Assembly (NCBI GenBank): GCA_949949005.1
Contig: CATLHM010000003.1
Span: 1-64,000, forward strand
Reading direction: 5' to 3'
DNA: 64,000 bases
DNA from: an uncultured Lachnospiraceae bacterium
GTDB taxonomy: Bacteria; Bacillota; Clostridia; Lachnospirales; Lachnospiraceae
The translations under genes were made by a program, and so were the position numbers. Below the pieces are notes generated by a model that worked only from the letters and a program-made list of their open reading frames with translations, did not search any database and was not told the DNA's origin. This document shows, piece by piece, positions 1 through 64,000 of the stretch (position 1 is the first letter of the stretch; every line of letters starts with the position of its first letter).

Positions 1-35
1 TTATTATTTATTTCAGAAATATTTTGATTTCCCTC

Positions 36-64
36 TTGACAAAGTGTTCAAAGGACACTACAAT
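36..64 (+). promoter_or_regulatory. Sigma-A promoter with inverted-repeat operator
   Basis: The -35 box TTGACA is at 36-41, followed by a 17-bp spacer and the -10 box TACAAT at 59-64. An imperfect inverted repeat, AGTGTTC (43-49) and GGACACT (53-59), fills the spacer, so a bound repressor would block RNA polymerase. It should drive the two genes that follow, the second of which has an HTH-like N-terminus and may be the repressor (inference). Confidence 0.6.
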
Positions 65-98
65 AAGATTATCAAATAAATCACAGGAGGAAATGAAA

Positions 99-275
99 AT
101 GAAAAAAATAGCAACTACTCAGTTATATAATGCAGACGAGGAAATTTTTTTTAATGAGTATGAGGATGGAAGCATAGAAAAGGTAATAGATGAGCAATCA
201 CAGGAAAGCAGCTTAGAGGAACTCCAGGAGTTCATTAATACAGGAAATTTTCAGATTAACGAAATGACATGGTAA
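99..275 (+). CDS. Small acidic phage protein, unknown function
   Basis: This 58-residue acidic protein is not recognised. Start 99 is chosen because AGGAGG at 85-90 lies 8 nt upstream; ATG codons at 24 and 93 are in frame but badly spaced. The C-terminal half is rich in Glu and Gln (near residues 35-50) and should be helical. It lies 17 bp before a gene with a helix-turn-helix-like N-terminus and shares its promoter, which fits a two-gene regulatory cassette. No catalytic motif is visible. Confidence 0.6.
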   Translation: MKKIATTQLYNADEEIFFNEYEDGSIEKVIDEQSQESSLEELQEFINTGNFQINEMTW

Positions 276-292
276 TAATGTAGGGGTGGTAA

Positions 293-709
293 ATGATTAA
301 GGAATATAGGCAGGCAGCGGGGCTGACCCAAAAACAGTTTTCAGATCTTTTTAACCCTCCGATCCCGATAGATACGATTAAAAATTGGGATTGTGGACGA
401 AAACAACCTCCCGATTGGGTGGAGGGATTAATAATAGAAAAGTTGAAGAAAATGGAGGTAAAAAAAGTGAAGGAATATTCAGAACATTACAAAATGGCAT
501 GTGAGGACATTGGGGCAAATGGATATAAAATACTGGAAAGGGAGAAGTACCATAGGCTTATTTGCAAAACAATTATAACAAAGTTTGCAAACGGCTTTGG
601 GGAAATCGAGTGGGTGGATTCCGAGGATAGGATAATTGCAGTACATATTGGGACACTGGATGATTATCCAAGAATTGGAGAAGTAATAGAAAGTATGAAA
701 GAGCAGTAG
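293..709 (+). CDS. HTH-domain phage protein
   Basis: A 138-residue protein. Residues 1-40 have the pattern of an XRE-type helix-turn-helix (QAAGLTQKQFSDLF, then IPIDTIKNWDCGRKQPPDWV), as in the short putative DNA-binding domains of many Lachnospiraceae phage proteins. The C-terminal half is not recognised; its Gly- and Ile-rich stretch around residues 90-125 suggests a small beta domain. It is likely a DNA-binding regulator of its own operon, since an inverted repeat overlaps the upstream promoter. A hairpin terminator overlaps the stop codon. Confidence 0.65.
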   Translation: MIKEYRQAAGLTQKQFSDLFNPPIPIDTIKNWDCGRKQPPDWVEGLIIEKLKKMEVKKVKEYSEHYKMACEDIGANGYKILEREKYHRLICKTIITKFANGFGEIEWVDSEDRIIAVHIGTLDDYPRIGEVIESMKEQ

Positions 710-725
710 AAATACTGCTCTTATT
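701..725 (+). terminator. Rho-independent terminator
   Basis: An 8-bp perfect stem (GAGCAGTA at 701-708 and TACTGCTC at 713-720) with a GAAA loop is followed by the T-rich stretch TTATTATTGTTT. It overlaps the end of the preceding gene. Confidence 0.7.
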
Positions 726-780
726 ATTGTTTAGGGACGTCTGGCAGAGCTTGGCATCTATTATTTTACTATGTTACCAG

Positions 781-801
781 GAGCCAAAAGGCTCTTTTTT
801 T
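781..801 (+). terminator. Rho-independent terminator
   Basis: GAGCC-AAAA-GGCTC (781-794) is followed by a run of seven T. It sits 38 bp before the lysis gene block and separates it from upstream transcription. Confidence 0.65.
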
Positions 802-838
802 ATACACATTTTTATATTTCTGATGGGAGGTGAGAAAG

Positions 839-1171
839 ATGGATAATCCGGTAACACATAGGGAACTGAATGCATTCCGTGAACTTATGGAGTCAGAAAA
901 TAACCGGCTGAAAGAGGAAAATGATCGGCAGAACCATCGTATTGGCATTCTGGAGGATAGTATCCGGGAAATTTCCAATTTGGCGGCATCTACGGAAAAA
1001 CTGGCGGCCAACATGGAAAATATGCTGAAAGTTCAGGAGCAGCAAAACGAACGCCTGGAAGTGATAGAGAGCCGGGACGGGAAAATGTGGCGAAAAGTGA
1101 TAGAACATGCGATTACTGCCATTGTTGGGGCTGTTGTCTGCTACTGCCTCATGAAAATGGGGATAGCGTAA
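839..1171 (+). CDS. XhlA-like phage membrane protein
   Basis: This 110-residue protein has a long charged coiled coil (roughly residues 10-85, rich in Glu, Asn, Gln and Leu) and one C-terminal transmembrane helix (AITAIVGAVVCYCLMKMG). That is the layout of the hemolysin XhlA family found beside phage holins and endolysins. ATG 839 is chosen because GGGAGG at 825-830 lies 8 nt upstream; an in-frame GTG at 830 is too close. It opens a lysis cassette with the holin and endolysin just downstream. It probably helps lysis at the membrane (inference from family and position). Confidence 0.75.
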   Translation: MDNPVTHRELNAFRELMESENNRLKEENDRQNHRIGILEDSIREISNLAASTEKLAANMENMLKVQEQQNERLEVIESRDGKMWRKVIEHAITAIVGAVVCYCLMKMGIA

Positions 1172-1202
1172 AAAGTCAATTGTGCAAGGAGGTGATGTGA
1201 TC

Positions 1203-1559
1203 TTGCAAAAGAAAAAGGGGCAGATCAAACTCAGGGAATGCCGGAAGTGCAGATATCGCAGGATATCTCTTAAGCGCAGAAAAGGTCGGGGGAGGTTTTT
1301 TAAGGTCCTGGTAAGCGCTGTGATCCTGCATGGGATGATTTGTGTCTCAATGTCATACGCCTTAGCCTGGCAGGAACATTCCCAGGTAGTTGAAGGGGTC
1401 AGCTCCACCATTATAACGGAGATTGTGGCGCCCATTGTTATTTATGGCTTTACCAAAACAGTGGAGAACATTTTCCAAAAAAACGAATTGGCTTTTAGCA
1501 AGCCAATCATAAAACCCATAGTATCCGCTGGGGCGGAGGAAAGTGAGGAATTAGGATGA
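1203..1559 (+). CDS. Small basic membrane protein of lysis module
   Basis: A 118-residue protein with a strongly basic N-terminus (residues 3-36, mostly Lys and Arg), then one or two hydrophobic segments (FFKVLVSAVILHGMICVSM, and IITEIVAPIVIYGFTKTV). TTG 1203 is chosen because AAGGAGGTGA at 1186-1195 is correctly spaced; the upstream GTGs at 1182 and 1197 are not. Its stop overlaps the holin start by 4 nt, so the two are probably translationally coupled. It could be a second holin-like or holin-accessory protein. The family is not recognised. Confidence 0.6.
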   Translation: MQKKKGQIKLRECRKCRYRRISLKRRKGRGRFFKVLVSAVILHGMICVSMSYALAWQEHSQVVEGVSSTIITEIVAPIVIYGFTKTVENIFQKNELAFSKPIIKPIVSAGAEESEELG

Positions 1560-1978
1560 AGGTAACAAATTGGATAGTTGAGAACTGGTTTTTGATTGTA
1601 GCTTTGGCGGCAGTCGCCGGAGGGATCGCAGCGGCGGTCTATAAGTTTGTAGGGCTCCCGACAGAAAAGCAGAAAGCCAAGATCATGGAATGGCTGGTGT
1701 GGGCCTGTATAGAGGCCGAGAGGGAGTTGCAGAGCGGTACCGGCCAGTTAAAGCTCCGGGAAGTCTGGAATATGTTCTGTTCTGTACCAGCGTTTGGGAT
1801 TGTGGCAAAGTTGATCTCCTTTGAGACCTTTGAAAAATGGGTAAAGGATGCGCTGGTAACAGCAAAAGAAATGCTGGTACAGAACAATAATCTAGCCAAT
1901 TATGTTTATGGGGAACAGGCAACCGCTGAGGTACAGAAAATTAAGCAGCAGATTTATAGCCAAAAGGCAGTGATATGA
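1556..1978 (+). CDS. Phage holin, LLH family
   Basis: This 140-residue protein has an N-terminal transmembrane helix (WFLIVALAAVAGGIAAAVYKF, residues 11-31). The soluble part carries the family's typical run: WACIEAERELQSGTGQLKLREV, a block ending at ISFE.FEKWVKDALV, then a short tail. Holins of this type form membrane lesions that release or activate the endolysin at the end of infection. The neighbours support this: XhlA-like protein upstream, endolysin two genes downstream. It overlaps both flanking genes by 4 nt, which indicates one lysis transcript. Confidence 0.85.
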   Translation: MKVTNWIVENWFLIVALAAVAGGIAAAVYKFVGLPTEKQKAKIMEWLVWACIEAERELQSGTGQLKLREVWNMFCSVPAFGIVAKLISFETFEKWVKDALVTAKEMLVQNNNLANYVYGEQATAEVQKIKQQIYSQKAVI

Positions 1979-2157
1979 GAAGCAAGAATAGATCAGATTG
2001 GATATTTGCAGGGATTATTCTCGCAGGGCTTGTCTTTTTCCTGCTGATAGTGCCTGGTGTAACAGCCTGGGGAGTAGTTACCGGGAGGCTGGAAATCGAA
2101 ACTTTGGAACCGGTAATTCGGTATGAGCAAATACAAGAAGGAGGTAGAGGAAACTGA
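1975..2157 (+). CDS. Single-pass membrane protein of lysis module
   Basis: A 60-residue protein with one strong transmembrane helix (residues 9-34, IFAGIILAGLVFFLLIVPGV) and a short charged tail. ATG 1975 overlaps the holin stop (ATGA). Its place between holin and endolysin suggests an accessory lysis role such as an antiholin or spanin-like peptide. No family is recognised, so that role is inference. Confidence 0.6.
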   Translation: MRSKNRSDWIFAGIILAGLVFFLLIVPGVTAWGVVTGRLEIETLEPVIRYEQIQEGGRGN

Positions 2158-2158
2158 T

Positions 2159-2947
2159 ATGGCGACAGTAAAACAGGTAAATGAATTTATTGGTAGGGTA
2201 GCTCCGATCGCACAGGAAAAAGCGGCAGGCAGGGATAAATGGTCCCTGCCTTCTGTTTGTATTGCGCAGTGCTGTTGTGAAAGCGCCTATGGAACAAGCC
2301 CTAAGATGGTAAATGCAAATGCGATCCTTGGGATTAAGGTAGGAAAGAGCAAGGTACATTTTGGCAAGGCGTGGAAGGACAAGGCATATTCCACCAAGAC
2401 AAAGGAGTGCTATGATGGCAAAACGTATGTAAGTATAACGGATATGTTCCGGGCCTATGACAGCATAAATGATGCCATAGAAGATTATTATGATATGCTA
2501 GCGGCGTGTTCTAGGTACAAAGGGTGTTTGAACCAGAAGGATCCCCGAAGTTGTATTACAGCCATTAAAAATGGAGGGTACGCTACGAGCCCTACATACA
2601 TTAGCACGGTTATGAATATCATCAATAAATATAATTTGGCCCGGTATGACAGCATTGTTACTGGTGTCCCGGCTGCGACAGGAAAATACCAGACCGGCAG
2701 AAATTACACTTTGCAGGAGGATATGTATATAAGGGAATCCCCTGGAGGAAAGAAAAAGAAGTATCTGCGGCTAACTACAAATGCTAAAAGCCATGCCAAA
2801 AAGGATGAAGAAGGAAATGGCATCCTGAAAAAGGGAACGGTTGTAACTTGCAAGGATGTACAAGAAGAGGATGGAGCCACATGGATAAAAATTCCTTCTG
2901 GGTGGCTGTGTGCTATTGGAGCATCTGGAAAAATTTATGTCAGGTAG
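2159..2947 (+). CDS. Endolysin: glucosaminidase plus SH3-like domain
   Basis: A 262-residue peptidoglycan hydrolase. Residues about 5-165 match the FlgJ/LytG-type N-acetylglucosaminidase domain, with a catalytic-type Glu in CCCESAYGTSPK and later blocks (NAILGIKVG, TKECYDGKTY, FRAYDSINDAIEDYYDML, YATSPTYISTVMNII). Residues about 180-262 look like a bacterial SH3 cell-wall-binding domain (YTLQEDMYIRESPGG ... WIKIPSGWLCAI). There is no signal peptide, which fits holin-dependent release. ATG 2159 is preferred because AGAGGA lies 7 nt upstream; ATG 2123 is also in frame. It cuts the glycan strand of the host wall at the end of the lytic cycle. Confidence 0.85.
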   Translation: MATVKQVNEFIGRVAPIAQEKAAGRDKWSLPSVCIAQCCCESAYGTSPKMVNANAILGIKVGKSKVHFGKAWKDKAYSTKTKECYDGKTYVSITDMFRAYDSINDAIEDYYDMLAACSRYKGCLNQKDPRSCITAIKNGGYATSPTYISTVMNIINKYNLARYDSIVTGVPAATGKYQTGRNYTLQEDMYIRESPGGKKKKYLRLTTNAKSHAKKDEEGNGILKKGTVVTCKDVQEEDGATWIKIPSGWLCAIGASGKIYVR

Positions 2948-2957
2948 GAGGGTACAG

Positions 2958-3129
2958 ATGGAAAATTATATAGGCGTAAAAATCGTTAAGGCAGCCACAG
3001 GAAAAGGACGGAGCTCCCGGATACCGGGTGAAATATCCGGATAATTATGTTTCATGGAGCCCAAAAGAAACTTTTGAAAAAGCATACCGGAAACTGGACT
3101 GCAAAGATTTTATCAATTCTGAGGAATAA
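2958..3129 (+). pseudogene. Frameshifted DUF2829-like phage gene fragment
   Basis: From ATG 2958 the protein starts MENYIGVKIVKA, the usual opening of the small DUF2829-like proteins in Clostridia phages. Near the AAAA run at 3002-3005 the frame is lost and a stop follows about 12 codons later. In the +1 frame the expected sequence resumes at once (GYRVKYPDNYVSWSPKETFE, then KAYRKLDC) and ends at TAA 3127-3129. A net 1-nt deletion (or 2-nt insertion) therefore split the gene. It also lacks the longer C-terminal DUF2829 part, so it was short before the shift or is a remnant. Confidence 0.65.
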
Positions 3130-3227
3130 GAAATAATCTGGCAGGTCTTGAAAGTTGTTGAAATCTGTCGGATTGTATGATAGCATTTTTGTGGGTGCTA
3201 CTAGGATGGTAGGCGGTTGGCCCTCTA

Positions 3228-3247
3228 CGGAGGGACTGGACCCTCCG
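3228..3247 (+). promoter_or_regulatory. Perfect leader hairpin upstream of toxin-like peptide
   Basis: CGGAGGG (3228-3234) and CCCTCCG (3241-3247) form a 7-bp perfect stem with a 6-nt loop, 54 nt before the 32-residue peptide gene. The 5' arm holds an anti-Shine-Dalgarno-like GGAGGG. A leader stem of this kind could hold the toxin message in a translationally closed state (inference). Confidence 0.45.
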
Positions 3248-3301
3248 ATTACATAGAAATTCGCTTTATGTGAAAATCTGAGGAAAGGAGGGCTGAGCCA
3301 T

Positions 3302-3400
3302 ATGGATATTTTGGGACTTATTGCAGTGTTGAGCTTTGGCTTGACCTGTTTTGGAATCGGATATACCTTTGGTAAAGATAGTAACAAGACACAGAAATAG
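3302..3400 (+). CDS. Toxin-like hydrophobic mini-protein
   Basis: A 32-residue peptide with one transmembrane helix (LGLIAVLSFGLTCFGIGYTF) and a charged tail (GKDSNKTQK). Its size and layout match the putative holin-like toxins of type I toxin-antitoxin loci (TxpA/BsrG-like) common in Firmicutes prophages. AAAGGAGG lies 12 nt upstream. It stands alone, with a leader hairpin before it and two strong hairpins after it, as expected when an antisense RNA overlaps the 3' end. The antitoxin RNA itself cannot be shown from sequence. Confidence 0.55.
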   Translation: MDILGLIAVLSFGLTCFGIGYTFGKDSNKTQK

Positions 3401-3432
3401 CCGCCCCGGTCTGAGAAACTGAGCGGCTTTTC
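3399..3432 (+). terminator. Terminator after toxin-like peptide
   Basis: AGCCGC (3399-3404) pairs with GCGGCT (3423-3428), followed by TTTTCT. The stem starts inside the stop codon of the peptide gene. Confidence 0.55.
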
Positions 3433-3472
3433 TGTTCAACATTATCGGGCCAACCGTCTATCGGTACGCCTA

Positions 3473-3505
3473 AAGGGTGTCTGTTATCAGCAGATGCCCT
3501 TTTCT
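3473..3505 (+). terminator. Strong hairpin with T-run
   Basis: An 11-bp stem (AAGGGTGTCTG at 3473-3483 with CAGATGCCCTT at 3491-3501, two G-U pairs) is followed by TTTTCT. It could end the peptide transcript or belong to an antisense RNA. Confidence 0.55.
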
Positions 3506-3596
3506 ATTTAGATAATATTCCAAATCAGCAGAAAAGTCAATGTGCTTTGAACCAAGGTTTTAGCACTATTCATACATAATTGTGAATAAAATTCTC

Positions 3597-4013
3597 AAAT
3601 GAGACGTAAAATAAAGACGGTCAGATTTCTACATCTGACCATTATATTTATATATCTCTAATCTCTTTCTCTAATCTCTAGTAAAGAAATCTTACACCGG
3701 ATCACGTAAGAAATCTTACATGAAATCTCACATGAAACCTAACAGGATTTTTAATCAAAAAAAGCCAAAAATACCATAAAATAAAGGAATATGAGAATAT
3801 TGTTAGCTATCAGTATTTTAGCAGAATAGCAAAAAATGGTTAATCTTGTTCATAATTTGTTCATATTCTTTGTAAGAAATCTTACACTTTTTGTAAGTAA
3901 AAATACTTCTACACCAATTTTGACCCTGGTTTGTGCCCCAGAACTTTAAATTGATAAAGCAAGTTCGCAATTGCAATGTTAAAACGGAAATAATTTGCAA
4001 AATGAGACGTAAA
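3597..4013 (+). repeat. 14-bp direct repeat in control region
   Basis: AAATGAGACGTAAA occurs exactly at 3597-3610 and 4000-4013. The second copy ends 4 bp before the -35 box of the promoter at 4018. A hairpin, GGTCAGAT/ATCTGACC (3619-3640), lies just after the first copy. No protein-coding gene is visible between 3401 and 4101, so this stretch is a regulatory or replication control region. Confidence 0.6.
3681..3886 (+). repeat. Iteron-like 12-bp direct repeats
   Basis: GAAATCTTACA occurs at 3686, 3710 and 3875. At 3710-3745 it forms three head-to-tail 12-bp units: GAAATCTTACAT, GAAATCTCACAT and GAAACCTAACAG. Two copies are extended to a near-perfect palindrome, with arms TGTAAGA and TCTTACA around AA (3706-3720 partly, 3871-3886 fully). 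Spacing of 12 and 24 bp and the AT-rich surroundings resemble replication iterons or repressor arrays. Confidence 0.6.
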
Positions 4014-4046
4014 TCTATTGACAAATTCGCAATTGCGAAGTATAAT
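3964..4046 (+). promoter_or_regulatory. Promoter with palindromic operator (copy 1)
   Basis: The -35 box TTGACA (4018-4023), a 17-bp spacer and the -10 box TATAAT (4041-4046) form a consensus sigma-A promoter. The spacer is almost filled by the perfect palindrome TTCGCAATTGCGAA (4026-4039). A partial copy, TTCGCAATTGC, lies at 3964-3974. Nearly the same promoter recurs at 12285-12313. It should drive the gene series beginning at 4102. Confidence 0.75.
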
Positions 4047-4101
4047 ATATACATAATCAAACAAAGAAATTGATTAAATCCAACGGAAAGGGGGACGCCA
4101 T

Positions 4102-4254
4102 TTGGGAAAAGGGAAGAAAAGGCAGAAAGAAAAAGAACTGCTCGAACAGCGCCAGACCAAATTCCAAATCTATGAGAGCGTAGCAACTATCATAGCAACC
4201 ATAGTGACAATGCTTTTGGCAATTATCACGGCGGTGCTGAGTTGGATTGATTAG
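4102..4254 (+). CDS. 50-residue membrane protein
   Basis: A 50-residue protein starting at TTG 4102, with AAGGGGG 8 nt upstream. The first 17 residues are very basic and charged (Lys, Arg, Glu, Gln). Residues 24-48 form one transmembrane helix (SVATIIATIVTMLLAIITAV). It is the first gene after the palindromic-operator promoter. No family is recognised. A basic head with a single helix could be a membrane-anchored peptide or toxin-like protein, which is inference only. Confidence 0.55.
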   Translation: MGKGKKRQKEKELLEQRQTKFQIYESVATIIATIVTMLLAIITAVLSWID

Positions 4255-4336
4255 CAACTGAGAACAGTTCCTTGGATGCTTGGGGAGGAATGCTCCCCTT
4301 GCATTCCAAGTCTACCATAAAGGAGGCGGAAAGACA

Positions 4337-4489
4337 ATGAGAAAAATCAGAAGGTTTTTGCAGGTGCTATTGTTTATAAATTTCATGATCGGCCTGCATG
4401 ATGGGATGGGAGCAGGAAATTTGGTTTTAATTCTGGTAAATGGGGCGCTGGTGCTGGCAGTGGCTGCCAAAGAGAATGCAGAAAGGTAG
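4337..4489 (+). CDS. 50-residue hydrophobic protein
   Basis: A 50-residue protein with AAAGGAGG about 11 nt before ATG 4337; an upstream in-frame start at 4280 lacks a ribosome site. A basic N-terminus (MRKIRRF) is followed by hydrophobic segments (LQVLLFINFMIGL and LVLILVNGALVLAVAA), so it is probably inserted in the membrane. No family is recognised. It belongs to the same-strand accessory series. Confidence 0.55.
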   Translation: MRKIRRFLQVLLFINFMIGLHDGMGAGNLVLILVNGALVLAVAAKENAER

Positions 4490-4500
4490 GAAGCATTGGT

Positions 4501-4920
4501 ATGACAAAGAGTGAATTTGAAAGCAGAGTTGGCAGAGAAGTATCTGTAGGCGACTATAAGGACATTGAGTATGTCTATACATGGCATCCGGGGATTAAGA
4601 ATGTGGAGGGGAAAGATCAGATAGCAGCAATCTTCAATGCTGGAGGAATGATGGTTATACGGGGCATGATGGAAGCGGCTGTTATGGCAGAAGCGGTAGA
4701 GGAAGAATTGAAAGTAGAGCTGAGAAAAGTTGAAATACTGAAAGAGAGGCTCGAACGGCTAAAAGGTGGAGATACCAGTTATGAAAGATGCATTAAGGAT
4801 GCATTCAATGTATTAGATAAGGCAGAATCGCCGGGGACATTTGAAAGGATGATGGATGAACTGTCCGTAAAATATGGTTATGATGCTGCGGCGGAGGCAA
4901 GGGAAATCTTAGACTTTTAA
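4501..4920 (+). CDS. Phage accessory protein, unknown function
   Basis: A 139-residue soluble protein. The first half is mixed (VGREVSVGDYKDIEYVYTWHP); residues about 65-90 form a Glu/Leu-rich helix likely to coil. It ends with an amphipathic helical stretch (MMDELSVKYGYDAAAEAREIL). Proteins of this kind are common in Lachnospiraceae prophages, but no function is known to me. It starts 11 nt after the preceding stop. Confidence 0.6.
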   Translation: MTKSEFESRVGREVSVGDYKDIEYVYTWHPGIKNVEGKDQIAAIFNAGGMMVIRGMMEAAVMAEAVEEELKVELRKVEILKERLERLKGGDTSYERCIKDAFNVLDKAESPGTFERMMDELSVKYGYDAAAEAREILDF

Positions 4921-4974
4921 GGCGGTGACGGTGGCTTAAATATGGAAAGGCTACCCGAATGGAGGATATGTGAA

Positions 4975-5226
4975 ATGACAATAGAGTATAAAGGAAAAAA
5001 TCTTGAAGAGGACAGAAAGAGATCGGAAGCATGGATTTTTTATGATGAAACCAATAAAAAAGAATCAGAGAAAGCGGATAAGCTTATTGAAATTCTTGAA
5101 AGTAAAGGGTGGGAATGTGGTAGTGAAGAGGGATGGATCGTAGTTCTTTTGCCTTTTGAGAAATATGATTATAACAGACTTCTTTATGATTACAAAATGG
5201 CAAAGAAAGCGCTGAGGATAAGATAA
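4975..5226 (+). CDS. Small phage protein, unknown function
   Basis: An 83-residue charged protein. ATG 4975 has GGAGG 8 nt upstream (4961-4965); the in-frame ATG 4942 has no good site. The middle holds a likely helix (EKADKLIEILESKGW) followed by a strand-like WIVVLLPF. No family is recognised. Confidence 0.5.
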   Translation: MTIEYKGKNLEEDRKRSEAWIFYDETNKKESEKADKLIEILESKGWECGSEEGWIVVLLPFEKYDYNRLLYDYKMAKKALRIR

Positions 5227-5270
5227 TTCACCCACCCGGCGGGGATGCTCCGGAAGAAAGAAGGGAAGAT

Positions 5271-5510
5271 ATGTATAATGCAAACAATATCAGAACATTA
5301 AAGAAAGTCGTTAGAGAAATGAATCAGGGTGAAAAGCTGTATATTAACGCCATCTGTCTTACGGTAAACGCTATTGAACAGCTTCGAGAGTACATCAAAG
5401 AGAATGTACTTTTACCGGATAAGTCAGAAGCAGAACAGCTTTATAATGACATTTCATCGGTTATGAGTGGAAAGACAATACTTCCGCAAATGACTTATAT
5501 CAGACAGTAA
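5271..5510 (+). CDS. Small phage protein, unknown function
   Basis: A 79-residue protein with GAAGGGAAG upstream of ATG 5271. It has a Leu/Ile/Lys/Glu-rich helical pattern and no Cys or catalytic motif. The 45-nt gap before it has a weak four-base stem (CCGG at 5236-5239 and 5250-5253) around GGGATGC, possibly a diverged member of the hairpin leader family described below. Function is unknown. Confidence 0.55.
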   Translation: MYNANNIRTLKKVVREMNQGEKLYINAICLTVNAIEQLREYIKENVLLPDKSEAEQLYNDISSVMSGKTILPQMTYIRQ

Positions 5511-5521
5511 TTTCATCCCGT

Positions 5522-5541
5522 CCCTGCCGGGTAATGCAGGG
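5522..5541 (+). repeat. Leader hairpin repeat, copy 1
   Basis: CCCTGC (5522-5527) pairs with GCAGGG (5536-5541) around CGGGTAAT. It ends 15 nt before ATG 5557. Two further copies (5785-5804 and 6612-6634) keep the CGGGYAATGCA core and nearly the same distance to the next start codon. Confidence 0.65.
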
Positions 5542-5556
5542 AGAAAGAAAGGAATT

Positions 5557-5772
5557 ATGGCAAGAGGAAAAGCATTGACCTATGAAGAATTTATTGCACT
5601 GGCGCAGAAAGACTACAACATGGGTGGGGATGTTGTGGTGGAGTGCTGGGATCAGCGGCAATTTGATTATTATGTAAAAGAGTTTGGAGCAATGACAAAG
5701 ACAAAAGCCTTGCAGATATTCAGGCTTTACAAAGCAGAGCAAAGGGAACAAGCCGCTATGGCTAGATGGTAA
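5557..5772 (+). CDS. Small phage protein, unknown function
   Basis: A 71-residue protein with GAAAGGA just upstream of ATG 5557 and a conserved leader hairpin 15 nt before the start. The sequence (LTYEEFIALAQKDYNMGGDV ... FDYYVKEFGAMTKTKALQIF) is helical. It may be DNA- or protein-binding, but no family is recognised. Confidence 0.55.
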   Translation: MARGKALTYEEFIALAQKDYNMGGDVVVECWDQRQFDYYVKEFGAMTKTKALQIFRLYKAEQREQAAMARW

Positions 5773-5784
5773 AGAAGGGGGCTT

Positions 5785-5804
5785 CCCTGACGGGTAATGC
5801 AGGG
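5785..5804 (+). repeat. Leader hairpin repeat, copy 2
   Basis: CCCTG (5785-5789) pairs with CAGGG (5800-5804) around the conserved CGGGTAATG. It ends 15 nt before ATG 5820, the same spacing as copy 1, which supports that start codon. Confidence 0.6.
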
Positions 5805-5819
5805 AGAAAATAATGTTGA

Positions 5820-6446
5820 ATGGTAAAGAAGTCGGACATTGTAAGAGAAGCGGTCCGGGAGCAGGACTGGAAGAAAGCGTTGCAGATAGCAAAAGATTTT
5901 CGTATCGGTGTAACGCAGGAGCAGAGAAGTAAGATGGCAAGAGCCTATGAATGTATTGTCCATCCGGATTTTTATCAGCAGATCGGTGTTGATATTCCGG
6001 ATGCGATAGGGCAAGGAAAGGCGATAGTAAAAGAGTATGCGGGGAGCATGGAAAGGAAGAGCACTATGATGAAATGGGATGTGAAACATGACAGGGCAAA
6101 AAGAGTTATTGATGCGTTTTTGGAGAATGCAGGGTACTGGCAGGAGATAGAGGATTTATCTGCAGGTCTGACAGACGAGGATAAGGAGCTGGTAAATGCG
6201 GAAGTGGCACTGATGATTGCCTCTATCCGCAAGCGGTACAAACTGCAGGAGAGATTACCAGAGCAGGAGGCTCAAATCCAGGCGAAAGAGTCCGAGACAG
6301 TAATTCCTACAGAAAAGTCAGAAGAAACGCTGCCTGAGCCTGTAAACGAGGATAAAGGGCAGGAAAAGGAGAAGCAAACCAGAAAGGCATCCACTGGCGA
6401 AAAGAAAGAATCGTCAAGGAGGAAAAAGAAAGAAGGGAATACATGA
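5820..6446 (+). CDS. Phage accessory protein with charged tail
   Basis: A 208-residue protein. Residues 1-140 are helical, with conserved-looking blocks (KKALQIAKDFRIGVTQEQRS, YECIVHPDFYQQIG). The last 55 residues are a low-complexity Glu/Lys/Ser tail ending in a basic patch (SSRRKKKEGNT), typical of a nucleic-acid-binding extension. Its stop overlaps the next start (ATGA). The start is supported by the leader hairpin at the usual distance. No family is recognised. Confidence 0.6.
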   Translation: MVKKSDIVREAVREQDWKKALQIAKDFRIGVTQEQRSKMARAYECIVHPDFYQQIGVDIPDAIGQGKAIVKEYAGSMERKSTMMKWDVKHDRAKRVIDAFLENAGYWQEIEDLSAGLTDEDKELVNAEVALMIASIRKRYKLQERLPEQEAQIQAKESETVIPTEKSEETLPEPVNEDKGQEKEKQTRKASTGEKKESSRRKKKEGNT

Positions 6447-6601
6447 AAAGAATTATTGCAGAATGGATTCCGTATATGATGGCGTACAGACTTTACAATC
6501 CGAAGTATCCTCAGCAGACAATAGCGTATGAGGACGATAAAGATACAACGAGGCGGCACGCAACGGAGAATGGATATGAAGTAATTTTCGAGTGCCAGTG
6601 A
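6443..6601 (+). CDS. 52-residue phage protein
   Basis: A 52-residue protein beginning MKRIIAEWIPYMMAYRLYNP and ending VIFECQ. It starts at ATG 6443, overlapping the preceding stop by 4 nt. It is small, mixed charged and aromatic, with no known family. The coupled start and the intact frame between two well-supported genes argue that it is real. Confidence 0.55.
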   Translation: MKRIIAEWIPYMMAYRLYNPKYPQQTIAYEDDKDTTRRHATENGYEVIFECQ

Positions 6602-6611
6602 TTTTGTCCCG

Positions 6612-6634
6612 CCCCTGCCGGGCAATGCATGGGG
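6612..6634 (+). repeat. Leader hairpin repeat, copy 3
   Basis: CCCCTGC (6612-6618) pairs with GCA-GGGG (6627-6634, one bulged T) around CGGGCAAT. It ends 14 nt before ATG 6649. Confidence 0.55.
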
Positions 6635-6648
6635 GAAGTGAGGAGGAT

Positions 6649-7227
6649 ATGGCTCTTATTAAAGCAGATGGAACTATTTTATATTCAGGAGCGGTAGTAG
6701 ATACCAGCGAGCATTACTGGATGGACGGGATGCTGAGCGAATATGCGTTAGTCTGGGATATGGAAAAGCACCAGTATGAAACGGTGAATACTGGTTACTA
6801 TGGGGCGGACGGATATGATTTCATCGGTACAGAGGCAGAGATAGACGTAAGCGCCGAAGTAGCAAGAGATATTATCCGCACATTAAAACAAAGTGCATAC
6901 AAAGATTTCTGCCGGAGCGTCATTGAGAAGAAAAGCCGGATTGAGGCCGGAATAGCGGCAAGGGTTGTCAGGGGCCGAAAGATTCCGAAAGGCACGGAAC
7001 TGGAAGTGTTCTGGGTAGGAGAAAGGCCTACATATACAGGCTATGGCACGGAAATGATTGCCGGATGCAAGGATAAGGAGGGCAATAAGGTGTGGATTAA
7101 GGCGGAATATCTGGAAAACATTACTCCGCTTAAAAGCCCGAAGGCAGCGGAGAGAAAGAAGTACATGAAATGGTATGTGCAGAGAAATGCAAAACGCCTG
7201 GTTCTCCAGGCAGCGAAAGGAGCATGA
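6649..7227 (+). CDS. Phage accessory protein, unknown function
   Basis: A 192-residue protein. ATG 6649 has GAGGAGG upstream; an in-frame start at 6592 lacks a site. Residues about 95-160 alternate strand-like blocks (RVVRGRKIPKGTELEVFWVG, KVWIKAEYLENITPL) that look like a small SH3- or KOW-type beta fold. The C-terminus is basic and helical. The KIPKGTELEVFWVG pattern recurs in Lachnospiraceae phage proteins of unknown role. Its stop overlaps the next start. Confidence 0.6.
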   Translation: MALIKADGTILYSGAVVDTSEHYWMDGMLSEYALVWDMEKHQYETVNTGYYGADGYDFIGTEAEIDVSAEVARDIIRTLKQSAYKDFCRSVIEKKSRIEAGIAARVVRGRKIPKGTELEVFWVGERPTYTGYGTEMIAGCKDKEGNKVWIKAEYLENITPLKSPKAAERKKYMKWYVQRNAKRLVLQAAKGA

Positions 7228-7616
7228 GAGTGAGATATTATAGCACACAGCGCCCGGTTATGCCGGGCAGCTTCCCCAAAAAGGAAGCAGTAGAAAGGAT
7301 TGAAAATTTTGACACAAAGACGTTTTGTGAACAGATCGGGCAGGAGGCATGGGGGTTCATTGAGTATAAAGAACCGCTGGAAGAAGGGGAGGCGGATGCC
7401 TATAGTCTTGTTTTTGAAGGGACGAAGCCGTACTGGTGCGTGACAACCTCGATAGATGACAGGGGGAGGGTGGTGGCAAACATTACCGGAAAGATAAATG
7501 CGGCCTGCAAACCGGAAAATGCATTCACCAGGACAAGCCGCAGGGACATTTACCGTGACTGGTTCGGCAGTTATGAAGAAGCAGAAGAATTTGTCAGGGA
7601 AGCAAAGGAGGCGTGA
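7224..7616 (+). CDS. Conserved phage protein, unknown function
   Basis: A 130-residue protein with AAAGGAG before ATG 7224 (ATGA overlap with the preceding gene). It opens MRVRYYSTQRPVMPGSFPK and ends with an amphipathic helix (SYEEAEEFVREAKEA). A central strand block (YWCVTTSIDDRGRVVANITG) and the RRDIYRDWF motif are widespread in Clostridia mobile elements; I know no tested function. It is coupled to both neighbours. Confidence 0.65.
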   Translation: MRVRYYSTQRPVMPGSFPKKEAVERIENFDTKTFCEQIGQEAWGFIEYKEPLEEGEADAYSLVFEGTKPYWCVTTSIDDRGRVVANITGKINAACKPENAFTRTSRRDIYRDWFGSYEEAEEFVREAKEA

Positions 7617-7618
7617 AT

Positions 7619-7867
7619 ATGGATAAGGAAAGGTTTAAGGGACTTTGTTTGGAGATTTTGCCGTTGATTGACGGAATTATGGAAGCTGTTAAAAGGAATG
7701 GGTATGAGGGAATGTCAAGTCTGGTAATGGATAATGACGGTTATTTTTCTTTCAATTTACATGAAAATAACTGTAGCATGAAAAGGGGAGGGGAAGGACT
7801 TACAAAAATTCATTTCGAGTATAACGAGGAAATCCAGATGCAGGAGCGGAAGAATGAGGATGAATGA
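7619..7867 (+). CDS. Small phage protein, unknown function
   Basis: An 82-residue acidic protein. AAAGGAGG (7603-7610) is 8 nt before ATG 7619; a GTG at 7613 is also in frame. The middle (SSLVMDNDGYFSFNLHEN) looks like two beta strands, and the tail is acidic. Its 3' end approaches or overlaps the next gene, depending on that gene's start. Confidence 0.5.
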   Translation: MDKERFKGLCLEILPLIDGIMEAVKRNGYEGMSSLVMDNDGYFSFNLHENNCSMKRGGEGLTKIHFEYNEEIQMQERKNEDE

Positions 7868-7868
7868 A

Positions 7869-8246
7869 ATGGCAAAGCTTACACCAGGGAGGATTGAAGA
7901 GCTGGCATCGGAAATCAGGGAGTTCCTATTGGCAAACTGGCTATGGCAGGATGTGGATATCTACTTTAATGGCAAGTGCTTTTCCACATACGATAAGGAG
8001 GCGGGCAGATTTTACTACAACGACGGGGAGCACCTGATCGTGCAGGAGAATGAGGATCCTAGGACGTATTTTGAATATGTCAATCCGGACCACATCCTCA
8101 GCATGGCTTTTGAGGGACCGGTATGCGAAATGCTTTATTACGGTACGCATTCGGAAATCAGGAGGAAGTTTGACGCAATATTTGAGCGGTACGGACTGTA
8201 TTATGAGTTCGGAGATCATTGGAATTTTAGTTGTTATTACATTTAA
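7869..8246 (+). CDS. Conserved phage protein, unknown function
   Basis: A 125-residue protein starting at ATG 7869, with AATGAGG 9 nt upstream; ATG codons at 7854 and 7860 are in frame. It is rich in aromatic and acidic residues (NWLWQDVDIYFNGKCF, RFYYNDGEHLIVQENEDPR) and ends in a helix plus WNFSCYYI. Its make-up resembles small acidic phage proteins that bind host enzymes, but nothing shows a target. Confidence 0.55.
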   Translation: MAKLTPGRIEELASEIREFLLANWLWQDVDIYFNGKCFSTYDKEAGRFYYNDGEHLIVQENEDPRTYFEYVNPDHILSMAFEGPVCEMLYYGTHSEIRRKFDAIFERYGLYYEFGDHWNFSCYYI

Positions 8247-8265
8247 AGCATTGGAGGAAAGAAAG

Positions 8266-9153
8266 ATGAAAGAGATTTTGTTAAATAAGGTTAGAGAGGA
8301 AGTAGAGAAGGAGTTTGGCATAGGGTATACGGTGTGTATTAAAAATGTGGCAAAGAATAATGGAATAGTGCTGCAGTCAGTGAATATTAGGGAACCAGGC
8401 AAAGATTTAACACCGAATATTTATATTGATAGCCTTTTGGTAGAAATCAATTCTGGTGCAATCAGTATTCGGGAGGCAGCACAGGAGATCATCAGCACCT
8501 ATAAGAATAACAAAAATGAATATAGAGCAAAGGGGCTGGAACAAATTTTAAGTAGGCGAGGAATTTTAAAGAGGGTTACATATCAGCTTATTAATGCGGA
8601 GAAGAATCAAGAGCGGCTTCGGTATATGCCACATAGAGAATTTCTCGATCTTGCAGTGGTATATAGGGTAATACTAGAAGAAGATGGCCCTGATGTGGTC
8701 GGCTTTGAAGTAAGTAATGGAATTTGCGAGAAGTATGGAATTGAAGAGACGGAACTTGATTGTGCTGCAAGACAAAATACAGAAGAGGGAAGATTCCAGA
8801 TACGACGGATGAAATCCATTTTTGCTGAAATCGAAGGTATGTCGCAAGAGGATGCAGAAATCGTAGGTCCAGTACAAATGTGGGTGCTTTCAAATGCTCG
8901 GTTAGTTAATGGTGCGGCGATAATGCTTTATAATGAATATTTTGAAAAATTGGCTGGGGTAATTGGAAGCGATCTGTACATCATGCCATCCAGCATCCAT
9001 GAGGTAATAGCAATTCGGGATGATGTGGCGGAGCCGGGCGAATTAAGGAAAATGGTTCAAATGATAAATTCCAGTGAAGTTATGGTAGGCGAGGTTCTTA
9101 GCGGGAATGTGTATAGATATAGCCGCGAGGACAATAAGCTGGTAATTGCATAA
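8266..9153 (+). CDS. DUF5688 family protein
   Basis: A 295-residue protein with TTGGAGGAAAG before ATG 8266. The start (ILLNKVREEVEKEFGIGYTV), the KNNGIVLQSVNIRE block and NIYIDSLL match the DUF5688 family of Lachnospiraceae accessory proteins. The second half holds LYIMPSSIHEVIAIRDD, AEPGELRKMVQMINSSEV and LSGNVYRYSREDNKLVIA, also typical. The function of the family is unknown. It is common on phages and conjugative elements, and its last third resembles other mobile-element proteins that monitor host state (inference). Confidence 0.7.
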   Translation: MKEILLNKVREEVEKEFGIGYTVCIKNVAKNNGIVLQSVNIREPGKDLTPNIYIDSLLVEINSGAISIREAAQEIISTYKNNKNEYRAKGLEQILSRRGILKRVTYQLINAEKNQERLRYMPHREFLDLAVVYRVILEEDGPDVVGFEVSNGICEKYGIEETELDCAARQNTEEGRFQIRRMKSIFAEIEGMSQEDAEIVGPVQMWVLSNARLVNGAAIMLYNEYFEKLAGVIGSDLYIMPSSIHEVIAIRDDVAEPGELRKMVQMINSSEVMVGEVLSGNVYRYSREDNKLVIA

Positions 9154-9199
9154 TGGCGTAGGATTTTTAGATATTTGACCCAAAAAGGAGGATGGATAC

Positions 9200-9931
9200 A
9201 TGGAAGAATTAAGAGTATTTGAGGATGGCATGGTGCCAGTGTATGAGACAAGCACAGGTGAAAAGGTGGTTTATGGGACGGAGTTGCATAAAGTGCTGGG
9301 GGTTAAGAGCAACTACCGGGATTGGGTCAAGAACCGCCTAAAGGACGTTGATTCTGTGGAAAAAGAGGATTATGAAACCGCTAAAATTTTAGCACCTTCG
9401 GGACAAAGCAAGCTGGAACATATTATTAAATTGGATATTGCAAAGGAAATGGCAATGCTTGAACGCAACGAAAGGGGAAAGCAGGTGCGGAGGTATTTCA
9501 TCCAGGTAGAAAGGAGGTATAAAGTCGCAAGCGAAACAGTGGCTATGCAAATGGGAAGGCTCTTGGAAGCGTTGGAAATGCAATCGCAGAGGATAGACGA
9601 ATTGGAGAACCGTATCGGTTGCGGTACTGTTTACAGCAGGAATCCCTTCGCATCAATGGATCTGCTTGGCAGAAAGCAAAAATTAGATGGCCTTGTTGAT
9701 GATGTGGCAAGGTTATACAAGTTGGATAAGGCAAAAGTTTTGCATTATTTATACCAGACGGTTGAAGAGAATTTGAAAGTTTCCATTGATGGCGTCAAGT
9801 CGTTTTATAGGATGGAAACTGACCATGATGGAATGAGTACATTTGAAGCCGTAATTCGGAGCGACCGGTTATATGCAGAGGCGGTGCGGCTGTGTGAAGA
9901 GACTGTGGAAAGAAAGGGGATATTTGGGTAA
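9200..9931 (+). CDS. AntA/AntB-type antirepressor
   Basis: A 243-residue protein with AAGGAGG before ATG 9200. Residues about 10-105 match the AntA/AntB antirepressor domain (VVYGTELHKVLGVKSNYRDW, then KLDIAKEMAMLERNERGKQ and RRYFIQVERRY). Residues 105-140 are a coiled linker. The C-terminal domain (LDGLVDDVARLYKLDKAKVL ... ETVERKGIFG) is shared with the Rha-like gene at 10713. Antirepressors bind phage repressors or their DNA and shift lysogeny to lysis. It is the first of three antirepressor-type genes in 4.5 kb. Confidence 0.8.
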   Translation: MEELRVFEDGMVPVYETSTGEKVVYGTELHKVLGVKSNYRDWVKNRLKDVDSVEKEDYETAKILAPSGQSKLEHIIKLDIAKEMAMLERNERGKQVRRYFIQVERRYKVASETVAMQMGRLLEALEMQSQRIDELENRIGCGTVYSRNPFASMDLLGRKQKLDGLVDDVARLYKLDKAKVLHYLYQTVEENLKVSIDGVKSFYRMETDHDGMSTFEAVIRSDRLYAEAVRLCEETVERKGIFG

Positions 9932-10001
9932 ATAGGTTTAGGATAACAACTGAATATGGTACGGCGTGGTGTAAAAACTTTGGTTTATTATAAAATATAT
10001 A

Positions 10002-10045
10002 TTGACTTTTGAGTCCCATAACTATATAATATACTTATGGAACTC
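10002..10045 (+). promoter_or_regulatory. Promoter and operator of RHH module A
   Basis: The -35 box TTGACT (10002-10007), a 17-bp spacer and the -10 box TATAAT (10025-10030) are flanked by the inverted repeat GAGTCCCATAA (10011-10021) and TTATGGAACTC (10035-10045), one mismatch. A repressor bound to both arms would cover the -10 box. The ribbon-helix-helix gene just downstream is the natural candidate. Confidence 0.75.
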
Positions 10046-10062
10046 AAAAAGGAGGTGAATCC

Positions 10063-10233
10063 GTGAGTGACAAAAAGATGGGTAGACCTGTTATTGGAAA
10101 TCCTAAGACAGTGGATATAAAGGTCAGGATTGACGAAGAGACAAATGATAGGCTTTTGGAATTCTGCAAAGAGCACGGAATTACGAGGGCAGAATCTATC
10201 AGACAGGCGATACTCAGCATGATTAAAAAATAG
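10063..10233 (+). CDS. Ribbon-helix-helix regulator, module A
   Basis: A 56-residue protein starting at GTG 10063 with GGAGGTGA upstream. The pattern TVDIKVRIDEETNDRLLEFC, a turn (KEHGITRAES) and IRQAILSMIKK is a ribbon-helix-helix (CopG/Arc-like) fold. The strand residues K20, R22 and D24 would contact DNA as a dimer. It is likely autoregulatory on the inverted repeat over its own promoter. A paralogue with a different operator lies at 13802. Confidence 0.75.
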   Translation: MSDKKMGRPVIGNPKTVDIKVRIDEETNDRLLEFCKEHGITRAESIRQAILSMIKK

Positions 10234-10325
10234 AACGGTTGCTCCCCGACCAAAGTTTGCAACCGCTCCACACACACCAACCGCCAAAACGATTGATAAA
10301 TTTATTCTATCAAATCTAAGCGGCG
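10231..10325 (+). ncRNA. Putative structured leader RNA, copy A
   Basis: Between the RHH stop and the 61-residue gene lie two predicted hairpins. The first pairs CGGTTGC (10236-10242) with GCAACCG (10259-10265) around a 16-nt loop ending CCGACCAAAGTTT. The second pairs CCGCC (10281-10285) with GGCGG (10322-10326), with an inner stem GATTGATA/TATCAAATC. The loop and second hairpin are almost identical in copy B at 13977-14075, while the first stem differs by compensating changes. It may be a cis leader or a small RNA; it has no name I can give. Confidence 0.55.
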
Positions 10326-10352
10326 GAATCAAGAGAGAAGGAGCCGTATCAT

Positions 10353-10538
10353 ATGAAAAAATCCAATGACATTTTTGACACATTAAGCAGTACAGCATCA
10401 GGAGCCAGGATGCTTCTCGAGACGATCATAGAAGATTATGGAGCCCAGGATTTCCTCCAGTGCGTTTTCTTTGGCCTGAATGAGGCAGATCAGGAAAGAT
10501 TCCTGGAAGCAACTGCCCGGAAAGCAGGTGCCAGATGA
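10353..10538 (+). CDS. 61-residue module protein, copy A
   Basis: A 61-residue protein (MKKSNDIFDTLSSTASGARM ...) with AGGAG before ATG 10353. The first 51 residues are nearly identical to those of the copy at 14098; the last ten differ. The composition suggests two or three helices. It overlaps the Cys-rich gene that follows by 4 nt. Function is unknown. The strict three-gene repeat (RHH, this gene, Cys-rich gene) suggests one functional cassette. Confidence 0.6.
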   Translation: MKKSNDIFDTLSSTASGARMLLETIIEDYGAQDFLQCVFFGLNEADQERFLEATARKAGAR

Positions 10539-10720
10539 ATAATAGCTGTGAATTTGCCGGGGGGGGGTACTGCATGTGCAGTACCTGCCAGGCCGTGAGG
10601 AAAGCAATGGAGGATGCAGAGAAAATCACGAAGGAGCAGGTGGACAGGATTTTTTGTGATGCAGAAAAATTACTTGAAGATATAAAAATACAAGAAAAGG
10701 AGAACAAGAAAAATGGATGA
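10535..10720 (+). CDS. Small Cys-rich protein, module A
   Basis: A 61-residue protein with an N-terminal C-x7-C-x-C-x2-C cluster (residues 5-18), likely to bind zinc, then a helical charged tail. The same Cys pattern is kept in the copy at 14280. The gene contains an uninterrupted run of nine G (10559-10567) coding Gly-Gly-Gly just before the Cys cluster. It overlaps the Rha-like gene by 8 nt. Confidence 0.6.
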   Translation: MNNSCEFAGGGYCMCSTCQAVRKAMEDAEKITKEQVDRIFCDAEKLLEDIKIQEKENKKNG

Positions 10721-11597
10721 AATCAAAAATGAAACTTTGGAAGTAGCAGAGGTGCAGGAGGAATCCTACAAGAGCGGGTCAATGCAGTATATTGACAGCC
10801 GGGAAGTGGCGGAAATGGTAGGAAAAGAACACAGGAAATTGCTTAGAGATATTCGTACTTATATTGACCAGATTAAGAAAATCAATGAAGGGCAAAACCC
10901 AAAGTCCAAAATTGGTCTCTCTGATTCGGAAGTAAAACGCAAAATTGCGTTCTCTGATTTTTTCATCGAATCCTCATATAGCGTTGAAGGGCAGAGCAGA
11001 TCATATCCTTGCTATCTGGTGACTCAAAAAGGTTGTGAATTTATAGCGCATAAGCTGACTGGGGAGAAGGGAACGGTATTCACGGCAACGTATATCAACC
11101 GCTTCCATGAGATGGAGGATGCTTTGGAGGGCCAAGGCTATGAAAAGCTGGTGAATGCTATTTTTGAGGGCATTGAAAAGAGGCAGCAGCAGTTCATGGA
11201 GCAACAGGTGGAAGCATCCAGACGCCAGATGGAGTTCAACCAAACGGTCATGGAACGCCTGGAGAACTTGGAGAAAGCCAAAGCCGGATATCGGGATAAC
11301 CCATACTGCTCCATTGGAGAGGGCAAGGTCGAAAGCAGGGTGAAGGAAATATATGGCCTTACCTCAAAGGTGGCGGAACTGTGCAGGAGCACCCACACCA
11401 AAATACTCCACTATATGTAACGGACGCTGGAAGAGGATTTGGGGATCGTGTTGGATTCTTACAAAGCGGTATATCGGAGAGATACAGGAAAGCAAGATGT
11501 CAGCATGGTGGAAGCCATCGCGTCAAACGATCCGATTTATGAAAAAGCGGTTGAAATGAACAAAACCGTAATTGAAAGGAAGCAAATTTACGGATAG
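10713..11597 (+). pseudogene. Rha-family antirepressor with in-frame stop
   Basis: The first 235 residues hold a Rha domain (MQYIDSREVAEMVGKEHRKL, SYPCYLVTQKGCEFIAHKLT, FTATYINRFHEME) and a coiled linker. The frame meets TAA at 11418-11420 and then stays open for 58 more codons to TAG 11595. The extension (LGIVLDSYKAVYRRDTGKQD ... IERKQIYG) aligns with the C-terminus of the AntA gene at 9200, whose matching residue is Gln. One CAA-to-TAA change therefore explains the stop. The Rha domain may still be made, without its C-terminal domain. Confidence 0.75.
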
Positions 11598-11645
11598 TCC
11601 TTGCCCGCCCCGGAGGTTACGAGGGCAGAAAGGATAAAAGAGACC

Positions 11646-11708
11646 ATGGCGGCAGTAGTGGTACTGGCATTCCTGATATTCATAGGGATGGAGAAGAAAA
11701 ATAAGTAG
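11646..11708 (+). CDS. Possible 20-residue hydrophobic peptide
   Basis: MAAVVVLAFLIFIGMEKKNK from ATG 11646. The frame is open upstream into a basic stretch (TRAERIKET) with GGAGG at 11613-11617 but no standard start codon. It may be a short membrane peptide or a remnant. Support is weak. Confidence 0.3.
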   Translation: MAAVVVLAFLIFIGMEKKNK

Positions 11709-11718
11709 GAGGCAAGGA

Positions 11719-12009
11719 GTGAGCAAAAGTATTGTAACGGAATTTCCGGATATATGTTTCTTTTGTGGTAGACAGGCTGAGGGAGAGCATCATCTTATCT
11801 TTGGCACGGCAGGCCGGGAACTAAGCGAAAAGGACGGATTAAAAGTCCCTATCTGCAATAACTGCCATAATATGGGCGACAGGCTGAACCGGATCCATGA
11901 CAACCCGATGGCGGAGAAACTGTCAAAGATGCTGGGGCAGGCAGTATTTGAGGAAAAGATCGGAAGCAGGGAGCAGTTCCGGAAGAGATATGGAAAATCT
12001 TATTTGTAG
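11719..12009 (+). CDS. HNH-like zinc-finger phage protein
   Basis: A 96-residue protein starting at GTG 11719 with AAGGAG upstream. It has CFFCG, then EHHLIFG and CNNCHN: two Cys pairs around a His-His, as in small HNH/treble-clef nuclease-like phage proteins. A conserved tail follows (MLGQAVFEEKIGSREQFRKR). It could be a nicking or processing enzyme or a non-catalytic zinc finger. Sequence alone does not settle activity. Confidence 0.65.
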   Translation: MSKSIVTEFPDICFFCGRQAEGEHHLIFGTAGRELSEKDGLKVPICNNCHNMGDRLNRIHDNPMAEKLSKMLGQAVFEEKIGSREQFRKRYGKSYL

Positions 12010-12021
12010 GAGGTTTACTGG

Positions 12022-12255
12022 ATGGAAATAGTTGAAAAACTGAATGGAGAGTTTAGCGGATCTAATGCTGCGGAAATTATTCGTAAGATCATGGAGAAAG
12101 AGAATGTCAATCAGACAGAGCTTGCCGAAAGGATGGGATGTGTAAGACAGAATGTCAGCCAAATGATAAACCGGGGAACCGTTGGTATGAGGTATGACAG
12201 TGTTTATAAAATGGCAGAAGCTCTCGGATACGAGATCATCTTGAGAAAAAAATAG
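12022..12255 (+). CDS. XRE-family repressor-like protein
   Basis: A 77-residue protein with AGGAGG before ATG 12022. Residues about 19-75 form one helix-turn-helix domain (NQTELAERMGCVRQNVSQMI NRG split across the recognition helix). It is a stand-alone HTH. Thirty bp downstream lies a promoter with a TTCGNANTTGCGAA operator nearly identical to the one at 4018, so it is a candidate repressor of both (inference). Confidence 0.7.
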   Translation: MEIVEKLNGEFSGSNAAEIIRKIMEKENVNQTELAERMGCVRQNVSQMINRGTVGMRYDSVYKMAEALGYEIILRKK

Positions 12256-12261
12256 CAATAA

Positions 12262-12313
12262 TACGTATTTGAGAAGTAATTCTATTGACAAATTCGTAGT
12301 TGCGAAGTATAAT
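12262..12313 (+). promoter_or_regulatory. Promoter with operator (copy 2)
   Basis: The -35 box TTGACA (12285-12290), a 17-bp spacer holding TTCGTAGTTGCGAA, and the -10 box TATAAT (12308-12313) repeat the promoter at 4018 with two changes in the palindrome. A second motif, ACGTATTTGAGAA (12263-12275), lies upstream and returns as CGTATTTGAGAA near 12626. Confidence 0.7.
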
Positions 12314-12360
12314 ATATTCATAATCAAACAAAAAATAAAGCACCTGCGGAGGTAGCCATT

Positions 12361-12597
12361 ATGGAAAGAACATATAAGCAGCATTTAGAAGAGGAATTAT
12401 CGAAAGCGGAGAAGGAATTTGAAGATGCAAAGAAGGCAGTAGCCGAGGAAATCTTCAACATAGAGTGGCATATAGCAGTTGACTATGGAGCGGCATACGC
12501 CTCCCATATTGAAAAGGTTACAAAGGCAGCAGTCAAGGTTCAGGCAATAGGCAAAATGCTTCATGAGTATAAGTGGTATATGGAACACTCAGAGTAG
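12361..12597 (+). CDS. Small helical phage protein
   Basis: A 78-residue protein starting at ATG 12361, with CGGAGGTAG upstream. It is almost entirely amphipathic helix (HLEEELSKAEKEFEDAKKAV ... HIEKVTKAAVKVQAIGKMLH). No family is recognised. It is the first gene after promoter copy 2. Confidence 0.55.
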   Translation: MERTYKQHLEEELSKAEKEFEDAKKAVAEEIFNIEWHIAVDYGAAYASHIEKVTKAAVKVQAIGKMLHEYKWYMEHSE

Positions 12598-12675
12598 TAA
12601 GTATATTTTTTTGCCATAAAAATTCGTATTTGAGAATTTACGCGCAAATACTTTACGCAAATGAGGTGGAGGAGT

Positions 12676-12873
12676 ATGGAATATCAGAGAAAGACAAGGG
12701 ATCGCTGGGACATTGAAACGAATTATGGCTATGGATGGGAAGTGGAAAACAGCGAGTACACAAGAGAAGATGCAAAGCGTTCTTTTCGTGAATACCGAGA
12801 GAATCTGCAGGCATACGGAAAATGCAATGTGCGCATGATAAAGCGCAGAGAAAGATTGGAGGAAACGGCATAA
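12676..12873 (+). CDS. Small phage protein, unknown function
   Basis: A 65-residue protein starting at ATG 12676 after GGTGGAGG. It begins MEYQRKTRDRWDIETNYGYG, an opening common to small Lachnospiraceae phage proteins, and is rich in Arg, Tyr and Glu. Direct repeats TTTACGC-GCAAATAC and TTTACGCAAATGAG just upstream (12637-12667) may be operator sites. It is probably coupled to the next gene (TAATG). Confidence 0.55.
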   Translation: MEYQRKTRDRWDIETNYGYGWEVENSEYTREDAKRSFREYRENLQAYGKCNVRMIKRRERLEETA

Positions 12874-12884
12874 TGGAGGTAATT

Positions 12885-13673
12885 ATGAGTGAGTTGATAC
12901 ATATCGGGAACACGGAAATTTCGGTTAAGGAATATAAGGGACAACGAGTAGTAACATTTAAGGATATTGATGCGGTACATGGAAGACCAGACGGGACAGC
13001 AAGAAGAAACTTCAATACCAACAAAAAGAGGTTTAAAGAGGGCGAAGATTTCTTTCTTGTAGGCTCTGACGAAATTCGTACAAGCTGCATATTTCCTATA
13101 TCAGACAATGATTACATGGATAAAGTGCTTGTCACAGAGCAGGGATATCTGATGTTGGTTAAGTCATTTACAGATGATTTGGCTTGGGAAGTGCAAAGAC
13201 AGCTTGTTAATGGATATTTTCGAGTTAGACAACTTGTAGATGAAAGGTTATCTCCGCAGTTGCAGGCATTGGAAATTCTTCTTAATCAGATGAAACAGAA
13301 AGAAATTGACGATTTGCAGAGAGATAAGAAGATTGAGGAATTGAAAACTACAACGGAGAACATCAAAGAAGCAGTCAAGCCGGTATTTGATAACTGGCGA
13401 GAGGAAGTTAATCGGAAGTTTAACCGTATTCAGAGAAATGCGGACAAGCCGTTTAATACACTTCGGGTCGAAATGTATTCCGAACTTGAGCACAGAGCCG
13501 GTTGCGATTTGGGGGCAAGGCTACGTAACAAGAAGCAGAGAATGGCCGAAAGCGGATGTACCAAAAAAGAAGTTAACGATTGTAACCGTATGGATATTAT
13601 TGAGGAAGATAAGAAACTGCGGGAGATTTTCTCCAAGATTGTTTCAGAATATGAAATAAAATACTGTGCATAA
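12885..13673 (+). CDS. ORF6N-domain antirepressor-like protein
   Basis: A 262-residue protein. Residues about 1-110 match the ORF6N domain (ISVKEYKGQRVVTFKDIDAV HGRPDGTARRNF, then GEDFFLVGSDE and KVLVTEQGYLMLVKSFTDDL). A coiled linker and an ORF6C-like C-terminus (FNTLRVEMYSELEHRAGCDL) follow. Such proteins sit in phage immunity and antirepressor networks. ATG 12885 fits the family N-terminus (MSELIHIGN); ATG 12873, overlapping the previous stop, is an alternative. It is the third antirepressor-type gene in the cluster. Confidence 0.75.
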   Translation: MSELIHIGNTEISVKEYKGQRVVTFKDIDAVHGRPDGTARRNFNTNKKRFKEGEDFFLVGSDEIRTSCIFPISDNDYMDKVLVTEQGYLMLVKSFTDDLAWEVQRQLVNGYFRVRQLVDERLSPQLQALEILLNQMKQKEIDDLQRDKKIEELKTTTENIKEAVKPVFDNWREEVNRKFNRIQRNADKPFNTLRVEMYSELEHRAGCDLGARLRNKKQRMAESGCTKKEVNDCNRMDIIEEDKKLREIFSKIVSEYEIKYCA

Positions 13674-13737
13674 GAGATAGGCACTTTGACAACTGAATAA
13701 GTGAAATGGTGCAGCGGGAAATTTTTTTGAATATCTA

Positions 13738-13784
13738 TTGACTTTTCTTTGTGGGTACACTATAATTTGATTGTACCCACAAAG
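13738..13784 (+). promoter_or_regulatory. Promoter and operator of RHH module B
   Basis: The -35 box TTGACT (13738-13743), a 17-bp spacer and the -10 box TATAAT (13761-13766) lie within a perfect 13-bp inverted repeat: CTTTGTGGGTACA (13747-13759) and TGTACCCACAAAG (13772-13784). The layout matches module A, but the operator sequence is unrelated. Confidence 0.75.
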
Positions 13785-13801
13785 AAAGCGAGGTGTAAAT
13801 A

Positions 13802-13975
13802 TTGGGTATTCAAAAGGGAACAAAACTGACTGATAATCCCAAAAATAGTACTTTTAAGATAAGGTTAGATGAAAGTACGATGAAAAAATTGGAATATTTA
13901 TCCAATGAACAGCAAGTCTCAAAAGCTGATGTTATTAGAAAGGGAATTAATATTCAGTTTGAACAAGAAAAATAA
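13802..13975 (+). CDS. Ribbon-helix-helix regulator, module B
   Basis: A 57-residue protein starting at TTG 13802 with GAGGTG upstream. STFKIRLDESTMKKLEYLSN plus SKADVIRKGINIQF is a ribbon-helix-helix fold, related to but well diverged from module A. The strand residues (K19, R21, D23) differ little, yet the operator differs completely, so specificity may come from neighbouring contacts. It is likely autoregulatory. Confidence 0.75.
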   Translation: MGIQKGTKLTDNPKNSTFKIRLDESTMKKLEYLSNEQQVSKADVIRKGINIQFEQEK

Positions 13976-13976
13976 G

Positions 13977-14075
13977 AATAGCCGCTGCACCGACCAAAGT
14001 TTAGCGACTATTCTCCCCACCAACCGCCGAAACGATTGATAAATTCATTCTATCAAATCTATGCGGCGGAATCAA
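13977..14075 (+). ncRNA. Putative structured leader RNA, copy B
   Basis: The first hairpin pairs GAATAG-C-CGCT (13976-13986) with AGCG-A-CTATTC (14003-14013) around the conserved 16-nt loop ending CCGACCAAAGTTT. The second pairs CCGCC with GGCGG (14025-14029 and 14064-14068 region) with the inner GATTGATA/TATCAAATC stem. Compared with copy A, five base pairs of the first stem change on both sides. That is good evidence for a folded RNA, though from only two copies. Confidence 0.55.
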
Positions 14076-14097
14076 GAGAGAAAAGGAGCCGTATCAT

Positions 14098-14283
14098 ATG
14101 AAAAAATCCAATGACATTTTTGACGTATTAAGTAGCACAGTATCAGGAGCCAGGATGCTTCTCGAGACGATCATAGAAGATTATGGAGCCCAGGATTTCC
14201 TCCAGTGCGTATTTTTTGGCCTGAATGAGGCAGATCAGGAAAGATTTTTGAGCATCGCTTTTGAGAAAGTAGGTGCGAAATGA
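14098..14283 (+). CDS. 61-residue module protein, copy B
   Basis: A 61-residue protein nearly identical to the one at 10353 over residues 1-51 (changes T10V and A15V), with a divergent last ten residues. AAAGGAG precedes ATG 14098. It overlaps the Cys-rich gene by 4 nt. Function is unknown; strong conservation beside diverging RHH partners suggests this is the constant part of the cassette. Confidence 0.6.
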   Translation: MKKSNDIFDVLSSTVSGARMLLETIIEDYGAQDFLQCVFFGLNEADQERFLSIAFEKVGAK

Positions 14284-14456
14284 ATTTTAAATGTGAATAT
14301 GCTGGCGGAGAAGGTTGCTTATGTGATGCTTGCCAGTCTGTGAGAAAAGCAATAGAAGATGTACAAAAAATTACAGATGAAGAAGTCGATAAACTATTTC
14401 AGGATGCCGAGAGGATGTTGGCACAGATGGAAATTCAAGAAAGTGAGAGAAAATAA
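14280..14456 (+). CDS. Small Cys-rich protein, module B
   Basis: A 58-residue protein starting at ATG 14280 (ATGA). It keeps the C-x7-C-x-C-x2-C cluster and the helical tail of copy A (VRKAIEDVQKITDEEVDKLF). Here the glycines are coded without a poly-G run. The stop TAA overlaps the next ATG (TAATG), so the three-gene cassette is coupled to the gene that follows. Confidence 0.6.
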   Translation: MNFKCEYAGGEGCLCDACQSVRKAIEDVQKITDEEVDKLFQDAERMLAQMEIQESERK

Positions 14457-15058
14457 TGCGGGCAAAAGATTTGGTAGGAGAAAAGTTTGGGCGTCTGTCG
14501 GTTGTTCAATATGCTGGAAGTAGAAAATATAAAAATAGTTCAGTTGCTATGTGGAAATGTAGATGTGAATGTGGGAAGGAGGTCATAGTACCAGGGCAAG
14601 CATTAAGACAGGGAAGGACTAAAAGTTGTGGTTGTCTAAGTAGAGAGATTCATAAAGAAATATTAACAGAACGAAATAAAAGTAATTCTTCTCATGGGCA
14701 GTTTGGAACCAGAATTTATAGGATATGGTGTGGTATGAAAACTCGATGTTACAACAAGAATCATAAAGCATATAGAGATTATGGGGGAAGAGGAATTACT
14801 ATCTGTGCTGAATGGAAAGATCATTTTGAAGGGTTTTACAAATGGGCAATAAATAATGGATATGACGACAGCCTTACCATAGATAGATTGGACGTTGATG
14901 GAAATTATGAACCAAGTAATTGCAGATGGGCCACTGCTAGTGAACAGAGAAGAAATCAAAGGAGTAGAGAGAAAGTAAAGGAAGATAGAGGAAAAATAAA
15001 GGGGAAAAGAGATCATAAAATTGAAAGTCAAACAGAAAAGGAACAAGCAGGTGGATGA
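14456..15058 (+). CDS. Phage zinc-finger/HNH-like DNA-binding protein
   Basis: A 200-residue protein. Residues 5-60 hold a Cys-rich module (GEKFGRLSVVQYAG, MWKCRCECGKEVIVPG, TKSCGCLSREI). Residues about 85-165 hold RIYRIWCGMKTRCYNKNHKA, YGGRGITICAEWKDHF and a DRLDVDGNYEPSNCRWA tail. This pairing is typical of phage AP2/HNH-homing-like proteins of unknown activity. The tail is very basic and probably binds DNA. The start overlaps the preceding stop. Low GC and A-rich codon use set it apart from flanking genes. Confidence 0.65.
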   Translation: MRAKDLVGEKFGRLSVVQYAGSRKYKNSSVAMWKCRCECGKEVIVPGQALRQGRTKSCGCLSREIHKEILTERNKSNSSHGQFGTRIYRIWCGMKTRCYNKNHKAYRDYGGRGITICAEWKDHFEGFYKWAINNGYDDSLTIDRLDVDGNYEPSNCRWATASEQRRNQRSREKVKEDRGKIKGKRDHKIESQTEKEQAGG

Positions 15059-15215
15059 AGTCCGCCAGCAGGTAAACCGTGATGTGAAAGCTGCATTTGA
15101 TGAAAGTACGAAAGCGATGCTTTCCAGCGCAGTCCTGCAGGTTCTCATGGCGAATGATACATATAAAAAGATTGAAAGCAATATTTCCAGCATAGCGGAT
15201 AAGGAGCAGGAGTAA
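15051..15215 (+). CDS. Small helical phage protein
   Basis: A 54-residue protein from GTG 15051, with AGGA 8 nt upstream; TTG 15021 is in frame and would add ten basic residues. It is helical (VDEVRQQVNRDVKAAFDEST ... VLQVLMANDTYKKIESN). No family is recognised. Confidence 0.45.
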   Translation: MDEVRQQVNRDVKAAFDESTKAMLSSAVLQVLMANDTYKKIESNISSIADKEQE

Positions 15216-15229
15216 GGAAGGAGTATCGT

Positions 15230-15385
15230 ATAGATAATAAAAAAATCGTAAACATCGCGGTAGAAAGCATCTACCAGCACCCGGACAACCCCAGGAAGGA
15301 TCTGGGGGATTTGTCAGAACTGTCGGAGTCAATCAAAAAGAAAGGCGTTATGAAGAACCTTACAGTTATTCCAGGGAATGCGGGG
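15230..15385 (+). pseudogene. ParB-like N-terminal remnant, start codon lost
   Basis: AGGAAGGAG at 15215-15223 is followed at good spacing by ATA (15230) instead of ATG. The frame then reads IVNIAVESIYQHPDNPRKDL, followed by GDLSELSESIKKKGVMKNLT and VIPG, which is the start of a ParB/Spo0J-type domain as found in phage ParB-like proteins. After VIPG the similarity ends and the frame runs into an unrelated gene. The rest of the ParB domain has been deleted. A TTG at 15311 could still start a short fusion product. Confidence 0.65.
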
Positions 15386-15392
15386 GAGGGTA

Positions 15393-15779
15393 TGGAGAAT
15401 AGGAAGGAGATCACGGCGTTACTCTCATTGTCAACCAAAATGCACATAAATCCAAATAACGATCCACGTATTTATTGGGCGAGGGAGGTTACATTTGATT
15501 ATGCCACCAGCAAAGCGGTTCGGGTAGATTTTATGAAATTCAAGCCGGTCAACAATACTCGGAGATTATAACTATTATGTCATGCCGGAGGAAGTATACG
15601 AAAAGGTGAAAAATGAAATCCCATACGGGATAGGCGTGTTCGTTCCGGAAAAGATGAACTGGCGCGGGGCGTGGTATGATCTTAAGTCTGTAAAAAAAGC
15701 ATTGAGGAAAGATAGGGCAAGACCGGTATCAGAAATGTTGCTTATGATGTTTAGATCGGCAGCAAGGGAAAGGGAGTGA
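15393..15779 (+). pseudogene. Phage gene with internal deletion
   Basis: From ATG 15393 the frame reads MENRKEITALLSLSTKMHIN ... VDFMKFKPVNN and then stops at 15571. Another frame resumes at 15561 with GDYNYYVMPEEVYEKVKNEI and IGVFVPEKMN, then KSVKKALRKDRARPVSEMLL, to TGA 15779. The two halves fit one phage protein family, a small nuclease-like protein that is usually about 35 codons longer in the middle. A deletion that is not a multiple of three best explains this. Confidence 0.6.
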
Positions 15780-15782
15780 GTG

Positions 15783-16238
15783 ATGGTGAAAGGAAGTAAT
15801 AGATGGATGTTCCAGACAGTAAAGTGCCGGGGATATATGAAGAAAATTAACGATGGCAGATGCATAATAAAACTAGAGCCAAGGGAAACGGAGGATGGAC
15901 TAGAGCACTATATGTATAGCGATCCAAATAGGAAGGATGCAAGTGGCACTGGTACCTGGACAAAAGAAGTTGAGAATTGTGATGGAAGCCTGGATTTCCT
16001 GAAAAACTATTATGAATACGTAGAGAAGGAGTTTACCGGTATTGTTGTCGGCATGAAGATGGTTGTGGTATCTGCGTATCTGTATGTTGATACCGCGTAT
16101 GATCAGTATCATGAGTGGACATATGTGGGGAAGGAGATTCACGAGCAGCGAAAATGTGCCTTGGTTTATTATGGATGTAACAGGAGCAGGTTGGTTCCCA
16201 TGGATTGTTTGGAAATTATGGAGGAAAAGTATGGATAA
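15783..16238 (+). CDS. Phage protein, unknown function
   Basis: A 151-residue protein from ATG 15783, with AAGGGAG upstream. It has several predicted strands and aromatic residues (YLYVDTAYDQYHEWTYVGKE) and a C-terminal CALVYYGCNRSRLVPMDCLE. It overlaps the Gp37/Gp68-like gene by 8 nt. The family is not recognised; coupling to that gene may mean a shared task. Confidence 0.5.
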   Translation: MVKGSNRWMFQTVKCRGYMKKINDGRCIIKLEPRETEDGLEHYMYSDPNRKDASGTGTWTKEVENCDGSLDFLKNYYEYVEKEFTGIVVGMKMVVVSAYLYVDTAYDQYHEWTYVGKEIHEQRKCALVYYGCNRSRLVPMDCLEIMEEKYG

Positions 16239-16989
16239 AACAAAGATTGAATGGTGCGACAGTACATGGAATCCAGTAACAGGATGCTTTCACGATTGTG
16301 AGTATTGCTATGCAAGGAGAATATCAGAACGGTTTGGGGGAACACAGAAATACACTAATATTTTTGATTTACCTGAACCAATAAGGGGTGAGGATGGAAA
16401 CGCAAAGGCATATCCTTACAGCTTTTCTCCCACATTCCACCGATACCGCCTGAATGACTATATTGGAAAGAAGGGCAGAAACATATTTGTTTGCTCTATG
16501 GGGGATTTGTTTGGTGATTGGGTACCAGCTACTTGGATAGTAGATGTTATAGAGGTCTGTATGAAAAACAACAAGAATAATTATTTATTCCTTACGAAGA
16601 ATCCCAAAAGATATGAAGAGCCTTATATACCGCGTGGATTTTACAATTTCTGGTTTGGGACAACCATAACAAGGAAATGCGAGATAGAAAGGGTATATGA
16701 AATAACAGGTTTCAGAAATTCCTTTGTAAGTATTGAACCGATTTTGGAGGACTTGGAATTAAGATTTGATATTAGGTATTTCCGATGCTTGGGGTGGGTA
16801 ATTATTGGTGCGGAAACCGGACATAGAAAGAATAAGGTTGTACCGAAAAGAGAATGGATTGAAAAAATAGTGAATGAATGCAGAAAAGCTGGTATTCCGG
16901 TATTTATGAAATCCAGCCCCGGGCTTGCGGAGATATGGGGCGAACCGTTGATACAAGAATTCCCGAAAGGGTTAATGAGAAAGGAGTAA
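16231..16989 (+). CDS. Phage Gp37/Gp68-family radical-SAM-like protein
   Basis: A 252-residue protein. It opens DKTKIEWCDSTWNPVTGC and continues with a C-x3-C-x2-C cluster (CFHDCEYC, residues about 19-26), as in the phage Gp37/Gp68 (DUF5131) family. That family is predicted to have a radical-SAM-like barrel with an iron-sulfur cluster. Later blocks fit the family (NIFVCSMGDLFGDWVPATWI, NYLFLTKNPKRYEEP, WFGTTITRKCE, RNSFVSIEPILEDLEL, WVIIGAETGHRKNKVVPKRE, GIPVFMKSS). The substrate is unknown. It sits beside a PP-loop enzyme gene, a pairing that suggests nucleic-acid or nucleotide modification. Confidence 0.8.
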   Translation: MDKTKIEWCDSTWNPVTGCFHDCEYCYARRISERFGGTQKYTNIFDLPEPIRGEDGNAKAYPYSFSPTFHRYRLNDYIGKKGRNIFVCSMGDLFGDWVPATWIVDVIEVCMKNNKNNYLFLTKNPKRYEEPYIPRGFYNFWFGTTITRKCEIERVYEITGFRNSFVSIEPILEDLELRFDIRYFRCLGWVIIGAETGHRKNKVVPKREWIEKIVNECRKAGIPVFMKSSPGLAEIWGEPLIQEFPKGLMRKE

Positions 16990-16994
16990 TAACG

Positions 16995-17160
16995 AATCCC
17001 GGTAAACCGGGTTGACCGCCAAAGCGTGAAAAGTGGCGAGAACAAAAGGACTGACAGCAGCGTGAAAGAGGTATGAGTGGGAGCTACCTTGCGAAAGCCA
17101 TATCTAAGTAGCATGGGAGGCGTGAGGTCCTATCCACGAACGGAATTTGTTTCGTGGTGT
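16995..17160 (+). promoter_or_regulatory. Hairpin-rich leader before PP-loop gene
   Basis: This 172-nt gap holds several stems. CCCGG/CCGGG (16998-17011, TAAA loop) and CGCC/GGCG (17017-17038) come first. AGGTATG (17069-17075) can pair with CATATCT (17099-17105), and GCTAC/GTAGC (17083-17112) interleaves with it. CCACGAA/TTCGTGG (17134-17157) ends 4 nt before the start codon. GCGTGAAA occurs twice (17024 and 17060). The density of stems suggests a folded leader RNA; no known riboswitch class is recognised. Confidence 0.4.
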
Positions 17161-17161
17161 T

Positions 17162-17965
17162 ATGAAAAATCTTTCATATTACACATTGTCGCTAAGCGGC
17201 GGAAAGGACAGCTTGGCATTATTCTTAAAGATTTTGGAGGAAGGCGTAAGGCTGGATGAAGTTGTAACTGTAGATTTAGGTGATGAATACCAAGCAACAT
17301 ACGATTCTCTTCTGTTTGCGGCAAGTATATGCTTGAAGGAGAGGATCAAGTTTACAGTCCTAGGCATACCAGAAACAGAAGAGTATCAGGGATACAGAGT
17401 GGCTACAGGAGCTGAGCTGAGTATGTTTGAGTTTATGGTATTTGAGCATGAAAAGAAGAATGGATGTAAAGGATATGGATGGTGCGGAAAGCAGCGGTGG
17501 GGAACAGCTATAAAAAGGCAGCTTTTAAATGGATATTATCAGTCATTAGAGCGATTTGTGATTGAGTATGTAGGCATAGCGGCTGATGAGGCACAGCGAA
17601 TAGACATAAATCCTCATAAGAATTATGCGAAGTCATACCCATTGATAAAGTGGGGAATGATGGAGGCGGACTGTCTGGAGTATTGTTATCAGCATGGAGT
17701 GCAGTGGAAACAATCCGGAATCCGACTATATGACATATTGGATAGGGTAAGTTGTCAGCATTGCCAGCAAAAGAACCTAAAGGAGTTGAGGAATATCCGA
17801 AAACATCTGCCGGAACTGTGGAGCAGTTTCAAGGATTGGCAGAACAGGATGCCTTTTCCGTATCGGTCGGACGGTAGCACAATTTATGACCTAGATAAAA
17901 GGTTTGCATCCGAGAATATGCAGTTAAGTTTGTTTGATATAGGAATTAAGGAGGCGATGGAGTGA
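17162..17965 (+). CDS. PAPS-reductase-family PP-loop protein
   Basis: A 267-residue protein. The PP-loop SLSGGKDSLALFLKIL (residues about 8-23) binds the ATP pyrophosphate in the adenine-nucleotide alpha-hydrolase superfamily. Its layout matches phage phosphoadenosine-phosphosulfate-reductase-like proteins. C-x2-C-type cysteines (CKGYGWCG, and CQHCQQKN near residue 205) could hold a cluster or metal. Such proteins activate a substrate by adenylation or transfer sulfur; phage versions are linked to DNA or RNA thio-modification, but the target here is unknown. ATG 17162 lies just after a hairpin and has no clear ribosome site; TTG 17147 is an alternative. It overlaps the next gene by 4 nt. Confidence 0.8.
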   Translation: MKNLSYYTLSLSGGKDSLALFLKILEEGVRLDEVVTVDLGDEYQATYDSLLFAASICLKERIKFTVLGIPETEEYQGYRVATGAELSMFEFMVFEHEKKNGCKGYGWCGKQRWGTAIKRQLLNGYYQSLERFVIEYVGIAADEAQRIDINPHKNYAKSYPLIKWGMMEADCLEYCYQHGVQWKQSGIRLYDILDRVSCQHCQQKNLKELRNIRKHLPELWSSFKDWQNRMPFPYRSDGSTIYDLDKRFASENMQLSLFDIGIKEAME

Positions 17966-18204
17966 GAACATACGAATTGAACAGGAAAATGTACAAGGAT
18001 GTCAAGAAGATGGACCACGGACAAATGAGTGCATTTTGCGAGGGCCTGTATAAGCGGGGGTATGAGGCGGGAAAGCAGGAGAATCCCAGATTGTCTGATG
18101 AAGAGGTCACGCAGGCGATCTTGCAGGTAAAGGGGATTGGAGAGAAGAAAGCAAATGATATTTTACAGGCATTGAGTCAGGCAAAGGGGGAAAAAGATGG
18201 ATAA
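17962..18204 (+). CDS. Helix-hairpin-helix small protein
   Basis: An 80-residue protein from GTG 17962 (overlapping the previous TGA). The C-terminal part (TQAILQVKGIGEKKANDILQ) contains the VKGIGEKKA hairpin of the helix-hairpin-helix motif, which binds DNA backbone without sequence preference. It is coupled to the PP-loop gene, so it could guide that system to nucleic acid (inference). It also overlaps the next start by 8 nt. Confidence 0.65.
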   Translation: MRTYELNRKMYKDVKKMDHGQMSAFCEGLYKRGYEAGKQENPRLSDEEVTQAILQVKGIGEKKANDILQALSQAKGEKDG

Positions 18205-18436
18205 AAGAAAAGTATATTTAGAAATACCTCAATTTACCGGGGAGAATGTACCGGTGGCAGTAGCAGCTCGTGTTATGAAAAAAGACCAGCAGTTTATCCG
18301 TCAGGGAATTATTCAAGGGCTCCTGAAATTTGGAGTGGCATTCAAAAAGGAAGGAAGCTCACAATTTGATTATTATATATCACCATTGAAGTTTTGGGAG
18401 GAAACGGGATATATATATGATGGGGCAGAGGCATAA
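18197..18436 (+). CDS. Excisionase-like phage DNA-binding protein
   Basis: A 79-residue protein. EIPQFTGENVPVAVAARVMK followed by DQQFIRQGIIQGLLKFGVAF is a winged-helix/HTH-type pattern found in many Clostridia phage proteins. The QFDYYISPLKFWEETG end is also typical. It is small and DNA-binding-like, and is the last gene of the accessory series. A role in excision or regulation is plausible but unproven. Confidence 0.65.
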   Translation: MDKRKVYLEIPQFTGENVPVAVAARVMKKDQQFIRQGIIQGLLKFGVAFKKEGSSQFDYYISPLKFWEETGYIYDGAEA

Positions 18437-18515
18437 TGATGGTATTTCCTACTGGATGTTGAATCGCAGACATAGTGAGACTGACTAAGTAAATTGAATA
18501 TGCATAAAATATAAA

Positions 18516-18556
18516 GAAAGCTGTAGCTATTGTTGTTGCAGCTTTCTTCGGCTTTA
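18516..18556 (+). terminator. Terminator at end of phage gene series
   Basis: GAAAGCTG (18516-18523) pairs with CAGCTTTC (18539-18546), followed by TTCGGCTTT. It closes the rightward transcript of the phage region. Confidence 0.55.
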
Positions 18557-18570
18557 TCAGAGAAAAATTT

Positions 18571-18613
18571 GTTACCTGTGGTGTGTTACCTGTGTGTTAC
18601 CTATACGTTACCT
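18571..18613 (+). repeat. Phased GTTACCT repeats at element boundary
   Basis: GTTACCT occurs four times, at 18571, 18585, 18596 and 18607 (spacing 14, 11 and 11 bp). Eleven-base spacing places the copies on one face of the helix, as in arrays of protein-binding sites. The array lies between the last phage gene and the host operon, where an attachment site might be. The rest of 18437-18726 holds only the two terminators. Confidence 0.5.
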
Positions 18614-18670
18614 GCGGAGCAATTTTCAGGACATTTCACAGCAAATCTAGTACAAAATGGATAAAATAAA

Positions 18671-18708
18671 AAAGTACCGTAATCCTTGGAATTACGGTAC
18701 TTTCAGAC
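18671..18708 (-). terminator. Terminator of leftward scaffold/GGGtGRT operon
   Basis: A 13-bp perfect stem, AAAGTACCGTAAT (18671-18683) and ATTACGGTACTTT (18691-18703). Read leftward it is followed by TTTTATTTTATCC. It is placed correctly for the minus-strand operon. Confidence 0.75.
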
Positions 18709-18726
18709 TTGTCAGCAAAAATGAAT

Positions 18727-19737
18727 TTAGAACTTGCCTTCTTTCGCAGCTTCCTCAACGGAAACGGCAACAGCAACGGTAGCGCCTACCATCGGGTTGT
18801 TACCCATTCCGATCAGGCCCATCATTTCAACGTGGGCAGGAACAGAAGAGGAGCCTGCGAACTGTGCGTCAGAGTGCATACGCCCTAAGGTATCTGTGAA
18901 ACCATAGGAGGCAGGGCCGGCAGCCATGTTGTCCGGATGGAGAGTACGTCCTGTACCGCCGCCGGATGCAACTGAGAAGTATTTCTTGCCAGCTTCGGTT
19001 CTTTCCTTCTTGTAGGTACCTGCTACCGGATGCTGGAATCTGGTAGGGTTGGTGGAGTTACCGGTGATGGAAACGTCCACATTCTCTTTCCACATGATGG
19101 CAACGCCCTCGGGAACGGAGTTTGCACCGTAGCAGTTAACCTTCGCACGAAGTCCCTCGGAATAAGACTTGCGCTCGATTTCCTTAACGGTGTTGGTGTA
19201 GGGGTCATACTCGGTTTCAACAAAGGTAAAGCCGTTGATTCTGGAGATGATCTTGGCGGCATCCTTGCCAAGGCCGTTTAAGATTACGCGCAGAGGTTTC
19301 TGGCGAACCTTGTTTGCCTTCTCAGCGATACCGATCGCGCCCTCGGCAGCGGCAAAGGACTCATGGCCTGCAAGGAAAGCAAAGCACTCGGTTTCCTCTT
19401 CCAGAAGCATTTTGCCAAGATTGCCATGTCCAAGGCCAACCTTACGGGTGTCAGCTACGGAACCGGGGATACAGAAAGCCTGAAGGCCCTCTCCGATAGC
19501 CGCAGCGGCGTCAGCAGCCTTGCGGCATCCCTTCTTGATGGCGATGGCAGCGCCTACGGTGTAAGCCCAGCATGCATTTTCAAAGCAGATGGGCTGAATC
19601 TTCTTAACCTGCTCATAAACGTCGAGTCCAGCGTCCTTGGTGATTTTTTCGGCTTCTTCAATAGAAGAAATGCCGTAAGAATTTAAAACGGAATTGATCG
19701 TATCAATTCTTCTTTCATATGATTCAAATAATGCCAT
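18727..19737 (-). CDS. GGGtGRT protein
   Basis: A 336-residue protein of the family named after its motif, present here as SGGGTGRTLHPDN. Other blocks: VGAAIAIKKGCRKAADAAAA, LGHGNLGKMLLEEETECFAF, GHESFAAAEGAI and GMGNNPMVGA. The family is found in anaerobes next to an IscU/NifU-like scaffold gene, as here (22 bp apart, same strand). The biochemical role is unproven; the pairing suggests handling of an iron-sulfur or sulfur compound. Confidence 0.8.
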   Translation of the reverse strand: MALFESYERRIDTINSVLNSYGISSIEEAEKITKDAGLDVYEQVKKIQPICFENACWAYTVGAAIAIKKGCRKAADAAAAIGEGLQAFCIPGSVADTRKVGLGHGNLGKMLLEEETECFAFLAGHESFAAAEGAIGIAEKANKVRQKPLRVILNGLGKDAAKIISRINGFTFVETEYDPYTNTVKEIERKSYSEGLRAKVNCYGANSVPEGVAIMWKENVDVSITGNSTNPTRFQHPVAGTYKKERTEAGKKYFSVASGGGTGRTLHPDNMAAGPASYGFTDTLGRMHSDAQFAGSSSVPAHVEMMGLIGMGNNPMVGATVAVAVSVEEAAKEGKF

Positions 19738-19759
19738 TTTTACATTCCTCCTATTTTAA

Positions 19760-20452
19760 TTATTCTTTTCTGGGATCAATGATCTTAACAGCATCATCTA
19801 CGCGGCCATACTGTCCACAAGCTTTCTCATATGCGGTAGCTGCATCGTCGCCTTTTTTCATGAAGTCTGTCATTTTGCCAAAGTTAACGAATTTGTAACC
19901 AATGATCTCGTTGTCGGCGTCAAGAGCGATGCCAGTAACATAGCCTTCTGCCATTTCCAGATAACGGGGGCCTTTCTTCAAGGTTCCGTACATGGTACCA
20001 ACCTGGCTCCGCAGGCCCTTACCCAGATCTTCAAGGCCGGCGCCGATAGGAAGTCCGTCTTCTGAGAAAGCGCTCTGAGAACGTCCGTAGACGATCTGGA
20101 GGAATAATTCTCTCATAGCAGTATTGATCGCGTCACATACAAGGTCTGTGTTTAATGCTTCCATTACAGTCAATCCGGGAAGGATTTCTGATGCCATTGC
20201 GGCAGAATGGGTCATTCCGGAGCAGCCAATGGTCTCAACCAGGGCTTCCTGAATGATGCCTTCCTTCACATTCAGAGTCAACTTGCAGGCGCCCTGCTGG
20301 GGAGCACACCAGCCGACACCATGGGTCAATCCTGAAATGTCTTCTACCTTTTTGGCCTGAACCCACTTTGCTTCTTCAGGGATAGGAGCACAGCCATGAT
20401 GAACACCCTGTGCAACAGTACACATTTCTTCAACTTCCTTTGAATAAATCAT
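19760..20452 (-). CDS. IscU/NifU-like iron-sulfur scaffold protein
   Basis: A 230-residue protein. The start codon complement is at 20450-20452, with GAAAGGAG upstream on the minus strand; a longer frame to 20560 has no site. Cys-containing blocks (GVGWCAPQQGACKLTLNVKE, ETIGCSGMTHSAAMASEILP) and LTVMEALNTDLVCDAIN match the IscU-type scaffold fold. It is first in a two-gene operon with the GGGtGRT protein. It likely builds or carries iron-sulfur clusters. Confidence 0.8.
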   Translation of the reverse strand: MIYSKEVEEMCTVAQGVHHGCAPIPEEAKWVQAKKVEDISGLTHGVGWCAPQQGACKLTLNVKEGIIQEALVETIGCSGMTHSAAMASEILPGLTVMEALNTDLVCDAINTAMRELFLQIVYGRSQSAFSEDGLPIGAGLEDLGKGLRSQVGTMYGTLKKGPRYLEMAEGYVTGIALDADNEIIGYKFVNFGKMTDFMKKGDDAATAYEKACGQYGRVDDAVKIIDPRKE

Positions 20453-20627
20453 GTGAAAACTCCTTTCAATTATGTAGATAATACTTACTGACAAAACCTT
20501 CTTTCCAATTGTGAATATTTTGTCATAATCATAGATTCTATTGTCGCATATCTTTTGCAAAAAATCCAGACCTTTTGGGAATTTTTAAAGGGATTTTTAT
20601 TGGGCGGCAGGAGTAGATTTTCGTTTC

Positions 20628-20656
20628 TTGACACTGTCACGGCATACCGTTATAAT
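20628..20656 (+). promoter_or_regulatory. Consensus sigma-A promoter
   Basis: TTGACA (20628-20633), a 17-bp spacer and TATAAT (20651-20656). The spacer contains ACGG-CATA-CCGT (20639-20650), a small palindrome touching the -10 box. The transcript would begin only about 15 nt before the regulator gene's ATG. Confidence 0.75.
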
Positions 20657-20678
20657 CAGTAGAAAAAGAATCAGTAAA

Positions 20679-21281
20679 ATGGAGAATAGAGAAATGGAAT
20701 TGATGAATTTGTTAAAGGAAAAGCAGCTTTCGGTTTATCAGTGTGCTAAGGAAAGCCATGTACCATATACTACATTATCAGATATCGTGAAAGGAAAAAC
20801 CAGGATTGAAAAATGTACGGCAGAAACAATATATAAATTAGCGAGGACACTCCACGTGACGATGGAAGAACTTTTGAGAGAATGTTTTAAAGAAGAGGAA
20901 AACGTTCCAAATTTAAGAGATTTTGAAATATATAAGAGTAATATTTGTCATTTAGTGAAAGATAAAGGAGATATTGACTTTATTGTTGATATTTTAAAGG
21001 AAAATCAGATAAGGACTTATTGGGAACGAAAATGGTATCGGGAAAGTTTTTACCTTCTGGCTATGGTGGACTACTTAAGTAAGGAAAACGGACTTCCATT
21101 GTGCAATGATTATGAAGATATAAGGAATTGTACGTTGCCGGAACCATTATATCCAAGGGGGATTATTCTTGCTTCAAAGTTGGATGATTCCCTTGATAGG
21201 AAGGAACAATGTCTGAAAGAAGCAATTCCGGAATTCCTGAGATTTAATATTATAGAAAGTGAGATAAGGAATGTCTGTTGA
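20679..21281 (+). CDS. XRE-family transcriptional regulator
   Basis: A 200-residue protein. Residues about 10-65 are a helix-turn-helix domain (LSVYQCAKESHVPYTTLSDI VKGK then TAETIYKLARTL). The C-terminal part (WERKWYRESFYLLAMVDYLS, EPLYPRGIILASKLDD, AIPEFLRFNIIESEIRNV) is a domain widespread in Lachnospiraceae regulators. ATG 20679 is used because the promoter occupies the longer frame; no strong ribosome site is visible. The palindrome in the promoter suggests autoregulation. Confidence 0.75.
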   Translation: MENREMELMNLLKEKQLSVYQCAKESHVPYTTLSDIVKGKTRIEKCTAETIYKLARTLHVTMEELLRECFKEEENVPNLRDFEIYKSNICHLVKDKGDIDFIVDILKENQIRTYWERKWYRESFYLLAMVDYLSKENGLPLCNDYEDIRNCTLPEPLYPRGIILASKLDDSLDRKEQCLKEAIPEFLRFNIIESEIRNVC

Positions 21282-21601
21282 GAGCTTTATCAAAACAGGC
21301 AGTACTTCAAGTCCAAAAATATGAAATCCAGAGCTCTTTTTAGTATAAAACGGAACTTTTGCTCATATTTGGATATTCATATAAAATTTGGATAAAATCT
21401 TGAAAAGCCTAATGCAGAAAAATACAATTTGCATATAATAATGGGATGAACAGGCGAAAAAGCTGCCAATTATAACAAAATATATTTCTGATATACAAAA
21501 TCCGGTGGCCAAATAATTTGCACTACATAGAGATAAAAGACTTGAATTTATTTCAAGATATAGTAAAATAAATCATATATGCACAGAAGGAGAAGTAATC
21601 C
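21282..21601 (+). other. AT-rich intergenic region before sortase operon
   Basis: There is no open frame with a ribosome site in these 320 bases. The sequence is AT-rich and must hold the sortase operon promoter, but I see no clear consensus pair. AAGGAG occurs just before the sortase ATG. Confidence 0.5.
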
Positions 21602-22867
21602 ATGACAGCAGATGGCCTTACGGTTGCAGGGATACGCTTTCGCACCCGTGCGGATTATGAGGCTGCGTTACGTGACCAGAAGAAGATCAATTCGATCAGG
21701 GCGCGGGTCAATTTGGACGATCCGGGGGAATTGTTCAAATTATTCAGCGTATTGCAGAGCGGCAGCTACCGTTTTGAAACGCAGGTGGGGAACAACTTTG
21801 ACGATGAGATATATGAAAAGGTAGAAAATTTAAAGAAGCAGGGAATCACCCCGGGCAGTGTGGGTAATCTTAACAAAACTTCGAAGAAAGGCGCCCGCCG
21901 TTTTGGCAAGTCCACCCAAAAGGCAGTGATCGTGGATAAGGAAAAGGATGTCTCTGCTAAGAAGAAAAAGGAAAACAAAGCACCAAAACGTGCTGCTGAA
22001 AGTAAAAAGACGGCCAGGCCTGCGCGGCTGGAAGATTTTGACAAGGAGATGCGTCAGCAGATTCTTGTTGAGATGAAAAAAAGCGAAAGGCGCAGGAAGC
22101 TGGTGGTCAGCCTTGCTTCCATAATAGCAGCAGGGAGCTTTGCTTATTTTGGCGTTTATTACTATTTCAGCGCCAGGACAGAGGCGGATTATGAGAGTCT
22201 CGCCTCTTTAAAAAACAGTACTGTGCTTTCGGAGAATCAGACGCGGAATGAGTTATCATTACATAAAACAGGAGAACTCCGGCTGCCGGATGTTTTGGAC
22301 GAATATAAAACTTTATATGAGAAAAATAAAAAACTAATTGGATGGCTTAAAATTGACGATACAATAATAGATTATCCCGTAATGCAGACTGTAAACAACG
22401 AATATTATCTTGACCATAATTATAATCAGGAATATGATAAAAATGGCAGTATTTTTTTGGATGCGGAATGTAGCATTTATCCCCGTTCTTCTAATCTGAT
22501 TATTTATGGGCATCATATGAAATCAGGGAAAATGTTCGGTCAGCTTCAAAAATACGCGAAAGAATCTTATGGAAAGGAGCATAGTCTGATCCAATTTGAT
22601 TCCATATACGAAAAAGGAACTTATCAGGTAATGTATGTGTTCCGTTCGCAGGTATATAATGAGGATGATTTTGTCTTTAAATATTATCAGTTCTTTGACG
22701 CGAACTCGGAAGAAGAATTTAATTCTTACATGAAAGAGATGGCTTCCTTGAGCTTGTACGATACGGAAGTTACTGCAAGCTACGGCGACAGCTTATTGAC
22801 CCTTTCAACATGTGACAGTTCGCAGGAGGACGGAAGATTTGTAGTGGTAGCAAAAAAAATAGGGTAA
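21602..22867 (+). CDS. srtB: Class B sortase with long N-terminal extension
   Basis: A 421-residue protein. Residues 245-421 form the class B sortase domain: LIGWLKIDDTIIDYPVMQ, then His304/His305 in YGHHMKSG, Cys404 in LSTCDSS and Arg412 in GRFVVVAKK. One transmembrane helix lies at about 166-189. Residues 1-160 form a cytoplasmic extension (a small conserved domain, then a Lys/Ala-rich linker), unusual for a sortase. It starts a three-gene operon with two LRR surface proteins that carry matching C-terminal sorting signals, so those are its likely substrates. It cuts the sorting signal and links the protein to the cell wall. Confidence 0.85.
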   Translation: MTADGLTVAGIRFRTRADYEAALRDQKKINSIRARVNLDDPGELFKLFSVLQSGSYRFETQVGNNFDDEIYEKVENLKKQGITPGSVGNLNKTSKKGARRFGKSTQKAVIVDKEKDVSAKKKKENKAPKRAAESKKTARPARLEDFDKEMRQQILVEMKKSERRRKLVVSLASIIAAGSFAYFGVYYYFSARTEADYESLASLKNSTVLSENQTRNELSLHKTGELRLPDVLDEYKTLYEKNKKLIGWLKIDDTIIDYPVMQTVNNEYYLDHNYNQEYDKNGSIFLDAECSIYPRSSNLIIYGHHMKSGKMFGQLQKYAKESYGKEHSLIQFDSIYEKGTYQVMYVFRSQVYNEDDFVFKYYQFFDANSEEEFNSYMKEMASLSLYDTEVTASYGDSLLTLSTCDSSQEDGRFVVVAKKIG

Positions 22868-22888
22868 CCAAAGGAGTGGAGTGTTACG

Positions 22889-25800
22889 ATGGCTAAAAAA
22901 GTAACGAAACGAAAAAACATAAGAATGAGAAGGCAGATCCGTAAGACGGTAGGCTGTCTGCTGCTTGCATCTGCAATTGTGGTTGCTGCTGTTCCGGTTC
23001 CTGAGATGAGTGCGAGGAGCGACCAGGACATTGAGAGAGTGGCGGTGGTTAATTATTATGACACGAAAGATGCAACAGGAGGAAATCTTAGCGAGGATAT
23101 AAAGAACAAAGTAGACCCCAAAACTGGTTATGAAAAAATCCCTGTTAAAAGTTATGCGAGTATAAACAGTACTGGTGCCACTCCAGCGCTTATGCGTGCC
23201 CCCCTTGCGTGGAGGAGTGATGTGCCTTATGTGAATTCGAGTGAGAAGATTTATACGACTGCGGACAAATCCCTTCAATTTGCGTACATCTATGATGGCC
23301 GGGAGTGGATTGCTATTATTTTAGGCCATAATATTAACAGTCTTCCGGATAACAAATTTACGATTCCTGCGGAAGTTGACGGATATCGGACGTATGATGT
23401 TAATGTGACGAATGGAGGCCTTTGTGCGGTCGGACGCAATGGGGAATTCCTTTATTATCGGGTGCCGGCAGAGTATCGGTATGTGCTGGATGGAGTCAGC
23501 CATCTGGTTTCGGATACGGATGCAAGCTTGGAAATGGGTTCTGATAGTAAGGTATACTGCCGGGCAACGAATGCTGCCGGAAAAGAAGAGTTATGTCTGG
23601 CGCAATTGGCCACACCGCAAAAATTTAATCCTTGCTACGAGAAGGATTATGATAGTTGGAAGGACATACCAGATACAGAATTGTATTATTTGCCTAAAGG
23701 AGCCAGTCCGGCACCGACTACGCAAAGTGCAAGTCTTTTTTCATGGTTTGGTGATTCCGCGGCAGAAGAGGGGACACCGATCCCTACAGAAACACCAATA
23801 GAGTGGGAGACAGCTACCCCTACGGAGACACCGGCAGAGGAGGAGACGCCTACCCCTACGGAAACACCGGCAGAGGAGGAGACGCCTACCTCTACGGAAA
23901 CACCGGAGGAGGAGACACCTACCCCTACGGAAATACCGGTGGAAGAGGAGACACCTACCCCTACAGAAATACCGGAGGAGGAGACTCCAACCCCCACGGA
24001 AACACCGATGGGGGAGGGGACACCGACTCCTACAGGAACGCCGGTGAAAGATGAGACGCCAACAGAGATTCCGGAGGGAGAAGCATCAAAGGATAAAACG
24101 GATAAAGCCGAGGGAAATGTGCCTTCTTCTTTGCCAGAATCTGATGATGGGAAGGCAAGTGAGCAGCAGACAACAACGGCGCCTAAAGGGAATACTTCTT
24201 TTCTTCCATTGTATACCTCTGAGCCGGAAGCTGAGCCTGAGACGGGTAAAAACCAAGATCTACATTATGAAGTTGAAACGGTGGTAGTATCATCCAGTGA
24301 CAGAGTGGTTATGGCATCTAATAGGGGGAGTCATTATGCTACAGGGAGTATTCTACATAATTCGGGCAGAATGATCACGATTGATCCAACCCCTTATAAA
24401 CAGGTAAAAAATGCAGGCGCTGATTCGGATGGGTATATGAGACTCCATAATGCCGTCGTAAAATATATAGGGCGTCAATATTTAAGTGCGAATGTGACTG
24501 AAGGAACATGGAAGATTGCAGGCCCGGTAACCAGTAAGAACCCTGATCGGGGTGTGTTTGCCGGACTGGGGAATCTTGTAAATCTGGAAACGAAAGCAGG
24601 AGAAAACGGCGAAAGTACGCTGGTCGGCATTGGTGACTATGCATTTTATGGCTGTACCTCTTTAGACAGCGTAAATTTTGCTAATGGTTTGCGCACCCTG
24701 GGAAATGGGGCATTCGAGGGATGCAAGAATATGGTAAGCTTTAATATTCCTGTGGCCTCCAATATAAGAATACTCGGAAAGGATACTTTTAGTGGGTGCG
24801 AAGCGCTGAAGAGTATTACTATTCCTACCAATGTGGAAGCGATTGGAGATTATTGTTTTCAGGGTTGTATTAATCTTGAGACTATTAATATGGGCAGAGA
24901 CGAGAGTGGGGATGGAAGCGGAGATGAAGGTGGAGATGGGAGTGAAAGTAATGACAGAAATGTTTCACTGAAAGTGATAGGGTATAAGGCTTTCCAGAAC
25001 TGTGAGAAGCTCTCATCAATTACTTTCCCAAGAGGATTTGAGCAGCGATATCCGGCGGATGCTGATGTGCAGGCAGAATGCGGATCGGATTGGGAAGCTA
25101 TAAAAGATGCTGAAAACGGAAAGATCCCGATCACATGGTTTGAGGGATGTAGGAGTCTGCAATTTATTAAGATTCAGAATAACACTCTGGATATTGTAGA
25201 TGAAAAAGAAATGGTGGCAAATTATACGGAGCAGGATAAGACTCACTTTGGGGATAAAGATGACGATATCAATAAGTTCCTTGAAAATGTGCCTGCGCTG
25301 TTCTATTTTGAAGGCCCGGGAATAAATGCCAATATTCGGGAGACCGCAAAATTACACTCAGCAGCTTTCAAATATATGGATGAAGATAAGTATGAGAAGG
25401 TAATGTGGTGTGAAGCTCATGCAGAAGATCCAAATGGCTCCCATGAAGCGGTTTTTGCGGTTAATTCCAACAATCAATTGGTTGAGATGATATTGGATCC
25501 GGCGTGTGGGATTGTGGATATACCTGGACAGATTGGGGCCAGATATATAGATACCATTGGGGAGCATAGCTTTGATAAGAGCAAGTGCTTTTTGAAGAGA
25601 GTTACGATACCGTCAACGGTAAAAGAAATTGAGAAAAATGTATTCAAGGGCTGCCATAAGTTGGAGGATGTAATTTTCACTCAGGATGGTACTAATGGAC
25701 CTTTAATAGGAGACGATGCATTTTTTACGCAGCAAGTAGACGGTATGCATAGTTCTGCTTGTGATAAGAAATCGACAGATATTTTGACCTTTACAGGAAC

Positions 25801-28549
25801 AATTTCTCCTTCCTCTACGCCATTTTTGTATGCGATGGATCCGGAGAATAATTATAATAGTAGTGCTCAGCCAGAGAGTTATATTACATTTTACAGTGGA
25901 TGGCCGTCTAACCTGATAGTACAGTATAATGCGAAAACAGATAAGAATGAGCTGATTAAATATCCTACAATAGCTGATCTGAAAAAATATACAGTGAAGA
26001 AGTATGACGGAGTAGCTACGGATCCTGATCAGGTTTTATGCTATCCATATCTTACAAAAGAGAATGCAGATGATGCTAACAAGGGTGCTGCAAGCTATCC
26101 TGACGGCTCCATGACAGGCGGACAGCAGGTTGCTGTTCAGGGAGCCTTAGATATTAACCTTCCGGCAGGAATAGAGTCTATTAAGCCAGGATTATTTTCA
26201 GGGACATATATTAACAGCGAGGATGGATCATTAGTGAAGGATGGTGCCCCTAATATGGATGTCCAGGCTGTTACAATGAATACGGTGGATACGGTTGAGC
26301 CTTATACATTTTCCGGCTGCACAGGACTTGAAAGATTTTATATGGCCGGCGGAAATAAGGTGGGAGATTATGTTTTCAAAAACTGTGAAAAATTAAATAC
26401 TGTAGAGATTGGTGCAAGTATAGCAGAGCTGGGAATAAGGCCATTTGCCGGGTGTAAAGTCCTAGAGGATGTTAAATTTGTAGATAGTCCCAATTTTGTT
26501 TGCGACGGAAGAATCATATACGGCTTAAAAGATGGTGCCAAGAAGAGCCTTATAGAATGCCTGGAGACCAGGGATGAGCGGGTAAAAGCAGAAGAACTGG
26601 CAGGTGTTGAGAGTATGTCTGAAGAGGCATTCATGAACTGTAAAGAAGTTGATAATGTAGATTTTTCTGAAAGTTCAGTTGCTATTATACCGAAACGGGC
26701 TTTTGCAAACAGCGGAGTGCATGATGTTACGCTTTCCAGTGCAACAACAAATGTTTTGGAGGGGGCTTTCTGGAACACTGATGCTTTAAAATATCTGACC
26801 GTTAATAATCCGATTACGATATTGGATAATGATATTTTTGCTGATGCAAAAGAAAATGACGGAGATATTTTATATGATAAAGACGGAAAGCCAATATTGA
26901 CTGATAGGACGGGTAAAGTAACTTTGGTGGTTCCGGAAGGATCGGTAGCGGAAAATTATGCCAATGGGAAACCGTATATCAATCTTGAGGTAAATCTTCC
27001 AATTGAATATTGGATAATACCTCCGGACGGAAGCGACAAACCTTTTAAAGCATATGACAGGACCACAACGAGAAGTAAATATGAGGATCCTGTTGCATGG
27101 GAGCAGGAGAAGGAGGATAAAGAGCCCAGTAGCAGCAGGGTCGATAAAGATCATCCCTATCCGGGATGGAAATTTGAAAAATGGGGTACTTATGAGATAA
27201 GCGGTGGTACAGGTATTAAAAAGCTGCAAAGTTATGCGGAGTTTTCACAGCTTGAAGGAACCAAATTCAGGGTAACGTTTTATGATGAAAGGCAGCCGGA
27301 TGTAACGCTTAGAAGCTGGTATGTAGATAAGAATCCAGGTGAATCTCTGAATTTTGGCGATGTGAGAGACCCTTACGATATGGTCAACTTTGAAAGGTGG
27401 GAGTCCGACAACGGTACGGATTTGTATGATCCGGTAAATGCCAATGTAACTTTTTATGCGAAATATAAGTCAAACGGAAGCGGAACGGTTCCGACACCAA
27501 GTGGAAGTCCGAATGGTTCAGGTGGTAACGGCAATGGATCTAATGGAAATAATCCTAACAGTACACCGGGCAGTTCTCCATCAGGTTCGCCTACAGCAAC
27601 GCCTTCGAGTTCCCCTTCAGCGTCCCCGTCAGGCTCGCCTACAGCAACACCTACGGCGACACCCGGAGATGATGTGGTTAAATATACGGTATCCGTATCC
27701 GGCGGAAGCGGCAGCGGCAGCTACCCCGCAGGAACGGTAGTGGCGATCAATGCCTATTACAGAGGAGAAGGCCAGGCATTTGACAGATGGACTTCTTCCA
27801 CGGCAGGGGTAGGATTTGCCAATCCTGAGTCACCTTCCACCACCTTTACCATGCCGGCTGCCAATGTAGCGATTACGGCGACCTACAAGGCCGGAGGAGC
27901 AGGTACAGCAACCACCAATACCGGCAGCGGAGCCAGCGGTGGGGGTGGCAGTGCTGTTGGCACGGCAACTAATAATGGCACCAGGGTAGACGTCACCAAA
28001 CCCGGAATCTCCAACACCAATCTTGCCGGAGCATCGGTAAGCGGTGCAACCGATAATTTCGTGGTGAAGGTTACGGAAGACCAGGCGGCGACCGATGCGG
28101 CAACCGCAGCTTTGCAGGCCAGATTCGGGGATCTCAGCAGGATTAAGTACTTCCCGATGGATATCAGCTTATATGATTCCACAGGGCGTACCAAGATTGC
28201 GGATACCTCGGGAATTTCCGTAAACCTGACTCTTCCTTTGCCGGATGAGCTGGTGCAGTATGCGGGAAATAACAAGATTGCTGCGATTGCAGGGGGAGCT
28301 CTTGAAGATTTGAATGCCAGATTTACCACAATTGACGGAGTGCCTTGTATCAACTTTACGGCAACCCACTTCTCACCTTATGTGATTTATGTGGATACGG
28401 CGAATCTGACGGAGGCTACCATTGACGCGACGCCCAAGACAGGCGACCCGATTCATCCCAAGTGGTTCCTTGCCCTTGGTATGGCATGCTTGTCACTGAT
28501 TTTATTCTTCAAACGTGATAGGGTAGTTATTAACTCAAAGACAGCATAG
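22889..28549 (+). CDS. BspA-type LRR surface protein, sortase substrate
   Basis: An 1886-residue surface protein. It has a signal peptide (residues about 18-42), a Glu/Thr/Pro repeat region (about 296-395), many BspA-type LRR_5 repeats (pattern IGDYAFYGCTSLDSVNF; about 570-1360), InlB-B-like repeats (about 1370-1530 and 1595-1670), Ser/Pro/Gly linkers, and a C-terminal domain ending THFSPYVIYV. The sorting signal is TPKTGD (about 1848-1853), a transmembrane stretch (WFLALGMACLSLILFF) and KRDR. This is not LPxTG; TPKTG fits class B sortase motifs. It lies 21 bp after srtB, and probably mediates adhesion. Confidence 0.85.
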   Translation: MAKKVTKRKNIRMRRQIRKTVGCLLLASAIVVAAVPVPEMSARSDQDIERVAVVNYYDTKDATGGNLSEDIKNKVDPKTGYEKIPVKSYASINSTGATPALMRAPLAWRSDVPYVNSSEKIYTTADKSLQFAYIYDGREWIAIILGHNINSLPDNKFTIPAEVDGYRTYDVNVTNGGLCAVGRNGEFLYYRVPAEYRYVLDGVSHLVSDTDASLEMGSDSKVYCRATNAAGKEELCLAQLATPQKFNPCYEKDYDSWKDIPDTELYYLPKGASPAPTTQSASLFSWFGDSAAEEGTPIPTETPIEWETATPTETPAEEETPTPTETPAEEETPTSTETPEEETPTPTEIPVEEETPTPTEIPEEETPTPTETPMGEGTPTPTGTPVKDETPTEIPEGEASKDKTDKAEGNVPSSLPESDDGKASEQQTTTAPKGNTSFLPLYTSEPEAEPETGKNQDLHYEVETVVVSSSDRVVMASNRGSHYATGSILHNSGRMITIDPTPYKQVKNAGADSDGYMRLHNAVVKYIGRQYLSANVTEGTWKIAGPVTSKNPDRGVFAGLGNLVNLETKAGENGESTLVGIGDYAFYGCTSLDSVNFANGLRTLGNGAFEGCKNMVSFNIPVASNIRILGKDTFSGCEALKSITIPTNVEAIGDYCFQGCINLETINMGRDESGDGSGDEGGDGSESNDRNVSLKVIGYKAFQNCEKLSSITFPRGFEQRYPADADVQAECGSDWEAIKDAENGKIPITWFEGCRSLQFIKIQNNTLDIVDEKEMVANYTEQDKTHFGDKDDDINKFLENVPALFYFEGPGINANIRETAKLHSAAFKYMDEDKYEKVMWCEAHAEDPNGSHEAVFAVNSNNQLVEMILDPACGIVDIPGQIGARYIDTIGEHSFDKSKCFLKRVTIPSTVKEIEKNVFKGCHKLEDVIFTQDGTNGPLIGDDAFFTQQVDGMHSSACDKKSTDILTFTGTISPSSTPFLYAMDPENNYNSSAQPESYITFYSGWPSNLIVQYNAKTDKNELIKYPTIADLKKYTVKKYDGVATDPDQVLCYPYLTKENADDANKGAASYPDGSMTGGQQVAVQGALDINLPAGIESIKPGLFSGTYINSEDGSLVKDGAPNMDVQAVTMNTVDTVEPYTFSGCTGLERFYMAGGNKVGDYVFKNCEKLNTVEIGASIAELGIRPFAGCKVLEDVKFVDSPNFVCDGRIIYGLKDGAKKSLIECLETRDERVKAEELAGVESMSEEAFMNCKEVDNVDFSESSVAIIPKRAFANSGVHDVTLSSATTNVLEGAFWNTDALKYLTVNNPITILDNDIFADAKENDGDILYDKDGKPILTDRTGKVTLVVPEGSVAENYANGKPYINLEVNLPIEYWIIPPDGSDKPFKAYDRTTTRSKYEDPVAWEQEKEDKEPSSSRVDKDHPYPGWKFEKWGTYEISGGTGIKKLQSYAEFSQLEGTKFRVTFYDERQPDVTLRSWYVDKNPGESLNFGDVRDPYDMVNFERWESDNGTDLYDPVNANVTFYAKYKSNGSGTVPTPSGSPNGSGGNGNGSNGNNPNSTPGSSPSGSPTATPSSSPSASPSGSPTATPTATPGDDVVKYTVSVSGGSGSGSYPAGTVVAINAYYRGEGQAFDRWTSSTAGVGFANPESPSTTFTMPAANVAITATYKAGGAGTATTNTGSGASGGGGSAVGTATNNGTRVDVTKPGISNTNLAGASVSGATDNFVVKVTEDQAATDAATAALQARFGDLSRIKYFPMDISLYDSTGRTKIADTSGISVNLTLPLPDELVQYAGNNKIAAIAGGALEDLNARFTTIDGVPCINFTATHFSPYVIYVDTANLTEATIDATPKTGDPIHPKWFLALGMACLSLILFFKRDRVVINSKTA
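23774..24078 (+). repeat. 33/36-bp tandem repeats in LRR gene
   Basis: About eight imperfect units code TPTPTETPxEEE-like blocks of 11 or 12 residues. All unit lengths are multiples of three, so gain or loss of units would change stalk length without breaking the frame. Confidence 0.7.
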
Positions 28550-28557
28550 GAGCTCCT

Positions 28558-31410
28558 ATGAACAGAAAAATTGCAAAATCCCTGAGTGCGCTGCTGCTGG
28601 TGACAGCAGTAGCGGTTACTCAGGTACCAGTATCAGATGTGGAAGCAGTAGCGACTGCATCTGATTTTGAAATGGATGGAAATAAATTATTGAAATATTC
28701 CGGCACTGAGGAAGTAGTGTCTATTCCTGATGGGGTCAAATCCATTGGGGAGGAAGCTTTCGCCGGGAATGATCATGTGGTTAAGGTGGAGGTTGGCAAT
28801 CAGGTGAAGTCAATCGGGTATCGGGCCTTCGCAGAGTGTGACAGCCTGCGCACTGTGGTCGTAGGGGACGGTGTGGAGGAAATTGATACGGCGGCTTTCA
28901 GCAACAATAAGGAGTTGGTGAACGTAAGCCTGGGTGCGGATGTGAAAAGCCTCGGAAGCGGTATTTTTGCAGGGGATAACCATCTGGAAAACCTGACCCT
29001 CTCAGAAGACAATAATCATCTGCATTATTCCAATGGTATCTTGTATGATGCGGAGGAGAGTAAGGTATTTGCCTTGATGCCCGCTTATGAAAAGGGGGCC
29101 TATACTCTCCCCAGTACGGTTCATGAAATAATGGGATATGCTTTTTGGGGAAATCCTTATCTGGAGAAGGTTACTCTCGGAAGCGGCCTGAGCGAGGTAC
29201 CGGCTTATGCGTTCTCTAATTGTCTGAATTTAAAGGAAGTGGAGATTCCCATGGCAGTCCGTGGGATTGGTGCCAAGGCTTTTGAGGATTGCGTGAATCT
29301 GGCATCGGTTTCCCTGCCGGAAACCATGCTGAAGATCAGCGATTCGGCTTTTGACGGTTGCCCGAAGGTGGAATTTACCGCTACGCCGGGGACTTATGGG
29401 GCGGAATATGCCGCCTCCCGCAGGACCTCTGAGGTGGAAGAGGTGGAGTATGAGGATGTACAGGATGCCCAGGTGATTGATGCGGACGTGATTTCGGAGG
29501 AGACAGAGCAGCCTCCTTCTTCCGAGGAAACGCTGACTCCTTCTTCCGAGGAAACGCTGACTCCTTCTTCCGAGGAAACGCCGGCTCCCTCTCCGGAAGC
29601 CGACGCGCCCACACCGACCCCTTCCCCAGAGACAGAGATGAAGTCTGTCACGGAAATTATCAATAATAAAACCCTTCTTGGCCAGTCAAGCATCGTCTCA
29701 GGCAGAGCATTAATTTTCATTGATAACAGGCAGCAATCCGTGATCAGCGGAAGCGGGGCGCAGAGCGCGAGGAAAGTGGATTTATCCAGTATGGAAAATG
29801 CTGCCAGCCAGATGGGAGCGGTGTTGAGTAGCAGTGCGGCGGAAGGCGGGGCCGGGACAGGAGAAGGCGAAGCGACACAGGCACAAGATGCGGCTGCCAT
29901 AGGGAATATCATGGCGGATAATGCCCAAAAGGGGAAGGATTTTCCCAAGTACACCATTGTGGGCGATCAAAAGATCGCTTCCCAGGCTTTTTATCAGGAC
30001 AGCGGTTTAACCTCTTATGAGATAGAGGATGGAATTACGCAGATCGGGGAATTTTCTTTTGCAAGGTCGGGGCTTACCTCGGTGGCTATTCCGGAGGGAG
30101 TGACCCATATTGGTTATGGAGCTTTTTATCACTGTGACAGCTTGAGTGATGTGGAGATTCCGGATTCCGTGACGGATATTGCCCCGTATGCTTTTGACAA
30201 GACTCCCTGGCTTACGAAGCTTCAGGCAGAGGCTTTTGGCATTGTGGGGGACGGAATCTTGCTTACCTATTCAGGGAGCGATAGTGTGGTGAATATCCCG
30301 GAGGGAGTGAAGCAGATTGGCCCGGGTGCATTTAAGGAGCATATGGGAATCACTGCGGTAAATCTTCCTTCCTCTGTTGAGGTGATTGGGGAAGAGGCTT
30401 TCATGAACTGCCGGAATTTGAAGACGGTGAACGGCGGAGAAAACCTTGTGAAGGTTAAGGACAGGGCTTTCATGAATTGTCCTTTGTCGAAGGTGACGAT
30501 TCCTGAATCCATGAAGGAAGTGGGGCTGGGGGCTTACGCGCTCTCGGGCGGTACGGATACGGTGGTGTTTATGGGAACTGACCTGCCGGCGCTTACCATG
30601 GAAAACACAGCCGGACGGCTTGCCAACGGGGAATACCGCACTTATGCCTTTGACAATATTAAGAATGCCATTATTCTGGAAGGGGCAGGGGATCTGGAAG
30701 GGACGGTACTGGAAACCGGTACTTACGGGTTCAGAGGAATCGTGTCCACGGAGACGGGGAGCCGGTCAGTAGATAATCAGTCAGGCGTATCCCAGGCAGA
30801 GGGCAGCGGTGTGAAGCTGGAGTTTAAGGGTACGGTGATCACGGAGGACGAGAACGTCTCAGCACAAATTCCCGGAAATGAGGATGCCTTTATTTTGGAG
30901 ATCAGCGATTCGGATGAGGCGGCGGCAGAGATTGCGGCGGCCTATGGGGAGCTTTATGGGGGCAGGGAGCCTTCTAAGCTTACAGCTTTTGATATGACGC
31001 TTTACGACGCTTCAGGAACCGTTCCGGTCACAAGGCTTGGAAAGCAGTATCTCACCCTACAGGTAAAAATGCCTGGAGGAATTTCCGCAGAAAATCTGCA
31101 TGTGGTTACCTTGGATCAGGATGGACAGTTGGAGGCTGTGGAGCACAGGGTGGTAGAACTGGAAGACGGAAATTACATCCAGCTTACGGTTAATCATTTT
31201 TCGCCCTATGGAATTTATCAGTATACGGCTATGAATGCCCAGGCAACAGTGTCGGACGGAAGGGCTGTGATAACCAATCCTTCCGGAAATAAGGATGATA
31301 CGCCGGATACCGGAGACTTTCTTCATCCCAAGTGGTTTTTGGCGTTAGGGCTTCTGGCAGGTGCGGTGGCGCTGTTCTTTTACAGAGGAAAACCCAAGAG
31401 AGCAAATTGA
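28558..31410 (+). CDS. LRR surface protein, second sortase substrate
   Basis: A 950-residue protein 8 bp after the first LRR gene. It has a signal peptide (about 1-30), LRR_5 repeats (about 40-275 and 470-690, e.g. SIPDGVKSIGEEAFAGNDHV), a Pro/Ser/Glu spacer between them, and a C-terminal domain similar to its neighbour's (NHFSPYGIYQY). It ends in TPDTGD, a membrane stretch (WFLALGLLAGAVALFFY) and RGKPKR. The shared HPKWFLALG after the motif shows that both sorting signals are homologous. It is likely anchored by the same sortase and may work with the larger LRR protein. Confidence 0.85.
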   Translation: MNRKIAKSLSALLLVTAVAVTQVPVSDVEAVATASDFEMDGNKLLKYSGTEEVVSIPDGVKSIGEEAFAGNDHVVKVEVGNQVKSIGYRAFAECDSLRTVVVGDGVEEIDTAAFSNNKELVNVSLGADVKSLGSGIFAGDNHLENLTLSEDNNHLHYSNGILYDAEESKVFALMPAYEKGAYTLPSTVHEIMGYAFWGNPYLEKVTLGSGLSEVPAYAFSNCLNLKEVEIPMAVRGIGAKAFEDCVNLASVSLPETMLKISDSAFDGCPKVEFTATPGTYGAEYAASRRTSEVEEVEYEDVQDAQVIDADVISEETEQPPSSEETLTPSSEETLTPSSEETPAPSPEADAPTPTPSPETEMKSVTEIINNKTLLGQSSIVSGRALIFIDNRQQSVISGSGAQSARKVDLSSMENAASQMGAVLSSSAAEGGAGTGEGEATQAQDAAAIGNIMADNAQKGKDFPKYTIVGDQKIASQAFYQDSGLTSYEIEDGITQIGEFSFARSGLTSVAIPEGVTHIGYGAFYHCDSLSDVEIPDSVTDIAPYAFDKTPWLTKLQAEAFGIVGDGILLTYSGSDSVVNIPEGVKQIGPGAFKEHMGITAVNLPSSVEVIGEEAFMNCRNLKTVNGGENLVKVKDRAFMNCPLSKVTIPESMKEVGLGAYALSGGTDTVVFMGTDLPALTMENTAGRLANGEYRTYAFDNIKNAIILEGAGDLEGTVLETGTYGFRGIVSTETGSRSVDNQSGVSQAEGSGVKLEFKGTVITEDENVSAQIPGNEDAFILEISDSDEAAAEIAAAYGELYGGREPSKLTAFDMTLYDASGTVPVTRLGKQYLTLQVKMPGGISAENLHVVTLDQDGQLEAVEHRVVELEDGNYIQLTVNHFSPYGIYQYTAMNAQATVSDGRAVITNPSGNKDDTPDTGDFLHPKWFLALGLLAGAVALFFYRGKPKRAN
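29513..29584 (+). repeat. 24-bp tandem repeat in second LRR gene
   Basis: Two perfect 24-bp units (29513-29536 and 29537-29560) plus 20 identical bases of a third code the eight-residue block TPSSEETL. In-frame length variation is expected. Confidence 0.75.
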
Positions 31411-31440
31411 TTTCAGCAATGATGAAAGAGAACTGTTTTA

Positions 31441-31481
31441 AACTCCCGGCATATGATAATTAAAAAGCCGGGAGTTTTTTT
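31441..31481 (+). terminator. Terminator of sortase operon
   Basis: AACTCCCGGC (31441-31450) pairs with GCCGGGAGTT (31467-31476), followed by a run of T. The GGGAG of its 3' arm is also 7-8 nt before the ATG of the split protease gene, so it could double as that gene's ribosome site. Confidence 0.75.
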
Positions 31482-31577
31482 ATGCTTCGGGTAAGAGAAC
31501 AGGTTGGATGCAGCGACGAGCTGATCAGTTCCTGCGGGGACAGCGGCGTGACCATAGCGGTGTTAGATACAGGGGAG
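31482..31577 (+). pseudogene. 5' fragment of split S8 (subtilisin-like) protease
   Basis: From ATG 31482 the frame reads MLRVREQVGCSDELISSCGD then SGVTIAVLDTG, which includes the catalytic Asp motif (D29) of S8 proteases. After ACAGGGGAG (31569-31577) the sequence leaves the family and stops within ten codons. The rest of the gene resumes at 33696, beyond a 2.1-kb insertion. The fragment alone cannot be a protease. Confidence 0.8.
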
Positions 31578-31872
31578 CGTGTTATTATATTGTCAAGTTA
31601 GTGAAACCAGAGAAAATACAAGGGGCTTTGCTGATTTGTATTCTATATAGGACTGGATTGGCTTTCGGTTTACCGGCTGATGCAGTCCTATTCCTTTGCC
31701 CGGATGATAGGAAGCGAAGAAGGGCGGCCACCTCTGCATTAGAGAATAGGACATACTTAGTATGTAATATAATAGATAGCACGCTGATGCGTGCGCAGGT
31801 CGTAAGGAATCCTCCCATCTACGATGGGCCCCTCCCTGCGACAATATATAATATAATGCTGGAGGGTTTGGT

Positions 31873-32142
31873 ATGTACTTGTCAAAGGAAGAATTGCAGA
31901 AGATGGAGCAGGCGGACTTAAGGGAGGCTGACCCGGACACCCTTGTGGATATCAGCGGGATAGAAATTGACAGGAAGAAGCCGGTTCCTGCCAGGGTAGA
32001 AGATTATGTACAGAAGGTAGGTAACCCCTTCCTTGTGAGGGTAGGGGAATATGTAGTCAAAATCGGTTACTCTGAGCAGGCCGGGACACTTAATGACAGG
32101 ATGAAGCAGTATACAAGAAAAGTTGCCCAGATAAAGTATTAG
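31873..32142 (+). CDS. Small DUF6870-like mobile-element protein
   Basis: An 89-residue protein with GGAGG before ATG 31873. It begins MYLSKEELQKMEQADLREAD and contains VDISGIEIDRKKPVPARVED and FLVRVGEYVVKIGYS. This small family (DUF6870-like) is common on Clostridia conjugative elements. Function is unknown. Here it is the only cargo beside the recombinase, so a role as a control or directionality protein is possible (inference). Confidence 0.65.
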   Translation: MYLSKEELQKMEQADLREADPDTLVDISGIEIDRKKPVPARVEDYVQKVGNPFLVRVGEYVVKIGYSEQAGTLNDRMKQYTRKVAQIKY

Positions 32143-32169
32143 CGAAAGCCTTTACAGACGGCAGGAACG

Positions 32170-33540
32170 GTGGCTTTCTGCAAGAAAAATAAAAATCAAT
32201 ACAATCCGAAGGGAGGCTGCTTTATTACGGAAAGTTATTTAATTGCAATCTATCTCCGCCTGTCCAAAGAGGATGATAAAGGGAAAGAAGAGAGCAACAG
32301 TATCGCCATGCAGCGCTTTCTCTTAAAAAGATATATAGAGCAGAATTTTACAGACTATGAGATAATCGAGTTTTGCGATGACGGTTATACAGGCACGAAT
32401 TTTGACCGCCCGGGCATGCGGGAAATGCTGGAAAGGATAAGGAACGGTGAAATTAACTGCGTAATTGTGAAGGATTTTTCGAGGTTTGCGAGGGATTATA
32501 TCGAACTTGGCGCTTACCTTGAACAGATTTTTCCCTTTCTCGGCGTCCGTTTCATTTCCATTAATGACGGCTATGACAGCACCGGCATTCAGGGCGGTAT
32601 AGCTGATATGGATGTGAACTTCAAGAATCTGCTTTATGACCTGTATAGCAGGGATTTATCGGGCAAGGTGCGTTCTTCCCTTTCTATAAGGAAGAAAAAG
32701 GGGCAGTACGTAAGTGCAAACAGCCCTTTTGGCTATGAAAAAGACCCACAGGACAGGCATGCATTATTGATTGCTGAGGATGAGGCGGAAGTTGTCAGGA
32801 GAATTTTCGCCCTGACGCTGGAGGGGCGCACATCCGTGGAGATTGCGAAGCTGTTCAATGAGACAGGGGTAAAGACGCCGACCCAGTTTAAGATTGAGAA
32901 GGGGAAGATAAGCCGGATTCCGAAAGGGGGAAAGTTTTTATGGAGCAGCACCACCATATGCCAGATACTCCGGAATGAAATCTATATCGGGAATATCGTG
33001 CAGAAAAAATATGAGAAGGATTTTGTGGGTGGGAAAAACCACATAAAGCCCCGTGAGGAATGGCTGGTTACTTACGGGCACCATGAACCAATTATCAAAA
33101 AGGAAGCTTTTGACAAAGTGCAGGAGAGCAGGGGAAGCAGCAGGCGGCATACTCCGCAGACACCCTTTATGCTTAAGGGAAAACCACCTCAGCATAATCA
33201 GGCACATCCGCTTGTGGGAAAAATGGTTTGCGGCTGTTGTAAGAAGAATCTGAGTTACCGCAGGGGGCTGAACCCATACTTTACCTGTTCCCACCGCTAT
33301 TCCAATACCATGGAAAACTGTGTCCGGAGGGTAAATGCCATGTTTGCGGAGCAGTATATCCTTTGGATGATGCAGGATAAGATGGAAGCGGAGGCTAGGT
33401 GTTCCACTGTGGAGAATGGCGGGGAAGAATATCCCGGGGAGACGTTTGCGGAGCTGTCTAAAGATATGATAGGGAGGTATATTGATAAGATTGAGGTTTA
33501 TGATGAACAGCATATGGAAATCCGGTGGAAGGATAAATGA
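32170..33540 (+). CDS. Compact large serine recombinase
   Basis: 456 residues from GTG 32170; a later start near 32220 would fit the family better but lacks a standard codon. The N-terminal resolvase domain has the catalytic Ser in IYLRLSKED, then MQRFLLKRYIEQ, FCDDGYTGTNFDRPGMREML and VKDFSRFARDYIELGAYLEQ. A recombinase domain (SPFGYEKDP ... LWSSTTICQILRNEIYIGNI) and a zinc ribbon (MVCGCCKKNLSYRRGL, then YFTCSHR) follow. The coiled-coil region that usually follows the ribbon is almost absent, and the tail ends LSKDMIGRYIDKIEVYDEQH. It should catalyse excision and integration of the element around it. Confidence 0.85.
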   Translation: MAFCKKNKNQYNPKGGCFITESYLIAIYLRLSKEDDKGKEESNSIAMQRFLLKRYIEQNFTDYEIIEFCDDGYTGTNFDRPGMREMLERIRNGEINCVIVKDFSRFARDYIELGAYLEQIFPFLGVRFISINDGYDSTGIQGGIADMDVNFKNLLYDLYSRDLSGKVRSSLSIRKKKGQYVSANSPFGYEKDPQDRHALLIAEDEAEVVRRIFALTLEGRTSVEIAKLFNETGVKTPTQFKIEKGKISRIPKGGKFLWSSTTICQILRNEIYIGNIVQKKYEKDFVGGKNHIKPREEWLVTYGHHEPIIKKEAFDKVQESRGSSRRHTPQTPFMLKGKPPQHNQAHPLVGKMVCGCCKKNLSYRRGLNPYFTCSHRYSNTMENCVRRVNAMFAEQYILWMMQDKMEAEARCSTVENGGEEYPGETFAELSKDMIGRYIDKIEVYDEQHMEIRWKDK

Positions 33541-33692
33541 AGGATCTAGAAAGTATAAAAACAGTGCGTCCTCTTGCAGTAATTTTACATGGACAATTTT
33601 ATTTTAAGGCAATGGTTTAACAGCAGACAGGGAAATGGAGCCATAAAGAGGTATAATCTTAAAAAAAAGATAAAAAAAGTCGTTGCAGATAC

Positions 33693-34526
33693 TTGACAGG
33701 AGAGGGGGTGGCTATCCACCCCGATTTTGATAAAAGAATACTTGCATTTAAGGACTTCGTGAACGGAAAAAGGAATGCCTATGATGACAGCGGGCACGGT
33801 ACCCATGTGGCGGGCTGTCTGTGCGGGAGCGGCCTGCTCTCTGAGGGCAGGTATAAGGGAATCGCACCAAAGAGTCGTCTGGTGGTGGGAAAGGTGCTGA
33901 ATTATAAGGGAGATGGAAATGTGGAGGATATGGCGGCGGGAATGGAATGGATACTTGGGCATATCCAGGAGTATGATATTCGAATCCTGAATATCTCCAT
34001 CGGGATGGACGAGAGTATCGACAGGGAGAGGATGGGGCAGTTGGTGGGGCTGATAGATAAAGCCTGGGAGGAAGGGCTCATCGTAGTATGCGCTGCCGGG
34101 AATATGGGGCCTGAGCCCATGACCATCTCGCCTCTGGGAGCCAGGAAAGAGGTGATCACGGTGGGGTGTCATGAAGGAGGGTATTTCAGAAATCATCCCC
34201 ATCTGTGTGAGGATTATTCCAGCCGGGGGCCCAGTCCTTTTTCCATGAAAAAACCGGACGTGGTGGCTCCGGGAACGGATATTATCTCCTGTAACGGCAA
34301 GATTTCCAGAAGAGGCAGGTATTACAGGAATGCCTATATCAGCAAAAGCGGTACTTCCATGGCAACGCCTATCGTATCCGGGGGATTGGCACTCCTTCTT
34401 CAAAAATATCCTTATTATACAAATAGTCAGGCAAAACAGAAGCTGATGTATACCTCAAGGGATTTGAATGAACCCTGGAATAAACAGGGATGGGGAATGA
34501 TTCAGATTGACAGGCTGCTGAAATGA
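33693..34526 (+). pseudogene. 3' fragment of split S8 protease
   Basis: The frame continues the protease from ACAGGAGAG: TGEGVAIHPDFDKRI, the His motif DSGHGTHVAGCL, the Asn region VVCAAGNMGPEPMTI, and the catalytic Ser in SKSGTSMATPIVSGG. A TTG at 33693 could start translation, but the product lacks the catalytic Asp. Joined to 31482-31568 it would give a protease of about 305 residues, normal for an intracellular bacterial S8 peptidase, with no signal peptide. Confidence 0.85.
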
Positions 34527-34567
34527 GAAAAGGATGACTCTGGATAAGGGATTCTGTAAAAGAGGGA

Positions 34568-34596
34568 TTGACAGAAAATAATCTATTGTATACAAT
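34568..34596 (+). promoter_or_regulatory. Promoter with GntR-type operator
   Basis: TTGACA (34568-34573), a 17-bp spacer and TACAAT (34591-34596). The perfect palindrome ATTGTATACAAT (34585-34596) covers the -10 box and resembles sites of FCD-type GntR regulators. A GntR gene is the second gene of the operon it controls. Confidence 0.7.
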
Positions 34597-34659
34597 AATA
34601 CATGGTTTTGGTCAAATGTATTTCCTATAGATTGAAAGCCATGGGAGGAGGAGTTTACA

Positions 34660-36060
34660 GTGGAGGAAAACAACAGATATTTTACCAACAGACCGGTATC
34701 TTTGAATACCAAGAATAATCTGTTGGAAATCGAGGAGCACATGTACATATTGGATGATGTGGAAAAGCCCAATGTGTTCAGAAATATGTTCCCTTATTCG
34801 GAGGTGCCCAAGATTCCTTTTAATGACAGGATCGTGCCCCACAACATGCCAAAGGAAATCTGGATTACGGACACCACTTTCCGGGACGGTCAGCAGTCCA
34901 GAGCGCCCTACACTACGGAGCAGATTGTGAAGATTTACGATTATCTTCACCGTCTGGGAGGCCCGAACGGCATGATTCGTGCCAGCGAGTTTTTTCTGTA
35001 CAGCAAAAAGGACAGGGACGCGGTTTGTAAATGCATGGAGAGAGGCTACGAGTTCCCGGAGGTGACAAGCTGGATCCGAGCCAGCAAGGAGGACTTCAAG
35101 CTGGTGAAAGAGCTGGGCATGAAGGAAACCGGTATTCTGGTGAGCTGCTCCGATTATCATATTTTTCTGAAACTGAAGATGACCAGGCGTCAGGCCATGG
35201 AGCATTATTTAAGTGTGGTCAGAGATTGTCTGGAGGAAGGGATCAGCGTCAGATGCCATTTGGAGGATATCACCAGGGCAGATATTTACGGGTATGTGGT
35301 GCCTTTCTGCCTGGAGCTGATGAAGCTGATGGAGGAATATAAGATTCCCATCAAGGTGAGGGCCTGCGATACCATGGGTTATGGTGTGAATTATCCCGGC
35401 GCGGTGATTCCGAGAAGCGTGCAAGGAATCGTTTATGCCCTGCATACCCATGCGGGCGTGCCTCACAGTCTGTTGGAGTGGCACGGGCACAATGACTTTT
35501 ACAAGGCAGTGGTCAACTCTACCACCGCGTGGTTGTACGGATGTTCGGGAGTCAACACCTCGCTCTTTGGCATCGGCGAGCGGACAGGCAATACACCCTT
35601 GGAGGCCATGGTGTTTGAGTATGCCCAGCTTAAGGGGGATTTAAATGGTATGGACACCACGGTGATCACGGAGCTGGCACAATACTACGAGAAGGAGATC
35701 GGCTATCACATTCCGGAGAGGACGCCCTTTGTAGGGAAAAACTTTAATGTGACAAGAGCCGGCATCCATGCGGACGGACTCCTTAAAAATGAAGAGATTT
35801 ACAATATTTTCGACACCGAAAAGTTTTTGAACAGGCCGGTGCTCTGTGCGGTTTCCAATACCTCCGGGCTGGCCGGGATCGCCCATTGGATCAATACCTA
35901 CTTCAAGCTGACGGGGGAAGAGCAGCTTGACAAGAACAGCCCTCTTGTGGCGGAAATAAAGAAATGGGTGGACGAGCAGTATGAGGACGGCCGGGTTACG
36001 GTCATGACAGATCAGGAGCTTGTGCAGAAGATCGCGGAGATTCAAAGCGCAGCGGACTGA
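34660..36060 (+). CDS. Re-citrate synthase-like enzyme
   Basis: A 466-residue member of the isopropylmalate/homocitrate synthase family. ITDTTFRDGQQSRAPYTTEQ holds the metal-binding Asp and catalytic Arg; VRCHLEDITRADIYGY and LEWHGHNDFYKAVVNSTT supply metal-binding His residues, and GERTGNTPLEAMV follows. The N-terminal 50 residues and the lack of a LeuA regulatory domain fit anaerobe Re-citrate synthases. It would condense acetyl-CoA and oxaloacetate to citrate. The isocitrate dehydrogenase gene in the same operon supports this over citramalate or homocitrate synthesis. It starts at GTG 34660 after AGGAGGAG. No aconitase gene is in the window. Confidence 0.8.
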   Translation: MEENNRYFTNRPVSLNTKNNLLEIEEHMYILDDVEKPNVFRNMFPYSEVPKIPFNDRIVPHNMPKEIWITDTTFRDGQQSRAPYTTEQIVKIYDYLHRLGGPNGMIRASEFFLYSKKDRDAVCKCMERGYEFPEVTSWIRASKEDFKLVKELGMKETGILVSCSDYHIFLKLKMTRRQAMEHYLSVVRDCLEEGISVRCHLEDITRADIYGYVVPFCLELMKLMEEYKIPIKVRACDTMGYGVNYPGAVIPRSVQGIVYALHTHAGVPHSLLEWHGHNDFYKAVVNSTTAWLYGCSGVNTSLFGIGERTGNTPLEAMVFEYAQLKGDLNGMDTTVITELAQYYEKEIGYHIPERTPFVGKNFNVTRAGIHADGLLKNEEIYNIFDTEKFLNRPVLCAVSNTSGLAGIAHWINTYFKLTGEEQLDKNSPLVAEIKKWVDEQYEDGRVTVMTDQELVQKIAEIQSAAD

Positions 36061-36140
36061 TTTTTAATCTAAAAATTATTGGTGAATTTAGATTATCTTA
36101 AAAAAATGAAGGAAAATGGAGAAAAGGAAGCAATCGGGTT

Positions 36141-36833
36141 ATGAGCGGTTATGATGTAAAGCGGGAGGTATCAGACCGGTACTCCCTGCGGGGCAGAGTG
36201 TTCCACCGTCTGAGGGAGGACATTCTCAACGGAAAGTATAAGGAGAATGAAGAATTAAAGGAGGTGGCCATCGGCGAGGAGCTAGGGGTCAGCCGGACGC
36301 CGGTGAGAGAGGCTTTCCGGCAACTGGAGCTGGAAGGGCTGATTCAGATCGTTCCCAACAAGGGCGCTTATGTGACCGGTATCACGGCCAAGGACGTGAA
36401 GGATATTTATATGATCCGCTCTTCCCTGGAAGGGATGTGCGCCCGGCTTGCCACGGAACAGATTACGAAGGAGCAGCTTGAAGAGCTGGAAGAGAATGTG
36501 TATCTCGCCAGTTTTCATGCTTCCAAGGGGCATATGGAGCAGATGGCGGAGCTGGATAACCGGTTTCACAACATTCTCTATGAGGCGTGCAACTCCAAAA
36601 TGTTGGAAAATCTTTTACAGGATTTTCATCAGTATGTGATCCGTATCCGCAAGAAAACCCTTTCCACGAAGGAGAGGGGCATTGCCTCCAACGAGGAGCA
36701 CAAGGCGATCATGGAAGCGATCAAGGCAGGAAAGCCAAAGGAGGCGGAGCGGGCCGCCACCTACCACATGGAAAAGGCCTATGATAATATTGTAAAGAGC
36801 GGGCTGTATGATATAATGGAGCATGAGAGATAG
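36141..36833 (+). CDS. GntR-family regulator, FCD subfamily
   Basis: A 230-residue protein. Residues about 15-80 are the winged helix (VFHRLREDILNGKYKENEEL, VAIGEELGVSRTPVREAFRQ LELEGL). Residues about 90-225 are the FCD ligand domain (IYMIRSSLEGMCARLATEQI, LDNRFHNILYEACNS, EEHKAIMEAIKAGKPKEAER). His residues in the FCD domain may hold a metal. It likely represses its own operon through ATTGTATACAAT and senses a TCA-type acid (inference). Confidence 0.8.
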   Translation: MSGYDVKREVSDRYSLRGRVFHRLREDILNGKYKENEELKEVAIGEELGVSRTPVREAFRQLELEGLIQIVPNKGAYVTGITAKDVKDIYMIRSSLEGMCARLATEQITKEQLEELEENVYLASFHASKGHMEQMAELDNRFHNILYEACNSKMLENLLQDFHQYVIRIRKKTLSTKERGIASNEEHKAIMEAIKAGKPKEAERAATYHMEKAYDNIVKSGLYDIMEHER

Positions 36834-36852
36834 TGGAGAACGGAGGTAAATG

Positions 36853-38058
36853 ATGGAAAAAATTAAGATGACCACACCCCTGGTGGAGATGGACGGGGAC
36901 GAGATGACCAGGATCCTCTGGCAGATGATCAAGGAGGAGCTTTTGCTTCCCTATATTGACTTAAAGACAGAGTATTATGATCTGGGGCTGGCTCACAGGA
37001 ACGAGACAGACGACCAGGTGACGGTGGACAGCGCCAATGCCACAAAGAAGTACGGTGTGGCGGTAAAGTGCGCCACTATAACCCCCAACGCGGCCAGAAT
37101 GACGGAATACAATCTTAAAGAAATGTGGAAAAGCCCCAACGGCACCATCCGTGCGATTTTGGATGGAACGGTATTCCGCGCCCCCATTCTGATCAAGGGG
37201 ATCGTTCCTTATGTGAAGAACTGGACGAAGCCGATCACCATCGCCCGTCACGCCTATGGGGATGTCTACAAAAATGTGGAGATCAAGGTTCCCGGCAAGG
37301 GGAAGGCGGAGCTGGTGTTTACCGCAGAGGATGGCACCGAGGTGAGAGAGAGAATCCACACCTTTGAGGGGCCCGGAATCCTTCAGGGAATCCACAACAC
37401 GGAGAAATCCATTGCCAGCTTTGCAAGGGCCTGCTTTGGCTATGCCATCGACACGAAACAGGATTTATGGTTTGCAACCAAGGACACCATTTCCAAAAAG
37501 TATGACCACACCTTCAAGGATATTTTCCAGGAAATTTATGACGCGGAATACAAGGAAAAGTTTGAGCAGCTTGGAATCGAGTATTTTTATACCCTGATCG
37601 ACGATGCGGTTGCCCGTGTGATTCGCTCCGAGGGAGGCTTTATCTGGGCTTGCAAGAATTATGACGGCGACGTAATGTCCGACATGGTAGCCACTGCCTA
37701 CGGGGATCTTTCCATGATGACCTCTGTGCTGGTTTCTCCGGAGGGGGTCTATGAGTATGAGGCGGCTCACGGAACCGTACAGCGTCATTATTACAAGCAT
37801 CTGAAAGGGGAGGAAACCTCCACCAATTCCATTGCCACCATTTTTGCATGGACAGGGGCGCTGCGCAAGCGCGGCGAGCTGGACGGCATTTCAGAGCTTG
37901 TGGATTTTGCGGATAAGCTGGAGAGGGCCTGCATCAAGACCGTGGAGGACGGGAAGATGACCAAGAGCCTGTCGCTGATCTCCACCTGCGGGAATCCGGT
38001 GATTTTGAACAGTCTGGATTTTATTAAGGCGATCCGGGAGACCTTGGAGGCGCTGTGA
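36853..38058 (+). CDS. icd: NADP-dependent isocitrate dehydrogenase
   Basis: A 401-residue protein of the eukaryote-type NADP-isocitrate dehydrogenase subfamily. Blocks: [40 protein letters not shown] (isocitrate-binding Ser/Asn/Arg), [20 protein letters not shown] (metal-binding Asp residues), [20 protein letters not shown] (cofactor). It oxidises isocitrate to 2-oxoglutarate, making NADPH. ATG 36853 is better spaced from GGAGG than ATG 36850. With the citrate synthase it forms the oxidative branch feeding glutamate synthesis. Confidence 0.9.
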
Positions 38059-38102
38059 AAAACCGGACGGATGTATAGGTAAGAAAATTTAGTTTGTTAA
38101 AG

Positions 38103-38151
38103 TGGAAAGGGCTGTTTTATCGGATTAGAAAATCTGATAGCGGCCTTTTCT
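38103..38151 (+). terminator. Terminator after icd
   Basis: A long hairpin with outer GGAAAGGGC pairing imperfectly with GCGGCCTTTTC and inner ATCGGATT-AGAA-AATCTGAT, ending in TTTTCT. It separates the TCA operon from the toxin-antitoxin module. Confidence 0.55.
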
Positions 38152-38166
38152 AGTTGGGATTTTCGA

Positions 38167-38195
38167 TTGACCTAACAACATATATGTTGTATAAT
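38167..38195 (+). promoter_or_regulatory. Autoregulated promoter of toxin-antitoxin module
   Basis: TTGACC (38167-38172), a 17-bp spacer and TATAAT (38190-38195). The perfect 16-bp palindrome ACAACATATATGTTGT (38175-38190) fills the spacer and touches the -10 box, as expected for repression by the antitoxin or the toxin-antitoxin complex. Confidence 0.75.
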
Positions 38196-38259
38196 TTGAT
38201 TGAAATAAGGATATCCTGTGTGACATGACAAGAATTAGATCAACGAAAGAGGAACAAAA

Positions 38260-38589
38260 ATGAATAGAACATTTAAAGAGGTGCCATCTTTTACAGAAAA
38301 ATGGAGAGCGCTTGGGCTGACGGATGAAGACTTAAGGGAGTTAGAAAATATATTGCTGCGAAATCCTAAATTAGGAGATGCCATTCCGGGTACAGGCGGT
38401 ATAAGAAAAATAAGAATTCCAATAGATAACATTGGAAAACGAGGGGGAGGGAGAGTAATTTATGTAGATATAGAGGTAAAAGAGTGTATTTATCTCTTGA
38501 ATATTTACATGAAAAATGAAAAAACAGATTTAACAGAAAAAGAAAAGAAGATGTTAAGAAAGCTTGTAGATGTATTGAAGGAGGAATGA
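38260..38589 (+). CDS. higB: HigB/RelE-type toxin
   Basis: A 109-residue protein. FTEKWRALGLTDEDLRELEN, then GDAIPGTGGIRKIRIP, GGGRVIYVDIEVKECIYLLN and a C-terminal helical LTEKEKKMLRKLVDVLK match the HigB-2/RelE superfamily of ribosome-dependent mRNA interferases. Basic residues (K and R in GIRKIRIP, R in GGGRVIY) lie where the active-site surface is expected. It precedes an HTH antitoxin gene (toxin first, as in higBA) and is separated from its ATG by 2 nt. Confidence 0.75.
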   Translation: MNRTFKEVPSFTEKWRALGLTDEDLRELENILLRNPKLGDAIPGTGGIRKIRIPIDNIGKRGGGRVIYVDIEVKECIYLLNIYMKNEKTDLTEKEKKMLRKLVDVLKEE

Positions 38590-38591
38590 CT

Positions 38592-38915
38592 ATGAGTTTT
38601 TATGAAGATATGGAAAAGAGTCTGTTGGAGGCTATTGCAATGGAAAAGGAAATGGTAACATTGGAAGAAAAAAAGGAGATGCCTGCACCGACTTTTGTTG
38701 TTTCCACAAAGGAGAAGGAACTGATTGACCAAATGGTTTGTCTCCGCAAAGAAAAAAACATTTCTCAGAAACAGTTGGCGGAAATAACAGGTAATAAGCA
38801 GCAATCAATTTCCAGAATAGAAAAAAATGAGCATAGCCCATCATTACAGACATTTTGCAACATTCTGAATGCATTGGGGTATGGGCTTACGATTGAAAAG
38901 AAAGTAATGCTTTAA
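38592..38915 (+). CDS. higA: HigA-type antitoxin with HTH domain
   Basis: A 107-residue protein. The C-terminal half is an XRE helix-turn-helix (LRKEKNISQKQLAEITGNKQ, then SISRIEKNEHSPSL), and the N-terminal half is an acidic toxin-binding segment. ATG 38592 has AAGGAGG (38577-38583) 8 nt upstream; ATG 38586 is too close. It should bind the palindrome in the promoter at 38167. Confidence 0.75.
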   Translation: MSFYEDMEKSLLEAIAMEKEMVTLEEKKEMPAPTFVVSTKEKELIDQMVCLRKEKNISQKQLAEITGNKQQSISRIEKNEHSPSLQTFCNILNALGYGLTIEKKVML

Positions 38916-38959
38916 TATAATAATATCTGGGTGCTCACAAGCAGAAGGGGGAAATGGGG

Positions 38960-40075
38960 ATGAACCAAAAGACAGACATCAGGCCGCCGGTAGAGGTGCG
39001 CTACCGCAGGGAACTTGAGGCGCTTAAGGCTTTGGACGGGGAGAGAAAGCCCTTAAACTGGCAGCTTTCCCCCAAGGCGGTGCGGACATTTATTCTGGGA
39101 AGCAGGCAGCCCCTGATCTGGGAAGGGGAGGAAATTCCCATCCGCAAAAAATATCTGGGAAACGACGCTCTGGTGGAGCGCTGCATCATAACCTTGGCGG
39201 GCAACCGGGGACTTATGCTGGTGGGGGAGCCGGGGACGGCTAAAACCATGCTTTCGGAGCTTTTGTCGGCGGCCATCAGCGGCGTCAGCACCAATACCAT
39301 CCAGGGGACGGCCGGAACTACCGAGGATATGATCAAGTATAGCTGGAACTATGCCCTTCTTCTTGCAAAGGGGCCTACCAGGGAAGCCCTGGTGCCCTCG
39401 CCCCTGTATACCGGCATGGAAAAGGGAATCATCACCCGGTTTGAGGAGATCACCCGAACCCCGGCGGAGATCCAGGACAGCCTGATCAGCGTGCTCAGCG
39501 ACAAGGTGCTGAACGTGCCGGAGCTGGGGGAGGAAGGGCTGCTCTTTGCAAAGGAGGGCTTCAATGTGATCGGCACGGCCAACACCAGGGACAAGGGCGT
39601 GAATGAAATGAGCAGCGCCTTAAAGCGGCGTTTTAATTTCGAGACGGTCATGCCGGTGAAGGATGTGGCTCTGGAAAAGCAGATCATCGTAAGCGAGGTG
39701 GAAGCCCTGGCAAAGGAGGCCCGGATCGCCATGCCGGTGGATGAGGATGTGGCGGAGCTTTTGGCCTCCACCTATCACGAGCTTCGGGAAGGGGTCTCAT
39801 CCATGGGGCATCGGATCGACCGCCCCTTTGCGGTGATGAGCACGGCGGAGGCTGTGTCGGTTTACTACCAGACCATGATGAGCGCGTATTATTACGGCGA
39901 TTCCCACATGGATTTGGGAAACCTGGTGCAGAATCTGGTGGGCGCGGTACAGAAGGAGAACAGCGAGGACATGGAAAAGCTGCGCAGCTATTTCCAGACG
40001 GTAGTGCGGGATAAGGGAGGAAAAGAGGGCGGACTATGGAACAGTTATTACGAAGCCAGGAAATACCTGCGGTAA
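38960..40075 (+). CDS. MoxR-type AAA ATPase (YehL-like)
   Basis: A 371-residue AAA+ ATPase. The Walker A loop is GEPGTAKTM (about residues 89-97), the Walker B region IITRFEEITR (about 157-166), sensor 1 VIGTANTRDKG and an Arg-rich SALKRRFNFE follow. The size and layout match the MoxR-like YehL of E. coli. ATG 38960 is 8 nt after AAGGGGG; ATG 38954 is also in frame. It is the first of five tightly spaced genes that form a MoxR-vWA system. MoxR ATPases act as chaperone-like remodelling machines with vWA proteins. Its 3' end overlaps the next gene by 40 nt. Confidence 0.85.
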   Translation: MNQKTDIRPPVEVRYRRELEALKALDGERKPLNWQLSPKAVRTFILGSRQPLIWEGEEIPIRKKYLGNDALVERCIITLAGNRGLMLVGEPGTAKTMLSELLSAAISGVSTNTIQGTAGTTEDMIKYSWNYALLLAKGPTREALVPSPLYTGMEKGIITRFEEITRTPAEIQDSLISVLSDKVLNVPELGEEGLLFAKEGFNVIGTANTRDKGVNEMSSALKRRFNFETVMPVKDVALEKQIIVSEVEALAKEARIAMPVDEDVAELLASTYHELREGVSSMGHRIDRPFAVMSTAEAVSVYYQTMMSAYYYGDSHMDLGNLVQNLVGAVQKENSEDMEKLRSYFQTVVRDKGGKEGGLWNSYYEARKYLR

Positions 40076-42486
40076 TTCCAGAAGTACCTGCGGTAAAATT
40101 TTTTCCTATCCGCCATCACAGCCCGGCCTGTGCCTTTCATCTGAAGAAAACCATAGAGGCTTATGAGCCGGACTGTATCCTGATCGAAGGCCCGGAAAAT
40201 GCCCAGGAGATGATTCCGACGCTGGCCCATGAGGACACGAAAGCGCCCGTTGCCCTGTACTACTTTTACAAAGATAAAAAGGGGCTTCTGAGTGAGGAAA
40301 AGGAGGATTACAGGTGTTATTATCCTTTCCTGGACTGTTCTCCGGAGCTGGTGGCGCTCAGGGAGTCAAGGGCGCGGGGAATCACGGCCCGTTTTATTGA
40401 TCTGCCTTATGGGGAAATCCTTCTGGGGACGAAGGAGCGGAAGGGAATCCGCCAAGAAGGCATTAAGGGTGAGGAAAAGCAGACTTACAATGATGATTAT
40501 CTGCTCTCCCGCAGCCGCTATATCAAGCTTCTGTGCGAAAAGACAGGGCTGCGCAGCTTTGAGGAACTGTGGGAAAAGTATTTTGAGATTGAGGGTTTGT
40601 TTCTTTCCACAGAGGATTTTGTGGCGCGGATGCTGACCTATTGTAATCTTTCCAGGGAGCACACGCCCAGGGAAGAGCTTAAGGAGGATGGCTGTCTTTT
40701 GCGGGAGAGATACATGGCCGGCCGGATTGAGGAAGCCTCCCTTTCCTTCCGGCGGCTTCTGGTGGTGACCGGGGGCTTTCACACCGCCGGGCTTAAGGAG
40801 CTGTTACAATGCCGGGAGGAAAAGCTTGTATTTACGGGGAAAGCCGTAAAGCTCCATTCTTTCGGGGAGGGAGAGCAGGGGGTCTATCCTCTGGCCTATT
40901 CCATGGAAGCCACAGATGCCCTGAACGGCTATGCCAGCGGGATGCAGTCTCCGGGCTTTTATCAGCAGGTATGGGAGCAGCTTTCCGAAAAAGGAGCGAA
41001 GGAGAGGGTTTATGAGGAGGCGGTTTTGAACCAGCTTGTGAGGACAGGGCGTCAGGCCAGGAGGAAGAAGGAGAGCATTTCCTCCTATGATGTGATCTGT
41101 GCCCTTTCCATGGCAAGGGGGCTGGCAGCGCTTCGGGGCAAGAGGCAGCCGGGACTCTATGAGCTTTTTGACGGCGCCCTTTCTGCCTTTGTGAAGGGAG
41201 AGAACAACCCCTCCTCGGATCTTCCGCTTCGGATTCTCAGAGAGCTGAATACGGGAAGCCAGATGGGAGCCCTGTGCAAGGAGGCCACGCGGCCGCCCCT
41301 TCTTTCTGATTTTGAGCAGCAGTGCCAGAGATTCGGACTTAAGATCCAGTCCTCGGCGAGACAGGAAGCGATTTTAGAGCTTTTTTCCAAGAAAAAGCAT
41401 TTGGACATGAGCCGGTTCTTCTACCGGATGGAGTTTTTGAACACAGGTTTTGCCCAGCGAAAAAAGGGTTCTGATTTGGTAAAACGCAGGGATAAAAGTC
41501 GGATCCGTGAGGTCTGGGAATACCGGTTTTCCGCCCAGGTGTTATCCACCTTAGCGGATGTGTCCATGGCAGGGGGAACGGTGGAGGAGGCTGCCCGAAG
41601 CCTCTTAATCCGGAAATTTGGCAAAAGCGTCAGCGGCCGGGAAGCGGCGGCTCTGTTAGCCAAGGGCTTTCTCATGGGCTTTTTGGAGGAACAGGCGAAC
41701 ATGGGGGAGCATATCAGGGAGGTGCTGCTCGAGGACGGAGATTTCTTTTCCCTGACAGAGGCCTTTTCCCACCTTCAGATGCTTTTTGAGCTTCAGGAGC
41801 TTTATCAGGTAGAGGACTCGCTGGAGCTGAGCGGGCTTCTCTCCCTTTCCTTCCGAAAGATTATCCAGCTTCTTCCTTCCATGGGGCAGCTGAAACAGGA
41901 GCAGGAAAATGCCTGCATGGAGAGCTTTCTGTCCCTTTACCGGATGACGGGGAAGCAGGAGTTTGCTCATTTCAGAGCCGAGCTTAAGCTGGCTATGGAG
42001 CTTCTACTGGAAAGAAGTTTCAAGGCAGACAGGGAGATACAGCCGGGAATTGAGGGGGCCGTGCTGGGAATCCTTTACGGTTATGAGAGCGGCTACGGGG
42101 AGCGGATTCGGGAAACTGCCGCAGGGTATCTGAGAGGGACGGAAAAGAAGCAGATGAAAAGCGCCGCCTTTCTTCGGGGATTGTTTTTTACCGCAAGGGA
42201 TTTGGTGTTTGTCAGGGAGGAATTCCTTGCCATGATTCATGAGCTGTTGGCAAAGCTGTCGGTGGAGGCGTTCATGCAGCTTTTGCCGGAGCTGCGCCAG
42301 GCTTTTGGGTATTTTACGCCTCTGGAAATTGACCGTATTGCGGCAAAGGCGGCCCTTCTGTGCGGCATGGAAAAGGAGAACCATCCTTTCCTTGCCGGGG
42401 ATTTTTTGAAGGGCCGAGTAGTGTCTGCCGAGGAATACGCCTATGGAGAGCTTTTGGATCATTATGCTAGGGAGGGGTTATCCTGA
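40036..42486 (+). CDS. DUF5682 protein (YehM-like)
   Basis: An 816-residue protein. The N-terminus has PIRHHSPACA (His27-His28) and a hydrophobic strand ending IEGPENA (Glu51), the hallmark of DUF5682. The His/Glu pattern recalls TraB/ChaN-type folds (inference). A second conserved block is VVTGGFHTAGLKELL. The remaining 500 residues are helical. It corresponds to YehM in size and gene order. No function is proven; in MoxR-vWA systems it may be an effector or client-binding subunit. High-GC codon use matches its neighbours. Confidence 0.8.
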   Translation: MEQLLRSQEIPAVIPEVPAVKFFPIRHHSPACAFHLKKTIEAYEPDCILIEGPENAQEMIPTLAHEDTKAPVALYYFYKDKKGLLSEEKEDYRCYYPFLDCSPELVALRESRARGITARFIDLPYGEILLGTKERKGIRQEGIKGEEKQTYNDDYLLSRSRYIKLLCEKTGLRSFEELWEKYFEIEGLFLSTEDFVARMLTYCNLSREHTPREELKEDGCLLRERYMAGRIEEASLSFRRLLVVTGGFHTAGLKELLQCREEKLVFTGKAVKLHSFGEGEQGVYPLAYSMEATDALNGYASGMQSPGFYQQVWEQLSEKGAKERVYEEAVLNQLVRTGRQARRKKESISSYDVICALSMARGLAALRGKRQPGLYELFDGALSAFVKGENNPSSDLPLRILRELNTGSQMGALCKEATRPPLLSDFEQQCQRFGLKIQSSARQEAILELFSKKKHLDMSRFFYRMEFLNTGFAQRKKGSDLVKRRDKSRIREVWEYRFSAQVLSTLADVSMAGGTVEEAARSLLIRKFGKSVSGREAAALLAKGFLMGFLEEQANMGEHIREVLLEDGDFFSLTEAFSHLQMLFELQELYQVEDSLELSGLLSLSFRKIIQLLPSMGQLKQEQENACMESFLSLYRMTGKQEFAHFRAELKLAMELLLERSFKADREIQPGIEGAVLGILYGYESGYGERIRETAAGYLRGTEKKQMKSAAFLRGLFFTARDLVFVREEFLAMIHELLAKLSVEAFMQLLPELRQAFGYFTPLEIDRIAAKAALLCGMEKENHPFLAGDFLKGRVVSAEEYAYGELLDHYAREGLS

Positions 42487-42526
42487 TTTGCACGCCCGCC
42501 AAAGCGGGCAGATGGGAGCTAAGTTG

Positions 42527-43669
42527 AGAAAAGATCACGAAATCAATGGCAGCCAAATGAATCGGTGGCGGCTTATTCTGGGAGGATATGCCAGTAACCG
42601 GCTGGCATTCGGACAGGGAGGCGCCTTGGAGAACGGGATTTCCTGTATGGATTTGGAGGATGTGCTGGACTTCCTCTACAACAGGGAGCAGGGGGAGGAC
42701 GTGCGCAGACAGGGGGGAACGGAGAGCAGTCACTTGACTGCGGCTACCTGGATCACCCGCATCAGGAAGCTTTTTCCCAAAGAGACGGTGGAAATTTTAG
42801 AACGGCATGCCCTGGAAAACTACGGGATGACAGAACTGCTGACGGATAAGGAGGTTCTGGAAAGGCTGGAGCCTAACCAGGAGCTTTTAAAGACCATTTT
42901 GCAGTTAAAGCATTTGATGAAGGGTGAGGTTTTGGAGGAAGCCCGTCGGATTGTAAAGAAGGTGGCGGATGAGATTGCGGAAAAGCTAAACCAGGATATC
43001 CGCCGCTCCCTCCTTGGGCGGGTGGACAGAAATGCGGGCAGTCCTGTTCCTTCCATGCGAAATCTGGATATCTCCAAAACCATACGCAAGAACTTAAAGC
43101 ATTATGATCCGGAGCAGGAAAGGCTGGTGCTGGAAAAAGTATATTTTAACAGCAGGGTCAAGCGTTTCAATCGATGGCGGGTGGTTATTGCGGTGGACGA
43201 GAGCGGTTCTATGCTGGACTCCGTGATTCACAGCGCGGTGATGGCGGGGATTTTTGCAAGGCTTCCCATGCTGGATATTCGTCTTGTGATTTTTGACACC
43301 CAGGTGGTGGATTTGAGCGGTTATCTGGAAGATCCTGTGGCTACCCTGATGAGCATCCAGTTAGGGGGCGGCACCTATATTGCGGGGGCTTTGCAGTACT
43401 GTGAGTCGTTGATTGAAAATCCTCACAGAACTATGGTAGTGTTGGTGTCCGACCTGTGTGAGGGCGGCAGCGTCCAGGGGCTTTTGGCAGTGAGCCGTGG
43501 AATCATTGAGAGCGGCGCAAAGCTGATCTGTTTGACGGCTCTGGATAAGGAGGCCAATCCGGTTTATGACCGCCATACGGCCCAGCGTCTGGCAGATTTG
43601 GGCGCTCATGTGGGAGCCATGACACCGGAGGCATTGGGAGATTTTATGGGGAAGATCATGAACGGGTAG
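42527..43669 (+). CDS. vWA-domain protein (YehP-like)
   Basis: A 380-residue protein. The C-terminal half is a CoxE-like vWA domain with the MIDAS motif DESGSM (about residues 224-229), a Thr in GGGTYIAGALQYCES and an Asp in VLVSDLCEGG. The N-terminal half is helical (RWRLILGGYASNRLAFG, WITRIRKLFPKETVEIL). TTG 42527 is 8 nt after GGGAG; ATG 42512 and ATG 42443 are in frame, the last inside the preceding gene. vWA proteins bind metal-dependent ligands and pair with MoxR ATPases. The counterpart is E. coli YehP. Confidence 0.8.
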   Translation, partial: RKDHEINGSQMNRWRLILGGYASNRLAFGQGGALENGISCMDLEDVLDFLYNREQGEDVRRQGGTESSHLTAATWITRIRKLFPKETVEILERHALENYGMTELLTDKEVLERLEPNQELLKTILQLKHLMKGEVLEEARRIVKKVADEIAEKLNQDIRRSLLGRVDRNAGSPVPSMRNLDISKTIRKNLKHYDPEQERLVLEKVYFNSRVKRFNRWRVVIAVDESGSMLDSVIHSAVMAGIFARLPMLDIRLVIFDTQVVDLSGYLEDPVATLMSIQLGGGTYIAGALQYCESLIENPHRTMVVLVSDLCEGGSVQGLLAVSRGIIESGAKLICLTALDKEANPVYDRHTAQRLADLGAHVGAMTPEALGDFMGKIMNG

Positions 43670-43712
43670 GCCAAAAGCCGCCTTATTGTCTGTGATAAAA
43701 AAGGGATGACGT

Positions 43713-45758
43713 ATGAATACCTTAAAGGCTTCTATTGAAAAAGTGGATGATGATTACCTGACCGGCCTGAGCAACAAAGGGATTGTGAAAAGGGCCTATA
43801 AAGATTTGGAGCAGGAGACTCCTTCCCTGGTATGGCAGGGGGAGGAAGCCCAGGTGGGCCTGAAGGAGGAGACCTGCATTCTGCGGATGCCTCTGGGAGA
43901 GAGCACCTGTAGCTGCCCCTCCCGCAGTATCTGTAGGCATATCGTGACGGCGGTTTTGTGGATGAAGCGGGAGCTGGCTGAGGAAGCACCGACAGCCCAG
44001 GATGAGACCCCGGTACTTTCCGAATTTTTGAAGATGCCGGCGGAGCGGTTGAAGCGGGCCTGCGGTAACAAGTGTTATGACCGTTTTCTGGCACACATGC
44101 GATCAGGAGAGAGCCCTTCGATCGCGGAGAGCTCCATTGTGACCGTGACCATTCCCTGGGAAAAGGCCGTGGTAAAGCTCTTAGAGCCCGCAGAGTACAG
44201 CTCCTGTAGCTGCCACAGCAAGGAGCTGTGTACCCATAAGGCCCAGGCGGTGCTGGCCTATCAGTTGGCAAAGAAAGGGCGGACTCTGGAAGAGCTGGAG
44301 GCGCTGAAGGAGCCGGAGACTGGCTGGGATGGGGAGCTGGCCCGGCAGGCCTGTGAGGGGATTTGCAAAGAGCTCTGCCATCAGCTCTGTACCGGGTTAT
44401 CCAGAGCTTCCAGGGAGGCCCCGGAGAGCCTTCTTCGGCTGGCGGTGATTGCCCACAGGGCCGCCCTCCCGGCTCTGGAGAGTTCCCTTCGGGAGGCCGG
44501 GGCCTGTTATGAGCAGTATTTTTCCCGTTCCGCGGCTTTCAGAGGCGATGATTTGATGGAAAGGCTGCTTCGGCTTTACCAGAGAGCCCGGCGGCTTTTG
44601 ACGGCGGATCAGGAGGAAATGCGCTCTCTGGCAGGAACCTTTCGGGATGCCTATCTTCCGGTGGGAACCCTGCGGCTGATGGGAATAGGTGCCAGAGCTT
44701 TTTCCAGCAAGACCGGGTATGAAGGGGAAATCTACTATTTTCTGGAAACGGCCCGGAAACAGTGGTATACCTGGACGGATGCCCGTCCCACCTTCTATGA
44801 GGGAAGAACCCCTCCCAGACCCAGAGGGGAGAACAGCCAGGCGCCCTGGGGATTAAATTGCAGCAGAGAGCAGATGCAGAGCCTGGTTTTTGACCTTCAA
44901 AATGCCAAGGCTGCCTCTGGCAGGCGGCTGTCGGTGAGCCAGGAGACTAGGGGAGAGGCAGTGGGAGTCAGAAGCGGGGACCTGGAAGAAATCAGGGAAA
45001 TGATTTATTGGGATTATGAGAAGCTGGTTTTGGATTGTCTGAAGGAGAAGGAAGTTGAGAATCCTCTGGCCCTGGTAGGAGCCCTGAGTTGGGATGAGGC
45101 TTCCTTTGACAAGATAGAGCAGAGATTCTCCTGGAATATGTACGACCAAAAGGGAAGGCGGCTGTCCGTTGCCTTGAACTACACCAGTAAGGAGGCGCTG
45201 GTCATCCGTCTGCTGGAGAGATTGGAACAGCGCCTGAAACGGCGGCAGCCGGGCGCCATTGTCTTTTTCGGCTCTTTTTACAGGGATCAGGAGGGAAGAG
45301 GGTGCCTTTATCCCATTGAGTTTTTTATAAGGGAGAAGGGGCCAGAGACTCAGGAGGCAAAGGGAGGGCCTAAAGAGGTTTCCGCACTCCCCTCGGGAGA
45401 GGTGATAAGCAGCATGGAACAATACTTCCGGGAGGCACAGGGACTGCTTACGGATATGTTTATCAGCGGCCTCTATTCTCTCCAGGAGGAAACCCTTTCC
45501 CAGTGCCGCCGTCTGGCAAGGGAAGGAGAGATGATGGGGCTGCATCAGGGAAGTCAAAATCTGACGGAGGTTTACAAGCTTCTGGAGGGCAGGCGGCATC
45601 AGATGGATTTTTCTCCGGAGCCTGTGATCAAGGGCCTTGGCAGGTGCGAGGCCTATATCCGTATTTGCCGGGAGCGGCTCTTAAGGGATAAGGCTCTTGT
45701 CTGTCTGGAACAGGAGAGGGATGAAGATAGAATATCCGGCTTTCAAAAAAGCCAGTGA
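43713..45758 (+). CDS. Double SWIM zinc-finger protein (YehQ-like)
   Basis: A 681-residue protein with two SWIM fingers: C-x-C-x5-C-x-H at 66-76 (CSCPSRSICRH) and again at 165-175 (CSCHSKELCTH). SWIM fingers bind zinc and usually contact DNA or protein. The rest is helical, with blocks such as LRLAVIAHRAALPALESSLR and NCSREQMQSLVFDLQNA. It corresponds to E. coli YehQ. It lies 43 bp after the vWA gene and 25 bp before the DUF4132 gene. It probably gives nucleic-acid or target recognition in the system (inference). Confidence 0.8.
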   Translation: MNTLKASIEKVDDDYLTGLSNKGIVKRAYKDLEQETPSLVWQGEEAQVGLKEETCILRMPLGESTCSCPSRSICRHIVTAVLWMKRELAEEAPTAQDETPVLSEFLKMPAERLKRACGNKCYDRFLAHMRSGESPSIAESSIVTVTIPWEKAVVKLLEPAEYSSCSCHSKELCTHKAQAVLAYQLAKKGRTLEELEALKEPETGWDGELARQACEGICKELCHQLCTGLSRASREAPESLLRLAVIAHRAALPALESSLREAGACYEQYFSRSAAFRGDDLMERLLRLYQRARRLLTADQEEMRSLAGTFRDAYLPVGTLRLMGIGARAFSSKTGYEGEIYYFLETARKQWYTWTDARPTFYEGRTPPRPRGENSQAPWGLNCSREQMQSLVFDLQNAKAASGRRLSVSQETRGEAVGVRSGDLEEIREMIYWDYEKLVLDCLKEKEVENPLALVGALSWDEASFDKIEQRFSWNMYDQKGRRLSVALNYTSKEALVIRLLERLEQRLKRRQPGAIVFFGSFYRDQEGRGCLYPIEFFIREKGPETQEAKGGPKEVSALPSGEVISSMEQYFREAQGLLTDMFISGLYSLQEETLSQCRRLAREGEMMGLHQGSQNLTEVYKLLEGRRHQMDFSPEPVIKGLGRCEAYIRICRERLLRDKALVCLEQERDEDRISGFQKSQ

Positions 45759-45783
45759 AAAATAAATAAGGGGTGAAGGTATT

Positions 45784-48700
45784 ATGAATTTAAGTGAAGA
45801 GCGCAATTATCAAAAGCTGATGGAAACTCTGGATGCCATGGAGCTGTCGGAGGAAAACCGTGGGCTCGCAGAGCAGTATCTGGATATGTCCCTGGAGGAA
45901 AACCAGGAGCTGCTGGGGGAGGCAAAGCGGCAGGATTTCTCGCAGTTGGCTCGGGAGAAGCAGCAAAAGGCAAAGGCCTACGTGGAGCATCTGCAAAAAC
46001 GGGGCAGAACCCAGGAGCTTGGGCGTTTCGTCCGCTTTGGGGCGGCGGTGGGAGGCTCCACGGCCTGTTACGTGCTGATTTCCTATGGCTGGAATCTGGA
46101 TAGATATAAGGACTATCTCACCGATGCCCAGAAGGCGGCCATCAAGGCGGAGGCCATTGCCTGGACCACCTGGCAGCTTCGGGAGGCGGCCAAAAACATT
46201 GACCAGAAAAATCCCCAGATCCTTCGGGAAGCGGCAAAGCTGTGTTATCACAAAAGCAGCAATGCACAGGTATTGCTTTTGGGACTCAGTCTGCGCTATG
46301 AGAAAAGCGGCAAGGATTCGGGAGGTTTCCTGAAAGGGCTTTTTTCAAAAATCTCTCAGGAGAAGCCAAAGAAGGAGATTACGGACGTAGTGAAGGCCCT
46401 GGAGGAGAATCTGACGGGAAGTATTGGCAATCTTTTTGGGGGGACAGCGCCTTCACAGGAAGATATAAAGCGGCTGGAGGACTTTGCAGCGAAGGCTTCT
46501 CCGGAAAAGGAGATCCCTGCGCAGGTATGGGGGATTCTTCGCGGGAAGCAGACCTCGGAGTATCTGGTATCCCTCCTTGCCGGGGCGGCTTTCCTGGGCA
46601 TGGAATACTCCAAGGTGCTGGTGAATTTTCTTCGGCTTCTGGCGGCCATGGACAGGGAAGGCGGGCGCACAGCTGTGCTCGATACCTGCCAGAAGATTGG
46701 GGGAAGGCAGTGGTTTGAGGAACACATCGAGGCCTTAGAGGAAGTTCTGCCCGTGGAGGGAGATACTTTTGTGCTCTGGTGCCTGATCCATAAGGCGGAG
46801 GGCTCCTTAGGGCGCCTTATCAAAAAGCATCCGGAGGCTGTCCGGCAGGCCATGCCAGGGGTGCCTACGGAGTATTATGATTTTCTCATGACTAAGATTG
46901 GCAAGGAAAATCCTTCTCTTTTTCAGGAGCTTCAAATCTCCGGTAAGGCAGATTTCCGCAGAAGGCTGGCTGAGGAGATTACAAGCCGTTATGTTCAGAC
47001 CCAGACGAACGGACAGGGGCAGCAGGAGGCAATCCGGTATCTGCTTGGGGAGACAGAGCTGGATACCATTTATCCTTTGGTGGGCGAATGGCGCAAGGGC
47101 TGGCATTATGACAATGGACGCAACCAGAAGATTTACCAGCTTAAGGAAAGCGGCAGAGAGCCTCAGCTTTACCGAAGGGCAGTGGTGCTGGAAGGGCTTT
47201 GCATGAGAGCGGTATTTTTTACCTCTCATTGGTATGGAAAGTATCACCAGATTGATAAGGAGGAGATTCAGGGAATCCTTGGGGTGTTTGAGGAGGAAAA
47301 GGTACACTTTTCCTGGCAGATGGAGGCTCTTGAGGGGATTTACAACGGTTTCTATCAGGAGAAGGATAAGACCGCTTTTGTGAACCAATGTGTGCCGGTG
47401 CTGGCGGGAAAGCGGCAGCAGTGGGAGGAAGAGTTTGTGAGGGCAGCCAGGGAAGGCTCCGCCTTTACCCGCTATGTGTGCATCCGTGTGCTGGATATTT
47501 ATTGGAAGGAATACCGGGATGTGCTGCTCTCCTGTGCCATGGATAGTTCCAGGCAGGTGAGGGAGCTCCTTGTGGCTGTCTATGAAAGTCACAGGGAATG
47601 GGAGCCCCAGATCAAGGCCATGCTCACCTCCAAAAAATCCCAGGAGAGGGAGCTGGCGGTACTGGTTTTGCAAAAGTGGGGGGCTTCCTCCTATCGGGAA
47701 CTGCTGGAGGCGGCTCTTGCCACGGAAAAGAGCAAGAAGATCAAGGAGCTTTTGGAATGCAGTCTGGGAATGGAGCCTCGGGAAGAGGCACAGGTTCAGG
47801 CCGGGGAAAAGACTACGGCAGAGCTTGTGAAGGAGATTTTAAAGGGAGGCAAAAAGCGCAAGGTTTCCTGGGCCCTGGAAGAGCCTTTAACCCAGGTGCA
47901 TAAGGCGGATGGAGAAATGGCCTCGGAGGATGAGCTGGCAGCAGTTCTGGTGTGCTATGCGGATATGGGGATACCAGGGGTGAACAAGGACGCCGTAAGG
48001 CTGGCAGAGACTTTGGATGGGAAGGAGCTGGCAGGCTTTGTGGGCATGGTCTTTGGCAGATGGCTGGATGCAGGGGCGGAGGCCAAGAAAAAATGGGTGC
48101 TCTATGCCGCCTCCATCCACGGCGGGGAGGAAATCGTTCCGGTCCTTCATGCCCAGATTCAGGAGTGGCCAGGGGTGTCAAGAGGCGCTATGGCGGCGGA
48201 GGCTGTGAAGGCCCTTGCCCTGAACGGAAGCGCTACAGCCCTTCTTCTTGTGGATCAGATTTCCCGAAAATTCAAGTTCCGCCAGGTAAAGACTGCTGCC
48301 GGGGAGGCTCTTTCCTATGCGGCCAAGGAGCTGGGAATCACGAAAGAAGAATTGGAAGACCGTATTGTGCCCGATCTTGGGTTCGACGATCGGATGGAGC
48401 GCAGCTTTGATTATGGAAGCCGCAGCTTTAAAGTCGCCTTGACGCCTACTCTGGAGCTTTTGGTGTTCGACGGGGAGGGAAAGAAGCTCAAGAGCCTGCC
48501 TGCCCCCGGAAAGCGGGACGATGCGGAAAAAGCAGGAAAAGCAAGCGAAGCCTTCAAGCTCTTAAAGAAACAGCTTAAGACGGTGGTGGGTAACCAAAAG
48601 CTTCGTCTCGAGCAGGCGCTGAGCGCTGAGCGTTTGTGGACGGCTGCTAAATGGCGGGCTTTGTTTGTGGAGAATCCGGTGATGCATCAGTTCGCTATCG

Positions 48701-49344
48701 GCCTGATCTGGGGGGTTTACGAGAATGGCTCTTTGAAGGATACCTTCCGCTATATGGAGGATGGCAGCTTTAACACGGTGGAGGAAGAGGAATATGAGCT
48801 GCCGGAAGATGGCGCCATCGGCCTGGTGCATCCCATTGAGCTGGACGCTGAAAGCTTATCCGCATGGAAGGAACAGCTTTCCGATTATGAGATCGTCCAG
48901 CCCATCGAGCAGCTCCTTCGTCCTGTCTATCCTTTGAAGGAGGAAGAGAGGCAGCAGGAGGAGCTGACCCGCTTCGGCGGAAAACTGCTCAACGGCTTAT
49001 CCCTCTCCGGCAAGCTTCAGACCCAGGGCTGGTACAGGGGAAGCGTCCAGGACGCTGGAGGTTATTACAGCTTTTACAGGGAAGACGGGGAGCTGGGCGT
49101 GGAACTGGAATTTTCCGGTCTGTTCGTGGGAGATGAAAACGAGGAAGTGACGGTCTACGGCGCTCAGTTTTACCGGGCAGGCACCGTGAAAAGAGGCAGC
49201 TATGTCTATGACACTGTGAAAAAGGAAAACCGCTTCCGGTTAGGAGAGGTAAGCCCCCGTTATTTCAGCGAGATCGTGTTGCAGCTTACCAGAGCTACGG
49301 CTTCGAGCACGGAGCAGGTGGCTTATCCGGAGTGTAAGGGATAG
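45784..49344 (+). CDS. DUF4132 protein (YehI/MolR-like)
   Basis: An 1186-residue protein. The N-terminal 700 residues are helical, with HEAT-like stretches (VLLSCAMDSSRQVRELLVAV, SQERELAVLVLQKWGAS). The C-terminal part (about 830-1060) is DUF4132: LEDRIVPDLGFDDRMERSFD, LLVFDGEGKKLKSLPAPGKR, LWTAAKWRALFVENPVMHQF and DGAIGLVHPIELDAES. E. coli YehI/MolR_1 carries the same domain. It closes the five-gene cluster. DUF4132 proteins may be large sensors or effectors; the old molybdate label is not supported here. Confidence 0.8.
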   Translation: MNLSEERNYQKLMETLDAMELSEENRGLAEQYLDMSLEENQELLGEAKRQDFSQLAREKQQKAKAYVEHLQKRGRTQELGRFVRFGAAVGGSTACYVLISYGWNLDRYKDYLTDAQKAAIKAEAIAWTTWQLREAAKNIDQKNPQILREAAKLCYHKSSNAQVLLLGLSLRYEKSGKDSGGFLKGLFSKISQEKPKKEITDVVKALEENLTGSIGNLFGGTAPSQEDIKRLEDFAAKASPEKEIPAQVWGILRGKQTSEYLVSLLAGAAFLGMEYSKVLVNFLRLLAAMDREGGRTAVLDTCQKIGGRQWFEEHIEALEEVLPVEGDTFVLWCLIHKAEGSLGRLIKKHPEAVRQAMPGVPTEYYDFLMTKIGKENPSLFQELQISGKADFRRRLAEEITSRYVQTQTNGQGQQEAIRYLLGETELDTIYPLVGEWRKGWHYDNGRNQKIYQLKESGREPQLYRRAVVLEGLCMRAVFFTSHWYGKYHQIDKEEIQGILGVFEEEKVHFSWQMEALEGIYNGFYQEKDKTAFVNQCVPVLAGKRQQWEEEFVRAAREGSAFTRYVCIRVLDIYWKEYRDVLLSCAMDSSRQVRELLVAVYESHREWEPQIKAMLTSKKSQERELAVLVLQKWGASSYRELLEAALATEKSKKIKELLECSLGMEPREEAQVQAGEKTTAELVKEILKGGKKRKVSWALEEPLTQVHKADGEMASEDELAAVLVCYADMGIPGVNKDAVRLAETLDGKELAGFVGMVFGRWLDAGAEAKKKWVLYAASIHGGEEIVPVLHAQIQEWPGVSRGAMAAEAVKALALNGSATALLLVDQISRKFKFRQVKTAAGEALSYAAKELGITKEELEDRIVPDLGFDDRMERSFDYGSRSFKVALTPTLELLVFDGEGKKLKSLPAPGKRDDAEKAGKASEAFKLLKKQLKTVVGNQKLRLEQALSAERLWTAAKWRALFVENPVMHQFAIGLIWGVYENGSLKDTFRYMEDGSFNTVEEEEYELPEDGAIGLVHPIELDAESLSAWKEQLSDYEIVQPIEQLLRPVYPLKEEERQQEELTRFGGKLLNGLSLSGKLQTQGWYRGSVQDAGGYYSFYREDGELGVELEFSGLFVGDENEEVTVYGAQFYRAGTVKRGSYVYDTVKKENRFRLGEVSPRYFSEIVLQLTRATASSTEQVAYPECKG

Positions 49345-49396
49345 ACAGCGGGGAGCGAGCCGCGGATTCGGAACGGAAAGAGTAGGGAGGTTAAAA

Positions 49397-50776
49397 TTGG
49401 AGATGGAACAGGTAGCGAAGGAACCTAAACAACCAAGATATAGGAAAGAAAATGTCCATGGCGCCATTGCCATGGCATGGCCGGCCATTGTGGAGTCCTT
49501 TTTTACAGCCTTTGCCGGTCTGGTGGATTCGCTGATGGTAAGCTCCCTGGGGGCTTACGCGGTGGCTGCGGTGGGGCTTACTACCCAGCCGAAGTTTATC
49601 GGGCTTTCTTTGTTTTTTGCCTTGAATGTGTCAATCTCTGCGCTGGTGGCGAGGCGGCGGGGAGAAAATAAGAAGGAGGATGCTAACCGGATTTTACATA
49701 CGGCACTGATCTTTCTGGTGATAGCGGCTGTTATTTTAAGTATTGTCTTGGTGGTATTGGCAAGCCCTATTATCAGTCTGTGCGGTTCCACGCCGGATAC
49801 CCATAAGAGCGCGGTGGTTTACTTCCGTATTATTATGGGAGGGATGATTTTTAACTGTATCCAGATGGGGATCAATTCGGCCCAGCGGGGAGCAGGGAAC
49901 ACCAAGATTACCATGCGAACCAATATAACTTCCAGCACCATTAACATTATCGCCAATTATCTGTTGATTAACGGTCATTTCGGTTTCCCGGCATTGGGAA
50001 TCCATGGAGCGGCGCTGGCTACGGTTCTGGGAACGGTGGTGGCCTGCGTGATGAGCATCCTTTCTATTATGAAGGCGGAGGGCTTTATCAGTATTCCCTA
50101 TATGGTGCAAAACAAGGTGAAACCTGCATGGAAGGCTTTCGTGAATCTGGTTCGGGTGGGCTACAGTATCTTCTTTGAACAGATTCTTATGAGGATCGGT
50201 TTTATGCTCACCGCCGTGATGGCTGCCCACCAGGGCACGGATGCCATGGCAGCTCATCAGGTGGGGATGAATATCATGGGCCTTTCCTTTTCCTTTGGAG
50301 ACGGGCTTCAGGCAGCGGCGGTGGCGCTGATCGGAAGGAGCCTGGGAGCCGGAGACAGGGAGCTTGCCAGGGAATATGGCCGTATCTGCCGGATGCTGGG
50401 CGGAATTATTTCGGTTTGCCTGGCGGTGGTATATTTCCTGGGGGCAAGGCCGCTCTTTGGGCTGTTCTTTGCGGAGGCCCATATTGTGGATATCGGCGTG
50501 AATATCATGCGGGTGATCATTCTGGTGGTGGTTTTCCAGATCAGTCAGGTGATTTATATGGGATGTTTGCGGGGAGCCGGAGATACCCTCTATACGGCGG
50601 TTGCCTCCACCATCAGCGTTACCATCATCCGTACTGCTGTGTCCTATCTGGGCGGTTATGTGCTGGGATGGGGGATTGTAGGGATATGGCTGGGGGTTTT
50701 GGGCGACCAGATTTCCCGTTTTATCTTTGCCTCCGTCCGTTTCAAAGCGGGAAAGTGGACGGAAATAAAAATTTAG
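49397..50776 (+). CDS. MATE-family multidrug exporter
   Basis: A 459-residue protein with about 12 transmembrane helices in two homologous halves (first helix AIAMAWPAIVESFFTAFAGL VDSLMVSSLG). It keeps MATE features: Asp/Gln in the first helix and the GAGNTKITMRTNIT and GRSLGAGDRELAREYG loop motifs at matching places in each half. It would export cationic drugs or metabolites using Na+ or H+. TTG 49397 is 6 nt after GGGAGGT; ATG 49403 is in frame. Confidence 0.85.
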   Translation: MEMEQVAKEPKQPRYRKENVHGAIAMAWPAIVESFFTAFAGLVDSLMVSSLGAYAVAAVGLTTQPKFIGLSLFFALNVSISALVARRRGENKKEDANRILHTALIFLVIAAVILSIVLVVLASPIISLCGSTPDTHKSAVVYFRIIMGGMIFNCIQMGINSAQRGAGNTKITMRTNITSSTINIIANYLLINGHFGFPALGIHGAALATVLGTVVACVMSILSIMKAEGFISIPYMVQNKVKPAWKAFVNLVRVGYSIFFEQILMRIGFMLTAVMAAHQGTDAMAAHQVGMNIMGLSFSFGDGLQAAAVALIGRSLGAGDRELAREYGRICRMLGGIISVCLAVVYFLGARPLFGLFFAEAHIVDIGVNIMRVIILVVVFQISQVIYMGCLRGAGDTLYTAVASTISVTIIRTAVSYLGGYVLGWGIVGIWLGVLGDQISRFIFASVRFKAGKWTEIKI

Positions 50777-50785
50777 CGATAGCAG

Positions 50786-51663
50786 ATGAACTATTATCAA
50801 AGATCAGAAAATATTTTGTCAGATATAAAAAATATCATTGAAACTTCCCAACGGCAAGCCTATCATGCAGTAGATACAATCCTATCGCAAAGAAACTGGC
50901 TCATTGGATACCGGATTGCAGAGGAAGAATTAAAGGGTGAAAACCGTGCTGAATATGGGGCGAATATTATAAAAAGTTATCGCGAGAATTAACAAAATTG
51001 TACGGAAAAGGTTTTACAAAAACAAATTTATACAATTTCTATTCCTTTTATAAATGCTTTCCTGAGATTTTCCACACACTGTGCGGAAAATCTCAGAGAG
51101 TACTTTCATGGTCCCATTATCGTACATTATTGCAGGTGGCAGATTCCGCTGTACGAAGTTGGTATGAGAAAGAGGCATATGAGCAGACATGGAGTGTCCG
51201 CACGTTACAGCGTAATATTAATACGCAATATTACTATCGCATATTGCAGTCTCAACGTAAAGAGTTGGTGGAACGGGAAATGCTTGAAAAGACTTCCGAT
51301 TTCCAGAATGATAAGTTAGAATTTATCAGAAATCCTGTTATAGCGGAATTTCTTGGGTTATCGTCCAATACAGATTTTACTGAAACTGATTTGGAAACTA
51401 GCATTATATCTAATATCCAGAAATTTTTAATGGAAATGGGAAAGGGGTATGCCTTTGTAGCCCGTCAGCAGCATATCAAGACAGAGAAAGAGGATTACTT
51501 TATAGACCTTGTATTCTACAATTACATTTTGAAGTGTTTTGTCCTGATTGATTTGAAAACAGGTAAAATTGCACATCAGGATGTAGGGCAGATGGATATG
51601 TATATACGCATGTACGATGAATTAAAGAAGGGTACAGACGATAATCCGACTCATCAAATATAG
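50786..51663 (+). pseudogene. Frameshifted YhcG-type PDDEXK nuclease gene
   Basis: The first part (TSQRQAYHAVDTILSQRNWL IGYRIAEEEL ... YGANIIKS) stops at 50992. The second starts at once in another frame (RELTKLYGKGFTKTNLYNFY ... TWSVRTLQRNINTQYYYRIL) and includes the nuclease core (FLMEMGKGYAFVARQQHIKT, YFIDLVFYN, VLIDLKTGK, VGQMDMYIRMYDE). The frame changes at about 50968-50975. The protein also ends early, at DNPT, where relatives continue about 45 residues. Both defects suggest a dead gene. The intact family (DUF1016) is linked to defence and toxin-like loci. Confidence 0.8.
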
Positions 51664-51784
51664 AGAATTTAGGAATATTTTTCCACCCTTGTCCATATAT
51701 TATATAGAACATCATGAATGATCTTTTCTGATGTTTTAGACAACGTGATGTAAAAAATGAAATGCGGACAAAATGAGGTGGAAC

Positions 51785-52030
51785 ATGGCAAGAGGACAGA
51801 GAAAATCAATTGAAGAAAAAATTGCGGAGAAGGAGAAGCTGATACAGTCCTTAAAGACCAGGATGAAATCAGAACAGGCAGAGTTGGATACCCTTTACCG
51901 GGAAAAGCGGGACAGGGACTTGGAGGGCCTGAACCAGATTCTGGCAGATGCGGGGATCGACATTGACGAGGCCTCCGATATTCTCCAAAGCTACATCCAA
52001 AACAGAGAGGAAGATGAACAAAGCGCCTGA
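51785..52030 (+). CDS. Small coiled-coil protein
   Basis: An 81-residue protein with GAGGTGG upstream of ATG 51785. It begins MARGQRKSIEEKIAEKEKLI, a long charged coiled coil, and ends in an acidic helix (DIDEASDILQSYIQNREEDE). It resembles the small flexible helical proteins common in Lachnospiraceae; function is unknown. It has its own terminator. Confidence 0.65.
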   Translation: MARGQRKSIEEKIAEKEKLIQSLKTRMKSEQAELDTLYREKRDRDLEGLNQILADAGIDIDEASDILQSYIQNREEDEQSA

Positions 52031-52051
52031 GAGACGGGCGCTTTGTTTTAT
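52020..52051 (+). terminator. Rho-independent terminator
   Basis: AAAGCGCC (52020-52027) pairs with GGGCGCTTT (52036-52044), followed by GTTTT. It overlaps the end of the coiled-coil gene. Confidence 0.65.
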
Positions 52052-52209
52052 GGTATTTGAATATATTGTGGGATAAATTTTCTTCTCATATTGTATAAAA
52101 TAGATAAATGGTGTAGAATTAAGGTAATTAATCAGAAGACAGAGCAGGTTTGCCTGCCTGTTGCTGAGAGGTTATATGAATCTATGCAAATATGAGAAAG
52201 GAGAACGCT

Positions 52210-53433
52210 ATGCTTGCAACATTGATTCCCTTATTTGATGAAGAAATGAGTGTTCGGGCCTACTCTTTGTTTACGCAGAAGAAGAACTTTTTGTTAAATC
52301 CCAGTTTTCAGGGAACCGGGTCCAATGACGGAGCGGCCCAGGTGGTGGGCCTTGAGGTGATCGAGAATATGGGACTTGAGAGCCTGTCCACGGATAAAGA
52401 GGTATTTGTGGCGGTTAATAATATTTCCCTGTTTTCGGATGCCCTGATGGAGAGCACCCTGCCCCATGAGAGGTTGATTCTGCTGACAGATAATTCCGTC
52501 ACACCGAAGGACATATACATTGACAGGCTCCGCAGCCTGAAGGAGACAGGATATAAGTTTGCGATCCGTAAGCTTCCGGTACAGAGCTTTGAGGACTACC
52601 GGGAAATCCTGCTTCTCATGGACTATATCCTGCTGGATCACAAAAAAATTGACATCAGTATCGCCCAGATTTATTTTCAGAAGGTTTATCCTCATATTAA
52701 GCTCTGCGCGGGCAATATTCAGACACAGGAAATTTTTGAGGAGCTGAAGGCAAAGGGAGGCTATCAGCTCTATGAAGGGGAATTTTACCGGATGCCTGTG
52801 ACCAAAGGAGAGACGAAGGTGGCTCCTTTGAAGGTAAATTATATCGAGCTGCTCAACGTGGTGAACGGGGAGGACTTTGAGCTGACAAAAGCGGCAGATA
52901 TTATCGGAAGGGATACGGCCCTTGTGATTTCCCTGCTCAAAATGGTGAATAAGATGGCTGTAAATTCCGAGATCACCTCCATCCGCCATGCCGCCGCCAT
53001 GTTAGGACAGCATGAACTAAAAAAATGGATTAATACGGCGGTAACAGGGAAACTGTACGCAGAGAAGCCCAATGAGATTACGAGATTATCCCTGATCAGA
53101 GCCAAATTTGTGGAAAATCTGGCCCCTCTCTTCGGGTTGGCACAGCAGGGAGAGCAGTTGTTCCTGATGGGACTCTTCTCCGTGCTGGATTTGATTCTTG
53201 AACAGCCTATGGAGGAGGCCCTGAAGCGGGTAAAGGTATCGAAGGAGATCGGCGATGCGCTGATTAGCCATAAAGGAGTGTTTGCCCCTATTCTCGAGTT
53301 TGTGCTGGATTACGAGTGTGCCGACTGGCAGGAGGTATCCAGGCTGATGATCCTGAATAATATTGATATGAATCCGGTATATGAGGCCTATGTCCGGGCT
53401 CTCGGATGGTATCGCGATCTGTTCTCTGAATAA
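52210..53433 (+). CDS. EAL-HDOD signalling protein
   Basis: A 407-residue protein of the YuxH type. Residues about 1-195 are a degenerate EAL domain (the expected EAL signature is lost; VAVNNISLFSDALMESTLPH and FAIRKLPVQSFEDY remain), so it probably lacks c-di-GMP cleavage. Residues about 200-400 are an HDOD domain (YIELLNVVNGEDFELTKAAD, LVISLLKMVNKMAV, IRHAAAMLGQHELKKWI). Such proteins act in motility and stress signalling. ATG 52210 is preceded by AAAGGAG. The 160-nt leader has a small hairpin (GCAGG-TTTG-CCTGC near 52143) and no recognisable riboswitch. Confidence 0.75.
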   Translation: MLATLIPLFDEEMSVRAYSLFTQKKNFLLNPSFQGTGSNDGAAQVVGLEVIENMGLESLSTDKEVFVAVNNISLFSDALMESTLPHERLILLTDNSVTPKDIYIDRLRSLKETGYKFAIRKLPVQSFEDYREILLLMDYILLDHKKIDISIAQIYFQKVYPHIKLCAGNIQTQEIFEELKAKGGYQLYEGEFYRMPVTKGETKVAPLKVNYIELLNVVNGEDFELTKAADIIGRDTALVISLLKMVNKMAVNSEITSIRHAAAMLGQHELKKWINTAVTGKLYAEKPNEITRLSLIRAKFVENLAPLFGLAQQGEQLFLMGLFSVLDLILEQPMEEALKRVKVSKEIGDALISHKGVFAPILEFVLDYECADWQEVSRLMILNNIDMNPVYEAYVRALGWYRDLFSE

Positions 53434-53466
53434 ATAACGAATGTAATAGTAATACAGAGGTAACAA

Positions 53467-53543
53467 ACAACGGATGTCAGGCTTCGCCAGCCATCCTTAT
53501 GTTAACAACGGGCAGCACGCTTCGCGACCTGTCCTTATGTTAA
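53467..53543 (+). repeat. Two tandem 38-bp hairpin repeats
   Basis: Unit 1 (53467-53505) and unit 2 (53505-53543) share ACAAC-GG at the start and TCC-TTATGTTAA at the end. Inside, the outer stem is GGATG/CATCC in unit 1 and GGGCA/TGTCC in unit 2, and the inner stem is GGC-TTC-GCC versus CGC-TTC-GCG. Paired bases change together. The units lie between two converging genes. Confidence 0.65.
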
Positions 53544-53546
53544 TGG

Positions 53547-53578
53547 AATCCCCGCCTTTTATTGGGCGGGGATTTTTT
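53547..53578 (+). terminator. Terminator between converging genes
   Basis: AATCCCCGCC (53547-53556) pairs with GGCGGGGATT (53565-53574) and a T-run follows. It ends the EAL-HDOD transcript and contains the stop codon of the minus-strand DUF4317 gene in its loop. Confidence 0.75.
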
Positions 53579-54710
53579 CAGGCTTGATGGTATTCCTGAC
53601 AGAAATTCCATTCACCTCCACATGGTCGCTGAGCTCAATCACCAGACAGGGCCTTCCGTCCACTGTCATGGTGCTCACAAGATCCGCCCGCTCCGGATTC
53701 ACCTTCACCACCACATCCGGGGTTTTGACCTCAAAGGTTTTGGTGTTGGCCACATTGTCCACCAGAAGGGAAGTGCTTTCTCCGGCGGCGTTATCGTAAA
53801 TTTTATCAAAATCCGTCAGCCTTTCTTCCTCCACACCGCTTTTTTCCAGAAGGTCTTTGACCTGCTTCTTGTCCAACATAAGGGGCTCGGGGATTTCCTT
53901 GTGCTCCTCAATCATTTCCGTCAGATTTTCATGAATGCTTTTGACGACCTCGTATTCCGCTTCCTCTCCCAGAGTTTCTTCGATCAGGGTGTGGAAGGTT
54001 TCCTTCTGGCTGCCTGCGGAAAGGGGCAGGACGGCGCCTAAAATTCCATCCACAAACTCGGGATGGGGTTCCTCCGGATTCTTGGTATAATACAGGGTGC
54101 CGTGAAGATCGGTGGCCCTGTCGTTAAAGGCCGGGAACAGAAAGCCGGTCTGGGGCATTTCCACGATCCAGTCCCGGATGCGGTTGTGGAACTCGTTGGC
54201 TTCCACGTCGTAGCTTAAGCCCGGCTTGGAAAGATTCACCGGACACAGACAGCAGAGCAAATACTCATATACCGTGTCAGAGGCGTCCTCCATGGTGAGC
54301 CCGTCGGTGGTCTTGCCGGGGACGTCGTAGGCATCGTGGATGATCAAAATCAGGTAATTGCTCACATATTCGTAGGAACCGATGACCCGGTCATAAAATT
54401 CCTCCACCAGGGCATCGTCCTTTAGCTTGCTGTCCCTGAGCCTTAAGAGAAATTCCTGGGTACCTCCTTCTTCCTCGCTGGCAAGGGGAAATTCCAGGTT
54501 GAGCATATTTTTGCCTACGGTGCCAGAGAGGGTTTTGCGCAGCAGCTCGAAATATTTAAAAATTTCTTCCTCGGGAAGGGAGAGAAAAGCCTCCTTAAAC
54601 TCTGTTTTCTTATTCTTTTCCCCGTCCACGTAGCAGCCGCAGATCCGGGTGATGGAACAGTTCCTTGGGGTGTAGAGCCGTTTGATTTCATTTACTTCCT
54701 GTTTGATCAT
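53559..54710 (-). CDS. DUF4317 family protein
   Basis: A 383-residue protein. [20 protein letters not shown] followed by [20 protein letters not shown] is the N-terminal signature of DUF4317, a family mostly from Lachnospiraceae and relatives. Later blocks ([38 protein letters not shown]) also fit. The C-terminal part ([20 protein letters not shown]) is strand-rich. Function is unknown. Its start overlaps the end of the activase gene by 23 nt, so it is translated from the same message. Confidence 0.75.
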
Positions 54711-57700
54711 GAGAAAATCCCCCTGTTATGTTTTGATTTAGGTTTTTGTGGGCGGTGGAGAGCATCAGTTTGATCCTGTTTAGCTGGTTGACCTCGCTGG
54801 CTCCCGGGTCGTAGTCGATGGCAACGATATTGCTGGAAGGGTACCTTCTGCGCAATTCCTTGATTACGCCTTTGCCAACCACATGGTTGGGCAGGCAGCC
54901 AAAGGGTTGGGTACATACGATATTGTTTACGCCCTCATGGATCAGCTCCACCATCTCGCCGGTCAAAAACCAGCCCTCTCCGGTCTGGTTGCCGATGGAG
55001 ACAATGGGCCTTGCGTATTCCACCGTCTGGTAAATGCTGGTGGGAGGGAAAAAGTGCTTACTTCTCCGGAAAGCTTTGGAAGCGGCCCTCCGCAGAAATT
55101 CCAGGGCACGAATGCCCGCCCGCGACACAAGGGCAGCCTTTTTGCTGGTTCCCAGCTCCTTGGCCTTGTAAATCTGATTGTAAAAGCAATAGAGCATGAA
55201 ATCCAAAAGATCCGGCACCACCGCCTCGGCCCCCTCCGATTCTAACAGCTCCACCAGGTGATTGTTGGCGGCAGGGGCAAACTTTACCAGGATTTCCCCT
55301 ACGATGCCTACCTTGGGCTTTGGCTCATCCGTGATGGGAACGGCGTCAAATTCTTCGATGATCTGACGGCACATTTTTTGGAAGGTGGAAAAGCGCATAT
55401 GCTTTCCGGTGACAAAGTCCCGGCATTTTTTCAGCCATTTCTGATGAAGAGCCTCCACGCTACCCTTTTCCTTTTCGTAAGGGCGCATCCGGTAGATACA
55501 GCGCATAAAAATATCACCGAATACAGCGCCATAAGCGGCCCGCGTGAGCAGCTCAAGGTTGACATGAAAGCCCGGGTTGGACTCGATTCCTCCCAGATTC
55601 AGAGAAATAACAGGGATGTGGGCCAGGTCTGCCTTCTCCAGGGCACGGCGGATAAATCCGATGTAGTTGGTGGCACGGCAGCCCCCTCCTGTCTGGGTGA
55701 TGATAACTGCTGTTTTTGAAAGATCATATTTTCCCGATAATAAGGCGTCCATGATCTGTCCCACCACGATAAGCGAGGGATAACATGCGTCATTGTTCAC
55801 GTATTTCAAACCCATATCCACAGCCTGCCGATTGTCATTGGAGAGCACCTCAAAATGGTAGCCACAGGCATTGAAGGCTGGCTCCAAAAGGTCAAAATGG
55901 ATGGGGGACATCTGGGGACACAAAATGGTGTAGTCCTTTCGCATTTCCTCCGTAAATTTCACTTTGTTGATGGCAGAGGAACGGATGGTACGGGTCTGTA
56001 TCTTTTCTTCCTGATTCGAAAGTCCCTTGAGGTAATCGCAGGCCACAAGGCGGTTCTGTTCCCTGACCCTGAGTGCGGAGAGCAGGGAGCGAATTCGGAT
56101 CCTGGCAGCTCCCAGATTGTTCACCTCGTCGATCTTTAAACAGGTATAAATTTTGTCCGAGCCGGTGAGGATATCGTTCACCTGATCGGTGGTCACCGCA
56201 TCCAGGCCGCAGCCAAAGGAATTGAGCTGGATCAGGTCCAGATTTTCCACGGTTTTTACATAGCTGGCGGCGGCGTAGAGGCGGGAGTGGTACATCCATT
56301 GATCCGACACGATCAGAGGGCGCTCCGGCTTGGCCAGATGGGAGATGGAATCCTCTGTCAGCACAGCAATGCCATAGGAAGTGATTAGCTCCGGGATGCC
56401 ATGATGGATTTCCGGGTCAATATGGTAGGGCCTGCCGGCCAGCACGATTCCCCGCTTGCCCGTCTGCTCCAGATAGGAGAGAACTTCCTCCCCCTTTTCC
56501 TGCATGTCCTTCCTTGCCCTGGCAAGCTCCTCCCAGCCGAGGCGGGCGGCCTCCAATACTTCCTCTACCGGAAGAGCCGAAAATTCTTTGGAGAGAGCTT
56601 CGGAGACGGTTTTTAAGTCACGGAAGGAGAGAAAGGGGTTGCGAAGCTTTACCTGTCCCCGTCCGATTTCCTCCACGTTGTTTTTGATGTTTTCGGAGTA
56701 GGAGGTGACGATTGGACAGTTATAATGATTGTTTGCCTCCTCAAATTCGTTCCGCTCATAAAAGAGAGCGGGATAAAAAATGAAGTCCACTTTCTGATTG
56801 ATGAGCCAGCTCACATGGCCGTGTACCAGCTTGGCGGGGTAGCACTCCGACTCGCTGGGGATGGATTCGATGCCCAGCTCATAGATCTTCCGGTTGGAAA
56901 GGGGGGAGAGTACCACCCGGTACCCCAGCTTCTTGAAAAAAACAGCCCAGAAGGGATAATCCTCATACATATTCAGGGCCCGGGGAATCCCTACGGTGCC
57001 TCTGGGAGCTTCGTCGGCGGCAAGTGGTTCATAGTCAAAAATCCGTTTCAGCTTATATTCATACAGATTGGGAATGTTATTCTCATTTTTTTGCTTTCCC
57101 AGCCCCCGCTCGCAGCGGTTGCCGGAAATGTACTGACGGCCTCCCGTAAAACGGTTGATGGTCAGACGGCAGTTATTGGTGCATCCCTTACACTTTGCCA
57201 TGCTGGTTTCAAACTGCAAGGTATCTATCTTTTCAAAGGGGAGCATGGTAGTCTCATAGCTTTCGTCAAAACGCTCCCTGGCGATCAGAGCCGCGCCGAA
57301 AGCGCCCATGATTCCGGCAATATCGGGGCGGATGGCCTTGCATCCGGCGATTTTTTCAAAGCTCCGAAGGACAGCGTCGTTGTAAAAGGTGCCTCCCTGC
57401 ACCACGATATTTTTCCCCAGAGCGGAGGCATCGGAAACCTTAATCACCTTGAAAAGGGCATTTTTAATGACGGAATAGGCCAGGCCGGCGGAAATATCCG
57501 GTACAGAGGCGCCCTCCTTCTGGGCCTGCTTTACTTTGGAATTCATAAATACCGTACACCTTGTCCCTAAGTCGATGGGGTGCTGCGCAAAGAGCGCTGC
57601 CTGGGCGAAATCCTCAACGGAGTAATTTAAGGATTTGGCAAAGGTTTCTATGAAGGAGCCGCAGCCCGAGGAGCAGGCTTCATTGAGCTGTACGCTGTCC

Positions 57701-59064
57701 ACGGTCTGGTTTTTGATCTTGATGCACTTCATGTCCTGGCCGCCGATGTCAAGAATACAGTCCACCTCCGGATCGAAGAAGGCAGCGGCGTAGTAGTGGG
57801 CTACCGTCTCCACCTCCCCGTCGTCCAAAAGGAAAGCGGCCTTCATCAAAGCCTCCCCGTATCCGGTGGAGCAGGAGCGGACGATGGCTACCTCCTTTGG
57901 AAGGAGGGAATAGATTTCCCTGATAGCGCGGATAGCGGTCTTTAGGGGGCTGCCGTCATTGCTGCTGTAAAAGGAGTAAAGGAGCGAGCCGTCCTCCCCC
58001 ACAAGGGCCACTTTGGTGGTGGTAGAGCCCGCGTCGATGCCCAGAAAGCAGTTACCCCGGTAGGAGGCAAGTTCTCCGGCCCTCACATGGTGCCTGGCAT
58101 GACGGGACTTGAAGCCCTCGTATTCTTCCTGGGAAGAAAACAGGGGCTCCATCCGCTCAACCTCAAATTCCATTTTAATGTCGGAAGAAAGCTTTCCGGT
58201 TATTTCTTCCAAAGCAAAAATGTTCTTTTCTTTTGCACTGGAAAAGGCGCTTTTTTCCTTTGACATGGTAAAGGAGCTTTTTTCCTCTGCGTTCATGGCA
58301 GAGCCGATGGCGGCAAAAAGGTGAGAGTGCTCCGTGTCGATGATATGTTCCGCATCCAGCTTTAAGGTGCGGATAAAAGCCGCCTTTAACTCGGAAAGGA
58401 AATGTAAGGGCCCGCCAAGGAAAGCCACGTGTCCCCGAATCGGCTTACCGCAGGCAAGTCCGCTGATGGTTTGGTTGACCACTGCCTGAAAAATGGAGGC
58501 GGATAAATCCTCCTTGGTAGCGCCGTCGTTGATCAGGGGCTGGATATCGGATTTGGCAAAAACCCCGCATCTTGCGGCAATGGTGTATAAAAGATGGTAA
58601 TCTTTGGCATATTCGTTCAGGCCGGAGGCGTCCGTCTGGAGCAGGGAAGCCATCTGATCAATAAAAGAGCCGGTGCCCCCTGCGCAGATACCGTTCATGC
58701 GCTGCTCCACGTTGCCGCCCTCAAAATAAATGATCTTGGCGTCCTCGCCCCCAAGCTCGATGGCCACATCCGTCTGGGGAGCCATCTCCTTAAGGGCAGT
58801 GGCGACGGCGATGACCTCCTGAACGAAGGGAAAACCCAGGTGGTTTGCCAGAGCCAGCCCTCCGGAGCCGGTGATTACAGGGCGCAGCCTTATATTCCCA
58901 AGCTGGGCGTATGCCTTTGAAAGTAAATCGGAAAGTGTTTCTTTTATATTTGCAAAATGTCTTTGATAGTCTGAAAAAAGGATATGATGAGACTCATCTA
59001 ATATGGCTATTTTGACAGTGGTGGATCCAATGTCAATGCCAAGTGCAAAGGATTGATTCTCCAT
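54688..59064 (-). CDS. Acyl-CoA dehydratase activase fusion protein
   Basis: A 1458-residue protein with two BadF/HgdC-type ATPase domains: [18 protein letters not shown] (residues 7-24) and [17 protein letters not shown] (341-357). The first has [17 protein letters not shown] with Cys127 and IAARCGVF with Cys166, matching the cluster-ligand positions known for HgdC. The second has [12 protein letters not shown] Lys/Ser-rich linker (about 258-295) joins them. The C-terminal 750 residues hold a DUF2229-like domain ([20 protein letters not shown]) and HgdB-like segments ([34 protein letters not shown]). The family activates, or mimics activation of, 2-hydroxyacyl-CoA dehydratases by ATP-driven electron transfer. 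No dehydratase subunits are nearby, so the partner is unknown. Confidence 0.85.
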
Positions 59065-59336
59065 GACCTACCGCCTTTCTGTTATCGCATTTTTTGACAT
59101 GCGTAGATATTATACGACAGGGAATTTTAAAATGCAATTGTGCAAACCTAAACATTTTGTAAAGAAAAACAGGAAAAATTTTTTTAATGCTTAAAAATTC
59201 TAAAAAATAACCGGCTTTATTTACATTTGAAAATAAGAATGATAAAATATATGAAGTTTCGGGTTTGTTCATGTATCAAAGGTTGTGCCGAAATCCAACC
59301 CATTGTGACGCAATCTGTAAAAGGAGAAGCAGGAGA

Positions 59337-60221
59337 ATGAAATTCACCGGTAATTTCGAAAAAAAGTTTGGGAAATATGCGATTAAGAATTTATCCATGG
59401 TACTGATTATCTGTTATGGCTGTGGGTATCTGATCCAGTTTACGGTTCCGGGAATGCTGAATTATCTGTACTTAAATCCCTATGAGATCATTTTTCACGG
59501 GCAGATCTGGCGGCTTATTACCTGGCTGATCGTGCCGCCCTCGAGATTTGATTTTTTTACCCTTTTGATGCTGTATTTTTATTATTCGCTGGGAACTACC
59601 TTAGAGCGGACCTGGGGGACCTACCGCTACAATGTCTATATCTTTTCGGGGGTTCTCTTTACCATATTGGGTGCGTTCCTTCTGTTTGGCTACACTGCCA
59701 TTTTTCAGAACGAAGTGGATACCAGGCTGGCGCTCTACGCCCTTTGGGGAGTCCGGGGGCCTGACAACCTTGCGCTGGGATTCAGCACCTACTATGTAAA
59801 TATGTCGATATTCCTTGCCTTTGCCAGCACCTATCCCAATATGCAGGTAATGCTGTTTTTCCTGCTTCCCATCCGGATTAAGATATTGGGCATAATCTAC
59901 GGAGCGCTTTTGGTTTATCAGTTTTTGATGGGTTCCATTGCCACACAGTTTGTGATCGCCGCTTCCCTGATGAATTTTATCGTGTTTTTCTTAACCGGCA
60001 GGGGGCAGGTTCATATGACGCCCAGGCAGGCTAAGCGGAGGCAGGAGTTTAAGCGGGAAGTGAAAAAGACTACCAGGGTCACCCGGCATAAATGCGCCAT
60101 TTGCGGCAGGACGGAGGAGACCAATCCGGAGCTGGAATTTCGGTTTTGTTCCAAGTGTCAGGGGAATTATGAGTATTGCCAGGATCACATTTTTACCCAC
60201 ACCCATATTAAAATGAAGTAA
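59337..60221 (+). CDS. Rhomboid/derlin-like membrane protein with zinc ribbon
   Basis: A 294-residue protein with six transmembrane helices. FHGQIWRLITWLIVP and TLERTWGTYRYNVYIFSG are rhomboid-fold signatures (the WR motif and the L1-loop side). The usual catalytic GxSG and later His are not in the expected form, and FLAFASTYPNMQVMLFFLLP resembles derlin-type pseudoproteases. The cytoplasmic tail is a zinc ribbon (CAICGR, FCSKCQGNYEYCQDH). It may hold or present membrane proteins instead of cutting them. ATG 59337 follows AGGAG. Confidence 0.7.
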   Translation: MKFTGNFEKKFGKYAIKNLSMVLIICYGCGYLIQFTVPGMLNYLYLNPYEIIFHGQIWRLITWLIVPPSRFDFFTLLMLYFYYSLGTTLERTWGTYRYNVYIFSGVLFTILGAFLLFGYTAIFQNEVDTRLALYALWGVRGPDNLALGFSTYYVNMSIFLAFASTYPNMQVMLFFLLPIRIKILGIIYGALLVYQFLMGSIATQFVIAASLMNFIVFFLTGRGQVHMTPRQAKRRQEFKREVKKTTRVTRHKCAICGRTEETNPELEFRFCSKCQGNYEYCQDHIFTHTHIKMK

Positions 60222-60271
60222 GCAAGGCGCTAAGGGTGTGGCTGGGATTGATTGAGGGGAGAAAATCGTTT

Positions 60272-61012
60272 ATGGGAGAAAATCAGGAAATCCTTTTTGC
60301 AAAGACTCTGGAAAAGGTGAAAAAGCAGGCGAAGGAGCAGCAAAACTGTATCTCACAGGAGCAGGTAAGGGAGGCTTTTGCTGATTTGGCCCTGTCAAAG
60401 GAGCAGCTTGACCTTGTGTTCGATTATCTGAAAAAGCAAAAGATCGGCATCGGAGAGCCGGTGGATTTGGACGAATATCTCTCGCAGGAGGAGACCGATT
60501 ACCTGGAAGAATACAAAAAAGGCATTCTTTACACCCCTTCCATCAGCGACGGGGAGAGGGAAGCGTTTTTCTTGTCCGCCATGGCGGGAGAGCGGCAGGC
60601 ACAGCAGGAAGTGATCGCCCTCTATCTGCCCCAGGTGGCCGAGGTAGCCAAGCTCTATACGGGGCAGGGCGTCTTTTTGGAGGATCTGATCGGGGAGGGA
60701 AATCTGGCTCTGACCATGGGCGTTACCATGCTGGGGGCTCTCGAAAGCGCCACGGAGGCGGAAGGAATGCTGATGAAGATGGTGATGGATGCCATGGAGG
60801 ATTGCATCGCTGAAAATCTTCAGGAGACTGACAAGGACAAGAAGGTGGCGGAGCGTGTGAATCAGGTGGCCGGGAAGGCAAAGGAGCTGGCCGGGGAGCT
60901 GCACAGAAAGGTCAGCGCTAGGGAGCTTGCCGCGGAAACCGGGATGAGCGTGGAGGAAATCGAGGATGCCATGCGCATGAGCGGATATACCATAGAGGAT
61001 CTGGAACGATGA
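60272..61012 (+). CDS. Truncated sigma-70-like protein
   Basis: A 246-residue protein. The N-terminus resembles sigma region 1.1, the middle has a region 2-like segment (VFLEDLIGEGNLALTMGVTM) and the C-terminus a region 3-like HTH (VSARELAAETGMSVEEIEDA). There is no region 4, nor the usual aromatic -10-recognition helix, so it cannot be a normal promoter-specific sigma factor. It may regulate RNA polymerase or compete with sigma-A (inference). GGGGAG precedes ATG 60272. It overlaps the next gene by 4 nt. Confidence 0.7.
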   Translation: MGENQEILFAKTLEKVKKQAKEQQNCISQEQVREAFADLALSKEQLDLVFDYLKKQKIGIGEPVDLDEYLSQEETDYLEEYKKGILYTPSISDGEREAFFLSAMAGERQAQQEVIALYLPQVAEVAKLYTGQGVFLEDLIGEGNLALTMGVTMLGALESATEAEGMLMKMVMDAMEDCIAENLQETDKDKKVAERVNQVAGKAKELAGELHRKVSARELAAETGMSVEEIEDAMRMSGYTIEDLER

Positions 61013-61479
61013 AAATAACGGAAAATGTTACCCGGTATGACGATTTTAAATATGTATTGCAGGATGTGGGGAGCCTCTATCTGGGAGCCGGTTTTTCCTA
61101 TGAGGAATTGCTGGCCCAGGAGCTGGTTCCTTTTAAATTGAAAGCGATTGTCTCCCAATATATATTGAAGGAGGCTGCGCCACAGACCACTTTGGAGAGC
61201 CAGTTCTATTATCTGGAGGAGGGAACCTTTTTGTATGAGGTCTTTTCTCAGCTCAAAATAAGGATAAAGGTGCAGGAGCAGGTGCCGAAGAAGCAAAGGC
61301 GTCTGCCCTTGGGAGGTAAGAGCTCCGGCAGGGGGCGTGAGGAAAAATACATATATCAGGAAAAGGTCTATACCTTGAAGGAGCTGGCGGGAATCAACCT
61401 TGCCAGGAAGAAGGCCTGCGGGATTCTGGTTCGGGAGATTATTGTGTCCAAGCTGGGGATGATGACTTTTAGCGTTTAG
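61009..61479 (+). CDS. Unknown protein coupled to sigma-like gene
   Basis: A 156-residue protein whose ATG overlaps the stop of the sigma-like gene. Blocks such as LYLGAGFSYEELLAQELVPF KLKAIVSQYI and a basic stretch (KKQRRLPLGG) are visible. The C-terminus (LKELAGINLARKKACGILVR) could be a helix-turn-helix-like hairpin. No family is recognised. The coupling suggests it works with the sigma-like protein. Confidence 0.6.
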   Translation: MKITENVTRYDDFKYVLQDVGSLYLGAGFSYEELLAQELVPFKLKAIVSQYILKEAAPQTTLESQFYYLEEGTFLYEVFSQLKIRIKVQEQVPKKQRRLPLGGKSSGRGREEKYIYQEKVYTLKELAGINLARKKACGILVREIIVSKLGMMTFSV

Positions 61480-61532
61480 AAGGGGACGGTGCTGGAAGGG
61501 ATGAGGGATAAACATAAATAATGTTGTATTAC

Positions 61533-61590
61533 TATCTGCCATACGACGGCAAAAATAAAATGGTCGTATGGCAGATATATTTTTATCGTG
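61533..61590 (+). terminator. Long hairpin terminator
   Basis: TATCTGCCATACGAC (61533-61547) and GTCGTATGGCAGATA (61563-61577) form a perfect 15-bp stem, followed by TATTTTTATCG. It could act in both directions. Confidence 0.65.
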
Positions 61591-61652
61591 GAATCCATTG
61601 TTAAATAAGAAATAAATCATAAATTAGTAAAACGTAAATTAGTAAATTGCGA

Positions 61653-61681
61653 TTGACTATACTTGATTGACGTGATATTGT
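61653..61681 (+). promoter_or_regulatory. Sigma-A-type promoter
   Basis: TTGACT (61653-61658), a 17-bp spacer and TATTGT (61676-61681), 26 bp before the ATPase gene. Confidence 0.5.
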
Positions 61682-61706
61682 ATAGGTAAGATTTCGGAGG
61701 TGGAAT

Positions 61707-63107
61707 ATGTTTATCGGAAGAGAGCGCGAGCTGGCATCCCTCAATAAATTATATACGTCTGAAAGATTTGAGTTTGTGGTCATTTATGGCCGCCGCCGCG
61801 TGGGGAAAACCACGCTGATCAATCGGTTTATCAGAGATAAAAAGGCAATTTATTTTATGGGGGTAGAGAGCAACGCGAAGCAGAACCTGGAAAATTTCAG
61901 CAAAAATATCATAGAATTTGGCACAGGCATTCAGGCTGAGAGCGCCTTTGCCTCGTTCCAGGCCGCGTTGGAATATGTTTTTAAGCTGGCTGAAAAAGAA
62001 CGCCTGATTTTGGTCATCGACGAGTACCCGTATGTGGCCCGTGCCTCCAAAAGTCTTGCCTCTACCATACAGCTCCTGATAGATAAAAACAAAGACCAAT
62101 CCAAATTGATGTTGATTCTTTGCGGTTCCTCCATGTCTTATATGGAGGATCATGTGCTCGCCTACAAAGCGCCGCTTTATGGCAGACGGACGGCACAGAT
62201 GAAGATAGCGCCTTTTGATTTTGCGGATGCCTGCCGGTATTTAAAAAATTTTTCCGCTGAGGATAAGGCGATGGTTTACGGTATGGTGGGAGGAACGCCT
62301 CAATATCTATTGCAAATAAATGACAGGCGAAGCGTCGAGGATAATATTAAAAATACCTACCTGAATCCTATGTCCTCCCTTTTCGAGGAGCCGGAAAATC
62401 TGCTGAAACAGGAAGTACGGGAGCCGGCGCTTTATAATGCCATTATCACAGCGATTGCAACCGGCGCTTCCCGTATGGCGGAAATTTCTACAAAGGTTGG
62501 GGAGGATACCAGTGTCTGCGCCACTTATCTGAAAAATCTGATTGCGCTGGGAGTGATTCAAAAGCAAACGCCTTATGGAGAAAAGGCATCCCGAAAATCC
62601 ATCTATCTTATAGACGATAATATGTTTCGGTTTTGGTACCGGTTTGTACCGGAGAATCATTCGATTATTAGCCGTGGGGCTGCCGAATTGGCCTATAAGA
62701 GAATCGAGCCAAACCTGTCAGATTATATGGGAAAGGTATTTGAGGAAATAAGCAGGCAGTATCTCTGGAAGCTGTTGCTGGATGGCGAATCTTCCGTGGA
62801 GTTTAAGGATCTGGGACGCTGGTGGGGGACGGATCCATCTACCCGCACGCAGACAGAAATCGACATTATGGGCGAACAGGATAAAGATACAGCGCTCTTT
62901 GGAGAATGCAAATGGACAAACGAAAAGGTAGATGCAGGCGTTTTGGAAACCTTAGCCAGGCGAAGTCAGATGTTCCACTATCGGACAATACACTTGTACT
63001 TGTTTGCCAAAAGCGGATTTACAAAGGGATGTGTGGAGGCTGCCGGTAAAATGGGAAATGTTACGTTGGTGCAGTATAAAAATCTTTTGGAAAAAATTGT
63101 GCAGTAA
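61707..63107 (+). CDS. AAA ATPase with DUF234 nuclease-like domain
   Basis: A 466-residue protein. MFIGRERELASLNKLY opens the archaeal-type ATPase family. Walker A is YGRRRVGKTTLINRF, Walker B LILVIDEYPYVAR, sensor ILCGSSMSYMED. A winged helix follows (SRMAEISTKVGEDTSVCATY LKNL), then a DUF234 end with a PD-(D/E)XK-like core (TEIDIMGEQDKDTALFGECK W). Such proteins are common in prokaryotes and are suspected mobile or defence ATPases, but their function is not settled. GGAGG precedes ATG 61707. Confidence 0.8.
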   Translation: MFIGRERELASLNKLYTSERFEFVVIYGRRRVGKTTLINRFIRDKKAIYFMGVESNAKQNLENFSKNIIEFGTGIQAESAFASFQAALEYVFKLAEKERLILVIDEYPYVARASKSLASTIQLLIDKNKDQSKLMLILCGSSMSYMEDHVLAYKAPLYGRRTAQMKIAPFDFADACRYLKNFSAEDKAMVYGMVGGTPQYLLQINDRRSVEDNIKNTYLNPMSSLFEEPENLLKQEVREPALYNAIITAIATGASRMAEISTKVGEDTSVCATYLKNLIALGVIQKQTPYGEKASRKSIYLIDDNMFRFWYRFVPENHSIISRGAAELAYKRIEPNLSDYMGKVFEEISRQYLWKLLLDGESSVEFKDLGRWWGTDPSTRTQTEIDIMGEQDKDTALFGECKWTNEKVDAGVLETLARRSQMFHYRTIHLYLFAKSGFTKGCVEAAGKMGNVTLVQYKNLLEKIVQ

Positions 63108-63262
63108 AACGAACATTGCCGGTTGAGTCCGCGCCCCTGAATATCAACTTTTACGTCATTGTAAACGGCTCTTTTTCCAAAGTATAATACAGTTACAGGG
63201 AACATCATATGGAAAAATTTATGATGTTTTCTTATAGGAGTAAACAGACAAGGAGGCTTTTT

Positions 63263-64000
63263 ATGATTGACCGTGAACAGATTGGAATCAGGATAGGGGC
63301 GTTGCGCAGGAAAGCGGGTATGTCCCAGACGGCGCTGGCCGAAAGGTTGGGAGTGAGTGCGCAGGCAATCAGTAAATGGGAAAGCGGCAAAAATCTGCCG
63401 GACATCGACTTGTTCCGGGAGCTGGCATGGCTTTTTAACATGACAATGGACAGTATTGTGGAGGGAGATTTGGCCTTTACACAAAAAAGCAGGGAGAGGA
63501 TTCTTCCGGCTAACGTGACTGCTCTTGCACCCGAAGTGGAAAAGCAAAAGCTTCTGCTTGGCCTTGCGCCCTACTGTTCTGATACGGAGCTTTACAGCAT
63601 TGCCAAGGAGTTGGCGGATGGAAATCTGGAATTATCTCTGGCCGCAGGAATTAAGAGAAAAGAAGAAAAGACGGAAAGAATGGTCTCTATTCCAACCGGC
63701 GCTTTGGGTGAGTGTACGCTGCGGGAGGTGGCGCCCTATTTCTCAAAGGCATTAGGAGAGATGATGGGAAATACGGAGCCGGGACTAAGGCGGATTGCGG
63801 GCATGATGAGCTGCCCTGTATGCAGGGAAAGGCTGCTGCTGAAAAATAAAGACGAAAACAAAAGATACTTTGAATGCAAAAACAGGCATCGCTATGAGCT
63901 TACGGATGGCGTTGTGCATTTTGGAACCCGTGAAATCCAGGGCGAGTTATGGTCTCTCTTTTTGAAGAATTATGAGGATTATCTCCTTCAGCACTATTAT
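63263..64000 (+). CDS. HTH-methyltransferase fusion, cut by window edge
   Basis: 246 codons are visible, with no stop before the edge. AAGGAGG precedes ATG 63263. Residues about 5-70 are an XRE HTH (IRIGALRRKAGMSQTALAER, then SAQAISKWESGKNLPDIDLF). After a helical linker come two zinc-ribbon halves (MMSCPVCRERL, YFECKNRHRYELTDGVVHF) like the start of RlmA-type rRNA methyltransferases. The visible end (WSLFLKNYEDYLLQHYY) fits the start of a SAM-dependent methyltransferase domain expected outside the window (inference). Confidence 0.7.
   Translation, partial: MIDREQIGIRIGALRRKAGMSQTALAERLGVSAQAISKWESGKNLPDIDLFRELAWLFNMTMDSIVEGDLAFTQKSRERILPANVTALAPEVEKQKLLLGLAPYCSDTELYSIAKELADGNLELSLAAGIKRKEEKTERMVSIPTGALGECTLREVAPYFSKALGEMMGNTEPGLRRIAGMMSCPVCRERLLLKNKDENKRYFECKNRHRYELTDGVVHFGTREIQGELWSLFLKNYEDYLLQHYY

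Follow-up and report, generated by a model that had tools for sequence, protein, structure and literature searches.

A subtilase gene in two parts

The window analyzed here is a 64,000-nucleotide stretch of DNA from an uncultured Lachnospiraceae bacterium (assembly GCA_949949005.1, contig CATLHM010000003.1, positions 1 to 64,000). Within it, a protease gene of the S8 (subtilase) family is carried in two parts, an N-terminal part at 31482-31574 and a C-terminal part at 33708-34526, with a serine recombinase element between them. An earlier note, made from the letters alone, had claimed that such an element splits the gene, and this holds, since two coding parts of one S8 gene flank the recombinase; its size estimate of about 2.1 kb likewise agrees with the computed 2,133 bp, core to core. 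The features of the locus are as follows.

31449..31458, + strand: CATATGATA box of the S8 gene (box 31450-31458), a predicted mother-cell sigma-E/K -10 element
31482..31574, + strand: first 31 codons of the S8 gene (N-terminal part), the last four reading LDTG
31572..33704, + strand: the whole 2,133-bp element, from one core up to the other
31572..31573, + strand: left GG core (attL), with the element-side consensus GAGCGTGTTATTATATTG coming next
31763..31863, unstranded: structured repeat in the element, also found elsewhere in the genome
31873..32142, + strand: DUF6870 gene, 89 aa (PF21757, E 5.6e-26), candidate excision helper
32170..33540, + strand: serine recombinase gene, 456 aa counted from a mechanical GTG start
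33682..33704, + strand: right-end consensus GTTGCAGATACTTGACAGGAGAG, the element end
33705..33706, + strand: right GG core (attR), from junction comparison
33708..34526, + strand: C-terminal part of the S8 gene (PF00082, E 1.7e-45)

The insertion point lies within the Gly codon of the LDTG motif, which carries the catalytic Asp. Unexcised, the N-terminal frame continues into the element as ERVIILSS and then meets a stop, giving 39 aa in all. Joined at GG, the flanks form a single open frame of 303 aa with no internal stop, and this product matches the intact 303-aa orthologue of genome G006, the uninterrupted sister gene for which the earlier note had called, at 265 of 303 residues without a gap. 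The same length is found in 112 of the 120 S8 homologues listed (from 2,461 at E<=1e-60). Across the genus, 7 left and 12 right junctions of the S8 and csp insertion site show the host codon GG(N) on either side, which places the crossover within the Gly codon, at its GG dinucleotide. A split coding gene, a frame that precise joining restores, and a serine recombinase between matching att cores are features that the locus has in common with the sporulation gene-intervening elements skin, gin and yin.

The junction proposed earlier, ACAGG-N-GAG, mixes host and element bases, and joining there adds two codons that intact relatives do not have; the core common to all copies is GG. The in-frame join that had been foreseen is confirmed, with the length of its product corrected from about 305 residues to 303.

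The neighborhood contains two further sets of genes. Upstream of the S8 gene (22889-31410) are two large repeat-rich proteins (1,886 aa and 950 aa) whose C-termini resemble each other, the second of which also occurs in G001 and G012. Downstream, at 38260-38915, are two small adjoining ORFs of 109 aa each, which look like a HigB/HigA-type toxin-antitoxin pair.

Contents of the element

The element had been described as carrying almost nothing but a recombinase. The recombinase is there, accompanied by the 89-aa DUF6870 gene; these two are the only genes identified among the ORFs of the 2,133-bp element, and none for conjugation was identified. Resolvase and Recombinase domains in the recombinase score above their cut-offs, and zinc-ribbon and DUF4368 matches fall below theirs. 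The protein retains the catalytic Ser (residue 32) and a KDFSRFARD motif, lacks the ATG start of its relatives, and is 80% identical over its length to the recombinase of the S8-gene element in G001. Both element ends in the window fit the consensus.

The AlphaFold model of the DUF6870 protein is of moderate confidence (mean pLDDT 72.6) and returned no fold match in the PDB at E<=0.001. With neither a fold match nor a paper found, its identification as a known excision factor was set aside. Between the left end and this gene lies the structured repeat, about 80 bases long, with 18 other matches in the genome (80-94% identical, some in tandem); of 24 matches found in the genome, 18 belong to this part of the element. 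An Rfam search of the repeat gave no family at E<=0.1.

Sibling elements in the same genome

The host genome is 3.0 Mb and 59% complete. A Peptidase_S8 search of it returned three loci, all split at the same codon: the gene in the window and two of the germination-protease (csp) type. A CspA/C-like gene adjoining clpX is split by a 3,859-bp element with two serine recombinases, and a cspB gene by a 1,346-bp element that carries an acetyltransferase and a YbjQ-like gene without a recombinase. The ends of the three elements match and their interiors differ. By copy, the recombinases are of type C in the window, of types A and B in the CspA/C-like gene, and absent from cspB. That two other S8 genes share both the element ends and the target codon indicates that the insertion is more than chance.

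The identity of the CspA/C-like gene rests on the NCBIfam CspBA model (second half, with E 1.3e-72 but short of the curated cut-off) and on PDB 4i0w (E 2.9e-62), and NCBIfam CspC models also match it below their cut-off. The CspB assignment comes from the Pfam CspB_prodomain in an intact relative and from PDB 4i0w. When joined, the CspA/C-like product (DTGIRY) and the CspB product (DSGIDF) each align to intact relatives with no gap.

A mother-cell-type box upstream of the targets

The motif CATANNNTA has the form of a sigma-E/K (mother-cell) -10 element. It stands at -31 to -33 from the S8 ATG in all 33 genomes compared, against 0.025 expected per 75 nt, the genomes being related and hence dependent observations. 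The same motif is found upstream of the CspA/C-like gene in 25 of 28 genomes (0.82 expected) and of the CspB gene in 16 of 31 (0.93 expected). On the basis of this box the S8 gene may be a mother-cell gene; the sibling targets are, by homology, germination-type proteases. In C. difficile, csp expression depends on sigma-E and that of sleC on sigma-K (PMC3789822). The best sigma-K match in the host genome, a sigma-K/E-like gene, is uninterrupted and scores 281.6 bits, below the cut-off of 298.65.

A hairpin comes after the upstream gene (31440-31481), and the S8 box occupies its loop, an arrangement kept across the genus. No copy of CATANNNTA precedes the element's own genes; the sole copy in the element is inside the recombinase gene. 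A weak terminator-like site at 31675, between the S8 start and DUF6870, is of a kind about as frequent in shuffled sequence.

Relation to known intervening elements

Several intervening elements are known to split sporulation genes. The closest is gin, which interrupts the single gene gerE of Bacillus cereus ATCC10987 and consists of 28.6 kb with three recombinases and a 9-bp core. Like the window element, gin is not a phage and belongs to the serine-recombinase kind; the gene it divides is a sporulation gene, and precise excision of gin rebuilds gerE. Recombinase GirC and the small factor GirX (42 aa) suffice for this excision, and the one recombinase and one small protein of the window element parallel that pair. 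Unlike gin, the window element is 2.1 kb long with one recombinase and a GG core, targets a subtilase and has siblings in two more genes (PMC5595907).

The skin element in sigK and SP-beta in spsM likewise sit in sporulation genes and are removed as the cell sporulates, but these are prophages or prophage-like and have other target genes (PMC5025042, PMC4191935). In a clostridium, the sporulation protease gene yabG is the site of the intervening element yin, of which both integrated and circular forms were seen; yin differs in being prophage-like and in targeting a cysteine protease gene (PMC10747680). Finally, streptococcal integrative and conjugative elements (ICEs) carry a serine integrase triplet, and the element in G004 has three recombinase genes in a row in the same way. 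The window element is unlike those ICEs, whose named targets are hsdM, traG and mutT, in having one recombinase and no conjugation gene (PMC4701971). Among the matches listed in these literature searches, no paper described a split csp or S8 gene, and none described paralogous targets split at one codon.

Proposed excision in the mother cell

The element is best read as a reduced relative of the sporulation intervening elements skin and gin. We lean, by a modest balance of probability, toward its being cut out at the two GG cores in the mother cell at sporulation, restoring the 303-aa S8 protein. The box upstream of the S8 gene would be a sigma-E or sigma-K promoter, and its transcript, reading on into the element in the same direction, would also express the recombinase. 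Because the DUF6870 and recombinase genes share the host gene's strand, the host promoter could express the two of them, and recombinase expression from the S8 promoter would tie excision to the mother cell. DUF6870 is a candidate helper of the reaction, and the recombinase-free cspB copy may be excised in trans. As with skin in sigK, the spore would still pass on an element whose loss is confined to the dying mother cell.

The earlier note had raised the idea of a skin-type switch. Speaking for it are the GG join, which restores the length and residues of the orthologue, the box found in 33 of 33 genomes, and the siblings in germination-type protease genes; that the element is a switch rather than a tolerated insertion is what we infer from these. 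Against excision stand the absence of a recombinase from the cspB copy, the lack of a box ahead of the element's own genes, the missing ATG of the recombinase, the further insertions in cspB of G029 and G025, and a right end that lies in a kinase-like frame in G010. A wider form of the proposal, in which all subtilase genes found in the genome are split, recombinases of types A, B and C act in trans on one att sequence, and the mother cell rebuilds the whole set as a shared multi-gene rearrangement, is speculative and rather unlikely.

Distribution, selection and possible permanent insertion

A possible though less probable explanation is that an ordinary site-specific mobile element targets a conserved subtilase codon and stays there permanently, in a gut bacterium that can afford the loss of the gene. 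The distribution of split genes is in keeping with it, as they are scattered over species whose nearest relatives are intact. Within the genus, the S8 gene is split at the LDTG codon in three of the 34 genomes judged (G000, G001 and G036), a count that leaves out G012, where the gene runs off the contig, and G023 and G035, which gave no strong match. The insertion is accordingly not unique to one strain, the circumstance that the earlier note had named as speaking against a switch: the same S8 codon is split in G001 and in G036 (right junction only). The CspA/C-like gene is split at that codon in six of 31 genomes (G000, G004, G014, G025, G034 and G036; a G022 fragment was set aside), and the CspB gene in four of 34 (G000, G014, G025 and G029). 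In total, the genus has 13 genes split at the LDTG-type codon, spread over 8 genomes, several of them by the evidence of one junction only.

The variation of the elements in cargo and size also suits a permanent insertion. The S8 element of G001 has type-B and type-C recombinases, the type-C one being the 80% identical relative of the window's, and the element found in G004 is 13 kb long and ends on the right with three consecutive serine recombinase genes, the outer two truncated; among the elements examined, no copy has all three recombinases complete. Further insertions occur in cspB of G029 and G025. The G029 gene appears to be broken at three sites: in the Asp motif, past FLY, and close to the 3ʹ end (L087, L088, L272).

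Searches for the element ends bear on the same question. In 194 genomes, a left-end pattern free of host bases had 16 matches. Eight had at most two mismatches, seven in S8 genes and one in a SleC-like gene (our label, for a gene with SpoIID and peptidoglycan-binding domains). The other eight, at three mismatches, showed no S8 residues in the frames read; only left ends with at most two mismatches were counted, because those with three equal the backward control of the pattern (likewise eight) and look like chance. With host bases included, nine of ten matches fall in S8 genes and one in the same SleC-like gene. Of five right-end matches, four are in S8 genes, and the fifth, in a histidine-kinase-like frame of G010 and not in a spore gene, favors permanent insertion. 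Pointing the same way is a related left end found right at the 3ʹ termini of csp genes, where an insertion costs little: it has 16 matches, 14 in csp genes or tail pieces and one elsewhere (G058), with G025:C11 not read and outside this split.

This second class of left end swaps the last residues of CspA/C-like and CspB proteins for a new short tail (L060:2121-2160; L061:2000-2060). Outside the genus, in other genera and families, S8 relatives are interrupted at different conserved motifs, each time next to a serine recombinase (L063, L064, L067, L069, L070). The break is close to the His motif in G091 and G075 and close to the Asn motif in G039; in G077 and G083 it follows the Asn motif. The adjacent recombinases were assigned by Pfam for G077 and G083 and by eye for the others. 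In G039 (L062:1611-14060), about 11.5 kb separates the parts of the S8 relative and contains fatty-acid-synthesis-like genes and three serine-recombinase-like genes.

Set against permanent insertion are the mother-cell-type boxes common to the targets, the hitting of three S8 genes in one genome by elements with intact ends and different interiors, and the state of the coding parts, which are open and have low dN/dS. No interrupting stop was found in the C-terminal parts of the split genes. Tip dN/dS, derived from pairwise distances between present sequences, ranges from 0.015 to 0.166 in 11 interrupted sequences, and a twelfth gave no value; synonymous distances are near saturation. Ten of the 11 fall inside the range that the intact tips of the respective gene span; the exception is the CspA/C-like gene of G025, at 0.166 against an intact maximum of 0.124. 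The window S8 tip stands at 0.080, and the intact median is 0.075. The nearest sequence is intact for all 12 interrupted tips, however, so young insertions would give the same picture.

Possible decay of the window copy

Improbable is the view that the window copy is a decaying remnant that has lost its partner genes and its capacity for excision, leaving the S8 gene dead or dying. Its single recombinase, compared with two in G001 and three (two truncated) in G004, and the unclear start codon could be taken as signs of such decay, but the recombinase frame is open and as close to that of G001 as stated above, both ends fit the consensus, and the S8 dN/dS is near the intact median. Moreover, gin itself requires just one recombinase and one small factor (PMC5595907). 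An assembly artefact is unlikely, the window lying inside a 203,937-base contig and the 13-kb element of G004 having both ends on one contig.

Implications

If mother-cell excision is correct, germination proteases would be added to sigK, gerE, spsM and yabG, the genes that are repaired in the mother cell alone, and several paralogues would share a target codon and perhaps a pool of recombinases. Germination of gut commensals would then hinge on mobile elements, and the question of why mobile elements settle in mother-cell genes would become testable. If the insertions are instead permanent, several species have split csp genes and may germinate differently. The locus also provides a family of recombinases whose short target lies within a conserved codon of the active site.
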